From: Candidatus Altimarinota bacterium
Lineage (GTDB): Bacteria > Patescibacteriota > Gracilibacteria > BD1-5 > UBA6164
NCBI GenBank assembly: GCA_020631485.1
Contig: JAHDHC010000001.1
Span: 1-64,000 of the forward strand
Reading direction: 5' to 3'
Length of the DNA: 64,000 nt
In this document: positions 1-64,000 of the stretch, in pieces
Numbering within the stretch: the first letter of the stretch is position 1
How the letters are laid out: each line of letters starts with the position of its first letter
Program-made: the position numbers and the translations under genes
The notes under the pieces: model-generated
Told to the model about the DNA's origin: nothing
The model's input: only the letters and a program-made list of their open reading frames with translations
Database searches by the model: none

Positions 1-599
1 AGAGTAAAAAGAGAAACAAAAAGAAATCAATTCATGAATTAGTTTCATTGAGTATATGGAATAGGTTATTGAATTTTCATGATGGGCTGAGTCAAGATAT
101 CGTATCACCAATTCCATACGGTATTGATAAAGAAGGAAGTGTGTATATGGAATTTCTAGAAGGCGTATGTTGAGATAAAGTCCTATCTAATGATTATGAA
201 AAAAATTGAACTTCATTACTGAGGAAAGACGTTCGTTTTGATTTCTCAAAAAGGCTATGAAGAATTTTGCGAATAAAGGATATTGAATGATTAGCTCATT
301 GAGATTTTCAATTACGTCATTTGATTCACAACGTAAATACAAGATGTTTATGAGTTATTGATGTAGAAAACTCTAAAGTTATGAATTCACTTGTTCAGAA
401 AGAACATTCTGATATTAGAGGTCAAATCGATGCAATTTTCTGACAAAGTCAAAGATGGAAAAAATGCATTTCCGATGATATAGAAGAGTGATATTATTCT
501 AAGATTGAGGAGAATGCTGTTCTTTGAGACTTAGCCAGTCAACTAGAAAAAGACTTATGATTTCATCATGAACAATTAAACAGATTTTTTAAATGTTAA
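1..599 (+). CDS. Kinase-fold protein, 5' end outside the window
   Basis: The reading frame is open from base 3 to a UAA at 597-599 when UGA is read as Gly; the start lies upstream of the window. The segment AHGDFQLRHLIHN followed by GVIDVEN resembles the catalytic loop (H-x-D...N) and metal-binding Asp of aminoglycoside phosphotransferase / lipopolysaccharide-kinase-like enzymes. About 198 residues are visible, which would be the C-terminal lobe. The substrate cannot be told. Both the family assignment and a phosphotransfer role rest on these short motifs only. Confidence 0.6.
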
Positions 600-709
600 A
601 AATTGATAATTAATCATCATAATTTAACTGTATACATTGATGCTCAATATATTTTTCATGAAAATAATACCTATCTCAATGGATATTTTTATTTACACTG
701 TACATTAGC

Positions 710-736
710 TTGAACTGAAAATTAGTTTAATATACT
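710..736 (+). promoter_or_regulatory. Putative promoter of the GNAT gene
   Basis: TTGAAC at 710-715 and TATACT at 731-736 with a 15-base spacer, 24 bases before the GNAT start. The block around the -35 (GAACTGAAAA) recurs almost unchanged before the dehydrogenase gene at 2926. The spacer is short for a sigma-70 promoter, so this is tentative. Confidence 0.4.
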
Positions 737-759
737 AGTAAAAGAATTATTTTTTATTG

Positions 760-1212
760 ATGATAGATATGGTAGATAAGATAGTAATTAAAGAAGTTTC
801 AATTGATGAAGTAGTGAAACTTACTCCAACTATTATTGAGTTCTGAGAAAGTTATCAAAAAAATTACTTTGAAGATAGATATAATGATAAGTGTAAATTG
901 ATTATAATTGCACGTTATAATAATGCTCCAGCATGATATATAGTATGATATGATAAATTTTGAGATAATTCATTTTATTGTTGGATGGCATGAGTTGATC
1001 CGAAATTTAGAAGAAAATGAATTTTAAGTTTGATGATGGATTATGTGGATAATTGGGCGACTCAAAAATGATTTAGTAAAATTAAGATTACAACAAGAAA
1101 TAATAGAAGAAACATGATTTCATATCTGGTGAAAAATAATTTCTATTTTACTTGAGTAGATAATTTTCAAAATATAGAAGACAATAGAATCCATTTAGAA
1201 AAAGACTTATAG
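760..1212 (+). CDS. GNAT-family N-acetyltransferase
   Basis: A 150-residue protein ending in UAG. The segment AGVDPKFRRKGILSLMMDYV is the acetyl-CoA pyrophosphate-binding motif A of the GNAT fold (R/Q-x-x-G-x-G/A type loop, here RRKG with Gly written as UGA). The C-terminal part with NRRNMISYLVKNNFYFTG matches the GNAT motif B region (N...A/S...Y.K.GF). It transfers an acetyl group from acetyl-CoA to an amine; the substrate is unknown. The second in-frame ATG (769) is an alternative start. It follows the kinase-fold gene but has its own promoter-like sequence. Confidence 0.85.
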
Positions 1213-1316
1213 TTTTAATATCTCAGTTCTCACTCTCATTGCTAAGGCACTCTATTGGTCGGATTAAGAATTGAATAAGCAGTTGATAGATTTGATAGGC
1301 TTGTAAGAAAATAAAC

Positions 1317-1880
1317 ATGCAAACAACATCACATTTTATTGGTGTAGAATTAAAATCAGAAAATTTTGCTGATATTTTTGTAAAAGTTTATGAATATTTA
1401 AAAGAGAATACTATTGAAGAATCAGTAGTGCTTCAGAATCCTCTTTCTCCTCACATTACACTGTATTATTTAGAGAACAATATAGCATTAAATGATATTG
1501 CTTCTATAAAATCAGATATACAAGGGCTTGATGTATGATCACCAATACATCTTACTTGAATAGATTATTTTTTTAGAGGAGATGACAGATTTGTATTATA
1601 TTTTGATACAAAGACAGATATAGACTTAGAGTCATATAGAAATATCTTGCATAATACATATAAAAGAACCCAAGTAGAGGATAATAGTTTTGCTTTTTCT
1701 CCACATGTAACATTCTTAAAAATACTCGACTCAAGTACTTTTGAAACTCATAGAGTGAATATTGAAAAAATTATCTCTGAAGAGATCGAGAAAATCAAGC
1801 ATTTAGATATTAATTCCTGAAAAGTATATCTGTATGCTGTAAACTCTACTTATAAAGAAGAAATTCAAATCAAGATATAA
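1317..1880 (+). CDS. 2H phosphoesterase / 2'-5' RNA ligase-like protein
   Basis: This 187-residue protein carries two H-x-[ST]-x motifs, SPHITLYY near residue 45 and SPHVTFLKI near residue 134. That pair of HxTx motifs is the catalytic signature of the 2H phosphoesterase superfamily (RNA 2'-5' ligase ThpR, cyclic phosphodiesterases). The length fits the family. It probably acts on RNA or nucleotide cyclic phosphates; the exact substrate is not visible. Four in-frame UGA codons fall in the second half. Confidence 0.8.
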
Positions 1881-2184
1881 ATTATTATATTCCCATAAAT
1901 CCATTAAACATTACAAATTCTTTTCTCACTTTTTTTTACTAGTGTGCTTCAATTTGAAATTATAGGAAATAAATGACTCATGTAAGCTATTTTTTTGATG
2001 CAAGAAAATAGAAAAATTGTGAATGAGGAGTAAATTCGAACCACTTTAATGTACATAACATTATCATGAAAATATCTATTCAACAATTGACTATCTATAT
2101 TCTATGAATAAATGAGTAAGATATACAGAAATACAACTATTTTCTCGTTTAAATATTTAGTATTATAAAAAATATTTTAAATAA
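1881..2184. other. Intergenic region with no supported gene
   Basis: About 300 bases of AT-rich sequence between a plus-strand and a minus-strand gene end (convergent). Only very short ORFs of fewer than 20 codons are present and none has a family signature. I see no clear terminator stem or tRNA here. Confidence 0.5.
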
Positions 2185-2772
2185 TTACTGAATTACATTA
2201 GAAGGTTCTTGTTCTATCTGGCTTCTTATGAGTACAGTATCTTCTTTGATAGTGAAAAATCACTTTGTAGCATGAAATACTTTTGTGTGCTCTTTGAATA
2301 ATTTCATAATCTTTGATACTCTTTCAATAATTCAGTATTCATTGGCTATGTCTACATCATCAATTGCAATACACGAGAGTTCTTCAAATTGAGGAATTCT
2401 TGGGATTATGAGGAGTTTGGTACGAGGATCTTTTGCAAACTGAAGGAGTAATTCTCTTGAAGTATCGTCTGTGTCTAGTTCTCTCAAAAATCACTTATAT
2501 GCTTCTACAGCTTCTGTTTGTCTTCTAAAAACTATATGGGATATCGTCTTTTCTAGGACTTCTAGTGCTTTTGGATTCGTTTTAGACAATTGAGAGATAA
2601 CAGACACAGAATATACTCTTGATTTCTTTTTTACCAAACTGGGTCTGAGTTCTTTCTTTCATTCAAAATCAGCAATAATATAATCAATTAAAATTGGTAT
2701 ATCATCTGCTTCTATACAACAATTTAGAGCTGTATATTTGAGTTCTTCATAAGCTTCTATCCTCTCTCTCAT
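2185..2772 (-). CDS. Hypothetical protein, 195 aa
   Basis: The frame runs from ATG at 2772 to UAA at 2185-2187 with in-frame UGA as Gly. The ATG is fixed by an in-frame UAA a few codons upstream. The protein is soluble, charged and largely helical in appearance, with no signal peptide or membrane segment and no motif I recognise. It is divergent from the dehydrogenase gene at 2984 and convergent with the 2H gene. Confidence 0.6.
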
Positions 2773-2925
2773 AGCTTTATTTTACAAATAAGCCATACTA
2801 TAATAATTCTCAATATAACTTTAGTCAAGTTTATTTAGAAACTATAAACAGATACTTGCAAGTAATCGTCTTTTTTGGTACTCTATCATTTTTTTGTCTG
2901 AAATTACTTATGTTCTAGTAAAGCT

Positions 2926-2952
2926 TTGAACTGAAAAATAGTTGGATATAAT
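2926..2952 (+). promoter_or_regulatory. Putative promoter of the short-chain dehydrogenase gene
   Basis: TTGAAC (2926-2931) and TATAAT (2947-2952), spacer 15 bases, followed by the ORF start 31 bases later. The stretch TTGAACTGAAAA plus TAGTT also occurs before the GNAT gene at 710, suggesting a shared promoter type. Confidence 0.45.
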
Positions 2953-2983
2953 GATTCAAATATTTTTCCTTAGTTTAAAGTAT

Positions 2984-3937
2984 ATGACACAGAATAATTT
3001 TTGAGAAGATGGTTGGACTCCTGGTGCTATTAGTTCACTTGTGTGAAAGACGTATCTTATAACTGGTGCAAATAGTGGAACTGGGTATGAAGCTTCAAAA
3101 ATACTTCTGAGCAAAGGAGCAAGAGTAGTTATGTTGAATCGTAACCCAGAAAAGTCAGAAGCTGCAATAGATAATCTAAAAGAAGAGCTTGGTGAAAATA
3201 TAGATCTACACTTTGTAAAAATAGACTTAGGCTCTCTTGAATCAATGAGAAATGCTGTTGAAGAAGTATAGGAAAAGATAGAGAGAATCGATGCGCTTAT
3301 CTGTAATGGAGCTATTGCTCAAGTTCCTAGGTAGAAACTTACGGTTGATGGATTTGAAAGTCAGTTAGGAGTAAATTATTATGGACACTTTTTATTACAA
3401 TCTTTGCTTTTTCCACTCATCAATAAATCTAAATGACGTATTGTAACAGTAGGAAGTATGGGATACGACATGGGAATTAAAACTATCAAATTTGATGACA
3501 TGAATTGGGATAAAGACTATACAGCAAACAAGGCTTATAGCCAAAGTAAGCTTGCCCAAATTATGTCAGTATATGAACTACAAGATAGACTGGAGAAATC
3601 ATGAAATACAAATGTAAAAGTATATGCTTGTCACCCAGGTTCATCAAGGACCTCACTTATCAAATCAAGTGGAAGTCCTGTTATGAGATTTATATTTTGG
3701 CTCATGACATTATCTCCACTCACTCAATCTGCTGAAAAAGGGGCTTATTCGCAAGTTATGTGCGCTGTTGAAGAAAACTTAGATCAAAAAGGTTTCTACG
3801 GACCAACCGGAAGGAATAATTGGGTGGGGCCAGTTTGAGCACATGAAATCAAACCTCATGCTAAAAATAAAGAAGTATCAAAGAGATTGTGGGATATATC
3901 TGAGAAAGAAACAAGTGCTACGTGGGATTTGCGATAA
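2984..3937 (+). pseudogene. Short-chain dehydrogenase/reductase with two in-frame UAG codons
   Basis: The frame encodes a full-length SDR of 317 codons: ITGANSGTGYEASK (Rossmann TGxxxGxG motif near residue 27), a VGSM segment with the catalytic Ser, and the YSQSK catalytic Tyr/Lys pair. It resembles retinol-dehydrogenase / protochlorophyllide-reductase-like SDRs. Two UAG codons interrupt it at 3269-3271 and 3332-3334, at positions normally Lys/Glu and Gln/Lys in relatives. The rest is intact with no frameshift. UAG is a true stop elsewhere in the window, so a recently broken gene is the simplest reading. Glycine here is mostly GGN rather than UGA, unlike neighbours, hinting at acquisition from a standard-code donor. 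Read-through cannot be excluded. Confidence 0.8.
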
Positions 3938-3991
3938 CGATATAAAATTTATAAAAAATTACAGTTAGAGAAGTGGTTTTAAACCCAGAAA

Positions 3992-4019
3992 TTGACATAC
4001 TCAGATAAATTTATATATT
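3992..4019 (+). promoter_or_regulatory. Promoter of the argGH operon
   Basis: A near-consensus promoter: TTGACA at 3992-3997, 16-base spacer, TATATT at 4014-4019. Transcription would begin around 4026, giving a leader of about 180 bases before argG that contains the leader ORF and terminator described below. Confidence 0.65.
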
Positions 4020-4045
4020 AAGCATGTAATTAACAGCAGAAATTT

Positions 4046-4129
4046 ATGCAAAATTTACAATTCATTAGAAACAGGAGGACATTTTCAGATAAGAAAATGG
4101 TTTCTTTTGGTGTATGTAAAATATTTTAA
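4046..4129 (+). CDS. Putative arginine leader peptide of argGH
   Basis: A 27-codon ORF between the promoter and the argG terminator hairpin. Its product has Arg at positions 8, 10 and 11 (I-R-N-R-R-T), encoded AGA-AAC-AGG-AGG. A leader peptide with clustered codons for the pathway end product, followed by an intrinsic terminator before the first structural gene, is the arrangement of ribosome-mediated attenuators. No strong ribosome binding site precedes it, but few genes in this window have one. AGGAGG could instead be a Shine-Dalgarno sequence, though the next ATG is too far away. Confidence 0.5.
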   Translation: MQNLQFIRNRRTFSDKKMVSFGVCKIF

Positions 4130-4145
4130 ACTCTAGGTAAATCAT

Positions 4146-4191
4146 AAAAAGCTATTTTCTTATTTTTTGGAAAGTAGCTTTTTTAGTTTTT
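4146..4191 (+). terminator. Terminator-like hairpin (attenuator) before argG
   Basis: A 14-bp stem (4146-4159 with 4170-4183, one G-U pair) followed by a T-run ends 14 bases before the argG ATG. An alternative pairing of 4091-4098 with 4154-4161 (AAGAAAAT with ATTTTCTT, 8 bp) would break the terminator stem. The 4091-4098 segment would be free if a ribosome stalled on the Arg codons at 4067-4078 and hidden if it reached the stop at 4127. It cannot be a terminator of an upstream gene alone, because a promoter lies between. Confidence 0.6.
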
Positions 4192-4204
4192 TTAAATTTA
4201 TATT

Positions 4205-5449
4205 ATGGTTTACAAGAAAATAGCTTCACACGAAGCGAAAAAATGAGAATTTACAAAGTGTCTACTTTTATATTCAGGATGACTTGATACTTCTATGATG
4301 CTTAAATGGATACAGGATGAGTATGAATGTGAAGTTATAGCACTTACGATTGATATATGACAAACTGCTGATAATTTAGTTTCTATAAAAAATAAGGGAC
4401 TTGATTTATGAGCAAAAGATGTCATTGTGTATGGTGCTAAAGATGAATTCGCTGATAAATACCTCTCTATTGCAGTGAAAGCAAATGCAGATTATCAATG
4501 ATGATATGCACTTTCCACTCCTTTAGGAAGAATAATTATTTCTGAAATTGCTGTTAAAATAGCTGCTGAATATTGATGTGATGTTATTGCCCATGGATGT
4601 ACAGGGAAATGAAACGACCAAGTACGTTTTGAATCATATATTACAACCCTTAATCCTCGTTTAAAGACTATCGCTCCAGTGCGTGAATGGTCGATGTGAA
4701 GAGATGAGCAAATAGTATATGCAGAAAAACATTGAATTCCCGTGAAACAAAAAAAAGACACTCCATACTCTTATGATGAAAATATGTGGGGGAATACATG
4801 AGAGTGATGAGAAATAGAAAACCCAGAACTCATTCCTAAATTTCCAAATATTCTACAATGGTGTAATACTATTGAACAAACTCCAGGTGAATCAGAGGAA
4901 ATAGATATATACTTTAAGAAATGAATTGCTAAAAAAATTAATTGAAATTCAAAAAAACTTTCTGAGATAATTTCAGATTTAAATAAAATTTGAGCAAAAC
5001 ATGGAGTATGAGTTTTTCCGCTTATTGAAGATAGATTTGTATGATTAAAAGTTCGTTGAGTGTATGAAAATCCATGAGCATCTATTCTCATAGCAGCTCA
5101 TAAAAATTTAGAAAAACTCGTGTCAACAAGAGAAGAGAATGAGATAAAAGTATTTATGGATACAAAGTGGGCGTATCTAAAATACGCAGCTAAATGGTAC
5201 GACCCTGTGATGAAAAATATCATTTCATTTATTAATACTCAAAACGAGAAAGTTACGTGAAATGTGAGAATAAAGATTCTTAAATGAAATATTATTGTTG
5301 AATCTTTATCTTCTCAAAACTCTCTTTTTGATGAAAATCTCGCAACATTTAATAAAAGTATGGATTTTAATCAGAATTCAAGTGCTGGCTTTATAGAAAT
5401 CTATAATCTTGCTCAGAAGACAGCTTATAATATATGAACTAATAATTAA
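4205..5449 (+). CDS. argG: Argininosuccinate synthase
   Basis: This 414-residue enzyme joins citrulline and aspartate with ATP to make argininosuccinate in arginine synthesis. The ATP-binding PP-loop SGGLDTS is at residues 24-30, its second Gly written as UGA. GCTGKGNDQVRFE near residue 125 is the conserved substrate-binding motif of the family, and the length is normal. The start follows the leader terminator closely, with no Shine-Dalgarno. argH begins 9 bases after its stop, so the two form an operon completing arginine synthesis from citrulline or running as part of an arginine-aspartate cycle; no other arg biosynthesis gene is in the window. Confidence 0.95.
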
Positions 5450-5458
5450 AATAATACT

Positions 5459-6652
5459 ATGAAAAAAATTTGGCAAAAAAATAAAACACAAAATATTCAT
5501 GAAATTATAGAGAAATACACAGTGGGGAATGATAACATCCTTGATATAGAACTATTAGAATATGATATTAAGGCAACATTAGCACATGGAAAAATGCTAT
5601 ACAAGATTTGAATCTTAGATTCTAAAGAATTAAAGCATCTTGAATTATGACTAGCAGAATTACTAAAAAAACTAGAAAGTTGAGAGTTTACAATAGATAT
5701 ATCTCAAGAAGATGGGCATACTGCTATTGAATCATTTTTAACAGAAAATTATTGAGAAATTTGAAAAAAAATTCACACGGGTCGTTCGAGAAATGACCAA
5801 ATTCTTGTTACTATGAGACTTTATACACTCGATATGATTTCAAAAATTGAATCAAAAATTGATATACTTATAGGTAATTTAGAAAAAAAGAAACAAGAGA
5901 TAGGAGATACTAATATGCCATGATATACTCATACACAAAAAGCAATGCCTTCAAAAGTATGATGGTGGCTTTGAATGTATTCTGATTCTCTAAATGACAC
6001 GAAAATACTTCTAGATTCTGCAAAAGAAATTAATAATCAAAACCCACTATGAAGTGCCGCAGGTTATTGAGCTGTATGATTATGATTAGATAGAGACTTT
6101 ACAACAAACTTATTATGATTTGAAAAAGTTCAAGAAAATCCACTTTATTGCTGATACTCTAGATGAAAGTTTGAATATATAACATTACAAACTTTATCCC
6201 ATATAATGATAGATTTGTGAAAGATGGCGAATGAACTTGTATATTTTTCTTCAAGTGAGTTCAATTTTTTTACATTACCAGATTCATTCAAAACTGGCTC
6301 GTCAATAATGCCTCAAAAGAAGAACTGGGATATCATGGAACTCGTTCGTTGAAATACAAATTTATTTTTATGATATGAATTTCAAATTAGAGAAATATAC
6401 AAGATGTTATTTACTTGATATAATCGCGATTTTCAACTCACAAAAGAACCATATTTGAAATGAATAAAGCTCGTTCAAGATACTCTTGACGTAATGATAC
6501 TCGTAATACAAAATGTTTGAGTAAATGAAGATATTCTTAATAAATCTATGACTCCGGAACTATACGCAACAGAAGAAGCTTATAAACTCGTAAAAAACTG
6601 AATGAATTTTAGAGATGCATACAAAAAAGTGGGGAAAGAGTATGTCTCGTAA
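5459..6652 (+). CDS. argH: Argininosuccinate lyase
   Basis: The 397-residue product splits argininosuccinate into arginine and fumarate. It shows the fumarase/aspartase superfamily signature [10 protein letters not shown] (with W where the family usually has P next), the HTGRSRNDQ motif and [14 protein letters not shown] encodes several conserved glycines, including in YTHTQ upstream PG. It is slightly shorter than typical ArgH (about 450) because the C-terminal region is compact. Cotranscribed with argG. Confidence 0.95.
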
Positions 6653-6729
6653 TTTCTCACACTGAGAAAAATAATTGTATCTTAACTGGAAGTGACTAGT
6701 ATACTGTTATATATTTATAAATAGTATTT

Positions 6730-7224
6730 ATGAAACAAAAACTGTATTCTCTCTTTCTTATATCTTTCCTTGTCTTAGCTGGATGCTCTCATTCACAAGA
6801 TTTTTCTGAGCCTTCTATTAAAGAAGATGTTAGTTGAAAAATTATCAATGAAACACAGGAAAACGATCAGGAAGAAACTTCGCAAGTAGAATGAGATATC
6901 GTAGTGGACAACAGTTGAGTAGATGAGTTTGCTGACTGGTCAGGGGAATACTATCGTTCAGATAATACTTTTTTATGGATTCTCTGACCTGATGAAGAGG
7001 GAGGAGTAGATTTTGAAATTGGTTTTGAGGATCTTGCGTGTTATGGTTTTTCAGCACTCGCGAATCTTGAAAAAAGTGGAGTTGCCAATTATTATTCTGA
7101 TACTACTGAGTGTCATATAAATCTCACATATAATCCTGGACGTATAGAACTATCGAGTTATGATTGTTCAGACTTTGAAACAGAAGAATGTCTATGATTC
7201 TCGTGAGAATATATTTTGCGTTAA
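6730..7224 (+). CDS. Putative lipoprotein, 164 aa
   Basis: The N-terminus is a lipoprotein signal peptide: two Lys, a hydrophobic stretch, and the lipobox LVLAGC ending at Cys-18. The mature part is acidic (Glu/Asp-rich linker to about residue 55) and then contains several Cys residues (C103, C120, C135, C142 region) that could form disulfides outside the membrane. No domain family is recognised. It would be anchored on the outer face of the cytoplasmic membrane. Confidence 0.75.
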
Positions 7225-7295
7225 TCAATTGAACTAGCAGAATAAGACTTTTTTTGTATAATACATAGTAGGATAGGATCTAAATAACACGATAT

Positions 7296-8135
7296 ATGAC
7301 ATATTCAATAATAGCTAGAGACGCAGAGACAGGAGACATGTGAGTGGCAGTACAAACTCATTGGTTTTGAGTTGGAAATAATGTCCCATGGTTGAAGCCA
7401 TGAGTGTGAGCTATAGCAACACAAGCACTTACAGAAATGAAATATTGATATGATGGACTTGCACTTCTTGAAAAGTGAAAAACACCAGAGGAATTGTTAG
7501 AGATTATCTGAAATACAGATGAAGCCTACGAATCAAGACAAGTAGCTATTATTGATAATCTCTGAAATATAGCTACTCACACTGGGAAAGAGTGCTTGAG
7601 ATACGCAGGAACTATTATCTGAGATAATTATGTAGTCCAGTGAAATTGCCTTACAAATGATACTGTTTTAGAGAGTATGGCACAGGCTTATGAAAAAAAT
7701 CTTGCTATATCATTTCCAGAGAGACTTTTGCTCTCACTCCAAGCATGACAAGATGCCTGATGAGAAATACGTTGACAGCAATCATCTGCATTGACAGTTG
7801 TGAGCAATAAAAAATGAGATTTACCAAAAATATCTCTCAAAATAGATAATAGCAAGACTCCAATTTCAGATTTATCTGAACTATTATCACAAAAATATTG
7901 ATATGACCTCCTAATGGAAGCAGAAGAAGTGTGAGCAGTAGGAGAAATAGAAGATTCCCTAGAATTATTTAAAAAGGTAAAACAGTGTCTTCCATGAAAT
8001 GATGAAGTCGATTTTTGGGAAGCTTTTATGCTATATAACAGGTGAAAAAAAGATGAAGCTGCTTCAATAATTGATAAAAAATTTACGGGTAAAGACAACT
8101 GGCAAGAATTGTGGAGGAGAGTAGTTGAGAAATAA
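7296..8135 (+). CDS. DUF1028 family (Ntn-hydrolase-like) protein
   Basis: The 279-residue product starts MTYSIIARDAETGDMG and continues VAVQTHWFGVGNNVPWLKPG, the hallmark N-terminus of DUF1028 proteins, which have an Ntn-hydrolase-like fold. GQDAGGEIRGQQSSAL near residue 155 is the second conserved block. The C-terminal part carries the peptidoglycan-binding-like region seen in family members. The biochemical role of the family is not established. A promoter-like TATAAT lies at about 7255. Confidence 0.85.
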
Positions 8136-8144
8136 AAAATAAAT

Positions 8145-9047
8145 ATGTTTGAAAAATTGAAGCAAGAAATATGTAAGTACTATGGTACTGAAAAAGTTGA
8201 GTTCAAAGAAGTTACTTCTGGGAGGACGAATACAAATTTCTTCATACAGGTATGAACTGAAGAGTATTTTCTGAGGACAAATATTACAAAGGTAGTTGAC
8301 TCAGAGTTTTGAGGGAAGCTAGAAAAAGAGAAAATGATTTATGAAGCTCTGAAGTGAAAATGAGTTACAGCCGAAATACTTCATTATTTTGACGATACAA
8401 ATGGATTGAAGTTTATCATAATGGAGAAGATACAATGACACAGCCCATTAAGATTTCATGATGATCAAAGATCCATACTTTTGTTATTGCAAGATCTTAA
8501 AAATATAGATTTGAAAGAGTTTCACTTTTTAAAGCATTTTGATATTTTTTCTGATTTTAAAAAAATAATAGATGAAAGAATACAGCATGTTTGTATTTCA
8601 GAATTAAACACGATTTTGTGAGAATTAACTCATTATTTATATAAAACTGACTGGAACTTTGAAGAAGAATCATCATTGTGTCATAATGATTTTAGAAGTG
8701 ACAATATAATTATATCATGAAATAAAGCTCAGATTATAGACTTAGAATCTCTTGTTATATCAGACACATATATAGACCCGGTAGAATACTACGTAGGCTG
8801 AATATTTTGGGATAATTTTGTGGATCTGAAAGACTTTGATTTCAAGGTATACACAGAATATATGAATAGTTTTTGATATACGAATCCTGAAAAACAAAAA
8901 TATATTTATATCCTCAAATTTTGTTCGAATTTTGCCTGGCTTTCATCTCATATCTCGCAAGAAGCAAACCCTTTAGAAATCTATCAAAATACTCTCAAGA
9001 GAAACATACAACAGTACTATAAAAACATAAGAGAACTCATTAACTAG
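8145..9047 (+). CDS. Choline/aminoglycoside kinase-like phosphotransferase
   Basis: A 300-residue APH-fold protein. The segment SGRTNTNFFI near residue 25 is the nucleotide-binding loop seen in choline/ethanolamine kinases. CHNDFRSDNIII is the Brenner catalytic loop with Asp base and Asn, and IIDLES supplies the second metal-binding Asp. It resembles LicA-type choline kinases more than drug-resistance enzymes, but the substrate is not certain. The gene starts 9 bases after the DUF1028 gene, so the two are probably cotranscribed. Confidence 0.8.
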
Positions 9048-9109
9048 TTGTTTCTCTGTTTTGCGCCTGAATTATAAATACTTTTTTGATAAAATACTAA
9101 ATAAGACAC

Positions 9110-9457
9110 ATGTATATGACACCAATTGATATAGCAAAATATTATTTCGATGCCTCAAATGAAAGTAATTTTGAGAAAATAGAGAAGTTATTTTCTATTA
9201 CATCTACATACAGTTCACAAAATACTGGATTATATTTATGAATTGAAGATATCGTTAATATGCAAAAAAAATTCCATTGAAATTATGAGAAACTAGAGTG
9301 GAAGATACAAGAAATAGTCGAAGAAAAACCTTGAATAGTAAGAATTGATTTTGATTTTGTATGAATAAAAAAATCAGATACAGTCAGTTTTTCAGGCATG
9401 GAATATATAGTCATATACGAGAGTAAAATACAACATATAGAAATAAAAAATAAATAG
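9110..9457 (+). CDS. Small NTF2/SnoaL-like protein, 115 aa
   Basis: The protein starts MYMTPIDIAKYYFDASNESN and has the helix-then-curved-sheet pattern, with an ITSTYSS segment and a hydrophobic IVRIDFDF strand, of small NTF2-like (SnoaL-like) proteins. Recognition is by pattern, not a firm motif. In-frame ATG codons at 9110 and 9116 both could start it. Confidence 0.55.
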
Positions 9458-9465
9458 AGAATACA

Positions 9466-9552
9466 ATGCTTACATTTTTCTTACTCATAATTTGTATACT
9501 GCATAATATGATTTGGATGAAATTGCATAAATATAAAAAATTGATATGGTAG
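9466..9552 (+). CDS. Possible 28-residue membrane peptide
   Basis: A short ORF starting 8 bases after the NTF2-like gene, encoding one hydrophobic stretch (LTFFLLIICIL) followed by a basic end. No homology can be judged; it may be chance in AT-rich sequence. Confidence 0.2.
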   Translation: MLTFFLLIICILHNMIWMKLHKYKKLIW

Positions 9553-9577
9553 ATAAGTTGAATAATTATTTATAGCT

Positions 9578-9988
9578 ATGTATCCAAAGGTAGGAGTTGC
9601 AACTTTTGTAAAAAAGTGAGATCAATTTCTCTTATGAAAAAGAGCGAGTGGTTTCTGAAAATGAACATGGTGTATCCCATGATGACATTTAGATTTCTGA
9701 GAGAGTTTTGAGGACTGTGTGCGTAGAGAAACTTTTGAAGAAACAAATGTTTTTATAAAGAATGTTAATTTTTTATGAGTGAATAATGATATTATTGAAG
9801 ATAAACATTTTGTCACGATATGTATGTTTGCAGAGTATGATTCATGAGAACCATCTGTAGAGAATGATAATGAGTTTGATGAATTAATCTGGACAAGTTT
9901 AGATCTGCTTCCACAAAAGTTATTTATTCCATTTGATAATATTCTTAAAAATTTTGGTTCTAAAATAAATGCAAAATTCATCTGATAA
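9578..9988 (+). CDS. Nudix hydrolase
   Basis: The 136-residue product contains a complete Nudix box GGHLDFGESFEDCVRRETFE followed by ETNV near residues 37-60 (G-x5-E-x7-REUxEExGU pattern; the last Gly position is Asn). The N-terminal VGVATFVKKGDQFLLGKR is the usual first strand. It hydrolyses a nucleoside diphosphate linked to another group; family members with this short architecture include dGTP/8-oxo-dGTP and (d)CTP pyrophosphatases. Confidence 0.9.
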
Positions 9989-10111
9989 TCTCAATATAGT
10001 AAGTTTCTGAAATGTTAAAAAAAATGGAATTCTAGAAGTAGTGATTGCCTGAGCTAATGAGAAAAATATATGAAATATACAATTTCAGATAATTCTTAAT
10101 ATGAAATAACT

Positions 10112-11686
10112 ATGAATATCACTTCTGCAAAGGTAATACCAGGTTGTATTTCTTGTAAAAACTGTGAAAATATATGTCCGGAGGTTTTTAAAGTTGATCC
10201 AACTTCTCATGTTATCTCTGACAAGTTCAATCAAAATGCTCTCAAACTGCTGATGGCTGAAAAAATGTGTCCTGTAAATGTCATAAAAGTAGAAAAAGAA
10301 TGAGCCTATGAGCTCAACTATTCACAAGCAGAACTCATATCAAAAAAATACCTCACTCCAGATGTACTCGAACTGGTCTTTCAAACTGAAAAGTTTAGCT
10401 GTGTTCCAGGTCAATACATCTCACTTCAGATGAAAGATCTCAGAGGTGAGTTTTCGCGTTCTTACTCTATTGCAGCAGCGAGCAAAGATTCTTTTACTCT
10501 TACGGTTAAAATACTGGAGAAGTGAAGAGGTTCTGCATTTCTCAAAAAACTCTGAGACAGAAGCTGGAAGAATGTCTTCAGAAAAAAAACAACGCTTCAG
10601 TTCATATGAGCTCTGTGAGATTTTGTAGTGCAAGATACAGACAAAAGAAAGGTAATGATCGCAACAGGTACAGGGCTCGCACCTATGATGGCAATGCTCG
10701 AAAAAATCCCACAAGAGACCCAAAAACTCCTCATATTTTGAGTGCGTAAGGAAGAAGACCTGTTTTATCTTGAGAAGCTTGAGAAATATAAGAACTTAGA
10801 GTTGAGGCTTTGTATCTCGCGTCCTGATAAAAAAGATACTTCTCCATCACGTGTGACAGATCATTTAGCAGATATAGAGAAAGACGATGAGGTATATATC
10901 TGTGGAAATCCAGATATGGTGAGTGCCGTCAGAAAGATCTTGCAGGATGCTGGGCACGGTACAAAAAATATATTTCACGAGGATTTTACCCTTGCAAATC
11001 CTCCGATAGCTCTCTGGAAAAATATACTTTTCGAAGGAGAAGTTCCTGGAATAGAGATATTTCATAAGATACTTATATATCTTTGAGTATTTGGAGTTCC
11101 GGTATTTTATTTTCTTGGTTTGAGATACTGATTTTTAGGATATGAGATTTTTGGAAAAGATATCTATAGTATCTTGTTTCTTTTGACTTGGTATGCAGTA
11201 GTTTTCGTGATGTTTGTTCGCCCACTTGCAGATATATTTCCAAAACTTAAAATACTCCGTAGATTGGTTGTACTCAGGAAGTGATTTGGAATATTTTCAG
11301 CGTCAATTATCGTGACTATGCTCTTTGCAAAATGGATCCAAAACCCTTCAAGTTTTGCAGCTTTTTTCACCCTCCAAGCCTGGTCTCTAAGTCCAGATAT
11401 GATCTCGAGATTCTTCTCGACAAGAGACTGGTCTATGTTGCTGAGTCTCTGTTCGAGACTTTCAGAAATCACAGCTCTCATACTCTTAATTATTTCAAAT
11501 ACTTTCTCACAAAGGATTCTTGGTATCTGGTGGAAGCGTATCCAGAAAACGGCCTATATATATTTTTATGCTGGTCCAATCGTCGCACTTCAGTACTCAA
11601 ATAATCCACTTGAGTATTATATTCCTATGATTCTCCTTCCTATTATCTGGCTTCTTGCTCATTTTCGAGTGAAACTCTGGAAATAG
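10112..11686 (+). CDS. Ferredoxin-FNR reductase-membrane domain fusion
   Basis: One 524-residue ORF joins three modules. Residues 1-64 are a [4Fe-4S] ferredoxin (CISCKNCENICP and a later MCPVNVI). Residues about 70-290 are an FAD/NAD(P)H oxidoreductase: RSYSIAAAS is the flavin-binding motif, MIATGTGLAPM the NAD-binding loop, and YICGNPDMV the C-terminal motif. Residues about 325-524 have five to six membrane segments resembling ferric-reductase / MsrQ-type domains (RRLVVLRKGFGIF, WWKRIQKTAYIYF), but the haem-ligand histidines of that family are not present: His is replaced at both expected places. It may move electrons between NAD(P)H, an iron-sulfur centre and the membrane. The order Fd-FNR-TM in one chain is unusual. 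UGA codons occur in all three parts. Confidence 0.85.
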
Positions 11687-11785
11687 TTCAGATAAGAAGC
11701 TTCAAAGCTCTTTTTATATTGACAAATATATAAAAATTTTTATAAAAATACATCTAAAAAATATGAGTAAAAGATTTATACATAT

Positions 11786-12163
11786 ATGAACACAAAGATT
11801 GCAACTGCTGATGATATACTAAGTGATATTCAAAAGTCTGAATGAATTCGAGACTGAACTGTAACACTAGTTTTGAAAGGAATACATGACCCAAGAGCAA
11901 AAATAGAGAAAATACTTGAAATGCATAAAACTGGGAAAAGCTATGAGCCATGATCTCTGGTCTTTGCAAAACACCTCATTATACTCTATGATACATATGA
12001 AGACATTTTTAAAATTTACGGTATTACATTATTGCAAGAATTTATTGATCAAATACCACTGAACTACCAATGAGAAAGACATGGAGAAAGAAGAGTTATA
12101 AAAAAGAAAAATGCTCCTAGAAAAGCAGTAAAAAAGAGAGCTACAAAGAAGAAAGCGCATTAA
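11786..12163 (+). CDS. Hypothetical protein with Lys/Arg-rich tail
   Basis: A 125-residue protein whose first 95 residues look globular (LLQEFIDQIPLNYQ near the end) and whose last 25 are almost all Lys, Arg and Ala (KKKNAPRKAVKKRATKKKAH). Such a tail resembles histone H1-like or ribosome-associated bacterial proteins and suggests nucleic-acid binding. No family is recognised. Confidence 0.6.
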
Positions 12164-12181
12164 AAAATTAACCCTGTTATT

Positions 12182-14683
12182 TTAATATTCGAGATCTATT
12201 CAGAAATCCATATTCCCTAGATACTCTCCTCATGACTGCTCGAAATTGACTAGAGCTCAGAGTTGAATCTCAAAGGTGTAGGTATTTTTCTCTCCGTTAG
12301 TATTTATATTTTGGTTTTGAGATCAGACTACTTCTTGATTTGAAATAGTGTTTATATTTCATGAAAAAGGAGTGTTTTGATATCAGAAACCATTTGTCCC
12401 ATCCCAGTCAGGGATCTGGTCTCAGGATATACTGAGTGGGGAAGAAGGACTTATAAACACTTCAAATGCAGCTCAGACTGTTTGCACTGTTATGGTCACA
12501 GTATCAGAGAAAGTCTCTGTGAGCGATGAAAGCTCTCATAGATCTATTTCAGGGGTACTGATGTTGAAACTTGGCTCATCTATGTAAAAAACAGATTCAT
12601 GTGTTGTTGTATTTCCATTGAGGTCTTGGATCACAAGCTCTTTTTTATATTTTCAATAGGGAAGTCATAGAGTTGGATAGTTGGTGTTTGTTGTACTAAA
12701 ACTATCATTTCAGAAATCCACATATCGAGATGCAATATTGTCTCACCATGTAGTACCATCCCACTTATAGAGCTTGAGTCTTTCGGTGAGAGGAAATATC
12801 TCTATTTCACGTATGTTGATATAACTCTGTGGACCTTGAGAATTTATCCTGAGCCTGTGTGCTTCATGTATTTCTCAAAGTGCGTTAAAGTCTATATCAA
12901 CCACATCTACTCAGTCAGTATTTCCAATAGTATGGGTGTGGAGCAGATTTCCAGTTTCGTCATACAGCTCGATTGTAGCTCAGCCGATCCTTCCTGCACA
13001 ACAATCAGTTCTATTATATATTTTGAGATCTCATATCTTTTGAGCTGTTGGCCACTCAAATTCAATAAAGGCATTTGGAGAATCTGAGTGATATTCATAG
13101 TTCAGTGCTCAAACAGTACTCTTGATCCCATTTGCGATTCATCAAGTTCCACTCACAGATCACCACACAGTGTTTACCGTTGCTGTTATATGTGCATTTG
13201 GAGCGATATTGTTTGAGAGATCAGTAAATGTACTATTTGAGATATCTATTCATACTCCTCCACTGTCATCAGAATAGCTATACAAGATATCAAAATCATG
13301 TCTTGGAAAGAGCATATTGTCTGAAGGACTGGTACTCGTTATTGTTGGAGCTATAGTATCGTTCGAGTTACAGGTTCAAATATATCACACATCATTTTGA
13401 TCAAGTACTCCATAGCCTCCACCTGAAGGTTTTTCCCAATTGAGTCGAGCTACAGCTCATCATCCAGCTTCATAAAACTCCATAACTATAGAATAGTTTC
13501 TTCATGCTTGCATGTTGAAAGTGCCATAATTGTAGGTTGGTCCATGATTAGTCCAGTTGTTTAAGATGAGTATCCCATCTACATATACACGTACACCATC
13601 GTCTGAAAGTGTTCGAAAATTATGAATTCAAGACTCATCAGAACTCATGATTCATTCCCATCTTGCAGTAAAGTTATCATTTGGAATACTTGGATCTGGA
13701 CTCGATGTTCCCCAGTTGAAATCTATACTCGTATCGGCTCTTTCAAGTATGAGATTCGAAGTCTGATATGGGTTTGTAGCTGTTCCATTGTAGTATGCTC
13801 CACAGAATCATGGAGTGAGACTTGCACTATTAATCACATTTATGATAAATATTTCTTCGTATGTTAGTCCACCATCATTTGTTTGGACACGGATACTATA
13901 GGAGTTTTGTGTCGCATAGTCGACTGCAGAGTTTATGCTGAGTGTGGAGCCTGAAATGCTAAACTTTGAGTTATCTGCTGATCAAACTCACGCAACGAAA
14001 CTATAAGTATGTGTATCATTTGGATTTGGATCTTCTGTTGAAAAGAATCAGACGTTTGTATTTGCTGGATCATTATCGTAGAGTGTTGAGTTGGAGAGTG
14101 TGATATTTGTTGGTGCGAGTGGAGTTGAGAGATTATTCGTGACAAATGCTCCATCTAGGGCAATATATGAGCTATCTCCTGGTCTTTGCCAGTCAAGCTC
14201 TATAACAGCTCATCCTCATCTTTCATAAAACTCTACGACTATATCATACTCAGTTCCAGCTGTGAGATTATATGTTCCAGTGTTGTAAGTAGGAGCGTGA
14301 TTGGTCCAGTTATTTATGACAAGATTCCCATCTATATATACTCTGATACCATCATCACTTCTGGTACGAAAAGTATGTACTCCTGTCTGATCAGATATGA
14401 GGTCTCATGTCCATCTTGCTGTAAAATCATCATTTGGAATACTCGCATCAGGACTTCCAGTTCCCCAATCAAAATACACTTGCGTGTCAACACGTGATAG
14501 GATAAAATTGGCAGGTAAATAAGGATCTCCAGATGTTCCAGAATAATAAAATCATGCAAATCCAGGATCAACTCAGGCGTGAGTATCTGGGATATGGTAC
14601 TCTCATATACTCCAACTTGAAAAAAGCAAGAGTATTGATAGGAAAAATGAAAGTATTTTTTGAGACATAGAAACAATATTCAT
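12182..14683 (-). CDS. Large secreted protein with two PA14 domains and cadherin/Ig-like modules
   Basis: This 833-residue product begins with a signal peptide (hydrophobic LSFFLSILLLFSS, cleavage near residue 30). A first PA14 domain covers about residues 45-165 (SDDGIRVYIDGNLVINNW) and a second, about 275-385, repeats the pattern (SDDGVRVYVDGILILNNW); PA14 domains bind glycans. Between them a cadherin-like repeat (YSIRVQTNDGG) occupies about 180-260. The C-terminal half has further beta-sandwich segments and ends LDF-like (NMDFGIDLEY), a pattern seen in Ig-like surface modules. It is probably an adhesin or carbohydrate-binding surface protein. A nearby ATG at 14668 is an alternative start. 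Many glycines are UGA. Confidence 0.85.
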
Positions 14684-14805
14684 ATTTTTACTATTGTAGC
14701 ATATAGTCTCAAAAATTGTCAATTTTTGAGCGAAAAATAATTCGTAAAATCAATATAATCATATAGTATTGTATCAGATATATTTATTCAGATACATATA
14801 AATTT

Positions 14806-15378
14806 ATGAAAACGAAAAAAGACCTTATTTTAGCAATCAGAAAATACTGAGATAGATACAAAGAAGAATCTGATAATGTTGAGAGATGTATAAAACTCTT
14901 GGAAAAATATGAAGACAACAGAGTGCTGTATAGAAATCATTTTGAAGATGGTCATTTCACCGGATCAGTTGTTGTGATAAATGAGGAGAAAACAAAAGTA
15001 CTCTTGATGCATCATAAAAAATATGGTACTTGGCAGCAATTTGGCTGACATGCAGATGGAGTGATAGATATACGAGCTGAAGCTATTCGTGAGTTAGAAG
15101 AAGAAGCTGGAATTCACGAAAATGATATAGAGTTGTCACAAGATATTTTCAATTTTGATATACATAGTGTGCCTCAAGTGTGACAAGAACCCAAGCATTT
15201 CCACTATGACGTGGCGTATCTTGCAGTTATAGACGAAGATTTACCCTACTTGAAGCAGGAAGCTGAAGTCCATGATATACAATGGTTTGATATCACAGAA
15301 GTCATAAAGGAGCTTTGAACTTGAAAATTCTCAAGTGGTTTTGAGCATATTTTTCCAAAAATCAGGGCCGATTTTTAA
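14806..15378 (+). CDS. Nudix hydrolase, 190 aa
   Basis: The Nudix box reads GGHADGVIDIRAEAIRELEE then EAGI (around residues 83-106), with the first Glu of the consensus replaced by Asp. TWQQFGGHADG precedes it as in many NUDIX proteins of the NTP-pyrophosphohydrolase group. The N-terminal 60 residues form a helical extension. Substrate unknown. Confidence 0.85.
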
Positions 15379-15422
15379 GCTTTACTTTTCTTCTTTTTTT
15401 TATAATATTCGTCTGCTAAAAT

Positions 15423-15458
15423 ATAGCGACTCAAGACTGTTTTGAGATTGCTATTTTT
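15423..15458 (+). terminator. Hairpin with U-run shortly upstream of the SulP gene
   Basis: ATAGCGACTCAA pairs imperfectly with TTTGAGATTGCTAT and is followed by TTTTAT. It may end the upstream Nudix transcript, or act as a leader terminator for the SulP gene, whose ATG lies 22 bases further on. Confidence 0.5.
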
Positions 15459-15479
15459 ATTTATAAAAAATACCTTTCT

Positions 15480-17057
15480 ATGCTTCTTCTTTCCTATCTC
15501 CAGAAGAGTTCATTTTACAAAGAATTTCAGGATAAAAAACAACTCAAGACTGATGTGCTCTCTGGTCTCACAGTCGCACTTGCGCTCGTTCCTGAGGCTA
15601 TAGCCTTTTCCTTTGTTGCGGGAGTAAACCCGATGGTATGACTTCATGCAGCCTTTATCGTCTGACTTCTTACTTCGATTTTTTGAGGAAGACCAGGGAT
15701 GATCTCTGGAGCAACAGGAGCTTTGGCTGTTGTGATGACCTCACTAGTTGTCAGCTATGGTATAGAGTATCTCTTTGCAACACTTGTGTTGATGTGAGTC
15801 TTACAGATACTTTTCTGAATCTGTAAGTTTTGAAGGTTTGTCAGGCTCATTCCTCATCCTGTGATGCTTGGTTTTGTAAATGGTCTCGCGATTATTATAT
15901 TTCTCGCACAAATTGGCCAGTTCAAGGTTGATTGACAGTGGCTCGGTGGTTCTGAACTCGTAGTTATGTGAGTTTTGATACTTCTGACTATGGCTATCAT
16001 TCATTTTCTCCCAAAGTTTACAAAGGCTGTTCCTTCTGGACTGGTTGCTATAGTTTTTGTGACACTTCTTGTCTTGTTTGTCCCGTGACTCGAAGATGTG
16101 CGTACTGTATCTTCGTATCTTGCAGAAAATTGATATAAGGATCTTATAGGAGCCTTTCCGAGTTTTCATATCCCGCAACTCAGTACTGGTATTTTTGAAA
16201 CGCTCAAGATTATTCTTCCATATTCTTTGATACTCGCAATTATCGGTCTCACAGAGTCACTCATGACTCTGAGTCTCATTGATGATATCACAGAAACTCG
16301 TGGTCAAAACAATAGAGAAGCCGTAGGGCAATGAATCGCAAATAGTGTCTGTGGATTTTTTGGAGCGATGGGATGATGTGCGATGATCTGACAATCTATG
16401 ATCAATATATCCAATGGGGGAAGATGACGTATGTCAGGCATCTCAGCCTCACTATTTTTGATTGTACTTATAGTATTTGCAACAAGCTACATCTCACTTA
16501 TCCCTCTTGCGGCTCTTGTAGGACTTATGTTTATTGTGGTTATTGGGACTTTTGCATGGCCTACACTCAAGATGCTCGGGAAAATCCCAAAATCTGATGC
16601 TTTTGTGATCATTTCAGTGACAGCCATAACCGTTATCAGTGGTGATCTCGCACTTGCAGTTATAGCCTGAGTTATCATCTCAGCACTGACCTTTGCCTGG
16701 CAAAAGGCTGAAAATATTTCAGCACAAAAATCAGTTGATGAAAAGGGGATTACGCACTACGATCTGGACTGACCTTTATTTTTCTGATCAGTTACGAAGT
16801 TTAAAGAAATCTTTGATATACAGGGTGATACATCTGAAGTGATTATAGACTTTGCTCGCTCAAGAGTTATGGATCACTCCGCAATAGAAGCTATCAATAG
16901 TCTCACTGAAAAATACAAAAAATCATGAAAAAAACTTCACTTGAGGCACCTCTCACCAGACTGTAGAAGTCTCATAAAAAATGCAGAAAAAATCGTAGAC
17001 ATAAACGTCATCGAAGATCCAAAGTACTTTGTAGCGAATCTCTGAGAATCAAAATAA
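15480..17057 (+). CDS. SulP-family anion permease with STAS domain
   Basis: The 525-residue protein has about ten to eleven membrane segments starting with the SulP signature ([20 protein letters not shown] near residue 25) and contains [11 protein letters not shown] and [14 protein letters not shown], typical of the transporter core. Residues about 420-525 are a cytoplasmic STAS domain ([12 protein letters not shown]). It would exchange or take up an inorganic anion (sulfate, bicarbonate or a dicarboxylate); the sequence does not say which. Normal length for bacterial SulP. UGA-encoded glycines fall within several membrane helices. Confidence 0.9.
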
Positions 17058-17077
17058 AAAGAGCAACTGCTCTTTTT
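17056..17077. terminator. Bidirectional terminator after the SulP gene
   Basis: AAAAAGAGC and GCTCTTTTT form a perfect stem starting at the SulP stop codon; it could serve transcripts from both strands. Confidence 0.75.
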
Positions 17078-17100
17078 ATTGGTTGGGATGGAGGGATTCG
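17077..17100 (-). repeat. Partial copy of the tRNA-Gln 3' end
   Basis: The 24 bases are identical to 17195-17218, which is the 3' end (T-arm half, acceptor strand, CCA) of tRNA-Gln plus four flanking bases. The rest of the tRNA is not repeated. It lies 118 bp downstream of the true tRNA 3' end on the minus strand. Such 3'-end duplications mark tRNA-targeted integration or recombination; only a small structured spacer is left between the copies. Confidence 0.75.
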
Positions 17101-17197
17101 TTGCCCTGCGGGTCAGACACCAAACTCAAAAGATCGCTAAAGGATCTTTTTTCAGCGAAGCTGAGTTCTCCTTTCGAATCCAAGGTTGAGTATATAT

Positions 17198-17271
17198 TGG
17201 TTGGGATGGAGGGATTCGAACCCCCGATAGCGGATTCAGAGTCCGCGGCCTTACCACTTGGCGACATCCCA
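17198..17271 (-). tRNA. trnQ: tRNA-Gln (anticodon CUG)
   Basis: On the minus strand a 74-base cloverleaf with encoded CCA: acceptor TGGGATG pairing with CATCCCA, D-arm GCCAAGTGGTAAGGC, anticodon stem GCGGA/TCCGC with loop CTCTGAA, and T-loop TTCGAAT. The anticodon CUG reads CAG. The D-arm sequence and the U1-A72 pair are typical of bacterial tRNA-Gln. Confidence 0.92.
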
Positions 17272-17333
17272 GTAAAAAAACGAGACTATTATATAGTTTC
17301 GTTTTTCAATTTCAAATAATTCTTGTCCATTTT

Positions 17334-17371
17334 CTCCCTCTCCTCAAATGGGGAGGGTTGGAGTGAGGGAG
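17334..17371. repeat. Palindromic element A1 (short form)
   Basis: Outer arms CTCCCTC (17334-17340) and GAGGGAG (17365-17371) enclose a hairpin (CTCC...GGAG). The sequence matches the consensus CTCCCTCTCC...GGGAGGGTTGGGGTGAGG shared with copies in tilS. It ends 4 bases from the rplL stop codon and may double as its terminator. Confidence 0.65.
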
Positions 17372-17375
17372 TTTA

Positions 17376-17753
17376 TTATTTGAGCTCAACAGTAGCTCCA
17401 GCTTCTTCGAGTTTTGCTTTGATTTCATTTGCTTCATCAGTAGCAGCACCTTCTTTTACTTTTCCTCCGTTGTCAGCAATATCTTTTGCTTCTTTGAGTC
17501 CAAGACCTGTAATTTCTCTGATTATTTTAATAACCGCGATTTTAGATCCTCCTGCTGATGTAAGCTCTACATCAAAGTTAGATTTTTCTTCAGCTCATCC
17601 TCCTTCAGCTCATCCTCCAGCCATCATAACTGGTGCAGCAGCAGATACTCCAAACTCTTCTTCCATTGCTGTTACAAGATCGTTCAGTTCAACGATAGTA
17701 AGATCTTTTACAAGATCCATAACTTTAGCAGCGTTTTTTGATAATTCAGCCAT
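17376..17753 (-). CDS. rplL: Ribosomal protein bL12
   Basis: The 125-residue acidic protein has the L7/L12 architecture: N-terminal dimerisation domain ([20 protein letters not shown]), an Ala/Gly-rich hinge near 42-56, and the C-terminal GTPase-binding domain ([20 protein letters not shown]). UGA codons encode two hinge glycines. It lies downstream of rplJ but is separated from it by about 250 bases containing two palindromic elements, longer than the usual short spacer. Confidence 0.96.
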
Positions 17754-17785
17754 AATTATTTTCAAATTATAAATATAAATATTTT

Positions 17786-17886
17786 GTCATTCTAAGATCC
17801 TCTTCAGAATCCCAAACTCGGACATTCAGTCATAAGAATAAAGATATCTATTCTCTACTGAGATCCTGAACAAAGCTCAGGATGAC
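17786..17886. repeat. Palindromic element B2 in the rplJ-rplL spacer
   Basis: Outer GTCAT (17786-17790) and ATGAC (17882-17886) enclose two hairpins: ATTCT...AGAAT on the left and ATCCTGA/TCAGGAT (17863-17869 with 17877-17883) on the right. The layout and GTCAT/ATGAC ends match the element inside cysS at 62955. Confidence 0.65.
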
Positions 17887-17908
17887 TCTAGCGTTATATG
17901 CTAGTGAT

Positions 17909-17984
17909 CTACCCAAAGCGGAGAGAACGAATATTATCGTTCTGAGTTGGTATGAAAATATTCATATCCTTCCACTTTGGATAG
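17909..17984. repeat. Palindromic element C in the rplJ-rplL spacer
   Basis: Outer arms CTACCCAAAG (17909-17918) and CTTTGGATAG (17975-17984) pair with one mismatch and enclose two hairpins, AGAACGA/TCGTTCT (17924-17943) and TATGAA...TTCATA (about 17951-17968). It has the same outer-repeat plus two-hairpin plan as elements A5, A6 and B1, with a different sequence. Confidence 0.55.
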
Positions 17985-18000
17985 ACGCATTAATATACAA

Positions 18001-19017
18001 CTATGCTTTTTCTTCAGCTGGTTTTCCTCAATCCATCTCGTCTTGCCATTTTTTGAGTTCATCCCAGTTTCCAGCTGCAGCCATCTCAGCTTGTTTTGGC
18101 CAAGTGTCAGTTACATGAGAACCACGTACTTCAGCAATTATTTCACTGATTTCTTCTGGAGTCTTTTTTGCAAGTTCTGCAAATGTTGCCACCCCAGCAG
18201 CCACTAGTGCTTCAGATGTCTTAGGTCCAATTCCTTCTACTTTTGTAAGATCGTCTGCTTCTGCTTTTGGAGCTTCTTCTACTTTTGCTTCTTCCTCAAC
18301 AGGAGCTTCTGGTTTTGCTTCAGTTTTAGCTGGCTCTTCTGCTTTTTCTACAGGAGCTTCAGCTTTTGTTTCTGGAGTCTCTTTTACTTCTTCTTCAACT
18401 TTCGCTTCTACTTTTGGAGCTTCCTCTGTTTTTGCTTCTTCTTTTTTCTCCTCTACAAGAGCTGGAGCTTCCTCAGCTTTAGGCTCTCATTCGAGTTCTC
18501 CAACTTTTTGCTTTCCTTGAGATTCGATATCTTTAGCAGCAGCGTCAAAAAATCTTGCAAGTCCAGAAAGTGGAGATTGCATAGATCCAACAAGTCTTCC
18601 GAGAAGTGTTTCTCTAGATGGCATACCTGCGAGTTTCTTAGTAGCTTCAGCATCTTGAAGTTCTCATTCCATAAATGATCCTGTCCAGATCATTTTATCA
18701 TCTTCATCTTTTTTGATGTATTCGTTTACTTTTCCAAGACCAGCGATAGCATCTTCGTTTGAACATACCATTGCGATCTGTCCTGGAAGAAGGTCGTCAG
18801 TAATATCTACATCGTATACTTCTTTAAAAGCGATTTTTATAAGTGTCTTTTTTGCGAGAGTAATTGTTGAGTCAACTTCTCTGAGAGATATTCTCAGGTT
18901 AGTGATATCATCAACACTGAGACCAGAGTTTGAAGTAAATCAAACACTTTTAGAGTTTTTTAAAAGTGTTTTGAGCTCTTCGAGTATCTCAGTTTTTTTT
19001 GCTTTAGATACAGCCAT
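18001..19017 (-). CDS. rplJ: Ribosomal protein uL10 with long helix-hairpin-helix extension
   Basis: The first ~165 residues are uL10, which anchors the L12 stalk on 23S rRNA. The protein continues to 338 residues, about twice the normal length: a low-complexity stretch rich in Glu, Ala, Pro and Lys (about 175-255), then a helix-hairpin-helix (LTKVEGIGPKTSEALVAAGV) and a short helical tail. HHH extensions on ribosomal proteins are known in candidate-phyla bacteria, where they probably touch RNA or DNA. It is preceded by an L10-type leader and a terminator hairpin. Confidence 0.93.
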
Positions 19018-19050
19018 TTCTTTATAGTGTTAAGTTATAGTCTTTGTTTT

Positions 19051-19086
19051 TAAAAAAAAGCTTTTTCTGTTTTAAGAGAAAAAGCC
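19051..19086 (-). terminator. Terminator-like hairpin in the rplJ leader
   Basis: Reading on the minus strand, GGCTTTTTCT pairs with AGAAAAAGCT (10 bp, one G-U) and is followed by eight T. It ends 33 bases before the rplJ ATG and lies downstream of the promoter at 19177-19203, so it probably controls read-through into rplJ-rplL. Confidence 0.6.
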
Positions 19087-19099
19087 TTTGAGTTTTTAA

Positions 19100-19165
19100 A
19101 TCATTGTTCTTTTTCATCTCGGTAGGTCTTATTTAGATTTTCATCTGCCTACGGTCTACGATAAA
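19100..19165 (-). promoter_or_regulatory. Putative ribosomal protein L10 leader RNA
   Basis: The minus-strand leader contains GTAGGCAGATG and AAATAAGACCTACCGAGATG, close to the CCUGCCGAGGU-type block that binds the L10(L12)4 complex in known L10 leaders. GTAGG and CCTAC can pair as the closing stem. Autogenous control of rplJL is likely. The assignment is by motif only. Confidence 0.55.
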
Positions 19166-19176
19166 ATAGTACAGGT

Positions 19177-19203
19177 ATTATATTGATATTTTTTATAAGT
19201 CAA
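19177..19203 (-). promoter_or_regulatory. Promoter of rplJ-rplL
   Basis: On the minus strand TTGACT (19198-19203) and TATAAT (19177-19182) with a 15-base spacer; transcription would start near 19170, just before the L10 leader. Confidence 0.6.
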
Positions 19204-19211
19204 TTAAATTG

Positions 19212-20501
19212 TTAATTAACGCGTTTCTCTATTTCTAATTCTATTATTCTTTCAGTTCAAAGTATGCGTATTTCCAATATTTTAGATTGAGGTTTTTGTG
19301 GATGATTCACTGGTTCAGAAATAGAAAAGGGGATATTTATTTCCGGGAATGTATTTGCAAAGATACCTCCTACTATCTTTGCAATTTCTCTCTCAAGTCT
19401 ATGCTTATCAAATCACACTTCTTTGATTTTTTCTCAGACTTCTAATGCTATTGGAAGATAAGTGCTATTAAGCTCTTTTTCATTCTCATCAAGAAATATT
19501 TTTAAATCATGATTCTCAATTACTCATAAATCTCATTCAAAAAATAACTCATTGTTTCTAAAAATAACAGCATTACCGTTTCATAAATCTCCCCATCTTC
19601 TCGTATCTTTTTGTTCATCATAAGAGCTACTATCTTTACTATCCAATACTACTCCTCATACAAGTGCAAGAGCACAGATAATTGCTGATCTATATTTATT
19701 AATAAACTGATTACTTCTTTTTGTTGATAGTTCCTGCATAATAGAAGCCTGAGGACTCTTTTTTTCTTGCTTTTTTACTTTGAGTTCTACTGACTCAAGA
19801 GCTTTTTCTATCTCTTTTTCAAGAGCTGGAATATCGAGTCAACACATATATGCTAATCTCATGAGAGATTGTTCTTGAGTTTGTGTTTGTGGAATATCAA
19901 ATCTTTCACCAAATATTTTCAATGTTTTCTCTGATATGAGTCACTCATTTTTCAAATACAGAGCAGTCTTTTTCATTTGTCTTCTTGTGTGGCACTTTTC
20001 AAGTCTCAGTTTGTAGTCACTTAAATTTTCCTGAACACTTGAAAGCCAATTTGCTGCTTCATGATATCATTCATTTTTTAATATTTCAGAGCAAAATTGT
20101 CCGAAAACAGTTTCAAGATTTTCAATTTCTTCTAGATCATCCCAGTCTTGTACAGTAAATTCCTCTCAGTTGAAACAATCAGAGAATCATACAATACTTT
20201 TTTGAAGTGCACTGTATGATATTTCTTCTTGTGTTCATTCATTAAGCGTTGAAACTATTTTATGAGGCAGAAAAAACTCTTTGGCTCTTGAAAAAGTTTG
20301 TTCATCGAGCCTAAAAATATGTAGATCTCAGCACTCTTGTATGAGTAAATTGCTCGCTCATACATGAAATGTGTAGTTATGTTCTAATCAGAGTAATTGA
20401 GGAATTATCCTGAGGAGACTGTTGATATTATTTACTCGCTCGGAGACATTTGTTATTTGATTTTCTCAAATTTGTTCTTGAGTATTATGAGGAATATTCA
20501 T
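19212..20501 (-). CDS. Hypothetical protein, 429 aa
   Basis: A long intact ORF on the minus strand using UGA for Gly. The product is mostly helical; residues about 200-260 are rich in Lys, Glu and Gln and look like a coiled coil (IPALEKEIEKALESVELKVK). One hydrophobic segment (SAIICALALVGGVVL, about residue 290) could cross or touch the membrane. The C-terminal part is globular. The next gene upstream (20586) is another hypothetical with a membrane segment. No known family is recognised. Confidence 0.65.
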
Positions 20502-20585
20502 GGGTGTTTTAAATTATCAATTTGCGTAGTCTAAAGATGTAGGTTTTTTTGTTTCTTTTTTGATAAAAAATATGAGTAAGATTGC

Positions 20586-20813
20586 TTATTTATCTATATT
20601 TGAATAAAGTGCAGATTCTACGGCTCAAGATACTATCTGTGAGATATCTACTATTCATGATTTATCTAAAATTACTAGAACTGAAGCTACAGATAATGTA
20701 ACTCAACTTATAAACCCTAGTTGTTTTTTTGATAGTTGAGCTGTTCTTCTTCTGTGTGTTTCTTGATGATCTAGATCGATTTGTTTCTGAGATATCCTAT
20801 TTCAATTGTCCAT
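20586..20813 (-). CDS. Small hypothetical protein with one membrane segment, 75 aa
   Basis: ATG at 20813 to UAA at 20586. The first half is hydrophilic and basic (HQETHRRRTAQLSKKQ) and is followed by a hydrophobic stretch (LGFISGVTLSVASVLVIL), then a short tail. It lies in the same direction 84 bases upstream of the 429-residue gene and may act with it. Confidence 0.5.
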
Positions 20814-20978
20814 GTAATGTTTGATATTTTTAAGTATACATTAATTTATAATTTTTTTATAGAAAAAGTCAATAATAAAGTTTCGAGAATTCACCTAACT
20901 ATCCAGAATTCTCTGTGTTCCTAATGGCTATATTTAGTTATGACTCTTCGTTGTATTATCAAACTGTTGAAATATTTT

Positions 20979-21752
20979 TTATTCAGCCTCAATGAAGTTT
21001 TTAAGTTGCATCATGTATTCTTCTAATGTTTTATCTATAGCTTCTCACAACTCAATTACGAATTCTTTTCATCGAATAGTGAGAACTAATGTATCATCTT
21101 CTTTCCTATAATAGATTTGTATTATATTTTTTTGTTTTTGCGTTTTATTGATTTGTATGGCATCGTTTCATTCTTGAATGAGATTGTGTTTTAACTTTGA
21201 ATATTTAAGAGTTTTTAATTTTTTTCAGCGAGCGTCAAATTGCATAGTAGCAGTTCCTTTTGATTGATAATTTTCTTTTTCTCATACTGTGAATAAGGGG
21301 TTTTTTGAAGTATAAGTTGTAGTTATCTCTAGTGTGACTCATGATCAAGGAATAGTCGCAATGAGTACATCTACTTTTAATTGATCTCCTCAAAAAAGAG
21401 GAATAACTGCTGATTGTTTTTTTAGTATTTTTAAAGTTTTATCCACAAACTCATACTCAATCTTTTCATCCGGAAGATTGATAACAAGTGATCAATTATC
21501 ATTTATGTACACACGGAAAATATCATTTCTAAAAGAGTTTTGAAAATTCCACTGGTCTCAATACCTACTCAAATATCATGAAGAAAATTCTTGGGAAGAT
21601 TCTTCTCTTAGACCTAAAAAATATGTTTCTAAGATATCTTTTACTTCATCACTAAAATAATCTACCCAGACCTTAAGGTCTCTTTCACCTTCGATAAAGT
21701 GATCAGGATCATTTGCTGCGAGTGCTTTTGTGAGTGCTCTAGGGTAGTCCAT
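20979..21752 (-). CDS. Hypothetical protein, 257 aa
   Basis: The ORF runs from ATG at 21752 to UAA at 20979. The N-terminal part is acidic and helical (ALTKALAANDPDHFIEGERD), the middle is beta-rich, and the end is helical again (GEAIDKTLEEYMMQLKNF). It has no signal peptide or membrane segment. It is divergent from hemW. No family recognised. Confidence 0.6.
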
Positions 21753-21877
21753 ATATATACCTTTGGAGTTTAGTGACCTAAGTAAAAATAATAATTATTT
21801 ATAAAAATTACATTGTAAATGTCAATATATTCTTGAGATTTCTATTGCGAATTGAGATGATAGTATATACTGCTGTC

Positions 21878-23026
21878 ATGTTCTGCTATATCCACATTCC
21901 TTTTTGTACTCAGAAGTGTGAGTACTGTCGTTTTGCTTCATATGCTTGAATTGATAAGCTCAAGGTCAATTTCTATGTGGATTTTTTGTGTCAAGAGATT
22001 GAAAAATCTCAGACCTGCAGCGAGAAACTGCAATCAGTCTATTTTGGGGGTGGAACTCCGAGTATGCTCTCAAGCAAGCAGCTTGAGAAGATTATACAAA
22101 CACTCAAGAAAAAATATGGTTTGAAAGATGATATAGAAATCAATCTTGAGACTACTCCAGAAAATGTAGATCTAAACTCTGTAAATGAATGGAAAGATAT
22201 AGGAGTAAATAGACTGAGTATGTGAGTTCAAAGTTTAAATGATAAAACACTAAAAGAGATAGGGCGTGAACCTACCGCAGAGATATATTGAGCTCTTGAA
22301 GCCCTTGATACAGGTATTATCCAAAACGTCAGCATTGACTTTATCATCGGGCTACCATTTGTTGGGAAATGAGAACTACAAAAATATATATCACAGGTTT
22401 TAGAAAAATATAAAATCATAAAACATGTTTCAGTGTACATGCTTGAGGATTATTATGAAATACCAGAAGAGCAAGACTCTAAGTTCCAGTGAGTCACATA
22501 TCCTGTTAACTGGTCGAAAGACGGACTCTGAGAAGCAGAGTTTCTCGAGGAATACTTATCAATAAAGGATTACCTCAATGAGCAATGATTAAACGCTTAT
22601 GAGATCTCTAACTTTGCCAAAAGAGGCTATGAATGCCAGCACAATATGGCATATTGGGATCATAGTGAAGTTCTTGCATTTTGACTCTGAGCGAGTGGAT
22701 TTAAGAGCTTAGCTCCAAGCTCTCTTCATACATCAGATGAGAAAATCTTATGATATCGATATAAAAACTCAGAGAGTTTCAAAGAGTATTATGCAGGGAA
22801 TGATATCCAAGTAGATGAACTCAGAGCAGAAGATATACTACTTGAAAAAATCATGTTTGGACTGAGAACTTCATGATTTGATACTCAATACCTTGGTATG
22901 CTTGACCAGGAAGCATACAAAAGACTTAGATCTGATTGATTACTCACAAAAAAAAATCAAAAAATTATATTATGAAGAGCTGGATACACTCTCCTAGATA
23001 GTATTATATGAGAATTGATTACTTAA
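21878..23026 (+). CDS. hemW: HemW-like radical SAM protein
   Basis: The 382-residue protein begins MFCYIHIPFCTQKCEYC, giving the CxxxCxxC cluster motif of radical SAM enzymes in the HemN/HemW form. YFGGGTPSML is the SAM-binding GGGTP block and VSIDFIIGLPF the later glycine-rich strand. HemW is a haem chaperone; CPR-type organisms often keep a homologue without haem synthesis. The Cys after the third cluster Cys that marks true HemN is absent (CRFASYA), favouring HemW. An in-frame ATG at 21857 is an alternative start. Confidence 0.88.
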
Positions 23027-23113
23027 TGCTGACTTATGAAATAGAGCTAAGGTATTGACTAAAATAATATTATACATATAAAAAGTATATATTATTTTCT
23101 CAAATTGATTTTT

Positions 23114-23626
23114 GTGGCAAAAGTTCTAGCATTTACACCGAGAAATACAGGTATTGATACTCTACCAATTCATAAACCAGGTCTTGTAAGCTCTGGAGTA
23201 GATAACAGTAGTGATAAGGTTGTATATATTTTAAATCCAGAAAAAGCCTTTGGTAAAGACAATATCGTCTGAGCCCTTGTGAGTAATTTTTCTCGCTATA
23301 TTATGGAATATTGAGAATCACTCTGAGAGAATACCTGTCTTATGACAGAACTCAATGATGAGTATATAGAGAGTCTCGAAGAACTCTTGTTTGATGGAAT
23401 TAAACAGCTTTTTGAGCTACATTATTCGACCTGAGAGTTTGAACATTCTTGTATCTCGATCTCAGTATGCAAAGATACACGAAAAGTACATATATACTAT
23501 GATGAGAATGACTGTGATATACTTGATATCTCACTCTCATATGATAGATCGACGTGACTGGTAGATATAGTACTTCTTCAAGACGGACAAGAAATTGAGA
23601 GAATTCATGATTGAGAAATACAGTAA
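23114..23626 (+). CDS. Hypothetical protein, 170 aa, GTG start
   Basis: The best start is GTG at 23114 (VAKVLAFTPRNTGIDTLP); a TTG three codons upstream is possible and no ATG is in range. The product is soluble, acidic in its C-terminal half, with no recognised motif. It lies 87 bases after hemW and ends at a bidirectional terminator. Confidence 0.55.
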
Positions 23627-23649
23627 AAAAGAGCCTTTATTGCTCTTTT
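23625..23649. terminator. Bidirectional terminator between convergent genes
   Basis: AAAAAAGAGC and GCTCTTTT pair around a 7-base loop; it overlaps the stop codons of the plus-strand hypothetical gene and of mscS. Confidence 0.7.
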
Positions 23650-24488
23650 GATTCATTTTCATTAATAACATGTACTTCTCTTTGTGGAAATGGGAAGTTG
23701 ATTCACTCTTTATCAAATCTGAGCTTCACTTTTTCTGTGACATCATACCATGTTGCCCAGTACTGTTCGGTATCTACGTAAAACCTAAAAGCAATAATCA
23801 CAGCATTGTCTCATAAGGTTTTTACTCCACTCAAGACATCTTTTGTGCTATCGATTCGTGAATCTTCTTTCGCTATTTCTTGGAGTATTTCTTGCGCTTT
23901 TTTGATATCATCACTGTAACTAATCCCGATTTCCATATCTACTCTTCTCTGAGTTTGCTCACTAAAGTTTATGAGGGCAGAAGAGGTAATCTGAGAGTTT
24001 GGTACCACGATGGTTTTTTTGTCTGGAGTGAGCATAATTGTGTTAAATATCTGTATGCTGTCTACTGTTCCTCCGAGATTATCTAGTTCTACATAGTCTC
24101 AGATTTTAAAAGGTTTAAACATGACGATTATTAGACCACTTGCAAAGTTTTGAAGGGTTCCTGAAAGTGCCATCCCGATAGCAAAACCAGCAGCTGCAAT
24201 CATTGCGACAAAACTGTCAGTTTTTACTCATAAGACCCCAGCAGCACTTATAAAAATCATGATTTTTAGGAGTCCTCCTACAAGGCTTGATATAAAACTC
24301 TCAATCATAGGATCATAGTCTCGCATATCCATAAGCTTTTTGAATGCCTTTTGCATATATCATACGATCTTGAATCCTATAAATATCGTCAGGATAGCAA
24401 GAATTATTTTTGTTCCCCACTCTACGATATATGGAATAATCACATCCATACTTATAGAGTATTGTGATAAAATTTCTTGAATATTCAT
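23637..24488 (-). CDS. mscS: Small-conductance mechanosensitive channel MscS
   Basis: A 283-residue MscS-type channel: three N-terminal membrane helices, the third being the glycine/alanine-rich pore helix (AMIAAAGFAIGMALSGTLQN) followed by FASGLIIVMFKPFKIGDYVE, and a cytoplasmic beta domain (TPDKKTIVVPNSQI). It opens under membrane tension and releases solutes during osmotic downshock. Length is normal for the family. Confidence 0.93.
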
Positions 24489-24523
24489 TTCGAATTATTT
24501 ATGTAGTATGCCCAAGATTATAA

Positions 24524-25615
24524 CTATTTTTTCTGAACTGAGAAAGAAATTATTCCAGATTTTTTAACTAACTTCATATTTTTTATCTCTTTTACTGTTC
24601 CTCAGTTTGGTCATGATATGAACTTTAATACTTCAGCGATATTTCATTCTGAGAGTCAGAGAGTAGAGTTGTCATTAGTTTTATAAAATATATTTTTGAT
24701 AATTTCTTTTTGGAGTAGAGGGGAGAGAGTCTCAAAATCATTTATCTTGAAAGACCTCATCCCATCCTTCTCCTCAGAGGAAAGGGAGAAGAAAGACTCC
24801 ACTTGCGAGTCAAGATTATCTTTGAGTTCTGAAAAGTAGTCCATGAGTTTTGAAAGTTGTTTTTTGTGTTCGGGATGTATTTCTTCAAAGAGAGGAAGTA
24901 CTTCATTACGGAGTTTGTTTCGTGTATATTTTGAGTCAGAATTTGTTTCATCTATGAAATACTTGATTTTATTTTTCTCAAGATAGTCTAAGATCCCCTT
25001 TTTTTCTATTTGTAATAATGGACGCAATATTCCTCATTTTCTCTCCTCTTGGGAGACCTGACCCCCAGCCCCTCTCCTTAGAGGAGACGGTGGTAATACG
25101 GAGTTACAGTCATCTGTTGGTGATGCAAGCGTGCTTTTCAAATGAGAAGAAGGGATTGGGTTTTGCATATTTATAAGCCCAGTCAACTTTGTCCCTCTGA
25201 GCATATTGAAAATCATAGTTTCGATCCTATCATCCAGATGATGTCCTGTGAGAACATATTTTGAATTATAAATATTCATAATAGCATCAAGAAACTGATA
25301 GCGCTTTTCTCGTGCAAGTTCTTCAAAACTTCTACTCGGATAGAGTTTCTGTATCTTTTCAAAGTCACATTCTGCAGATTCAAATCTACATCATTTTTCT
25401 TTTGCAAATTTCTCAAGATAGATTTCTTCTTCTTCAGTTTCTGGGCGAGTCTTGTGATTAAAATAGCAAATTACGAGATTTTTTGCAAAGCGAGTTTCCA
25501 AAATCTGATGGGCTAAGTACATGCTATCAGGACCACCAGAGCAAGCTAAAATCACTGAGTCATCTGCTCAGTAGTACTGTTCCAGAAATTCTTGCATATT
25601 TCAATTTTTATTCAT
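24524..25615 (-). CDS. tilS: tRNA(Ile)-lysidine synthase with two element-derived insertions
   Basis: The 363-residue protein has the PP-loop ACSGGPDSMYL (about residue 23), LTGHHLDDRIETMIFNMLRG and RPLLQIEKKGI, characteristic of TilS, which makes lysidine at C34 of tRNA-Ile(CAU). Between GLINMQ and ILRPLL there are about 40 extra residues, including PPSPLRRGAGGQVSQEERKG, encoded by palindromic element A3. A second element, A2, encodes SLSSEEKDGM in the C-terminal part. Both keep the frame. The essential activity implies the inserts are tolerated as surface loops. ATG at 25597 is an alternative start. Confidence 0.92.
24755..24795. repeat. Palindromic element A2 inside tilS
   Basis: CTTCTCC (24767-24773) and GGAGAAG (24785-24791) form the inner hairpin; the flank CCTCATCCCATC matches the shared consensus. 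The copy is short and in frame within the TilS C-terminal region. Confidence 0.55.
25041..25095. repeat. Palindromic element A3 inside tilS
   Basis: Two hairpins in a row, CTCTCC...GGGAG (about 25041-25055) and TCTCC/GGAGA (about 25072-25087), joined by CCTGACCCCCAGCCC. The whole is translated in frame as part of an insertion between two conserved TilS motifs. An adjacent UGA (Gly) codon lies in the same insertion. Confidence 0.65.
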
Positions 25616-25669
25616 GTTCTTATTGTGTTGAGAATTCATAAAAAATCAATAGGATGAATATTTTACAAT

Positions 25670-26149
25670 CCCTCCCCCTGACGGGTACTCCCTTTTCCAA
25701 AGGGAGAGAGTAAAATAACTTAGAGTAAAATGAAACAAATTCCAAGAAATATTCGAGAAATTGCGAGGAAACTTCGCAACAACATGACAAAAGCTGAAAT
25801 TTGTCTTTGGAATGAAATAAAAAATGAACAACTGTGAGTAAAATTTTTGAGACAAAAGCCAATTTATCTTATGACTGAAAATGATTGAAGAGAAAGATAT
25901 ATTATTCCAGATTTTTATTGTGCGCAGAAAAAGATTATTCTTGAAGTTGATGGAGAGGTTCATCAAAATAATGAAGTACTTGCATTAGATAAAGCAAAAC
26001 AAGCTCTTTTAGAAAAACAGTGATATAGTGTAATACGAATTCGTAATGAAGACATTCTATTTGATATGCATGATACACTCAAAAAAATCAGAATGTGTCT
26101 CAAGAATTCTCTCCCTTTGGAAAAAAAGGGAGTACCTGAAAGGGGAGGG
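25670..26149 (+). mobile_element. Putative DUF559 mobile element with hairpin-bearing inverted repeats
   Basis: Left arm 25670-25710 and right arm 26109-26149 (41 bp each) are inverted copies of each other with a few mismatches and a 3-base gap. Each arm contains its own hairpin (CTCCCTTT...AAAGGGAG). Between the arms is a single ORF for a DUF559 endonuclease-like protein. The element is about 480 bp and replaces the expected start of tag. The plan outer repeat-hairpin-gene-hairpin-outer repeat is that of the small gene-less elements in this window with a gene added. Mobility is inferred; no target duplication is obvious. Confidence 0.65.
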
Positions 26150-26731
26150 ATTATAAATACCTGAAAGATTCGTTGTGCATGGGCTGAAAATGCCTCAGAA
26201 CTAGAGCAGAAATATCATGATGAGGAATGGGGGAGAGAAGTACATGATGATAGGGTATTTTTTGAGTTCTTAGTTCTTGAATGAGCTCAAGCTGGACTAA
26301 GCTGGTCAACTATTTTAAAAAAACGAGAAAACTATAGAAAGGCGTTTGATGACTTTGATTATGAAAAAATTGCTCAGTACTGAGAAGATAAAATCCAAGA
26401 TCTTTTGCAAGATGAAGGCATAGTGAGAAATAAGCTCAAGATAAGATCAGTTGTGAAAAATGCTCAGGTATTTCTAGAGATTCAGAAAGATTTTGGGTCT
26501 TTTGATAGCTTTATTTGGGCTTTTGTAGGAAACAAACAAATCAAAAATAATTGGGAAAAATCATCGCAGGTACCCGTATCTACTCCGATCTCTGACGCGA
26601 TATCGAAAGATCTTAAAAAAAGAGGAATGAGCTTTGTCTGAACAACGATTATGTATGCCTTTATGCAAGCAACGGGTCTTGTAAATGATCATACTGTAGA
26701 TTGTGAAATTTATAAAACACTCAAAGAATAG
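25730..26731 (+). CDS. tag: DUF559 endonuclease-like domain fused to 3-methyladenine DNA glycosylase I
   Basis: One open frame of 333 residues. Residues 1-126 match DUF559 (IAR KLRNNMTKAEICLWNEIK; then LEVDGEVHQ and VIRIRNEDIL), a predicted restriction-endonuclease-fold nuclease related to Vsr. A linker LPLEKKGVPERGGI is the translated right repeat arm. Residues about 146-333 are Tag: RCAWAENASELEQKYHDEEW, GAQAGLSWSTILKKRENYRK, and LVNDHTVDCEIY. Tag removes 3-methyladenine from DNA. No ATG remains at the normal Tag start, so Tag is now translated from the DUF559 start, or the native start was lost by insertion. UGA codons occur in both parts. Confidence 0.88.
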
Positions 26732-26798
26732 GATGTTTTTTGTTATATATTATTAAATATAGTATTATAGATAAGTATTTTATATTTTTTATATATAT

Positions 26799-27416
26799 AT
26801 GGCAGAAACACTTAGATCAGTAGAAAGTACTGAATCACCTGAACTTATCAAAGAACGAAATATACAAAAAATTGATTCTGTTCTGAATAAACTTTGATAT
26901 GAACGTACAACAATTGATGCACGTTCATGATTAAAGTATTCAGCTGTTAATGATGCTGAAAACACTTTATCGTTGTATTGAGGCATTAGATGAGTTCCGA
27001 AAAATTGGGAAATTTCCCAAGAGCAAATTATTGGAGAATTATTTGATAGTAATCCCGATATTAGAAACTCAGCGACAAAAGAGATAAATAATCTTTTGTG
27101 AACAAAAATTCCAGAAAAAAGATTTGATGAGTTTGGTATAAATAGTCTTTCAGATTATATTCCCTATATTTTAAATATACATGCACTTCCATATTATGAA
27201 TATAAAGATGTTCAGACTGCAATAACTCAGTTTATATATGATAGAACACAGGGAAATATATCTATTGATGATTTTAGCTTTACAAATAATACTCTTCAAT
27301 CTAGCCAATGATTTATTTTAATGATTAATGGATCTGACATTGACCAAAGATGATGAGAGAGAGTTTCAAGAGTTGACCTAAATTTTCACACAGGTGAAGT
27401 GAAACTTATTCCTTAG
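26799..27416 (+). CDS. Hypothetical protein, 205 aa
   Basis: ATG at 26799 to UAG. The protein is soluble with mixed helix and strand, Asn- and Ile-rich, and has no signal peptide. No family recognised. It is followed by the PsiE-like gene after 12 bases and may be cotranscribed. Confidence 0.6.
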
Positions 27417-27428
27417 AAATTTAAATAT

Positions 27429-27911
27429 ATGAAAAAAGAAGAACTTGATTTTTTTGAGCAAGCAATGAGATATTTTGTCTCGACTTCTATTTATTTGCTG
27501 ATGTTTCTCGTAGCAGCATTTATTTTTTATATGACTATTACGCTCTTTGTTGAGATGGCTTCGAGTATACGAGTACATATGAGATATGTAGGAACAGCAA
27601 GCATGGAGGGAATAGCCCAAAGCTCAAAGATCTGAATCCAGCTTGCAGAGAAGTTTCTCAATACCGTTACATTTATCCTCGTGCTAGTAAAATCGTTTAA
27701 GATACTTATCAGTTACTCAAAAAACCATCATATATCCGTTAAAGATCTTTTAGAGATTTCTATTATCTGACTGCTTATGGAAGTAGTATTTAACTTCTGA
27801 CTTCATAGTATGGCTATAAACTGGCTCTTTGCAGTACTTGCAGTGTTTCTTGTTATTATATATGCCTATTTTCCGATGTTTCATGAAGAATATCAAAATA
27901 AACATTCCTAG
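27429..27911 (+). CDS. PsiE-like membrane protein
   Basis: A 160-residue protein with four hydrophobic segments. The layout and the segment LLEISIIGLLMEVVF fit the PsiE (phosphate-starvation-inducible E) family of small inner-membrane proteins of unknown function. Assignment by pattern. Confidence 0.6.
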
Positions 27912-27920
27912 AGTATTTAC

Positions 27921-27965
27921 AATAATAAAAAATATCATAATATGCTTATGATATTTTTTATTATT
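27921..27965. terminator. Very strong terminator hairpin
   Basis: A perfect 20-bp stem (27921-27940 with 27946-27965) around a 5-base loop, rich in A and T at both ends, directly after the PsiE-like gene. Confidence 0.85.
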
Positions 27966-27973
27966 TTGAAAAA

Positions 27974-29464
27974 ATGCATTTTATAGAAAAGTATAGGTTA
28001 GAGATCACATTGTTTGTCAGTGGTGCTACAGTTATGATATTTGAAATACTTGGTTCAAGGATGTATGGTCCTTTTATGGGAACATCTACATTTGTCTGGA
28101 CCAGTTTGATAGGGGTTATTCTTGGATTTTTGAGTTTGTGATATTATATCGGTTGAATAAAGGCTGACATGCATGCGAGTAGAGAAAATATAGCAAATAT
28201 ACTCTTTGCTGCAGCTGCTTCTATGTTTTTTGTATTTATCACAAAAGATAATATTTTGCGTTTCTTTCAGTTGAGTGATCTTTCTGTTGAGCTCTCAACA
28301 TTTTTGAGTTCTATTATACTTTTTTGACCAGCATGATTTTTCTTGTGACTGGTTTCTCCATTTGCCGTTCGTTTGAAGATAGAAAATCTCGAAAATTCTG
28401 GATCAGTTGTGTGAAGAATGTACGCTATTGGGACGCTTGGAAGTATCGTAGGTACTTTTGCTGCATGATTCTTCCTTATCCCTTTATTTGGGACAAATAG
28501 TCTCCTTTTGAGTCTCATAGTTGTAGTACTTACGCTTTCATTGTTTATTTCTAAAAAACCTCATTTTTACATACGTCTTGGCTTGACGATTTTTTTCCTC
28601 CTTGCTGTTGTACTCAATTCTCTCGCGCAGTCAGCAAAGGCTCAGAGATGATACATAGATACAGATACAAAATACTCACGTATTCACGTTTATGATTCCA
28701 CAGATTCTGATACAGGGAAAAAAGTAAGAACCATGCAAATCAATGCTGAAAATCACTCTGAAATATTTTTAGAAAGTGATGAGCTCGTACATGAATATAC
28801 AAAATATTATCACTTGATACAAGCATTTTTTCCAGATTTTAAATCCGGATTAATGCTCTGATGATGAGCGTATTCATTTCCGAAAGACTATATAAAAAAA
28901 TATCCAAATAACACTCTAGATGTGGTAGAAATAGACCCTTGAGTAACAGAAATAGCAAAAGAGCATTTTGGCCTCATGGAAAATGAAAGAATGAATATCA
29001 TACATGCTGATGCTCGTACTTACCTCAATACAACAAGAAACAAATATGACGCAATATTTTCAGATGCTTTTGGCTCGTATTATTCTATCCCATATCAACT
29101 CACAACGAGGGAAGCAGTACAAAAAAAATATGATATTTTAACAGAAAATGGAATTGTTCTCTCAAATATTATCTCTGGAATAGATGGAGAAAAGTGAAAA
29201 TTTTTCAGAGCAGAGTATCATACCTATAAAGAAATATTTCCTCATGTATACATATTTCCAGTAGATAATAACTATGATGGAAAGAGTATTAGAAATATCA
29301 TGCTTGTAGCAACGAAATCTCCTACTAGCTTTGATCTTTGAAGAAGTTACTGAGAACTCGATCAATATCTTGGGAACCTTTGGGAAAATGAGGTAGCAAA
29401 CGATTTCCCAATATTAACTGACGACTTTGCACCAGTGAACTCATACATAGCCGATATGTTTTAA
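27974..29464 (+). CDS. Membrane-anchored spermidine-synthase-like protein
   Basis: The 496-residue product has about seven membrane segments in residues 1-220 and a soluble spermidine-synthase-like methyltransferase-fold domain after that. In the soluble part GGGAYSFPKDY (all three glycines UGA) is the nucleotide-binding loop, DVVEIDPGVTEIAKEHF the acidic strand, and SDAFGSYYSIPYQLTT the active-site region. Such fused proteins are common in bacteria and their aminopropyltransferase activity is not always shown. It lies between a terminator and the GH16 gene. Confidence 0.85.
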
Positions 29465-29475
29465 ACGAAAAATAC

Positions 29476-30867
29476 ATGAAAGATCAAAAAAGGAGTATAC
29501 AAATATTTATAGTTTTGACCTGATTTATAGGGGTATTAGTCTGAGCTATCTGGCTTTGGGACTCTTGAGAAAAGACTTCCTGAACCATTACAACTCTAAA
29601 GTGACTAACTGAAAGACAAAAAGAAAAACAAGATTTTCCCTATGGGAAAGATCAAAATTGATGGGCATATTGTGATATCAGTAATAAAGAACCATGAACC
29701 TGGGACGATTTAAGAAACTATGGAGATTGAGCGATTTCAGGTTGATGTATTGTCCCACCAAATGATAGTACTCAAGTTGACCAAGTCGCATCAGAAGCGA
29801 CCTGAGAAAATCTTAAAACGGCTATAAAGAGCCCAGAAACTCCGAGACTAGAAAGCTCAAATAGATCAAAGATAGTGCTTGTTTGGGAGCCTGTATCATG
29901 AGCAGAATGATACAATGTGTCACGTGATGGGGAATATCTCGCAACTGTAAATTCTTGAACTCAGTATACTGATCAAGATATCATTCCTGGAAAAATATAT
30001 AGCTATCAAATCAGTGCCTACGCAAAAAATATATATTCTCCTAACTCTGAGAAACTCAAAGTAAAAGCAGCAGTTGGAAAAGCGGATAATTCCACAGCGC
30101 CTGAAAGCCCCAGTCTGGATTGACTGGGAGATTATTCACTTGCTTTTTTTGATGAGTTCAATGGAAGTGCTCTTGATATAAATAAATGGAACACTGCATT
30201 TTTATGGTGACCTGATCTCACGATCAATGAAGAAGAACAGTATTATGTAGATAGGTATGATACAGATCAAAATCTCGAGGAAAATCCTTTTTCCTTTAGA
30301 GATGGAAGTCTTGTCATAACAGCTCAAGAAATCCTAGAAAAAGACAGATGAACGTACAATAATAAAAAATATACATCGGGGATAATTACTTCATATGATG
30401 CATTCAAATTTACTCATGGCTATGCTGAAGCACGACTCAAACTCCCAAAATGACAATGACTTTGGCCAGCTTTTTGGCTGCTTAATGCATACTATAGAGA
30501 AGGGCTTATGAAGCCTGAAATAGATATTATGGAAAACCTCTGACATGAACCTCATAAAATGTATCAGACATATCATTATTTTGATCCAGAAGGAAAGATG
30601 ATTTCTACAGAGAATCATACTGAAGCACAAGATTTCTCAGAAAGCTTTCACAGATACTGAGTTTTATGGGAACCATGACTGATTCAGTACTATATCGATG
30701 GCATGAAGACTCATACTATTAGATGAGAAATGGTTGCATCAGAAGAAATGTATGTCTTAGCGAATCTTGCAGTATGAGGCTCTTGGCCAGGATCTCCAGA
30801 TGAGACAACACCTTTTCCAGCAGAGTATATGATAGATTGGATCAGAGTATATCAAAAAAACCAGTAA
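29476..30867 (+). CDS. GH16-family glycoside hydrolase with FN3 domain
   Basis: A 463-residue protein with one N-terminal membrane segment or uncleaved signal (residues about 10-27), a fibronectin type III domain at about 130-200, and a GH16 catalytic domain from about 215. The GH16 catalytic motif appears as PEIDIMENLG (E-x-D-x-x-E). GYAEARLKLPKGQGLWPAFW and WIRVYQK are further family blocks. GH16 enzymes cut beta-1,3 / 1,3-1,4 glucans or galactans; an extracellular role in degrading a host or biofilm glucan is likely. Confidence 0.9.
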
Positions 30868-30884
30868 GAACTTACTGGTTTTTT
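30855..30884. terminator. Bidirectional terminator shared by GH16 and RNHCP genes
   Basis: AAAAAACCAGTAAG and CTTACTGGTTTTTT pair perfectly; each arm contains the stop codon of one of the two convergent genes. Confidence 0.85.
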
Positions 30885-31183
30885 GTCAGATATTGTTGGA
30901 AACTTAAAAAATCGTCATCAGGAGCGAGTTTATTGAGCATTTCTTTTCTACACTGAGTACATCGATGTTTGATCATTGTTCATTTGTTTTTTTTGAAATC
31001 GATTCAGACAGGTAGCATCATGCCATGACAGTTTGATGCTCTATCTCCTGGAAAATTCTCATCAAGATGTTTGCTATAGAGACATTTCGGGCAATGATTG
31101 CGTGCACTCCCTTCTGGATGTATCTCTACTTTAAATCCACAATTATCACAGTTAAATGATTCATTGATCATTTTGAAACTCAT
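30872..31183 (-). CDS. RNHCP domain zinc-ribbon protein
   Basis: This 103-residue protein contains CDNCGF near the start, ARNHCPKCLYSKHLD (the RNHCP motif that names the family), and CTQCRKEM. The three Cys pairs probably bind zinc. The family is found next to translation genes but has no established function. It is the last gene of the argS-to-mraY run. Confidence 0.85.
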
Positions 31184-31186
31184 GTT

Positions 31187-32251
31187 TTATATCTGAAATA
31201 TATAAAACATAAATCCTGAGATAGCGAGTATGAGTCAGATGAGCCAGAGTCTGAAAACGACGTTTTCCTCTGGCCATCAACATGCTTCGAGATGATGATG
31301 AAAAGGGGCGATTTTAAATACCTTTTTTCCATTTCTGAGTCTTTTACTTGTGAGTTGGATGATGACACTAAGCGTCTCAAAAATAAACACTCATCAGATG
31401 ATTACGAGTATAAAAAGTGTGTTTGTGAGCATAGCCATGATTCATAGATTGGCTCACAAGGCAAGACTTCAGACATCTCACATAAAAAACTTTGCAGGTT
31501 TCACATTGAACCATAAAAATGCCATAAGTGCGCTAAATATGGTGAAGCAGAGAGTTGAAAGGAGAAACAGCTCTTGCTCATAACATATAAAAGTATAGAC
31601 TCAGTAACAAAACAAAAGGAGTCAGCCAGAAAGTCCATCGAGTCCATCTGAAATATTGACACTGTTCGCACACGAGACAATAACAAGTATAAATAGAGGC
31701 ATAAACAATGCTCAAATTTGCCAAGGTTCCCCAAAGGGATTTTGCAGTCAACGTATAAAGTTTCAGGTCTGATCGACGAGATTCCAATCAAGTTTAAAGT
31801 AAAACCAAAAAGCTCACAAGCTTGCAAATAACAGCAGCCAAAATAGTTTGAATTTAGCTGAAAGTCATTTTGTTCTTCAGATTCATTTGATATTCATGTA
31901 ATCATCTACTGCTCAGAGGATTCATACTGTAAAAAGTGTAAACAGCGAGAGATATGTTTCACTTTGGTTGAGAAGAGAAAAGTTAGAGAATCAGATTTTT
32001 TGTACGATTATACTCAATATGACCATCGCAAAAACAGTGAGGAGGATAATTCCTCCTCACATAGTGGGTGTACCTGTTTTGTTTTTGTGAAGTTTGTAGA
32101 ACTCTGATGCTTTTCCGCTCAATGCCTCTTCTCTGATTTGTTTTCCGAGTTTATATTTTTTTAGGAGATTGATATAGTAGGGAGTGATAAATAGTCCAAA
32201 AACAAATGTTGCAAGTCAAAACGAAAATATGAGAATGAGATTTGAATCCAT
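31187..32251 (-). CDS. mraY: Phospho-N-acetylmuramoyl-pentapeptide transferase
   Basis: A 354-residue polytopic membrane enzyme that makes lipid I from UDP-MurNAc-pentapeptide and undecaprenyl phosphate. [35 protein letters not shown] and [11 protein letters not shown] (the MraY HHH motif) are present, with catalytic Asp residues in place; several glycines in these loops are UGA. It shows the cell builds peptidoglycan. It starts upstream of the RNHCP gene with 3 bases between them. Confidence 0.95.
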
Positions 32252-32312
32252 CAATCAGAGGTAAAAAGATATAAAACTTGGCTTATTTTAGTGATAAATC
32301 GAGAAAATCAAA

Positions 32313-32807
32313 TTAATTCTGCTTCATTCACTCAATTGCATTTGAGATCTCTCTCATGGCTTGTTTATTTTGACTCATTGCCTTGAAATACATATTTGAA
32401 CTTTCTTCAAATCCTTGTATTTCGATATCTCCGTATCAAAATATCTTTGCAAAGATTCCATTATTATTTGCTCTGATCTGTCGTATTCTTGAGAGCGGAA
32501 GTTCTATAATATGTGATGAAAATAATCAGTTTCTTACTGATTTAAGGATCTTTGTGTTTGTAAGAATTATATAGGTATCTTTATAAAATATGCGTATGTA
32601 AAAAATGCTCATTATGATAGATCAGACTATTATAAATATACTTAAAAAAGCGTTTTGAATAAGCGTATATAGGATATACGAAAGCATGAGGGAAAAAATA
32701 AAAAAAATACTTATATTTTTGAGAAAACGAAAAAACACACTTATCACATGTTCTTGTTTTTTGAGAAAAATAGTATCATCTCAAATGAGTTCTTTCACTT
32801 TATCCAT
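32313..32807 (-). CDS. Membrane protein with bacterial PH-like domain
   Basis: A 164-residue protein with two adjacent membrane helices (about 38-80) followed by a beta-rich domain containing YIILTNTKILKSV and IELPLSRIRQIRANN, the pattern of bacterial PH (YdbS-like) domains. Role unknown. Its start is 1 base from the stop of the upstream methyltransferase gene, so they are cotranscribed. Confidence 0.7.
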
Positions 32808-32808
32808 C

Positions 32809-33474
32809 TTATTGCTTTTGTATTATAGAAATAATATTTTTTTTGCTTTTATGTACTGAATTTTCAATAAGCTTTCCTCAAGCATTCTTTGCGAGTTCTT
32901 CCAGTTCACTCGTATGAAAACAATGATAAAATCTCTGATAGTCTCAGCACTTTATCATAAAATCACTCGAACTATAGCAATTTTTGGAGCCTCATATCTC
33001 AGATGAGCTATATTTTTGAAGATTGAGACTGCTTTTTAGAGCCCAGTTCGTCATACAAATATATCATCAATCAGAAAGTATTGTAATAGCTTTTTTTAAA
33101 GTTTCTAATCTTTCTTCATAATTTTCTAGATGATGAAAGCTCGCAATAAAAAATATAAGATCAAATTTTTCTCCAAGCTTCTCACAATCTTTCATATCAA
33201 GCACCTGAAAATTGAAACCAGGATAATTTTTTTGCGCCTCTACGATCATCCCTGAGGAGCTATCTATTCAGAGATATTTTTCTGTATCAGAAACCAGACC
33301 TGATTCTTGGAGTTCTCACAAGAGTCTCCCACTTCCACAACCTATGTCAAGAATCTTTACTTCTTGTATATTTTGAGATTTAAGAAAATCTATGAGAAAG
33401 TGTATTTCTTCCCACTTCATAGATTTTCTGCTGTGAGAAAAAGTTTTTGATATTTTGTTATAGTCTACTGGCAT
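32809..33474 (-). CDS. Class I SAM-dependent methyltransferase
   Basis: The 221-residue protein has motif I KILDIGCGSGRLL (about residue 44), an acidic strand GIDSSSGM and the post-motif DLIFFIASFHHLEN. This is the Rossmann-like class I methyltransferase fold of the UbiE/Tam group. The substrate is not identifiable; its place between argS and a membrane PH protein gives no clear hint. Confidence 0.85.
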
Positions 33475-33489
33475 ATTTTTTGCAAAGTA

Positions 33490-35295
33490 TTACATTTCAG
33501 TTGGTAACTCTATTCAAAGTATAGAAAAACACTGTTCAATGACTATTTTGTATTCTCAAACTATAGAGATAAATGCATTTTTCATATTTTCATCTGTTTC
33601 AGAAGTGATACGAACCTTATCATAAAAGTCATTAAATGATTTTGTTATTTCATAACTATATTGTGCTATGAGATGAGGCATATTTTTTTCTAGAGATTCC
33701 TGAAGAGCTCATTCCTTGTGGTAATAACTTTGAAGTTTTTTTGTCAGTTGTTCTGCTTTTTCGAGATTCGTGGCATTAGTGTATTGAGAGCTATCACTAA
33801 AATCTATGTCAGAACTTATACTATGATCTACAAGTATCTTTGAAGCACGCACATAGGCGTATTGTATATATGGTCCACTATTTCATTCAAAGGTCATAAA
33901 CTCTTCCCAGTCAAAGACTACATCTGTAGTTCTCTTTTTTTTGAGATAACCATATTTGATCGCTCAGATTCAGATGATTTTTGAAAGAGTATTGAGCTCG
34001 TCTTCTGAGAAATCTTGTCTTTTTTCTAAAATCAGTTTTTTTGCACGAATTTCTGCTTCATCGAGTACTTCATGAAGAGGGATAATATTTCCTTTTCTCG
34101 TAGAAAATGCTCATTCTTTCCCACTGATAAATCAGTTGTAAGCATGAAAAAGAATTGTTTCAGATTTTCAAGGTCTTTTGAGCCACCCAGCAGCCTTTGA
34201 TATATAAAAAGCCTGCTCAAAATGAAGTTTTTGTCTCACGTCAACACTATAAACTATTTTTTCTGGTGCCCAGTTTTGCATTCTGTACTTTATACAGGCA
34301 AGGTCTGAAGCGAGATATCCATGAGTTCCATTTTGTTTTTGGAGTATACAAGAGGGGATTGCAGTATCTTCTGGGAAATTAACTCATACAGAATTATCTG
34401 CATTTTTCGTTGCGATTCAGAGATCAACGAGTTCTTCTACGATTTCATGCATATTGTCTTGCAAATCAGGATAATCTTCGATTTTTGGAAGTCAAATACC
34501 TTCATAGAAACTCTCTCATATATTGTAGTCTGGTTGTACATGTAGTCTCGCAAGCTGTATGTTCATAGCTTCAATCGAGCGAGAAGTAAACATTTTCCAA
34601 TACTGAACTGATTCGGAATCTCACTCTGAGAGCTTTTTAAATGCTTCTCTAAAATCGTCTCATAGCGACTCGTCTGACTCTGTGTCGGCTGTTATTTTTA
34701 CGTATAGTTCGAGTAAGTGCTCAACAGCATTTTCATTGAGTTGTGTTTCATCTCAATATTTTTTATAGGCTACTATGAGTTTTCAAAAAATAATTCCCCA
34801 GTCTCAGATGTGACTGTCAGATATGACATTATACGCTGACGCTTTGTATGAGTTGATAATCGATTGTCATTGGCATGGAGTACACATGTGGCCAATATGA
34901 AGAGGTTTTCATACGTTTGCTCAAATATAATCAACTATGATAGTGTTTCAGTTGTTTTCTTGTGCAAAAGATTCTTGCTGTTTTGTTTTTGCTGCCTGGA
35001 GCTCTTGTATGTATTTGAGTGTTTCTTGCTTCGTTCTCTTTATAAAAATATTGAGATACGGTCATGCTTTATCGAGCTTCTTAATTGCTGGGAAGTCTTT
35101 TTTTTCTACATATGCCTGTATTTCATCAGCTATATCTTGAGGAGATTTCTTTGCGATTTTTGCAAGTGGGAAACATGCAAAAGCGAAGTCTCACAGTTTT
35201 TTCTTTGGAGGGATACTCAGGTCTAGAGTATCTAGTTCTGTTTCGTAGAGATCGTATATACATTGTTTGAGTATATCTTGAACGAGTTTTTCCAT
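33490..35295 (-). CDS. argS: Arginyl-tRNA synthetase
   Basis: The 601-residue enzyme charges tRNA-Arg. It has the ArgRS N-terminal domain, the class I HIGH motif in VDYIGANVGKPLHIGHM (three UGA glycines), YAYVRASKI of the anticodon-binding domain entry, and a DALR-type C-terminal domain. The length is slightly over the usual 560-580. It leads a minus-strand run argS, methyltransferase, PH protein, mraY, RNHCP. Confidence 0.94.
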
Positions 35296-35423
35296 TGTCT
35301 ATGCCTAAAAATAATAGATGCATCATAAAGAATTATACAAAAAAATCAATAAAGATTTGTCAAAAAGGAAAAATGCGATATATGTATAAGACTTTTTTAT
35401 TATTTTATGTATTTCTTGTATTT

Positions 35424-36638
35424 ATGGACGAAATTCTCCTTCTCAATAAAAAATACTTTGAGTCTCAAAGTCAAAGAAATATCAATCTCATCACGGTAGA
35501 GAAAATAATAAAAAAACTCCAAAAACATAAAATCCTCAAAATCACATGACTGCAACATAGCCCAAAAACACAAACAGTCTATACCGCGATAAAAAGAATG
35601 TGAGAGTTAGGAAACTGTGTATATTTCAACTCTCAGGTCTACAAAAACTCTCGTGTAGCAACTGCTAAGGGTATCAAAAAGCTCATACACCATGCTGGGT
35701 CTAAAAAGGCATATGACAGTACTTCTATACTTGTCTTTGAATCGATTGAGGATATAAAAAATGCAAAAGACGTCATATCAGAACTCTTTCAAGAAAATAA
35801 ATACAAGATTATTCTCATAGGTGCACTTAAGCATCTCCACGGACTTCCAAAAGTACAAGTACTTGCGCCATCGATCCACGACAGGATCAATATAAAAACA
35901 GATTCTGATCTCATTGATCCATACATGGAACTCTGATCACTCTATCCATACGACTATACTTCTGATATAGTGCAACAAAAAAATATCCGAAACATGCAGT
36001 GTGATTCGTGTTTTTTCCATGATATCATAGTTTCTCATGGAGTGAAGGATATATTCTTATTTCACTCAACCTTGAGCTTTGTTGCTCGTAATATCTGAAA
36101 ATACTTTTCTCTCAGAGACATAACAAAGCTTCTCAACGAAGGAAATCTTGCGACTTCTGTTATCACTATGACTGACTATATCCAGTGCTGTATCACATCT
36201 GGCTTTTTATATAAGCTAAAGAGATACGATCTCAAAAAAGAAAAGAAGATGGACTCAAAATGATCCTATTATTTTTGAGACTTATGACTTCTCTCAAGTA
36301 TAAAAAAAGATACTCATACAAAAAAGCACATACTTTTTGAAAATCTTCTCCTGCTTGAGCTCCTTCATGCATGACACGAGATATACAGTGGGATGAACGG
36401 GAAATTTTTGTTTTCATTTTACTGTAAAAAACTCTGAGAAAAAATGTGTATTCATATTTCTCATCAGACAGACAAGAAAGAAATCAAAAAAGAGATAAAT
36501 AAACTCACTAAGATCAAAGAAAAATCACAAAGATTTCTCGTAGTTGAATCACTCGATGAGCTCTGACTCAGGAAAAAAGATTACCAAACAGTACAACTCG
36601 TGACATATGTTGAGTTGCTCAAGCATATAAAAAACTAA
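35424..36638 (+). CDS. DUF4143-type ATPase-like protein with degenerate P-loop
   Basis: The 404-residue product matches the AAA+/DUF4143 family best in its C-terminal part: FLYKLKRYDLK, then YYFGDLGLLSSI and HILFENLLLLELLHAGHEIY, the recognisable DUF4143 block. The expected Walker A is GLQHSPKT, with Pro in place of the usual Gly, and the Walker B region lacks a clear DE pair, so ATP use is doubtful. In-frame ATGs at 35373 (preceded by AAAGGA) and 35382 could extend it. It is divergent from argS. Confidence 0.7.
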
Positions 36639-36667
36639 AACTCCCATCATGGGAGTTTTAGTTTTTT
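36631..36667. terminator. Bidirectional terminator between convergent genes
   Basis: AACTAAAACTCCCAT (36633-36647) pairs perfectly with ATGGGAGTTTTAGTT (36649-36663), followed by T-rich sequence, at the ends of the DUF4143 gene and the 773-residue membrane protein gene. Confidence 0.85.
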
Positions 36668-36674
36668 AGGGATT

Positions 36675-38996
36675 CTAGTTTCCATTTTTATTTACAAACA
36701 CTCATTTTTCAGTGAGGTATTGAATCACAGCATCCATTGAATCTGTATTATTGTAACTTCTGTCTGCCAATAACATTTTTCTCACATTTTCTTCCGTTTT
36801 ATCTTCCTCTTTTAAATCTTTTACAGCTTTTTCAAGTTGTGTTAATACAGATTTTTCTGTACTTCATATCTTTGATTCATCAACTGTATTTATACCTTTA
36901 GAATTGTTTTTTATTTCGATATTATTGAGAGTATCAAGTCTGATACCACTTATAGCATTTATCGTCTCTTGAGAATTAGTTTGGTTTCATCATGAAGTAG
37001 ATCAACTTTCACTATTATTTAGAATTTTATCCAAATCATTTATACTAAGGCTTGCTTTCCCATTACTTTCTCTTCATAAAATGTTTCATTTAGTATTTCC
37101 TCCATCATCTAGATATTTATCTAGTTCGTGAAGAGCTTGAGCAATTGATCATTTATCTCATTTTTCAATATTTACTTTTGATTCAAGTCAAGCATCTTTA
37201 ATAGCTTTAGATAAGAGCTCAACATATTCGTCACTATTAGCCAGAGTACTTGCATTTGAAGCTTCAAAAGTAGCATCTTTTATTGCATTTATATATTTTG
37301 GATTTAAATCAGTTTCAGTACCAATAGTATTTCTTGCCTCAGTAGACTTTTTATTTACATTTGCAAGTTCAGATGATCATATACCAAACATTTCTTCAAA
37401 TTGATTTGCGTGCTCTAACTTTTTATTTTTAAATTGAGCAATTTGTCTATTTTTTACCTCAGATATACCAGCAGCACTGGTAAATCATTTCCCAGTTGGG
37501 ATAATAGGCGCGTACATCGGAGATGAGGCTGCGAGTTTCCCGACTTGGTTTCAGAAGCTCTCGATCGGTTGGATTGCGGCTTTGGTGATCTCAGACTGTT
37601 TGAGTGCAGCCATGACAGATACCCAGAGTATTCCGATTCAAAATATCATGACGATGATCTCTCAGAGGACTCCTCCGAGTCATTTAAATGATTGTAATAC
37701 ACTTGCAAGACTTAGATCAGTCTCGTCTTTGAGACCTCCTAAAGTTGTGTTCATAGTTCAGGTCATTTCTACTTCGATGATTCAGAGATTAAGTGTATTT
37801 ACGGCACTTTTATCAGTATCGCCAGCATAATCTTTGAATCAGCTAGAGATGAGTACCATAAACATAAAACCAAAAGATAGAGCGAGAGAAACATATACTG
37901 GAGTCATGATTAGTGCAAAGACTTCTTTGAAATTGAAGTGTTTGAAGGCTCATTCTCATCATGATTTTCAGAAAAAATACATGAGACCAAATGCAGGTGA
38001 AAGCATCATAAAGATCCAGATATAGAGTATCCTGATAAAGAGTATGTAGAAAAGACTCATAAGAAGTATGAAATATACCAGTACAAATACAAGGCTGAGT
38101 ATAAGTCTTGTGAGAAGATGAATAAATCTCGTAATTCATCCCTCTGTTATCATTTCACCATCTATGTTATCTAGGGTTTCTATCCCAACGATTCAAAAAG
38201 TGTAGAGCGATATGAGGCTATAGATAGACTGTCCTCAAGTGACTCAGTTTATATCTTCTCATTTAAGGATATCTTCAACATTGATTTTCCCCTCTGGTTT
38301 ACAATATATTGCATCTTTTTGTGGTACATCTTCTCACTCACTATTTTGTGTTACGATTCAATCGGGTATTTCTCAGAGATGAATCATCCATTTTACACAT
38401 ACTTCTGAGGTCATGATAGAGCTTCTTTCTTCTCCTCCTTCCGTAACTGCTGCTACAGTTGGGAACAAAATCTCATTTTTTTCAAACGTCTCATAGGGCA
38501 TCGTGAGGGCTCCGACTGTGAGTATTCAGGAGAGTGAGATCATAAACTGTATCGCAAACCAGGAAAATGGGACAATAAGAACTCAAACAATAAACTTTGG
38601 AAGAGCCTGTTTGAGGGCGAATTTGTCTTGTCACTTTCCTATGATATTTGCAAAAGCTATGATGATGAGGAGAAAGGCGAATATGACATATACGACATTT
38701 GAGACGAGGATCCAGATCTCTTTGAGATAGACATTCATATCCATAAAACTCCCATTCACCCAGGTAGGTTGGAGAAAGAGACTTACAAAAGCTGTTGCTA
38801 CAGCCATGACTGCTGCTATTATCTTCAATAACACATTGATAAGAGCGATCCAAAAATTGAGCTTTTCTATCATCTCTTTACTTTCTCCATCTGCGAAACT
38901 GATATCAAGGTCTATGAAAAATAATCAGAGGATCGCAAAAATCCAGAAGATATTTTTTGTATTTTTTGAGAGAAATTCTTGTGCTTTGGAAAGCAT
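36675..38996 (-). CDS. Polytopic membrane protein with long soluble C-terminus, 773 aa
   Basis: Residues 1-480 hold about eight to nine membrane segments separated by one extracytoplasmic region with several Cys residues. Residues about 500-773 are soluble and Asn/Lys/Ser-rich. The layout (many helices then a hydrophilic tail) is like VirB6/TrbL-type secretion components, but I see no decisive motif, so this is left unnamed. The protein is highly expressed-looking only in having few rare codons; no operon partner is adjacent. UGA codons occur throughout. Confidence 0.7.
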
Positions 38997-39055
38997 ATGT
39001 TTTTGTTTTTATTTTTTATACTATTTTAGTGTATCATAGTTTTTTTACTTGAGCA

Positions 39056-39086
39056 AAAAAAGAAGCTTCTTTTAGAGCTTCTTTTT
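39056..39086 (-). terminator. Terminator of gatB
   Basis: AAAAAGAAGC and GCTTCTTTTT form a stem that overlaps the gatB stop codon. Confidence 0.65.
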
Positions 39087-40505
39087 GAGTATTTCGTTGA
39101 ATAATTTTGGATTCCCACTTCATCTACTTGCTTTCATACATTGTCAGACAAAAAATCAAAAAATATTTTCATTTCCAGCCTTATAATCTTCTACTTGTTT
39201 TGTATTGTTTGCGATGACTTCATCTACGATAGCTTCGAGGGCTCAGAGATCATTTTTTTGGATCAGATTATTTTCCTCGGCTATTGCCCTTGCTTTCCCT
39301 CCGTCTTGAAAGAGTTTTTCTATTACGATCTTTGAGTTTGTACTTGAGAGCTCGTCACTGTTTACAAGCTGTATGACTTCAGCCAGTTCTTCTATCTCAA
39401 ACCTCAGATCATCTATATCTTGTATATCTTCTGATTCTTTTAGAAGTGCGAGAAGAATAGTCGTAATATAGGAACATGACTTTTTAGGATCATTCGTGAG
39501 TTCAACGAGCTTATCAAAATAGTCAGAGAGTTTCTTGTCAGCCGTGAGGATTCTCGCGTCATCATCTCAGAGACCAAAATCAGAGAGATAGCGGAGCCTC
39601 TTTTCTATAGGGAATTCTGGGAGTTCTGCTCTCAGGGTTTCTATAAATTCGTCTTCCAAGACTATTGGAAGGAGATCGGGTTCGGGGAAGTACCTGTAGT
39701 CCATAGCATCTTCCTTTGATCTCTGAGTGTTTCAGACTCACTTATCGTCATCCCATCATCTTGTTTCTTGCTCTACTTCTTTTCACTCTTTATTGAGTTT
39801 GATCTGTCTTTTTGATTCATAATCGATTACTCTTCCAATAGCTGAAAAAGAATTTACATTTTTTGTTTCAGTTCTATTTCAGAGCTCTGTCGATCATTGA
39901 GGCCTGACAGATATATTTACATCACATCTGAGTTGTCATTTTTCCATATCAGCATCGCTTACTCCTCAGGCTCTCATGAGTTTTTGGAGCTCTTTCAAGA
40001 ACTCCATAACTTCCTCTTTTGTGTGAAATACTGGCTCTGTAACTATTTCCATCAGGGGACTTCCAGCTCTATTATAGTCACATAGAGTTTTTCCTCCGGC
40101 ATGCATGAGTTTTCATGCATCATTTTCCAGATGCATATGATGTATCACAAACTCTCGCACTTCTCCATTTACTATAGTTTTGACACTTCCTCTTCAAACA
40201 ATTGGTTCATAGAGTTGAGTAGTCTGAAAGGAATTTGGACTATCAGGATAAAAATAACTCTTTCTATCAAAACGAGATACTTTGTTTACTTCACAGTTCA
40301 TCATCATCCCTCATATAACTCAGAGTTTTACCACATTTTCATTGAGAGAGGGGAGCATACCAGGATATCCCATACATACAGGACAAACATGTATATTTGG
40401 CTCTGGAGCAAGAGCAACAGCATTCCTACACGAGCAAAACATTTTAGTTTGTGATTTTACTCGTATATGTATCTCAAGTCAGATGACTATCTCGTAGTTT
40501 TCCAT
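39072..40505 (-). CDS. gatB: Aspartyl/glutamyl-tRNA amidotransferase subunit B
   Basis: The 477-residue protein starts [20 protein letters not shown], and continues with [15 protein letters not shown] and [16 protein letters not shown], all GatB hallmarks. Two CxxC-type Cys pairs (CSC and CPVC) fit the zinc site. The end FFVGQCMKASRGSGNPKL is the YqeY-type tRNA-binding tail. With GatA and GatC it converts Glu-tRNA-Gln to Gln-tRNA-Gln, which agrees with the tRNA-Gln in this window. gatA and gatC are not adjacent. Confidence 0.95.
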
Positions 40506-40623
40506 GGATTTGTAATTTTTAAGCGTATATATTTTCAGACTCTCATGTAAATAATGACTTGGAGAAAGAAATTTCTTATGTAAGAATATTATAAAAAAAG
40601 CATAAAAATTCAAGTGGATTTTC

Positions 40624-40652
40624 TTGATTTTTCACCAAGCTTGTGCTACAAT
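40624..40652 (+). promoter_or_regulatory. Promoter of the HPF/RaiA-like gene
   Basis: TTGATT (40624-40629), 17-base spacer, TACAAT (40647-40652), 31 bases before the start codon. This is the most canonical promoter in the window. Confidence 0.7.
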
Positions 40653-40682
40653 TTAGTGTATTAATTCATAAAATAAAAACTG

Positions 40683-40988
40683 ATGGAATTACAAGTAAAA
40701 ATACACATTTGAAATGATTTAGAAATAGTAAAAGAAACAATAGAAAATATCGTCCAAGACAATATAGAAAACAAGATGGACAGTTATCTTAAAATGTTTG
40801 ATAAAGATGACGTTGAGTGTACTCTTGAACTAAAAGTAGACAAAAACAAAAAATGAACCTACAACGCTTCACTCGCTGCAAACCTTGATAATGAGCACTA
40901 TCACTATGAAAGGGAAGACTACGAACATCTTGATCACTTGATAAATAATCTCTTCAAGCATCTCAAAGAATCTCTTAGTAGTAAATAA
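40683..40988 (+). CDS. hpf: Ribosome hibernation promoting factor (HPF/RaiA-like)
   Basis: The 101-residue protein has the beta-alpha-beta-beta-beta-alpha pattern of HPF/RaiA: VKIHIGN, a helix with acidic residues, CTLELKVDKNKKG and YNASLAANLDNEHYHYE, then a final helix. It binds the 30S subunit and silences ribosomes in stationary phase. It is the short form without the dimerising C-terminal domain. Confidence 0.8.
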
Positions 40989-40998
40989 TTCTCCCCAT

Positions 40999-41034
40999 AA
41001 AAAAAACTTTCTCAACTCATGAGAAAGTTTTTTT
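40999..41034. terminator. Bidirectional terminator after hpf
   Basis: AAAACTTTCTCA and TGAGAAAGTTTT pair around a 5-base loop, flanked by A- and T-runs; it serves hpf and the convergent hypothetical gene. Confidence 0.8.
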
Positions 41035-41044
41035 ATAAGATTTT

Positions 41045-41632
41045 TTAAAGCATATCTCAAAATATGGCTCTACGTATTTCATTGTATGAAATGCTACTCA
41101 GTATTTTTCAAAAATCATCTGGCATCCCTTCTAACTGAAGTAAAAATGTTACATACATTGATTCCATATCTCAGTTGAGATAGTCGCTTATTTTTCCCTT
41201 CATATCTATTTCTTGATCTGAATAGTGATCGACAATTTTATTTTGAATTCTTTCCCTTGCCTCAGGATATGTTTCAAAAAACACTTTTAAGGCATGAAAT
41301 TGTCCGAAGAATTGTGCTGTTGGAGTTCCATATCCATATTGACCTATGTGATTGTCTGCATCATTGATGTCTTTAAAATAATACATAGTATAGAGAAGAA
41401 CATCTGGATATCATTTGAGAATAGAAGGGTTTTCAGACTCAATCTGCGGCCATCCACTTGTTTCTTTGAACTCTGAAATAGTATTAAAGAGTTTATTTTC
41501 CTCATTTTGAAGTATATTCATAACTTTTGCTACAACATCTCCTGTTTCTTCTAAGAGATTTTCCTGATTATTTTTATACCTCTTCTCTCAATGAGCACGA
41601 GCTAATTCAGAAATTTTATCAAAAGTAGACAT
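41045..41632 (-). CDS. Hypothetical protein, 195 aa
   Basis: ATG at 41632 to UAA. A soluble protein with an Asn/Glu-rich start (MSTFDKISELARAHGEKRYK) and a central aromatic segment (YTMYYFKDINDADNHIGQYG). No family recognised. The start is in a short spacer after the aldehyde dehydrogenase terminator. Confidence 0.6.
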
Positions 41633-41688
41633 GTTATATGTTTAAGTATCTATAGGTAAAAGTTTAACATATATTTGAAAATCTGACA

Positions 41689-41722
41689 AAAAAAGTAGTT
41701 TAATGTATAACTACTTTTTTGT
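41689..41722 (-). terminator. Terminator of the aldehyde dehydrogenase gene
   Basis: AAAAAAGTAGTT and AACTACTTTTTT form a 12-bp stem that contains the stop codon of the gene. Confidence 0.75.
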
Positions 41723-43064
41723 TGGTAAATGCTCTGAGTCATTCTGGACCATTTTCTTTTCCGTATCAGGATTTTCTGATTCATCAGAAAGGTATATGTG
41801 GTTTTGATCAGACTCATGAGTTGATAAACACCATCCCTCAGTCGAGTTGCCTTGCTACTTTTATACACTCTTCTATATCATCTCACCAGACAGAAGCACT
41901 GAGTCCAAAATCACTATCATTTGCTATTTTTATAGACTCCTCTATAGACTTTGACTTGATCACCGTCGCTACGGGTCAAAATATTTCGTCTTTGTAGCTC
42001 GTCATTTCTGGTGTGATATCAGCAAGGAGTGTGGCTTCAAAAAACTGTCCTTGGTCTCACTGTACTTTTCATCAAGCGATACATCTGGCTCACTGAGAAA
42101 TCGTCTCCCTCACTTGCGCATCTACTTCCTCAACAAGATCTTTACGTGCAAGTGGGGGAGTATTGGTTTCTGCGAGCATAGGATCTCCTATTTTTTGATT
42201 AGCGATATATGCTCCCATCTTTTCTACAAATAGATCATAGTCTTTTTCAAGGACTATAAATCTCTTAGATGAGTTACATTTTTGTCCTCATGCTCAGAGT
42301 CTTGCAGCTGCTATTTTTGGGATAAGTTCGTCTGGATTTGTGAAATCCAGAAGTACAAGTCCGTCATTTCCCCCGAGTTCTAGAACTGAAGGTTTGAGGT
42401 ATTTTCCAGCAAGAGCTCATACTGCACTTCCTGCTCACTCGCTTCCTGTGAGATTCACTCCACGAATATGTGGGTTTTGTATAACATGTTCAGATTGTCT
42501 TGAGCTCATAAAGAGATTTGTATATATCCCAGCAGGGAATCATGCATCATGAAAAAAGAGCTCTATCTGCATCGCACACATAGGGACGTTTGAAGCATGT
42601 TTATACACTTGTGTGTTTCAGGCGAGTATATTTGGGATTGCAGCTCTGAGAACTTGGTTGAAAGGGAAGTTCCATGGTCCAACTCAAAAGATCACTCCAA
42701 GTGGATCATAGTGATATTCTCAGGAAGTTCCATTGAGTTCAAAGTCTTGAGCTCAGAGGTATGTCTCGGCATTGTCAGCAAACCAACGACACAAGGCAAC
42801 GGTTCCTTTAAGCCCAGCTACAGATTCAGTGTAGAGCATTCACATCTCCAGTGTCTGGATCTTTGCATAGTCTTCAAGTTTTTCTTCCATGACATCAGCA
42901 AGCTTATGAAACATTGATTTTCTGTATTCCCAGCTTGTGTCTTTCCATTCGAGGTATGCTTTTTGAGCTACGTTGATCTTTTCTGTTATTTCTGCATCAC
43001 TGAGTGTTTCAAACTCAGCGTTTATCTCTCAGGTATATGGATTTATAGATTGAAGTGTTGTCAT
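41700..43064 (-). CDS. NAD(P)-dependent aldehyde dehydrogenase
   Basis: A 454-residue ALDH superfamily enzyme that oxidises an aldehyde to the acid. GPWNFPFNQVL is the cofactor-binding block, LELGGNDGLVL carries the catalytic Glu, and GQKCNSSKRF the catalytic Cys. It is closest in look to the succinate-semialdehyde dehydrogenase group. The stop of the upstream thiamine-diphosphate enzyme gene lies 44 bases away and both run in the same direction, so they probably form a two-step 2-oxo-acid to acid route. Confidence 0.93.
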
Positions 43065-43108
43065 GGGGATTTAGAGCTTATAAAATTAAATTTTTTTCAA
43101 CTTGCCTG

Positions 43109-44731
43109 TTACATTATCTTCCCATCTCTAGGGTAGTCAAAGTCAAGATCGATAATCGAGAGTCAGGATTCGAGCATAGCTTCTTTGAGAGTGTCTTTGA
43201 ATGCTGATTTTTCTCGTACTTTATATCCATTTGCTCAGAAACTCTCGGCGAGTTGTACAAAGTCAGGGTTATTAAAGTCGAGTCAAAAGTCTCAGAATCA
43301 AGCGGAGTCTTGCTTCCACTTTATCATTCCATATGATTTATTGTTTAAAACTACTACTACAAGATTGAGTTTCATACGCACAGCCGTTTCTAGATCTCAG
43401 AGATTCATCACGAGTCACCCATCGCCTGTTACACATACTACTTGCTTGTCTGGATTGAGTCTCTTCGCTTCCATCGCTGATGCGAGTCAGGCTCACATGG
43501 TTGCAAGGGTATTGTCCAGAAGAAGAGTATTTGGTTTGCGTGCCGGATAGTTTCTCGCGATCCACACTTTGTAGAGACCATTATCGAGAGTGAGAATATC
43601 TTCATCATCGAGTGCTTCTCTGAGCTCACGACAGAGTCTACGAGGCATCATATACTGAGCTGCTTGTTCTAGTTTTTCATTTTCTAGGATCTTCTTTTTA
43701 TTCAGCTCGTTTGTCTTATAGATTTTTTCAAAGTTCCATCCACTCGTATCTATATCTTCATCATACAGCTTCCAAAGAGTGTATCAGATATCTCAGATTA
43801 CTTCCATATAGGGAGTATACACATAGTCGATATCAGTTGGGTAAAAATTGATATGAATGATTTTTGTTTTTTTATCGGTGATGATTTGAGTTGGTTTCTC
43901 AGAAGCATCATACCCGACAGTGAGGATGAGGTCTGATTTATCAAGAGCCTTGTGAATGTAGTCTCCACTTGTAATAGCTGCAGTTCAGAGATAGGTTTCA
44001 TTTTCTCACTCGACTACCCCTTTTCACATCTGACTACAAAAATACGGGATATTATGCTTGTTTATAAACTTTGTGAGGTATTTTGTGATACGCTTTCTGT
44101 TTGCTCAACCTCAGATACATATAATTGGAGCTTTGGATTTCTCGAGCTCTTCTTTGAGAAGCAGAAGTATCTTGTCATCTGCATGTTGACGACGAGATAT
44201 CGGCATTTCTATATCGAGTACATCTTTGCTTTTTACATTTTCTGCCGCTATATCTTCTGGGAGTTCTATGTGAACGGCTCATGGTTTTTCTTGTTCGGCT
44301 ATCTTGATAGCATTGTTCACGGTAAATGCAATTTTTTCAGGACTCACAATACTCGTCGAAAACTTCGTAATTGGTTTCATCATAGATACAGCATCGATGA
44401 TCTGAAACTGTCACTGTTTTGAAGAATTTATAGGTTTTTGTCAGGTTATTACCATGATAGGCATTCATCAGAGCTGAGCATATGCTACTCAAGTTACCAT
44501 ATTGGTTGCTCAAGGTCAGAGAGTTGCAAGTGCGACTCATATCTTCCCCGTGAGTCTTCCGTATGTTGCAGCCATAAATACGGCTGTTTGCTCATTTCTC
44601 GTCAAAATGAGTTTGATCTGAGATTTTCTGAGTGACTCTAAAAAATCGAGATTTTCTTCTCATGGAACTCCATATATGAGTTCGACTCCATGAGATTCGA
44701 GGGTTTTTACAAATAGGTCAGAAGCTTTCAT
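43109..44731 (-). CDS. Thiamine-diphosphate enzyme of the acetolactate synthase / 2-oxo-acid decarboxylase group
   Basis: A 540-residue ThDP enzyme with GVPGEENLDFL and ILTRNEQTAVFMAATYGRLT in the PYR domain (the catalytic Glu is in RNEQ), and VTGDGGLVMNLGDLETAVRM with VVVLNNKSYGMIKWKQ in the PP domain (GDG...N motif). It looks like acetolactate synthase large subunit, but no small subunit or other branched-chain gene is near. Paired with an aldehyde dehydrogenase, a 2-oxo-acid decarboxylase role (as in the cyanobacterial 2-oxoglutarate route) is plausible. Confidence 0.88.
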
Positions 44732-44807
44732 GTTTTAAAACTGAATAATATTGATACTACTATACAAATGAAATGTAAGAGAATCTTAAGGAATTTTTCT
44801 GAAATGC

Positions 44808-45767
44808 CTAATGTAAGTTGGGATATTCATTTAAAATACGCAATACAGCCTGATATAAATAGATATAGGTTTCTTCTCTTTTTAGCACGAGACTTCAAGG
44901 ATTTTCACTTTTGTAACTATCGAATGATGATACATCTGGAGTTTCTCAATAAAAAGACAATTTTGGTCTGCTATCTCAGATTTGTTGTAACCTTTCCCAT
45001 TCTTCTTGTTCTGGGAGATATTCGTATGTATGATCGTATCTGAAATCAAGAGGATAGCTCATAACTCAGTCTCATCTTTGAAAATACTTGTCGAGGAGCG
45101 ATTCGACAATAGCTCATATGAGTATCTCATTTCCTGCTCTATCTGTTAGCTGTCTCATATTTAGGATACGCTCTGCTCCTTTTTTCGTAGCTATGAGTGG
45201 TCAAAATATTCATGGAAATTCTTTGAGTTCAGGACTTCAATCATGAAAATGATCGAGATTTATTCCCCTTTGTGCAAAGAGATTATGTAGATTTTTTGCG
45301 AGTCAGTCTTCAGATATGCGGTGCGAATCGGGGATATTTTTTGCTATTTTCCTTGTAAAAGAAATAAACTCAAAACCACCTGCATCCCTCGCTTCAGAGA
45401 TACTTTGTATTGTTTGTTGAATGTTTTCTTCCGATAAAAAATCTGTTTTTTCTGGTTCAAATCTGATGATGAGTTCATCATGTCAGTGACTATTTTCAAG
45501 ACAATATCTGTAGCTTTCTTGAATCTGTTGCATGTAACTATCACAATCATCGAGAAACTTCACAGTGATGTTTTCTGCTGATCTATCATAGTACTCTAAA
45601 CTTCTCCTAAATGATGTACAAGTAGATCATCCATCAACAACTATAAGTCTAATTTTTTTTCTTTGTGCAGCATGAAGTGTCTCAAGTGTACAATTTACCC
45701 TGTCTATGTGACTTGGAATTTTTTCCACTTGGGTGTTTGCAAAATAAAGAACGTTAGAAGTAGGCAT
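44808..45767 (-). CDS. Possible glycosyltransferase-like protein, 319 aa
   Basis: ATG at 45767 to UAG. The segment KIRLIVVDGGSTCTSFRRSL near residue 37 resembles the first nucleotide-sugar-binding strand and DG loop of GT-A glycosyltransferases, but the DxD motif is not certain (FLDDCDSY is a candidate). The rest is soluble. It could instead be an unrelated Rossmann-like protein. Confidence 0.45.
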
Positions 45768-45803
45768 AGTTTTTTAGATATAAAAAAACTATAAGTGAAA
45801 TAA

Positions 45804-46568
45804 TTATGAAGTCAATTTTTTGAGGAATTCTTTTTTTTCTAGGTGCTTATGAGATTCTAAGAAGTCTTTATAGTCTCATCAAAGGGCTATGCATTTTGCG
45901 TATCATTTTTTCCAAATTTCTTTTTCGGAGAATGTGAGTTTGTAGAGTATGAGAGTGTCTTTGAGATACTCTTGTTGCATTTCATCTTCTGGGCTATGAT
46001 TGCTTTTTATGAGATCACGAATCTTTTCAAGCAATAACAAATAATCAAATCACTCCAAGCAGTCAGTAAATTTCTCTGGATCTATATTTCGAGATGCTTC
46101 AGAAATCGAATCAAACGGTCTTTTGAGGATTATATATGGTATTTTTTCCTCAGTTGCAATCAAATCTGTAGCATAACTCTCCATATCAACATATGCTTCT
46201 CATTGCATGTCAGACTCTTGAGTGACTATTTTCTCAGAAGAGAGAATAGATTGTTTTTTGAGGAAGTCTATATACACAGGACAAAGTAGCTCACGATTAT
46301 TTGCAGCTCAGAGTATCCTGTATACTTGAAAATCATCTGATGATGCGCTTTTAGTTTTTCCGCATAGTCCTATGTTTACGACAAAATCAGGTGTATCTGT
46401 GAGATTATCGAGATAGTGTTTTAGAGAATATAGAGTTTTGTAGTTTCATACTCATGTCAAAAAAAACTTGGTCTTGATTCACACAATGCCAAGTTTTTTT
46501 ACTTCTTTTTTGATAGAGTTGAGCTCTGCGGGGAGAGCTGCTGTAAATAAGACTGTTATATCTTTCAT
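45804..46568 (-). CDS. Nucleoside phosphorylase / MTA-SAH nucleosidase-like protein
   Basis: A 254-residue protein with the phosphorylase-type start ITVLFTAALPAELNSIKKEV, then PDFVVNIGLCGKT and the diagnostic EAYVDMESYAT with the nucleoside-binding Met-Glu. The C-terminal 60 residues form a helical extension. It would cleave or phosphorolyse a nucleoside; 5'-methylthioadenosine or adenosylhomocysteine are the usual substrates. Confidence 0.75.
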
Positions 46569-46595
46569 AAACCTATCTTTGTTTTTGATTGAATC

Positions 46596-47489
46596 TTATT
46601 GGATAATCAGTTCTTCGAGAGCTTTGATTCTATCCTCGAGAGGAGGATGGGACGCAAAGAGTGCTCTGAAACCACTTGCTTTCCCAGTACTTATTTTCAT
46701 AGTGGAAAATCAATCAGCTTTTACCGGTTGCATACCATCTTTCATCATCTGAAGTGCTTTGAGTCATGCAATCATTTTTTCTTTTCATACATAGCGTGCG
46801 CTCCCTGCATCAGCCTTGAACTCTCTGAACCTTGAAAATTTCATAGTGATGATACTTGCAAGAAACCCAAATACGAGTTGAAATGCTATATCAACGGCAA
46901 AACGAACCATTCACGCTACATTTTCGTGTACGAAGTTTTGAGCTATATTTGCGACGATTTTTGCAGCAAATATTACAAAGGTATTTACGACTCATTGTAG
47001 AAGGGTCATTGTCACCATGTCACCATTAAGTACGTGAGCCATCTCGTGTGCTACTACTCATTCGATTGCATCTTTTCACATAGTATCCATAAGACCTGTT
47101 GATACTGCAACGAGTGATTTGTTTTTACTTGGTCAAGTTGCAAAGGCATTTGGCTCAGCTGATTCATAGAATCCTACTTCCGGCATCTCGATGTTATTTC
47201 TTTCAGAGAGATCTTGAACCACAGAATACACAAGACGTTCTTTTTCTGAGAGCACACTTACTTCATCAGCCTGTACTGGAGTTATTTTATAGGCTCTTTT
47301 TGCCATCCAACGGGAGAGAGCAAGACTGATAAAACTTCATCAAAAACCAAAAACTACTGCGAGAATCATGAGGCCGTATATTCCTCATCCTACATTGATT
47401 CCAAAAAATGATAAAATGTATAAAAATACATTCAAGATAATAAGTATTCATATATTTGCACATATAAATAGAAGAATTCTCGTTCACAT
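46596..47489 (-). CDS. htpX: Membrane metalloprotease HtpX
   Basis: The 297-residue protein has two N-terminal membrane helices, the zinc-binding [15 protein letters not shown], two further helices, and the third ligand in [10 protein letters not shown], ending with [16 protein letters not shown] typical of HtpX. It degrades misfolded membrane proteins with FtsH. Normal length. Confidence 0.94.
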
Positions 47490-47529
47490 AATTACTTTTA
47501 TTAGAAATATTATATTTATAGTTTAGTCT

Positions 47530-47572
47530 TTTGTATTTTTTTGTCAAAAAACAAGACTTTATGTTGTATCAT
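47530..47572 (-). terminator. Possible terminator after the PolA-like exonuclease gene
   Basis: On the minus strand AAGTCTT is followed by a T-run and A-run and then AAGACT; the stem is weak but lies directly after the stop codon. Confidence 0.35.
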
Positions 47573-48886
47573 TTAGAGCCCGAGACTCATTTGTTCGTCT
47601 TGACTCGTACTTGTATGGTTTGAGCTTAAATACAGCTCTAAAATCTGAAGATCGTATTTGAGATTGTGTCATACGATCGTGATATCTATTTTGAGAATTT
47701 TTTGTATGAAAAGCTTAAGAATATCATCAGATATTTTTGGTCATCTATGAAGTCTATTTATATAGTATATATTTTGATCATCTATGTAGATACTTAATCA
47801 TACGAGTTCCGCTTCTATGATGCTTAGGGATGTAGTTTCTGTGTCAAGAACAATCTCTTTTGATTTCAGTATCTTTTTCTCAAGTACTGCAAGTCACTCA
47901 CTATCTCAGATTATTTGCACTGTGAGTCAGAGATCTTCCCATTTTTTTAGTTGTTTTTCTTCTTCTCAAGCAAGAGAGAAAAACTCATACTCTCTAAAAA
48001 AACTCAGTACTTGAGGATTGTGAATCTCTTGTTTTTTAAAAGCAAAATTCTCTAGTTTGAAATCATCAAGATCAACTAAGAGATCAAGAGTTGCGAGTTT
48101 CTTGCTCAAAAAGGCATCATCTCTCCCAGCAAGAAGTTTCTCATAGGTTTTTCCACTAAAACATGATTTTATGGGTTTCTTGTAGTCTTCTCCTACTGAC
48201 TCTAAAAGCTCTTCGATTTGCATTCATGATTCTATTTGTTCAACGCGAGAGTATATTTCTTCTATATTTCAGATCGCATTGAGGAGTGGGACAGCTTTTC
48301 CCGGTCAAAAACCAGCTATTCCAGGAATGTTATCAGCACTATCTCCGACGATTGCAAGGTAATCCACTACATGCTTCGCATCTATCCCAAACTTTTCACG
48401 AGTTTCATCGGGCCCAAACTTCTTACGCTTCATAGTGTCATAAATCTTGACGTTCTCAGACACAAGAGCGTATAAATCTTTATCTCAAGAGAGAATATCT
48501 ACTTCGTAATTCTCATCTCAATTGTATTTGTGCGCAAGTGTTGCTATTACATCATCTGCTTCATATCCCGGTATTGCTATGATATCTATATTCATCAAGC
48601 TCACCATATCTTCTATATCCTGTATCTGTGACTTGAGATTGTCTGGCATCTTGTCACGTGTCGCCTTGTAATCCTCATATAAATCATGACGAAAATTCTT
48701 TCACTTTGCATCTTTGATAAATATGAGATAATCAGGATTCTCACGTATCATCTGTCCAGTAAAAAACTTTGCCATCCCAAAAACAGCATTTACAATCTTT
48801 CCATCTTTTCTCGAAAATTCTGGCAAAGCAAAAAACATCCTGTATATAAAAGAATTGGCATCGATGAGATATATTTTTTTCTTCAT
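47573..48886 (-). CDS. PolA-like 5'-3' exonuclease with a truncated 3'-5' exonuclease domain
   Basis: The 437-residue product begins like DNA polymerase I: MKKKIYLIDANSFIYRMFFA, with GYEADDVIATLA, DILSGDKDLYALV and VGDSADNIPGI forming the 5'-nuclease active site (residues 1-280). A 3'-5' exonuclease domain starts near 330 (LDTETTSLSI, ExoI; VGHNLKYDLQIL, ExoII) but stops about 15 residues later at UAA, before ExoIII and the whole polymerase domain. It may be a stand-alone flap nuclease for RNA primer removal or a truncated polA. No remnant of the polymerase lies downstream. Confidence 0.88.
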
Positions 48887-49000
48887 GAGTGCATACTACT
48901 TAAAATACCAAAAAATCAACATATTAGGAAATCAAGAAAGTTGACACATTTTAAAAAATATATTTTAATATATATATGAATATATTTATAAATGTATTGT

Positions 49001-49366
49001 ATGATAAATAAAATTTGAAATAATTGAGAATTCTCTTCTGACGCTGTTACAACAGAAGATCAAGATCAATTATTAGAGCTCTGTCATCAAATATGAAATG
49101 AATGATGTGATGATAATACTGATCAAGATGTGAATTTTGATTTTGCATACAGAACATATGAAGAAATACTTGCAGCTCTAAATGAAAATGATAGAACTTT
49201 TATGAATAATTTTATCAATAATTTTAATGATCAGTATTTGATTGATCCAGACTCAAAAACACCAGTTTCTAAACAATTTATAGCTCTGTTAAAAAAGCTA
49301 AAAGAAAAATATATCCCTGATCAATGAGATGAGTTTGCTGATAGCGTAAATGTGATTTTGCACTAA
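49001..49366 (+). CDS. Small acidic hypothetical protein, 121 aa
   Basis: ATG at 49001, UAA at 49364. The product is acidic and Asn/Asp-rich with a Cys-containing middle (LCHQIGNEGCDDNTDQD) and a helical end (FIALLKKLKEKYI). No family. It uses six UGA glycine codons and lies divergent from the PolA-like gene. Confidence 0.55.
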
Positions 49367-49437
49367 GAATTAAAAAATAGCAGTTTTTTTCGAACTGTGT
49401 ATTTGTGAATATTATTTCGAGTAATACGCATTTGTAT

Positions 49438-50033
49438 TTATACGTACTTTACACAAATATTGTATAATGAAGGAGCTTTTGTTGATAAATTCTCGAGGAA
49501 CTCGGAAACTTTTTGAATATCTACTTGTGTATTTCATGTCAGAGTTATAGGTGTCTCTTGTCATTGTTCCTCAAAAGAATTGTAATAGGTTATTCACTTC
49601 TTCCCATTTCTGAGTGCATCAATCAAAGCGTAGGAATATTCTACATCTGAATATTGTTCCTCGAGTTTTTTGAGTTCCTCCGCAGATTTCCCTAAGTCTA
49701 GGACTCATCAAGTATTACTCACCTGTGAAATCTGATGTTGGTAATTATCGATTCTCTGTATATGACAATCTGTCATATTATCTAAAAGTGTAGTTATTTT
49801 TTTGCGAGCCCGATCTTGTAAAAATGCTAGATCTTGAGTGTCGAGTATTCCTCAAGATTCATCATCGAGGGCGAGAAATAGTTCACGTACAATACTTTTT
49901 AGGTCACTGAAATCTGATGTGTGAACATCTGTTGGCGAGCAAAGATTTATCTCATCTATAAAATAATTTACTCTATGAGCCTGAAGTTCTGTTTTTGTAG
50001 TATTTGAGATAACATAATTTCTATATTAAACAT
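49438..50033 (-). pseudogene. Hypothetical gene with a one-base frameshift near its start
   Basis: A frame of about 185 codons (starting around LQAHRVNYFIDEINL) has no usable start codon. An ATG at 50033 opens another frame that would join it if one A were added to the run of five T (A on the coding strand) at 49992-49996: MFNIEIMLSQILQK then TELQAHRV. This may be a true frameshift mutation, a sequencing error in a homopolymer, or slippage. The product is a soluble helical protein with no recognised family. Confidence 0.5.
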
Positions 50034-50229
50034 ATAATATTATGTATATTAAAGATAAGGTGTCAAAAATTTATTATTTTCTTTTACTCATGAGTCTATT
50101 TGTTCTGACTTTAAAAGCTATGAATTCATAAAAGTGCTATAAGTACTCCTTTGCTTATTTAATGGAAAAACACTAAAAAAATAATTGTAAATTATGTGAA
50201 ATACTGTATAAATTTAAAGATAATATTTT

Positions 50230-50922
50230 ATGATTTTTTATACTCCTCGTATGAAAGAATTTATTTTACAAGAAAAAAAGCAACTGACTCATGACGTGTA
50301 TGAGTTGAAGTATGTATCTGATACTGATATGAGCCATGTACCCTGACAATTTGTCACTTTTATACTGCCTGACGGAATAGGAGGAAGGAGTTATTCTGTC
50401 CTTTCTGCTGATAAAAATGAATTTGTCTTGATCATAAAGAGAGTAGCAGATGGGAAAAAGGGGAGTATTACTCTCTGTGATGCAGAAGTAGGAACAAGCT
50501 ATAAATGAGTTGGCCCTGTTGGGAAATTTGTCTTATCCGAGGAGAAGAATGCGAAGCTTTTTGCTGGGACAGGTACAGGAGTAGTTCCACTCTATAATCA
50601 AATACTCACATCCCTTGAATCAGGAAACACCAAAGACATCTGTCTCCTTTTTTGAGTGAGAAAAGAAACTGACCTATTTTACCAAGAACAATTCAATAGT
50701 CTTTCAGAAAAATATAATAACTTTGAAGTCAAATATGCACTGAGTCGTGAATCGATTGAAGGATATCATCACGGATACATCACTGATTTCGTAGATACAG
50801 ATTTGAGTCAGAGATTTGATGAAGCATACTTATGCTGAGCTCCAGTAGTGGTTGACTCTATGGAAGAGGTACTAAAAAAATATGATTTTGATCAAGAGAA
50901 AATTTATACAGAAAAATACTAA
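50230..50922 (+). CDS. FNR-like FAD/NAD(P)H oxidoreductase
   Basis: A 230-residue single-module reductase. GRSYSVLSA is the flavin motif, KLFAGTGTGVVPLYN the NAD(P)-binding loop, FGVRKETDLFY the next strand, and AYLCGAPVVVD the C-terminal block. It is clearly related to the middle part of the fusion protein at 10112 (shared GVRKE-DLFY). Its electron partner is unknown. An ATG at 50251 in the same frame is an alternative start. Its stop is 3 bases before rel. Confidence 0.85.
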
Positions 50923-50925
50923 CAC

Positions 50926-53145
50926 ATGTACGAGAAGATAGATGAAGAAATAAAAGTCATAGCTTCAAAGGCTTCACATTATATGAAGCAACACTCGAAG
51001 ATATTTGTGAAGTCTGAGATCAAAAAAGCTTATGAATATGCTAAAAAGGCTCATGAATGAGACCTTCGTCTTTCTGGTGAGCCATATATTTCTCATCCAG
51101 TAGCAGCAACTCATATTTTGCTCAGTATCAAGCCAGATATCGCAACAATCCAAGCATGTTTGTTGCATGATGTGATCGAAGATACTCCTGTGAGTTATAA
51201 AGACATACAAGAAGAATTTTGAGTTGAAGTAGCTGACCTTTGTTCTGGTATGGAAAAGCTCTCAAAAGTTCGCTATGAGTGAGAAGAGCGTAGTATAGGA
51301 AGCTTGAGAAAAATGTTTGTGGCAATGGCTGATGATCTCCGTGTCATATTTATAAAGCTGGCTGATAGACTTCACAACATGCAGACTCTTCATAATCATC
51401 CTAAAAAACATAAAAGACAGAGGATAGCACTTGAGACTCTCAATATCTATGCACCTATTGCTGATAGGCTTGGGCTATATCGTATCAAACATAGCCTAGA
51501 TGAAGAGTGTTTTAAGATACTCAAGCCAGAATCCTATGCGAGACTCAAAGAAGATTTAGAAAAACTGGAAGAGTCAAAAAACTACTTTAAGCAAAATGTA
51601 AAAGAAGAAGTAACATCTCTCTTACGAGAAAAAGGACTCAAACGATTTGAGGTAAATTTCCGCGTAAAACAGATATACTCAGTGTATAAAAAAATGAAGC
51701 GTAAGTGATTTACAGATGTATCAGAACTCTATGATCTTTATGGTATACGTATCATAGTAAAGGACATAACTACCTGTTATAGGGTTTTGTGATTTATTCA
51801 TGAAAATACCACTCCACTTCCGGGGAGGTTCAAAGACTACATAGCTCTTCCTAAACCAAACTGATACAGAAGCCTCCATACCTCCGTTATAGGGTTATTA
51901 GAAAAGCACAAAAAACAAGCAGCAGAAATACAGATAAAAACTTATGAGATGATGGAATATTCTGATCTCTGAATGGCTGCGCATTTTGACTACAAGGAAA
52001 AATGAAGCAAGATATCGACAGATATAGACTGGGTGAAAGATCTTAAAGAATTAACCGAAAATCTTGAAAATAATGATTTTATGGATTCTCTCAAAATCGA
52101 TATTTTTAAGGATAGAATTTTTGCACTCACCCCAAAATGAGACACAAAAAATCTCCCACAAGGTTCTACTCCTATCGATTTTGCTTACTCGATCCATACG
52201 GATTTGTGAAATCATATCAGTATAGCGAAGGTAAATGGAAAAGTATATCCGCTCGATAAAGATCTTCAGAGTGGTGATATAGTAGAAATTGTTACAGATA
52301 AATCTCGCAGACCTAATCCACTCTGGCTTTCTTTTGTAAAAACTTCAAAAGCAAAGGCGAGTATCAGAGCGAGTATGAGGAAGGAAGATAAAGATATGCA
52401 CAGAGAACGTGGGAAAGAGATAGTAAACAAGTATCTAGAAAAATCTGGACTTGAGCCACTAGACAAGGAGTTGAGTATCTTAAAATCTCTCGATGGTCGT
52501 ATAAATAATTTGCCAGAAAGACTGAGTATTCTCGAGCAGATTGGGAACTTTTCTATTGCGCCGTCTTCACTTCTGAGGAAGATTCTCAAGACCAATAATC
52601 TCATAAAAAAAGAACCACAGCAAGAGCAAAAGAAGCAAGTAAATCAAAAGCCACAAGTCACTGAGCAGGCAGAAGAAAAAACAATTTATATTGGTGGAGA
52701 AAAAGATATAGAATATAGACTCTGAAAATGTATGCAGGAAAGAGATCTTGAGAGTCTTGATAACAGTATTGTTGCCCATATAAACTCCAAATGAATCATC
52801 ACTGTACACAGACAAGATTGTTCAGAGCTTGATTTTGTAAATAAAGAACGACTTATAAACGCCTTTTATGAAGGAGATGAAAATGCCTCACTTTTTGTAG
52901 ATATAGAGTTTGAGTTTTATAACAAGATATGAGTCCTTAAGGAACTCTCAGCTATCCTTTTTTGAATGAATATCAATGTCTTATGAATCGTGACAGAGCA
53001 AAAACATAAAACAAGACTTTCTATGAAGTTTACGCTCGAAATCCAGGAAAATGATTATCTCAAGATAGATAGACTCATAGACAGAGTGAAGTTTAATCTT
53101 GATCAGAGTTATTGCACTCACAAGATCCTCAGTATACATTCGTAA
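50926..53145 (+). CDS. rel: Bifunctional (p)ppGpp synthetase/hydrolase Rel
   Basis: A 739-residue RelA/SpoT homologue. The HD hydrolase domain has LLHDVIEDTPVSY and KLADRLHNMQTL; the synthetase domain has DLYGIRIIV and RFKDYIALPKPNGYRSLHT; the TGS domain includes FALTPKGDTKNLPQGSTPID; the end has the zinc-binding-like and ACT-type regions (VHRQDCSEL). Both catalytic halves look intact, so it should make and degrade the stringent-response alarmone. Confidence 0.95.
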
Positions 53146-53153
53146 TAGATACC

Positions 53154-53187
53154 AAAAAAGACTCGATAGATTCGAGTCTTTTTTTGA
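53154..53187. terminator. Bidirectional terminator between rel and rpsO
   Basis: AAAAAAGACTCGA and TTCGAGTCTTTTTTT pair around a short loop between two convergent genes. Confidence 0.85.
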
Positions 53188-53194
53188 ATGGAAA

Positions 53195-53464
53195 TTATTT
53201 TCTCAAGTTGAGTTTTGATATGATTTCATCATATTTACTTGGATTTTTTCTCTTGAGGTATGTGAGCATTTTTCTTCTCTTTGATACCATTTGCATGATC
53301 CCTCTTCTTGAGTGATTATCTTTTTTGTGAACCTTTAAGTGTTCTTTTAGGTTTTCTATCTCAGTTGTGAGAATAGCAATTTGTACTTCAGGAGATCCAG
53401 TGTCTCATTTTTTCTGAGCAAACTCTTTTATGAGCTTCTCTTTATCAGCTTTTGTAACAGCCAT
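53195..53464 (-). CDS. rpsO: Ribosomal protein uS15
   Basis: The 89-residue protein is S15 in full: [52 protein letters not shown]. It binds 16S rRNA at the central domain. UGA encodes the Gly before DTGSPE. Confidence 0.96.
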
Positions 53465-53568
53465 GATAGTATTTTTAGTGAATAAAGTTTTGTAACACAT
53501 CCGGAAAATACGCCAGAAATATTACGAAACTCAGTATAAACTATTTTTTTGAGTTTGCAAAGGGAATA

Positions 53569-54642
<1,074 letters not shown>

Positions 54643-54659
54643 AATTTGTAAGTTTATAT

Positions 54660-54700
54660 AAATAAAAAATTTCCTACTTGCTGATGCTCGAAGGAAATTT
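54660..54700 (-). terminator. Terminator-like hairpin in the leader of the DAHP synthase gene
   Basis: On the minus strand AAATTTCCT pairs with AGGAAATTT and is followed by a run of T, 18 bases before the DAHP synthase ATG. No gene upstream would need it, so a premature-termination control of this gene is likely. I do not see a convincing leader peptide. Confidence 0.5.
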
Positions 54701-54739
54701 GCTTGTTTTTTTTAAAACGATATCTTATATATTTTCGTG

Positions 54740-55015
54740 ATGCAAAAAATCCTTCAACTTCGTGTAGTAGAAAAAGTTCCAAAAGTAAAAGTAAGATATT
54801 GCTTGCTGATTCATAATCATCAAAAATATATAAAATGTAATTTGCATACTAAGAAAATCTGAAAGAAGTCAAATTTTTCTTTTTTGTTTTCGAAAAAATG
54901 TATAAGATATGGAATATTTCTAATCCACTCTGCCCCACTTCGTGAAACATCTCTCTTTTCAAAAGGAGAGTCAAATCTTCCTTCCTTTTGAAGGGAAGAG
55001 CTGGGGATGGATTAG
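54740..55015 (+). CDS. Doubtful small ORF running into palindromic element A5
   Basis: An open frame of 91 codons starting MQKILQLRVVEKVPKV that ends with UAG inside the right arm of element A5. The N-terminal part is basic; the last 30 residues are encoded by the element. It may be a real small gene altered by an insertion, or chance. Confidence 0.25.
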
Positions 55016-55016
55016 A
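54919..55016. repeat. Palindromic element A5 upstream of murL
   Basis: Outer arms TCTAATCCA (54919-54927) and TGGATTAGA (55008-55016) enclose two hairpins, CTCTCTTTT...AAAAGGAGAG and CTTCCTTCC...GGAAG-type, each about 20 bp. This 98-bp copy shows the full outer-repeat plus two-hairpin plan. Confidence 0.75.
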
Positions 55017-55036
55017 GACCTAAGAAAAGATATTAC

Positions 55037-56392
55037 ATGAAAGAATTTAAAGCATTTTATTTTGAAAGTTTTCGCTTTGAGTCAGAAACTCTCAAGGCAT
55101 ATTTTTTATACAGCTTTGACAAGGCAGAGTTTTTCGAAGAAGAGATAGACTTTCGTTGCAGCTGATTTGAACTGAGAAAAGATTTTGATGAAACAGTATT
55201 TGCGAGTTTTTTATTTCAAATACATCTAGCGCTTGGTATTAGCTACTATAAGCTCTATCCGACAAAAGACTTATTTATATGATCTGGATATCTAACAGAC
55301 ACACAAATAGCTTTTTGGGAGAAGTTTTACAAAAACTGACTGTGAGAATTTCTCTACAAGAACAATATACCTCCTCAGGGGCTTTTTCAGTTTCATAAAG
55401 AGTCTGATATAGTGTACCCAAAACAAGATATAGATTCCTCAGAAAAATCACTTGTCCCACTTGGAGGAGGAAAGGACAGTATGGTCAGCATTGTACTTCT
55501 GGAGGAAGCTTGATACCAGTTTGATACAGTAGTATTTTGAAAAATGGATACAGTAAAAACTCAGATCTCTGATCAGCTCAAAGAAAACAATCTCTTGATC
55601 ACGAGAAAAATGAGCCAAAACCTTTTCAAGCTTAATGATCTCCAGTACTACAATGGCCACGTTCCTATAACAGGGATTATAGCATTTGTACTCTATGCCT
55701 CGGCCTATCTCTATGATTATAAATACATCATCATGAGTAATGAGCGCTCAGCTGATGAGGGAAATATGATCTGGCAAGATTTTGAAATCAATCATCAATA
55801 CTCTAAGAGTCTTGAGTTTGAGAGAGACTTGAGAGCTTATACGCAACAATTTCTCGTGGATTCGATTTCGTATTTTTCTCTGTTGCGTGGTATGTATGAG
55901 TACAAGATTGCTGAAATATTTTCTAAAAACTGCCGTAGATACTTCAAAACTTTTGCAAGTTGTAACAAAAACTTTTTTATAAATTCCCACAAAACTCACG
56001 CCTGAAACTGGTGTCTCAGTTGTGAAAAATGTGCGTTTGTATTTCTCATACTTTCAGCCCATCTTGATGAAAAGGATCTATTGTCTATCTTCTGAGAAAA
56101 TTTGTTTCTCAAAAAAGATCTCGAGCAGACTTTTTTGGATCTATTGGGGATTGGTGATCATAAACCATTTGAGTGTGTTGGAACCAATGAGGAGTCAGTT
56201 TTTGCACTCTATAAATATTTTGAAAACAATACCAAACAGTGAAAACTCTATGGTATATTTGAAGAAAAAATACTCTCACAAATGTCAGAATTTGAGCTCT
56301 ACGAGCTTGAAAAAAAACTTAGAGAAATATGAACGGATGATAATATCCCCCTCAAGGTTAGATCAGATCTTTTGTTTGCACCTCAGAATTAA
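55037..56392 (+). CDS. murL: MurL-like UDP-MurNAc-L-Ala-L-Glu epimerase
   Basis: A 451-residue protein with the ATP PP-loop VPLGGGKDSMVSI (about residue 146) and SNERSADEGN followed by INHQYSKSLEFE, the signature of MurL, which epimerises the terminal L-Glu of UDP-MurNAc-L-Ala-L-Glu to D-Glu. CLSCEKCAFVF later in the chain also fits the family. MurL replaces the usual glutamate racemase route, with MraY elsewhere in the window using the resulting precursor. Assignment is by motif recall. Confidence 0.8.
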
Positions 56393-56448
56393 AAATACTT
56401 GTATATACAGCGCATCTTCGTATAATTTTCATATATAAATTAATCGAG

Positions 56449-57972
56449 ATGTATATGGACCACAAAAAATACACATATTGATTTACGCTTGTAGAGCTCA
56501 TCGTCGTAGTGACGATTCTCGCGATACTTGCAACAATTGGTTTTGTGAGTTACTCAAGTTATCTTATCTCCGTAAGAGATTCAAACAGATTGAGTCAGCT
56601 TGTGAGTATACACGACGGGCTGAAACTCTACAGTACCACAGCAAATCTCCCTGTTCCTCAAGAAAGTGTTGAGATACGAGCAAATGGAGAACTGATAGCC
56701 TACCAATGAGTTGCGTGATCTAACACACTTGAAACAATTGAGTTTTCAAAGTGAGGAAAAGATCCCAAAGATGGGAGCTATTTTAGCTACTATCTCACAA
56801 AAAATAGGGCAAATTTTCAACTCCTCGCTCACCTTGAAGAATCTGATCTTGCATTGACTCCTGCTTCTCTCAAAGCATATGCAAATGAGTATGATTCGAG
56901 GATCCCTGCAGTATATGGCTCAAAACTTGGAGTCATCACAGATGAAAACAATACACCAGTTCAGTTTATGCCATCTATACAATCAGTATGAGAAATCGAT
57001 TTTTGAGGGACTCATGCAAATGATAATTTCCGTGTTCATCTAGAAAATGATAGATCTTACTTTTTTGAGTGACAAGTCTTGAATCACAAAATGTATAGTA
57101 TCTCAAAGCCTGAAATTTATGGTTTTGAAAGATGATGTCCTGATTGATTCATTTGAGTCCCTGGGGATAGTCGTTTTGCTCAAAAATGATTTTGCGTAGC
57201 TCAATATGAGATGTCATTTGAGTGAATTGATACGCCTGATGTATCATGACGGAACGCGGTAGATTATAGAAACAATCCTACAGGAAAAATACAATCAAAA
57301 AGGTGAGGACTTCCTATTACGATGTTGACACAACAGCAAGCTATAGATGCTTGCAAGTGACTTGGAAAAGGATATCACTTGATTACGAATGATCAATGGA
57401 TGACTATCGCGAGAAATATAGAGTTTGAGTCAGAAAATTGGTCATCAGGGATTGCCTGAACATGATTCGTTCATAACTGAAATACCAATAGTAGTGACTA
57501 TGGATGCCAAGATCGTTCGCCAAACGCAAGCCATGGAGCTACGACATGACCTACAACGAATACTGCCTGTAATGCCATGAGAAAAAGGAAGTTATCAAAC
57601 AGTAGCTATATCTGGGATCTTTCCTGAAATGTTCGTGAGCACGTAAATAAAGCAAATACCAAAGATGGGGCACTCTATGATTCTGGATCAAATAGTACGA
57701 TAGCAAGTTGAGGTTCATGACAAACTCACTGGGATGATGCCTCGGTATCAGATGCTGAAAAAAGTGATTATGGACCTCTCATAATTGAAAGTACAGCTAC
57801 AAATGATAGTAGAGGTTGATGATTTGTTGCTCCAAGTTCTGGGACTATCTTTGTGAGATGAGCGAGTGCTACTTCTGGTACAACATCAGGCCTATATGAC
57901 CTTCTTTTAGATCAATCAGCCGTAAGCTATAGCTCAAATTTTGGGTTTCGTTGCAGCTACACGAAAAACTAA
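56449..57972 (+). CDS. Prepilin-type protein with FGE/SUMF1-like C-terminal domain
   Basis: The N-terminus has the type IV prepilin signal: basic residues then G-FTLVELIVVVTILAILA, with the Gly before Phe (processing site) written as UGA. After a pilin-like region (to about 215) the protein continues with a formylglycine-generating-enzyme / SUMF1-like fold, itself C-type-lectin-like (FCVAQYEMS; YHLITNDQWMTIARNIE; YIWDLSGNVREHV; FGFRCSYTKN). At 507 residues it is far longer than a plain pilin. It is probably a pilus-tip or surface adhesin. A second ATG at 56455 is in frame. Confidence 0.88.
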
Positions 57973-58037
57973 AAAAACAACTAGAAAAAAAATAAAAACG
58001 CTTTAATATATTTTTATTATATGCGATTTTATCCTCT

Positions 58038-60347
58038 ATGTTTCCAAGACACAAAAAAAAGCAATCACATCTGGACAAAGTAAGTTCTATTTTTGAGAGA
58101 TACCCGCGAGAGTATTTTGTATTTGCCTTTTTTGCTCTTTTTATCTTTTCTATTATAGGAAAAACTTTTTCTTATACTGTCACAAATAAAGACTTTTATA
58201 GTAGTCTTGCAAACAAACAGCAACTCTGAGAGGTTGAGACACCAGTAAACAGAGGGAACATATATTTTTCTGATGGGAAGAGCCTCATGGCTACTTCTGT
58301 AAGTCTCAATGATCTTTCAGTGGATCCATCTATGCCTGGAAATAAAAAAAAGCTCGGTATTTTTCTGACAAATATAGTATATAAAGAGCTCTGTACAAAA
58401 AAATCTGAACAAGAGTGTTATGATAGTCTCAGAAGGTATCTCAAGGTCTTGAGTATAGAGGATTTTCAGTTTGATGAAGACTTCATCAAAGACCTTATCA
58501 CCAAAAATATAGAGGCAAAAGTATCAAAGGAAAATATCACGAGTGTTCTTTTAAAAGAAGAAACAACAGAAGAAGAACAAGATCAGATTGAACGACTTAC
58601 ATTTTCATGAATCTATATCAATCAGTGATGATCTCTCTATGTAAATCCAGAAGAGATATCAGATCCTGATTCTGTAGCTCAGGCACTGAGTAGTATACTG
58701 TGATGGGATGTAGAAACTATGAAAAAATCAATAAGAAAGAGAAAAGTTCGTTATCTTCCTATTATAAAGAAACTTTCAATTCTCTGATACGAAGATGTAA
58801 AAGAGTATATAGAAGAAGAAAGAAAAGGGATAAAACTCTGAACAGTGAAACAAGAAGACCAGATCTACAAGTTTCTTATACTTGAGCCGCATGCAGATAG
58901 ATTTTATCCTGAGAAGAAGCTCTGATCTCAAATCGCATGATTCCTTGATAACAAACTCAATGGACACTATTGAGTAGAGTGATACTATGATTCTCTTTTA
59001 AAATGATCTTCTGGAAAAACGATTATGATACGTGACTCTCGAGGGAGGCCAATTGATCCTTTTTCTATATCACTTGAAGACTCTGTGAGTTGATGAGCTG
59101 AGATTCAGACAACCATAGATAGAAATATTCAGAAAAATATGGAGAAGATCCTCGAGTCATGAGTAAAAAAATACAATGCTAATAACGGAACGATAGTTGT
59201 TATGGATCCTCAAACGGGTGATGTGCTTTCGATGGCAAATTATCCAACTTATGATGCAAATAATCCATGACAAGTTTATGAAATTGAAAAGATCGCTCCA
59301 ACTCGCTATAAAAATCCATATTTTTCTCTCTTGTGAAAATCTGTACTCATAGAAGACTCAGAAGAGTGAGAAGAGTTTGTTTATGATGGAGAGATTATAA
59401 AACTCAAAGAAGCAGAAAGGGAACAGCTCAATAATACTGCACTTCAGAAATATATATATAAAAATGATTTCTGAGCTTCAGTGTATCAAAATGCTGCAGT
59501 ATCGAGCTTATACGAGCCATGAAGTATCATGAAGGCTATAACTGTTGCTATCTGAATCGATACCTGAGAAATAGAGAAAGATGAATTTTATCAGGATAAC
59601 GGAAAAGTTGTAATTGATCAGTTTACGATCACAAATGTTTCACGCGCCTGTTTGTGATACAAGTCATTTGCAAACGCTCTTTCATGGTCATGTAATGTCT
59701 GAATGGTACGTATAGTACAAAGAGTTGGGAAAGCTCTTTTGTATAACTATTTTCAAGAGTTTTGATTTTGAGAAAAAACAGGGATCTCACTCGATGGTGA
59801 GATAAGTGGAAGACTCGAGGAATATCAGAAATGGTCACGTGCCAAGCTTTTTACTTCATCCTATGGTCTGTGAATAAGTGTCACACCACTCCAGATGGCA
59901 AATGCCTACAGTGTCATTGCAAATGGGGGGGTGTACATGAAACCAAATATTGTAAAAAAGATGAGTTTCCCAGATGGACGAGTAATTGAGACAGAACCAC
60001 AGGCACTCAGAAGAGTTATATCCGAAAAAACAAGTAGAATAGTGACATCTATGCTTGTAGAAGGTGTCGAGTGATGAGCCGCAGAAAACGGTTACGTTCC
60101 ATGATATACTCTCGCTTGAAAAACAGGAACTGCACAGATTTCTTATAGAGGAGTCTATGAAAAATGAGCCTGAGCAACCAATGCATCTTTTGCCTGATAT
60201 GGACCAGCTGAAGACCCAAAATTTGTCATTGTAGTGAAACTCGAAAGGCCAAGAACGAGTCAATACGGATGACAAACTTCAGCCTTCATCTTCGCTGAAG
60301 CCTCAAGCTATCTCTTTGATTATTTCTGAATCCCCAAGAAAAAATAA
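58038..60347 (+). CDS. Class B penicillin-binding protein (FtsI/MrdA type)
   Basis: A 769-residue transpeptidase that cross-links peptidoglycan. It has a short cytoplasmic N-terminus, one membrane helix (about 28-46), a long non-catalytic region and the transpeptidase domain with S496-I-M-K499 (in EPGSIMKAIT), S551-C-N553 and K695-T-G-T. It may serve division (FtsI) or elongation (MrdA); the sequence alone does not settle which. Several catalytic-domain glycines are UGA. Confidence 0.92.
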
Positions 60348-60413
60348 AAATTGACTTAATCATAATTATATTTACATATAAAGTATTAATTTCAATTTAC
60401 TCACAATTCACCT

Positions 60414-61235
60414 ATGACAGCACCCAATACATCATACGAACTACAAGAAGTTCCAGTAAAAAAGCTTATTTACAAGACTTTCTTACAATTGATTTCATGA
60501 ATCAAATGTGAGTATGAAAGTGTTTTACAAGAGTGAGATGACACTAATAATTTGGATACTAAAATTCCTCAAAAGTTAAAATCAAAATTAGAAAAATGAA
60601 AGAAAATAAGCCCTCTTGAATATATTGATTTTTTTCAAGAGTTTACTTCATGAGTACAAGTATGATCAGAAAATATGAGACTTATAATCGAATATCCTCA
60701 TCTTGTATGAAAGAGTTTTAAAAACTATACTGAACTTGATGAATATGATTGGGTGAATCACATACGTGAAGATGGAACAAGTATTGAGAGATTATTGATC
60801 CCGCAAGATCAAGAAATAACTGTATGAGAATGAGCTATATGTACGCAATGAAACTATGTTTACTTTCGCCCATCTATTCTAATTGATTGAGAAAGATTCT
60901 TACTAGGAGACAAAGATTTCAATAAAGTATTTAGAAATGCTTTTTCAATGAAACAGAATTGAAAAACAAGTATCAGTGTAGATATCCCAGATTCATATAG
61001 GAAAAAACTTGATGTATTTGAATATGATTTTCGAGATTTTATATGAATTAAATTGTTCGCAAAGATGAATATAATGCATTGAAAAATCGAATTAGAGAAA
61101 TGAGAATCGCTTGAAATTATTGATGTACAAAAAAAGGAAAATGGTAACGATTTGCTCATAATTGATATATGATGAGAGATTATAGAGCAAAGTGCAATGA
61201 TATTTAGCGGAAAAATATTTGGTTCTTTAGAATAA
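60414..61235 (+). CDS. Hypothetical protein, 273 aa
   Basis: ATG at 60414 to UAA. Soluble, Lys/Ile-rich, with a recurring ICTQGNYVYFRPSILIDGE segment and no signal peptide. No known family. It stands alone between the PBP gene and the SSB-tail protein. Confidence 0.6.
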
Positions 61236-61300
61236 GTATCTTTTGCAATTTGAGGACTCGTCACTAGAATAGGGAGGAATTATTTTTTTAATGATGTGAA

Positions 61301-61585
61301 ATGGCACAATACGATAATACCAATAAAGGAGCACTGTGGAAAAAAACAGCAAAATCAGGACTTGAGTATATTTCTGGAAGACTCAATGTGGATGGAACAG
61401 ACTACAATATATCTGTTTTTAATAATGATAAACAGGGAAATGAAGCAAGACCAGATTTCAACATAGTAGTTGAGCCAGTTGATGGTCCTAACAGTTATAA
61501 TGCAAACAATAATGCTCCAGCAGCGCAACAGCAAAATAACGGAGCTGCAAATGATGAACTATCTATTGAAGATCTTCCATTTTAA
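61301..61585 (+). CDS. Small DUF736-like protein with an SSB-type C-terminal tail
   Basis: The 94-residue product starts MAQYDNTNKGALWKK and resembles DUF736 (GRLNVDGTDYNISVF). After an Asn/Ala/Gln-rich linker (residues about 65-83) it ends ELSIEDLPF, like the acidic D-D-D-I-P-F tip of single-stranded-DNA-binding proteins that recruits repair and replication enzymes. A GGGAGG-type ribosome binding site lies a little far upstream. It may bind partners that recognise the SSB tail. Confidence 0.7.
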   Translation: MAQYDNTNKGALWKKTAKSGLEYISGRLNVDGTDYNISVFNNDKQGNEARPDFNIVVEPVDGPNSYNANNNAPAAQQQNNGAANDELSIEDLPF

Positions 61586-61603
61586 GCATACAATTCTTTA
61601 TTG

Positions 61604-61639
61604 AGCTACAAGATCATGTTTTGATTTTGTAGCTTTTTG
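61604..61639 (+). terminator. Terminator of the SSB-tail protein gene
   Basis: AGCTACAA (61604-61611) pairs with TTGTAGCT (61627-61634) and is followed by a T-run. Confidence 0.75.
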
Positions 61640-61670
61640 TGTATTATAGCTTGTGCATAATTCATAATAT

Positions 61671-61704
61671 AAAAAATATCTCAGAAATTTCTGAGATATT
61701 TTTT
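61671..61704. terminator. Bidirectional terminator beside tRNA-Leu
   Basis: A perfect 17-bp palindrome AAAAAATATCTCAGAAA / TTTCTGAGATATTTTTT; on the minus strand it terminates the tRNA-Leu transcript. Confidence 0.8.
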
Positions 61705-61713
61705 AGTTTTCTA

Positions 61714-61801
61714 TGGTGCGGAGGGAGGGACTTGAACCCTCACGCAAATAATTTGCACACGCCCCTCAAGCGTGCGTGTCTACCAATTTCACCACCACCG
61801 C
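61714..61801 (-). tRNA. trnL: tRNA-Leu (anticodon GAG)
   Basis: An 88-base class II tRNA on the minus strand with encoded CCA, a long variable arm, anticodon loop CTTGAGG (anticodon GAG, reading CUC/CUU) and T-arm GAGGG-TTCAAGT-CCCTC. The acceptor GCGGTGG with CCTCCGC has a U-U mismatch at the fifth pair. Confidence 0.9.
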
Positions 61802-61899
61802 ATAGTGATTTTATAACCCTAAAGCATAGCTGTTCACTTCGTTCAGTGCTATGTAAATTTTCTTCCGATACGCTATCGCTTATCGCAAGTGAAATTTAA

Positions 61900-61974
<75 letters not shown>

Positions 61975-62096
61975 ATTTTTTAAAGCAGATGTATTATATA
62001 AAAAAAATCAGATAAGCAAATACTTTTTGGCATTTTCCCAAAAAATATATATAACTAAGAAGAATAGTTTTTATTTTGATTAAAAAGAAGAACTCA

Positions 62097-62339
62097 ATGA
62101 AAGTCGAAGTATGCATGTGAAATAGCTGTAAATCAAAATTTAGTGAATATATAGTGAAGCGTTTACAAAATGATGCCAAAAAATTTGGATATAAAAAACT
62201 CGAGATTTGTGAATGAACATGTATGTGAGAATGTAGAAAAGGCCCAAACATAAAAGTAAATAATTGAGATATCCAACATAGATCAGAGCCTGCAAAAGTC
62301 TCAAAAACAGTACAAAACGAACTCCTAAAGAAAAAATAA
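62097..62339 (+). CDS. Thioredoxin-like [2Fe-2S] ferredoxin
   Basis: The 80-residue protein has [15 protein letters not shown] and [15 protein letters not shown], the Cys pattern (C-x4-C and C-x3-C) of thioredoxin-like [2Fe-2S] ferredoxins. It shuttles electrons at low potential; the partner is unknown. Its UAA overlaps the cysS start as TAATG, so the two are translationally coupled. Confidence 0.85.
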
Positions 62340-63925
62340 TGAAAATATACAATACCCTCACAAAGCAAAAAGAAAACTTTAGTCCACTCAAGCAAGATGT
62401 CACCAAAATATACTATTGTGGTCCAACACCCTATAACTACGCACATATCTGAAATCTGAAGTGTTATGTGGGAAATGATATAGTGGTCAGAACTCTGAAG
62501 TTTTTATGATACCCAGTGCAGACTGCTATGAATATAACGGATATAGATGACAAGAGTATCAGAGATTCTGTAGCTGCTGGAAAAACTCTCCTAGAGTTTA
62601 CCCAGTATTATACTGAAGCATTTATGCAAGATATAGAGAAGCTCAAGATACTTAGAGCTGACAAAATTGATCCTATATCAAACCTGGTTTCAGAAATGGT
62701 CCGCATGATTAACACGCTACTGAGAAGAGGCTTTGCCTATATTTCAGATGATGGAAGTGTGTATTATAATGTGCGTAGTTTTAAAAATTATGGAAAACTT
62801 GCACACTTAGATCTTGATGGGATGAAAGAGGGAGTCAGGATTGATAACGACGAATACGAAAAAGACAATGTCTGAGATTTTGCTCTTTGGAAAGCCTGGG
62901 ACAAAGCTGATGGAGAGAACTTTTGGGAAGAAGAATTTGAAGATACGTGAATACGTCATCTTGAACTCGATTCAAGATCTAAAGATTCCGGATCAAGTCC
63001 GGAATGACAACCAGAGCCAGTTAAAAATTCAGTAACACTCAAATGACGTCCAGGTTGGCACATAGAGTGTAGTGCTTGTGCCATGAAACATCTATGACAG
63101 CAAATAGATATACACATGTGAGGGATTGATCTCCTCTTTCCCCATCATCAAAATGAACTCGCACAAACAGAAGCATGTACAAGAAAGACTTTTTCAAAAT
63201 ATTGGGTACATCACGGCCACCTCACTATAGATGGAGCAAAGATGTCTAAGTCAAAAAACAACTTCTACACCCTCAGAGACCTTGAAGAGAAATATTGTAA
63301 GCCCCTAACCCCTTTGTCAGGGGGAACTGCATCATCCCCTGATAAGGGGAATTGAGGGGTTAGTTCTGAACTTCTCTATCGTGCTGTAAGACTCAATTTC
63401 ATAAATGGGAAATACAGAGACAACATCGATTTTTCATACGAAAAAATAGAGAGCAATTTCAATACACTCAAATGAATTGATGAGACTTTTAAAACCCTGA
63501 AAAATTATGACTCTGATCTACAATGAGTAAGCAGAGAGTTTAGTGACTCTATGCAAGATGTGATCTATAATTTTACAGAAAGCTTGAGAGATGACTTCAA
63601 TATCCCTGAAGCTCTTGCTGTGATGTTTGCCTTTCAGAAATTTGTAAATACGCATCTCAGAGATGGACTTCTATCCAGTGAAGAAAAAGAATCTGTCATC
63701 GATATGTATAAGACCTTTGATTCGGTCTTTGCGATTATGGATTTTTCTATCTTTAATGAATCCGATGAAGAAATTCCAAGTAGTATAGAAGAGAAATTTG
63801 CAGCGAGAAATACCGCAAAAAAAGATAAAGATTTTGCAACAGCTGATAAATTGAGAGATGAGATTCTTGAAGCCTGATACAAGATCATTGATGACAGGCA
63901 GGGAAGTAGACTGGAAAGAGTGTAA
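62339..63925 (+). CDS. cysS: Cysteinyl-tRNA synthetase with two palindromic-element insertions
   Basis: The 528-residue enzyme charges tRNA-Cys. [13 protein letters not shown] is the class I HIGH region, [13 protein letters not shown] with later [11 protein letters not shown] gives the zinc-binding residues, and KMSKS the second signature. Two stretches not found in normal CysRS are encoded by palindromic elements: [14 protein letters not shown] between the FWEEEFED region and GRPGWHIEC, and [20 protein letters not shown] just after RDLEEKY. Both keep the frame, and each contains a UGA read as Gly. The gene must be functional if it is the only copy. Confidence 0.95.
62955..63008. repeat. Palindromic element B1 inside cysS
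   Basis: Exactly 54 bp (18 codons): GTCAT, hairpin CTTGAA/TTCAAG (62960-62976), hairpin TTCCGGA/TCCGGAA (62986-63004), ATGAC. It is translated within cysS; the ATGAC end supplies an in-frame UGA. It has the same ends and plan as the element at 17786. Confidence 0.8.
63305..63363. repeat. Palindromic element A6 inside cysS
   Basis: Outer arms CTAACCCCT (63305-63313) and AGGGGTTAG (63355-63363) enclose hairpins CCCCT...AGGGG (63309-63323) and CCCCT-GATA-AGGGG (63336-63349). Translated in frame right after the KMSKS loop region, with a UGA (Gly) codon inside. Confidence 0.8.
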
Positions 63926-63962
63926 TTTTAAAAAATATATTCTAAGACTCACTCACATTTTT

Positions 63963-64000
63963 ATGCTACTAGCCTGATTAAGTGGTTCTTGGAATGCAAA
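63963..64000 (+). CDS. Possible start of a further gene, cut by the window end
   Basis: An ATG followed by LLAGLSGSWNA in an open frame reaches the window end. It could be the start of a secreted or membrane protein, but too little is visible. Confidence 0.25.

Follow-up and report, generated by a model that had tools for sequence, protein, structure and literature searches.

The argG-argH operon of an uncultured Gracilibacterium with genetic code 25 (TGA=Gly) is very probably controlled by a ribosome-mediated transcription attenuator sensing charged tRNA-Arg; the Arg leader and its terminator would most likely switch arginine synthesis on when arginine is short. The window, that is, the whole 64,000-nucleotide stretch of DNA analyzed in this study, contains a promoter, a short leader ORF and an intrinsic terminator in front of the biosynthetic operon, with end-product codons enriched and conserved in the ORF, an antiterminator competing for the 5' arm of the terminator, and a fitting placement of the control codons. 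All these parts, their conservation and their register come from the sequence, from which we infer the ribosome pause and the termination. The main elements are as follows.

3992-4019, + strand: sigma-70-type promoter TTGACA-16-TATATT, 11 of 12 consensus positions
4046-4129, + strand: leader ORF of 27 codons, MQNLQFIRNRRTFSDKKMVSFGVCKIF, with equivalents before argG in many relatives
4067-4078, + strand: Arg control codons AGA AAC AGG AGG (codons 8-11); 35 leaders conserve the Arg run at the amino acid level but not in its bases
4072-4109, + strand: predicted 1:2 protector hairpin, 4072-4086 with 4093-4109, -12.1 kcal/mol, z = -2.9
4087-4103, + strand: segment 2, 5' half of the predicted antiterminator, beginning 8 nt past the last Arg codon
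4146-4198, + strand: intrinsic terminator, 15-bp stem at 4146-4183 (-15.7 kcal/mol) plus T run
4149-4165, + strand: segment 3, partner of segment 2 (antiterminator) or of the terminator 3' arm
4205-5449, + strand: argG, argininosuccinate synthase, with 23 TGA codons read as Gly (TIGR00032, 6e-125, above cut-off)
5459-6652, + strand: argH, argininosuccinate lyase, code 25 (TIGR00838, 1.4e-92, above cut-off)

Full-length reading frames of argG and argH are obtained only with TGA=Gly, and the family models then confirm both. The leader is preceded on the same strand by a short-chain-dehydrogenase-like gene ending at 3937. Despite the presence of argG and argH, the ornithine/aspartate carbamoyltransferase domain PF02729 has no match in the window's own genome (G000, about 93% complete), and either citrulline comes from another source or the carbamoyltransferase gene lies within the missing 7%. 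Elsewhere in this code-25 genome, the Rfam L10 leader RF00557 scores slightly above the gathering score at window positions 19045-19179 on the - strand.

The promoter has the top score within 5 kb. The sequence-only reading had described a consensus promoter followed by a 27-codon ORF with Arg at codons 8, 10, and 11, and both were borne out; the reading of the ORF is unchanged under code 25. No Shine-Dalgarno sequence was seen before the leader ATG in the window. On both strands of the 64-kb window, only one other ORF with three Arg in five codons precedes a terminator, and it is weak. A short Leu-rich ORF, MLGLLLLGFT, is located at 23806 on the - strand with a terminator following at 23648, an arrangement that may be due to chance. 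The Arg run of the window (R-N-R-R) is itself weaker than RRR or RRRR and belongs to the weaker ones; the strength of the window case lies in its 17-bp antiterminator and in its relatives, not in its own Arg run.

The Arg leader is not peculiar to the window genome. GTDB contigs and whole genomes, mostly metagenome assemblies, supplied the ArgG relatives, and many Patescibacteria were found to have a short ORF with a run of two to four Arg codons, and then a terminator, before argG or argF-argG. A fixed scan (ATG start, at most 40 codons, at least three Arg in five codons, terminator within 130 nt) picked out 27 of the 99 distinct argG upstream regions, whereas dinucleotide shuffles of the same regions gave a mean of 0.075 positives and a maximum of 1. 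With any other amino acid, the scan found at most five positives in the 99 regions, the top being Lys with five. These numbers bear on a rival explanation, namely that the terminator only ends the upstream short-chain-dehydrogenase-like gene and the small ORF arose by chance. Short ORFs are indeed common in AT-rich DNA and the upstream gene is on the same strand; still, the terminator lies 209 nt beyond the end of that gene and downstream of a near-consensus promoter, and the order of promoter, Arg ORF, and terminator is kept in relatives with unrelated upstream genes. The conservation of the leaders refutes a chance ORF, and we consider this explanation highly unlikely.

In the nearest relatives with a leader (ArgG 82% and 74-79% identical), the peptides are MLNNISIIRRRRLVRNSH (L012) and MTNLFTTSLRRRPFSKGKWLLLLCK (L003), each with a terminator and a competing pairing 3' of it. 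Other leader peptides are MNIWNLVSQLRRRRL (L021), MTTTHNVIRRRRSLAEG (L055), MDYTKLYLHARRRRYRCAG (L013), MKNLNFVFTNRRRP (L032), MIKGLFPRRI (L038), and MFILNSRRRRFKRQKFRR (L111); in distant Patescibacteria the peptides differ, with the Arg run at the same place. Of the 35 homologous loci, 20 have a perfect TTGACA ahead of the leader. The Arg codons are AGA or AGG in the AT-rich code-25 genomes and CGN (CGT, CGC, CGG, or CGA) elsewhere; thus it is the meaning of the codons that is kept, not their bases, and selection probably acts on this meaning. Conservation of the Arg codons in relatives had been proposed as a check, and it was found; the outcome named in advance as refuting, close relatives keeping the terminator with the Arg codons unconserved, did not occur. 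The same codons dispose of the idea that AGGAGG, a perfect Shine-Dalgarno core, belongs to a small gene with ATG 4097 as its start, its resemblance to a pair of Arg codons being fortuitous: most homologous leaders use CGN at the homologous position, which makes no Shine-Dalgarno sequence and refutes this explanation, the distance from AGGAGG to ATG 4097 is 18 nt, and this ATG is an internal codon of the leader in the same frame. Of all the explanations considered, this one is the least probable.

The structural part of the sequence-only reading required more correction. A terminator is present and its T run ends about 14 nt before argG, as had been noted, but its stem has 15 rather than 14 pairs. 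The alternative pairing of 4091-4098 with 4154-4161 also exists, not as an 8-bp helix but as the central part of a 17-bp duplex formed by segments 2 and 3 (4087-4103/4149-4165; -16.8 kcal/mol, z = -5.7), whose stability is comparable to that of the terminator stem. The 1:2 hairpin has its 5' end inside the Arg codons and competes with this duplex; across the 35 loci, the combined P for the protector pairing is 2e-10.

The whole leader region folds more stably than 200 of 200 shuffles (z = -3.3), as might also be expected if an RNA-binding protein or a small-molecule riboswitch controlled the leader and the ORF were incidental. However, an Rfam search of the window leader gave no family at the gathering score, with weak matches at chance level, and what is conserved between loci is the Arg run and the complementarity rather than the hairpin bases, so that such control is very improbable. 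This reading was rejected, as were those invoking an upstream-gene terminator or a Shine-Dalgarno sequence.

The competing pairing is kept across relatives while its bases change; covariation of 4091-4098/4154-4161 had been suggested as a check. The 35 leaders were chosen by eye from the upstream regions for an Arg run and a terminator, not for 2:3 pairing. In this set, the sequence 3' of the Arg run pairs with the terminator 5' arm better than do the leaders' own shuffles (mean z -2.9; P < 0.05 in 21 of 35 leaders), with a combined Fisher P of 1.4e-23 that overstates independence, L058, L059, and L102 being close kin. Segment 2 starts 0-13 nt past the Arg run in 30 of the 35 leaders. By this pairing method, several leaders (L016, L017, L023, L032, and L108) have no good antiterminator.

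The register of these elements was modeled by moving a ribosome footprint codon by codon along a transcript ending before the terminator 3' arm. Sequestration of segment 3 by upstream RNA had a mean probability of 0.72 for a ribosome placed on the Arg run, 0.18 for one on the stop codon, and 0.55 when no ribosome was included; it was more than 0.2 higher at the Arg run than at the stop codon in 28 loci and lower in none, and in most loci the fall comes no more than a few codons from the run. In most loci of this simulation, the antiterminator forms when the ribosome stalls at the Arg run and is lost when it sits at the stop codon. The corresponding values for the window are 0.88, 0.00, and 0.88. 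Since the antiterminator forms in this model without a ribosome (0.88), an untranslated window leader might be read through. Equilibrium folding of the window leader with the full terminator does not discriminate between the two states, the completed terminator being so stable that it wins even with a stalled ribosome, whereas folding of the unfinished transcript does. The switch must therefore be kinetic and decided during transcription, and in known attenuators the decision is likewise made during transcription.

We suggest the following sequence of events. RNA polymerase would start at about 4025, and a ribosome would begin the leader ORF. When charged tRNA-Arg is low, the ribosome would wait at AGA/AGG/AGG and cover segment 1; segment 2 (4087-4103) would then be available to segment 3 (4149-4165) while the terminator 3' arm is still unmade, and with the antiterminator formed, transcription would continue into argG-argH. 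When arginine is sufficient, the ribosome would move on, segment 2 would be covered or taken up by segment 1, and formation of the terminator (4146-4183) would end transcription before argG. The conserved Arg run, terminator, and competing pairing in relatives thus support the original suggestion of ribosome-mediated attenuation, as far as comparative sequence data can.

The leaders are clustered on the ArgG tree. With 86 rows in the tree, 14 changes suffice to explain the attenuator label, versus 27 for shuffled labels, the former including about one change due to the near-copy L061 having been labeled 'other' by mistake; therefore the attenuator follows the tree in clusters, yet was gained or lost repeatedly. 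In the window's nearest clade of four, three members have the leader, and L004 has neither leader nor terminator upstream of argG. The ArgG proteins of Francisella (L033, L035, L047) and Calditrichota (L025, L028, L034) fall inside the Patescibacteria ArgG clade, and no Arg leader was found upstream of argG in these six loci; probably, these genes were transferred horizontally without the attenuator.

Additional candidate targets of the same type of control were identified. Arg leaders also occur before argF where it is the first gene of the operon (L006, L037, L093), and the L003 genome has the order leader-argG-argF-argH. A leader scan of 12 argF loci gave nothing beyond the known L003 leader and one weak match; most stand-alone argF genes are therefore outside Arg-leader control. 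In L020 (- strand, about 11042-11119), an Arg leader, MKNIQTITIRRRRNSRFYLRLFVSV, and a terminator precede two GNAT genes, the first of which resembles N-acetylglutamate synthase, with a score below the family cut-off. In L018, L026, and L041, the leader stands before a small gene adjoining argG, which is a GNAT gene in L026. Two Arg leaders in series, each with its own terminator, precede argF-argG or argG in L006, L108, L111, and L045, and are predicted to be tandem attenuators. Between argF and argG of L110 (G637), an ORF ending in QFRRPRRMHFVI lies directly before argG without a terminator, and may represent the same control exerted at translation.

In two Uhrbacteria loci (L014:4637-4920 and L040:4583-4919), a T-box (RF00230) precedes argG in place of the leader peptide; the matches have E-values of 1e-15 and 1e-9, below the Rfam gathering score, and CGC (Arg) is at the expected specifier position. 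A similar T-box look was noticed by eye in L046, L073, and L080. The window leader has no match to RF00230 even at E up to 10. Sensing of tRNA-Arg at argG thus appears to recur through another device. These T-boxes, pointing to tRNA as the signal, also bear on the possibility of nascent-peptide arrest, in which the leader peptide inside the ribosome would itself bind a ligand, arginine or another, in the way SpeFL does with ornithine. There is a precedent in the Salmonella speF leader, where orf34, with two consecutive Arg codons, controls the downstream gene (PMC6386406); the present leader peptides, however, share no residue or spacing beyond the Arg run, unlike an arrest peptide, and we regard arrest as improbable.

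The arginine repressor ArgR (TIGR01529) was not found in 39 genomes (G000 and 38 relatives), the control being positive in nine of 14 genomes. We lean slightly toward the view that Arg-codon attenuation is a general control of arginine biosynthesis replacing ArgR across Patescibacteria (Gracilibacteria, Absconditabacteria/SR1, Peregrinibacteria, Magasanikbacteria, Moranbacteria, Kerfeldbacteria, and Saccharibacteria), which acts on argG, argF, and acetyltransferase genes, sometimes with two attenuators in series, and is swapped with Arg T-boxes in some lineages. Tiny host-dependent cells without a detectable arginine repressor would still couple arginine synthesis to supply, and the leader offers a testable sensor for the response of such cells to host-provided supplies. 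The repeated use of one design with different bases makes these loci well suited as a natural test set for studying how attenuators evolve.

The open-access literature yielded no earlier leader-peptide attenuation of arginine biosynthesis in any bacterium, in line with the original remark that arginine-codon attenuation of argG is no textbook case, and no leader-peptide attenuator in the Candidate Phyla Radiation; a description in a subscription journal is possible. The leaders reported for Streptomyces lividans (PMC8079986) and C. diphtheriae (PMC5784534) include none for arginine. As no earlier description was found, we consider as new both the phylum and arginine as the amino acid sensed to control its own synthesis.

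Among described bacterial systems with Arg codons, the one that comes nearest is orf34/SpeFL of the Salmonella speF leader, which is likewise a short upstream ORF with consecutive Arg codons where ribosome pausing alters the mRNA fold, but has a conserved peptide, controls ornithine decarboxylase by way of Rho, RNase G, and access to the ribosome-binding site, and involves no intrinsic terminator of an arginine biosynthesis operon (PMC6386406). T-boxes with an Arg specifier also read tRNA-Arg charging upstream of argG, for example in Uhrbacteria, but bind the tRNA directly without a leader peptide, and the window lacks T-box features. In fungi, the arginine attenuator peptide of arg-2/CPA1 provides arginine control by an upstream ORF; it differs in being a conserved peptide causing eukaryotic translational arrest by excess arginine, without a transcription terminator. 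Leader-peptide attenuation is textbook knowledge for Trp, His, Thr, and the branched-chain amino acids. With the trp, his, thr, ilv, leu, and phe attenuators, the window system shares a leader ORF rich in the product amino acid, the 1:2, 2:3, and 3:4 hairpins, and an intrinsic terminator before the first gene; the differences are the amino acid (arginine), the genes (argG, argH, and argF), and the phylum (Patescibacteria, including code-25 genomes). Further, the window stop codon lies beyond segment 2, and therefore the 1:2 hairpin, not a ribosome at the stop codon, must be the protector. With all features accessible to sequence analysis present, the predicted device works like a trp-, his-, or leu-type attenuator.
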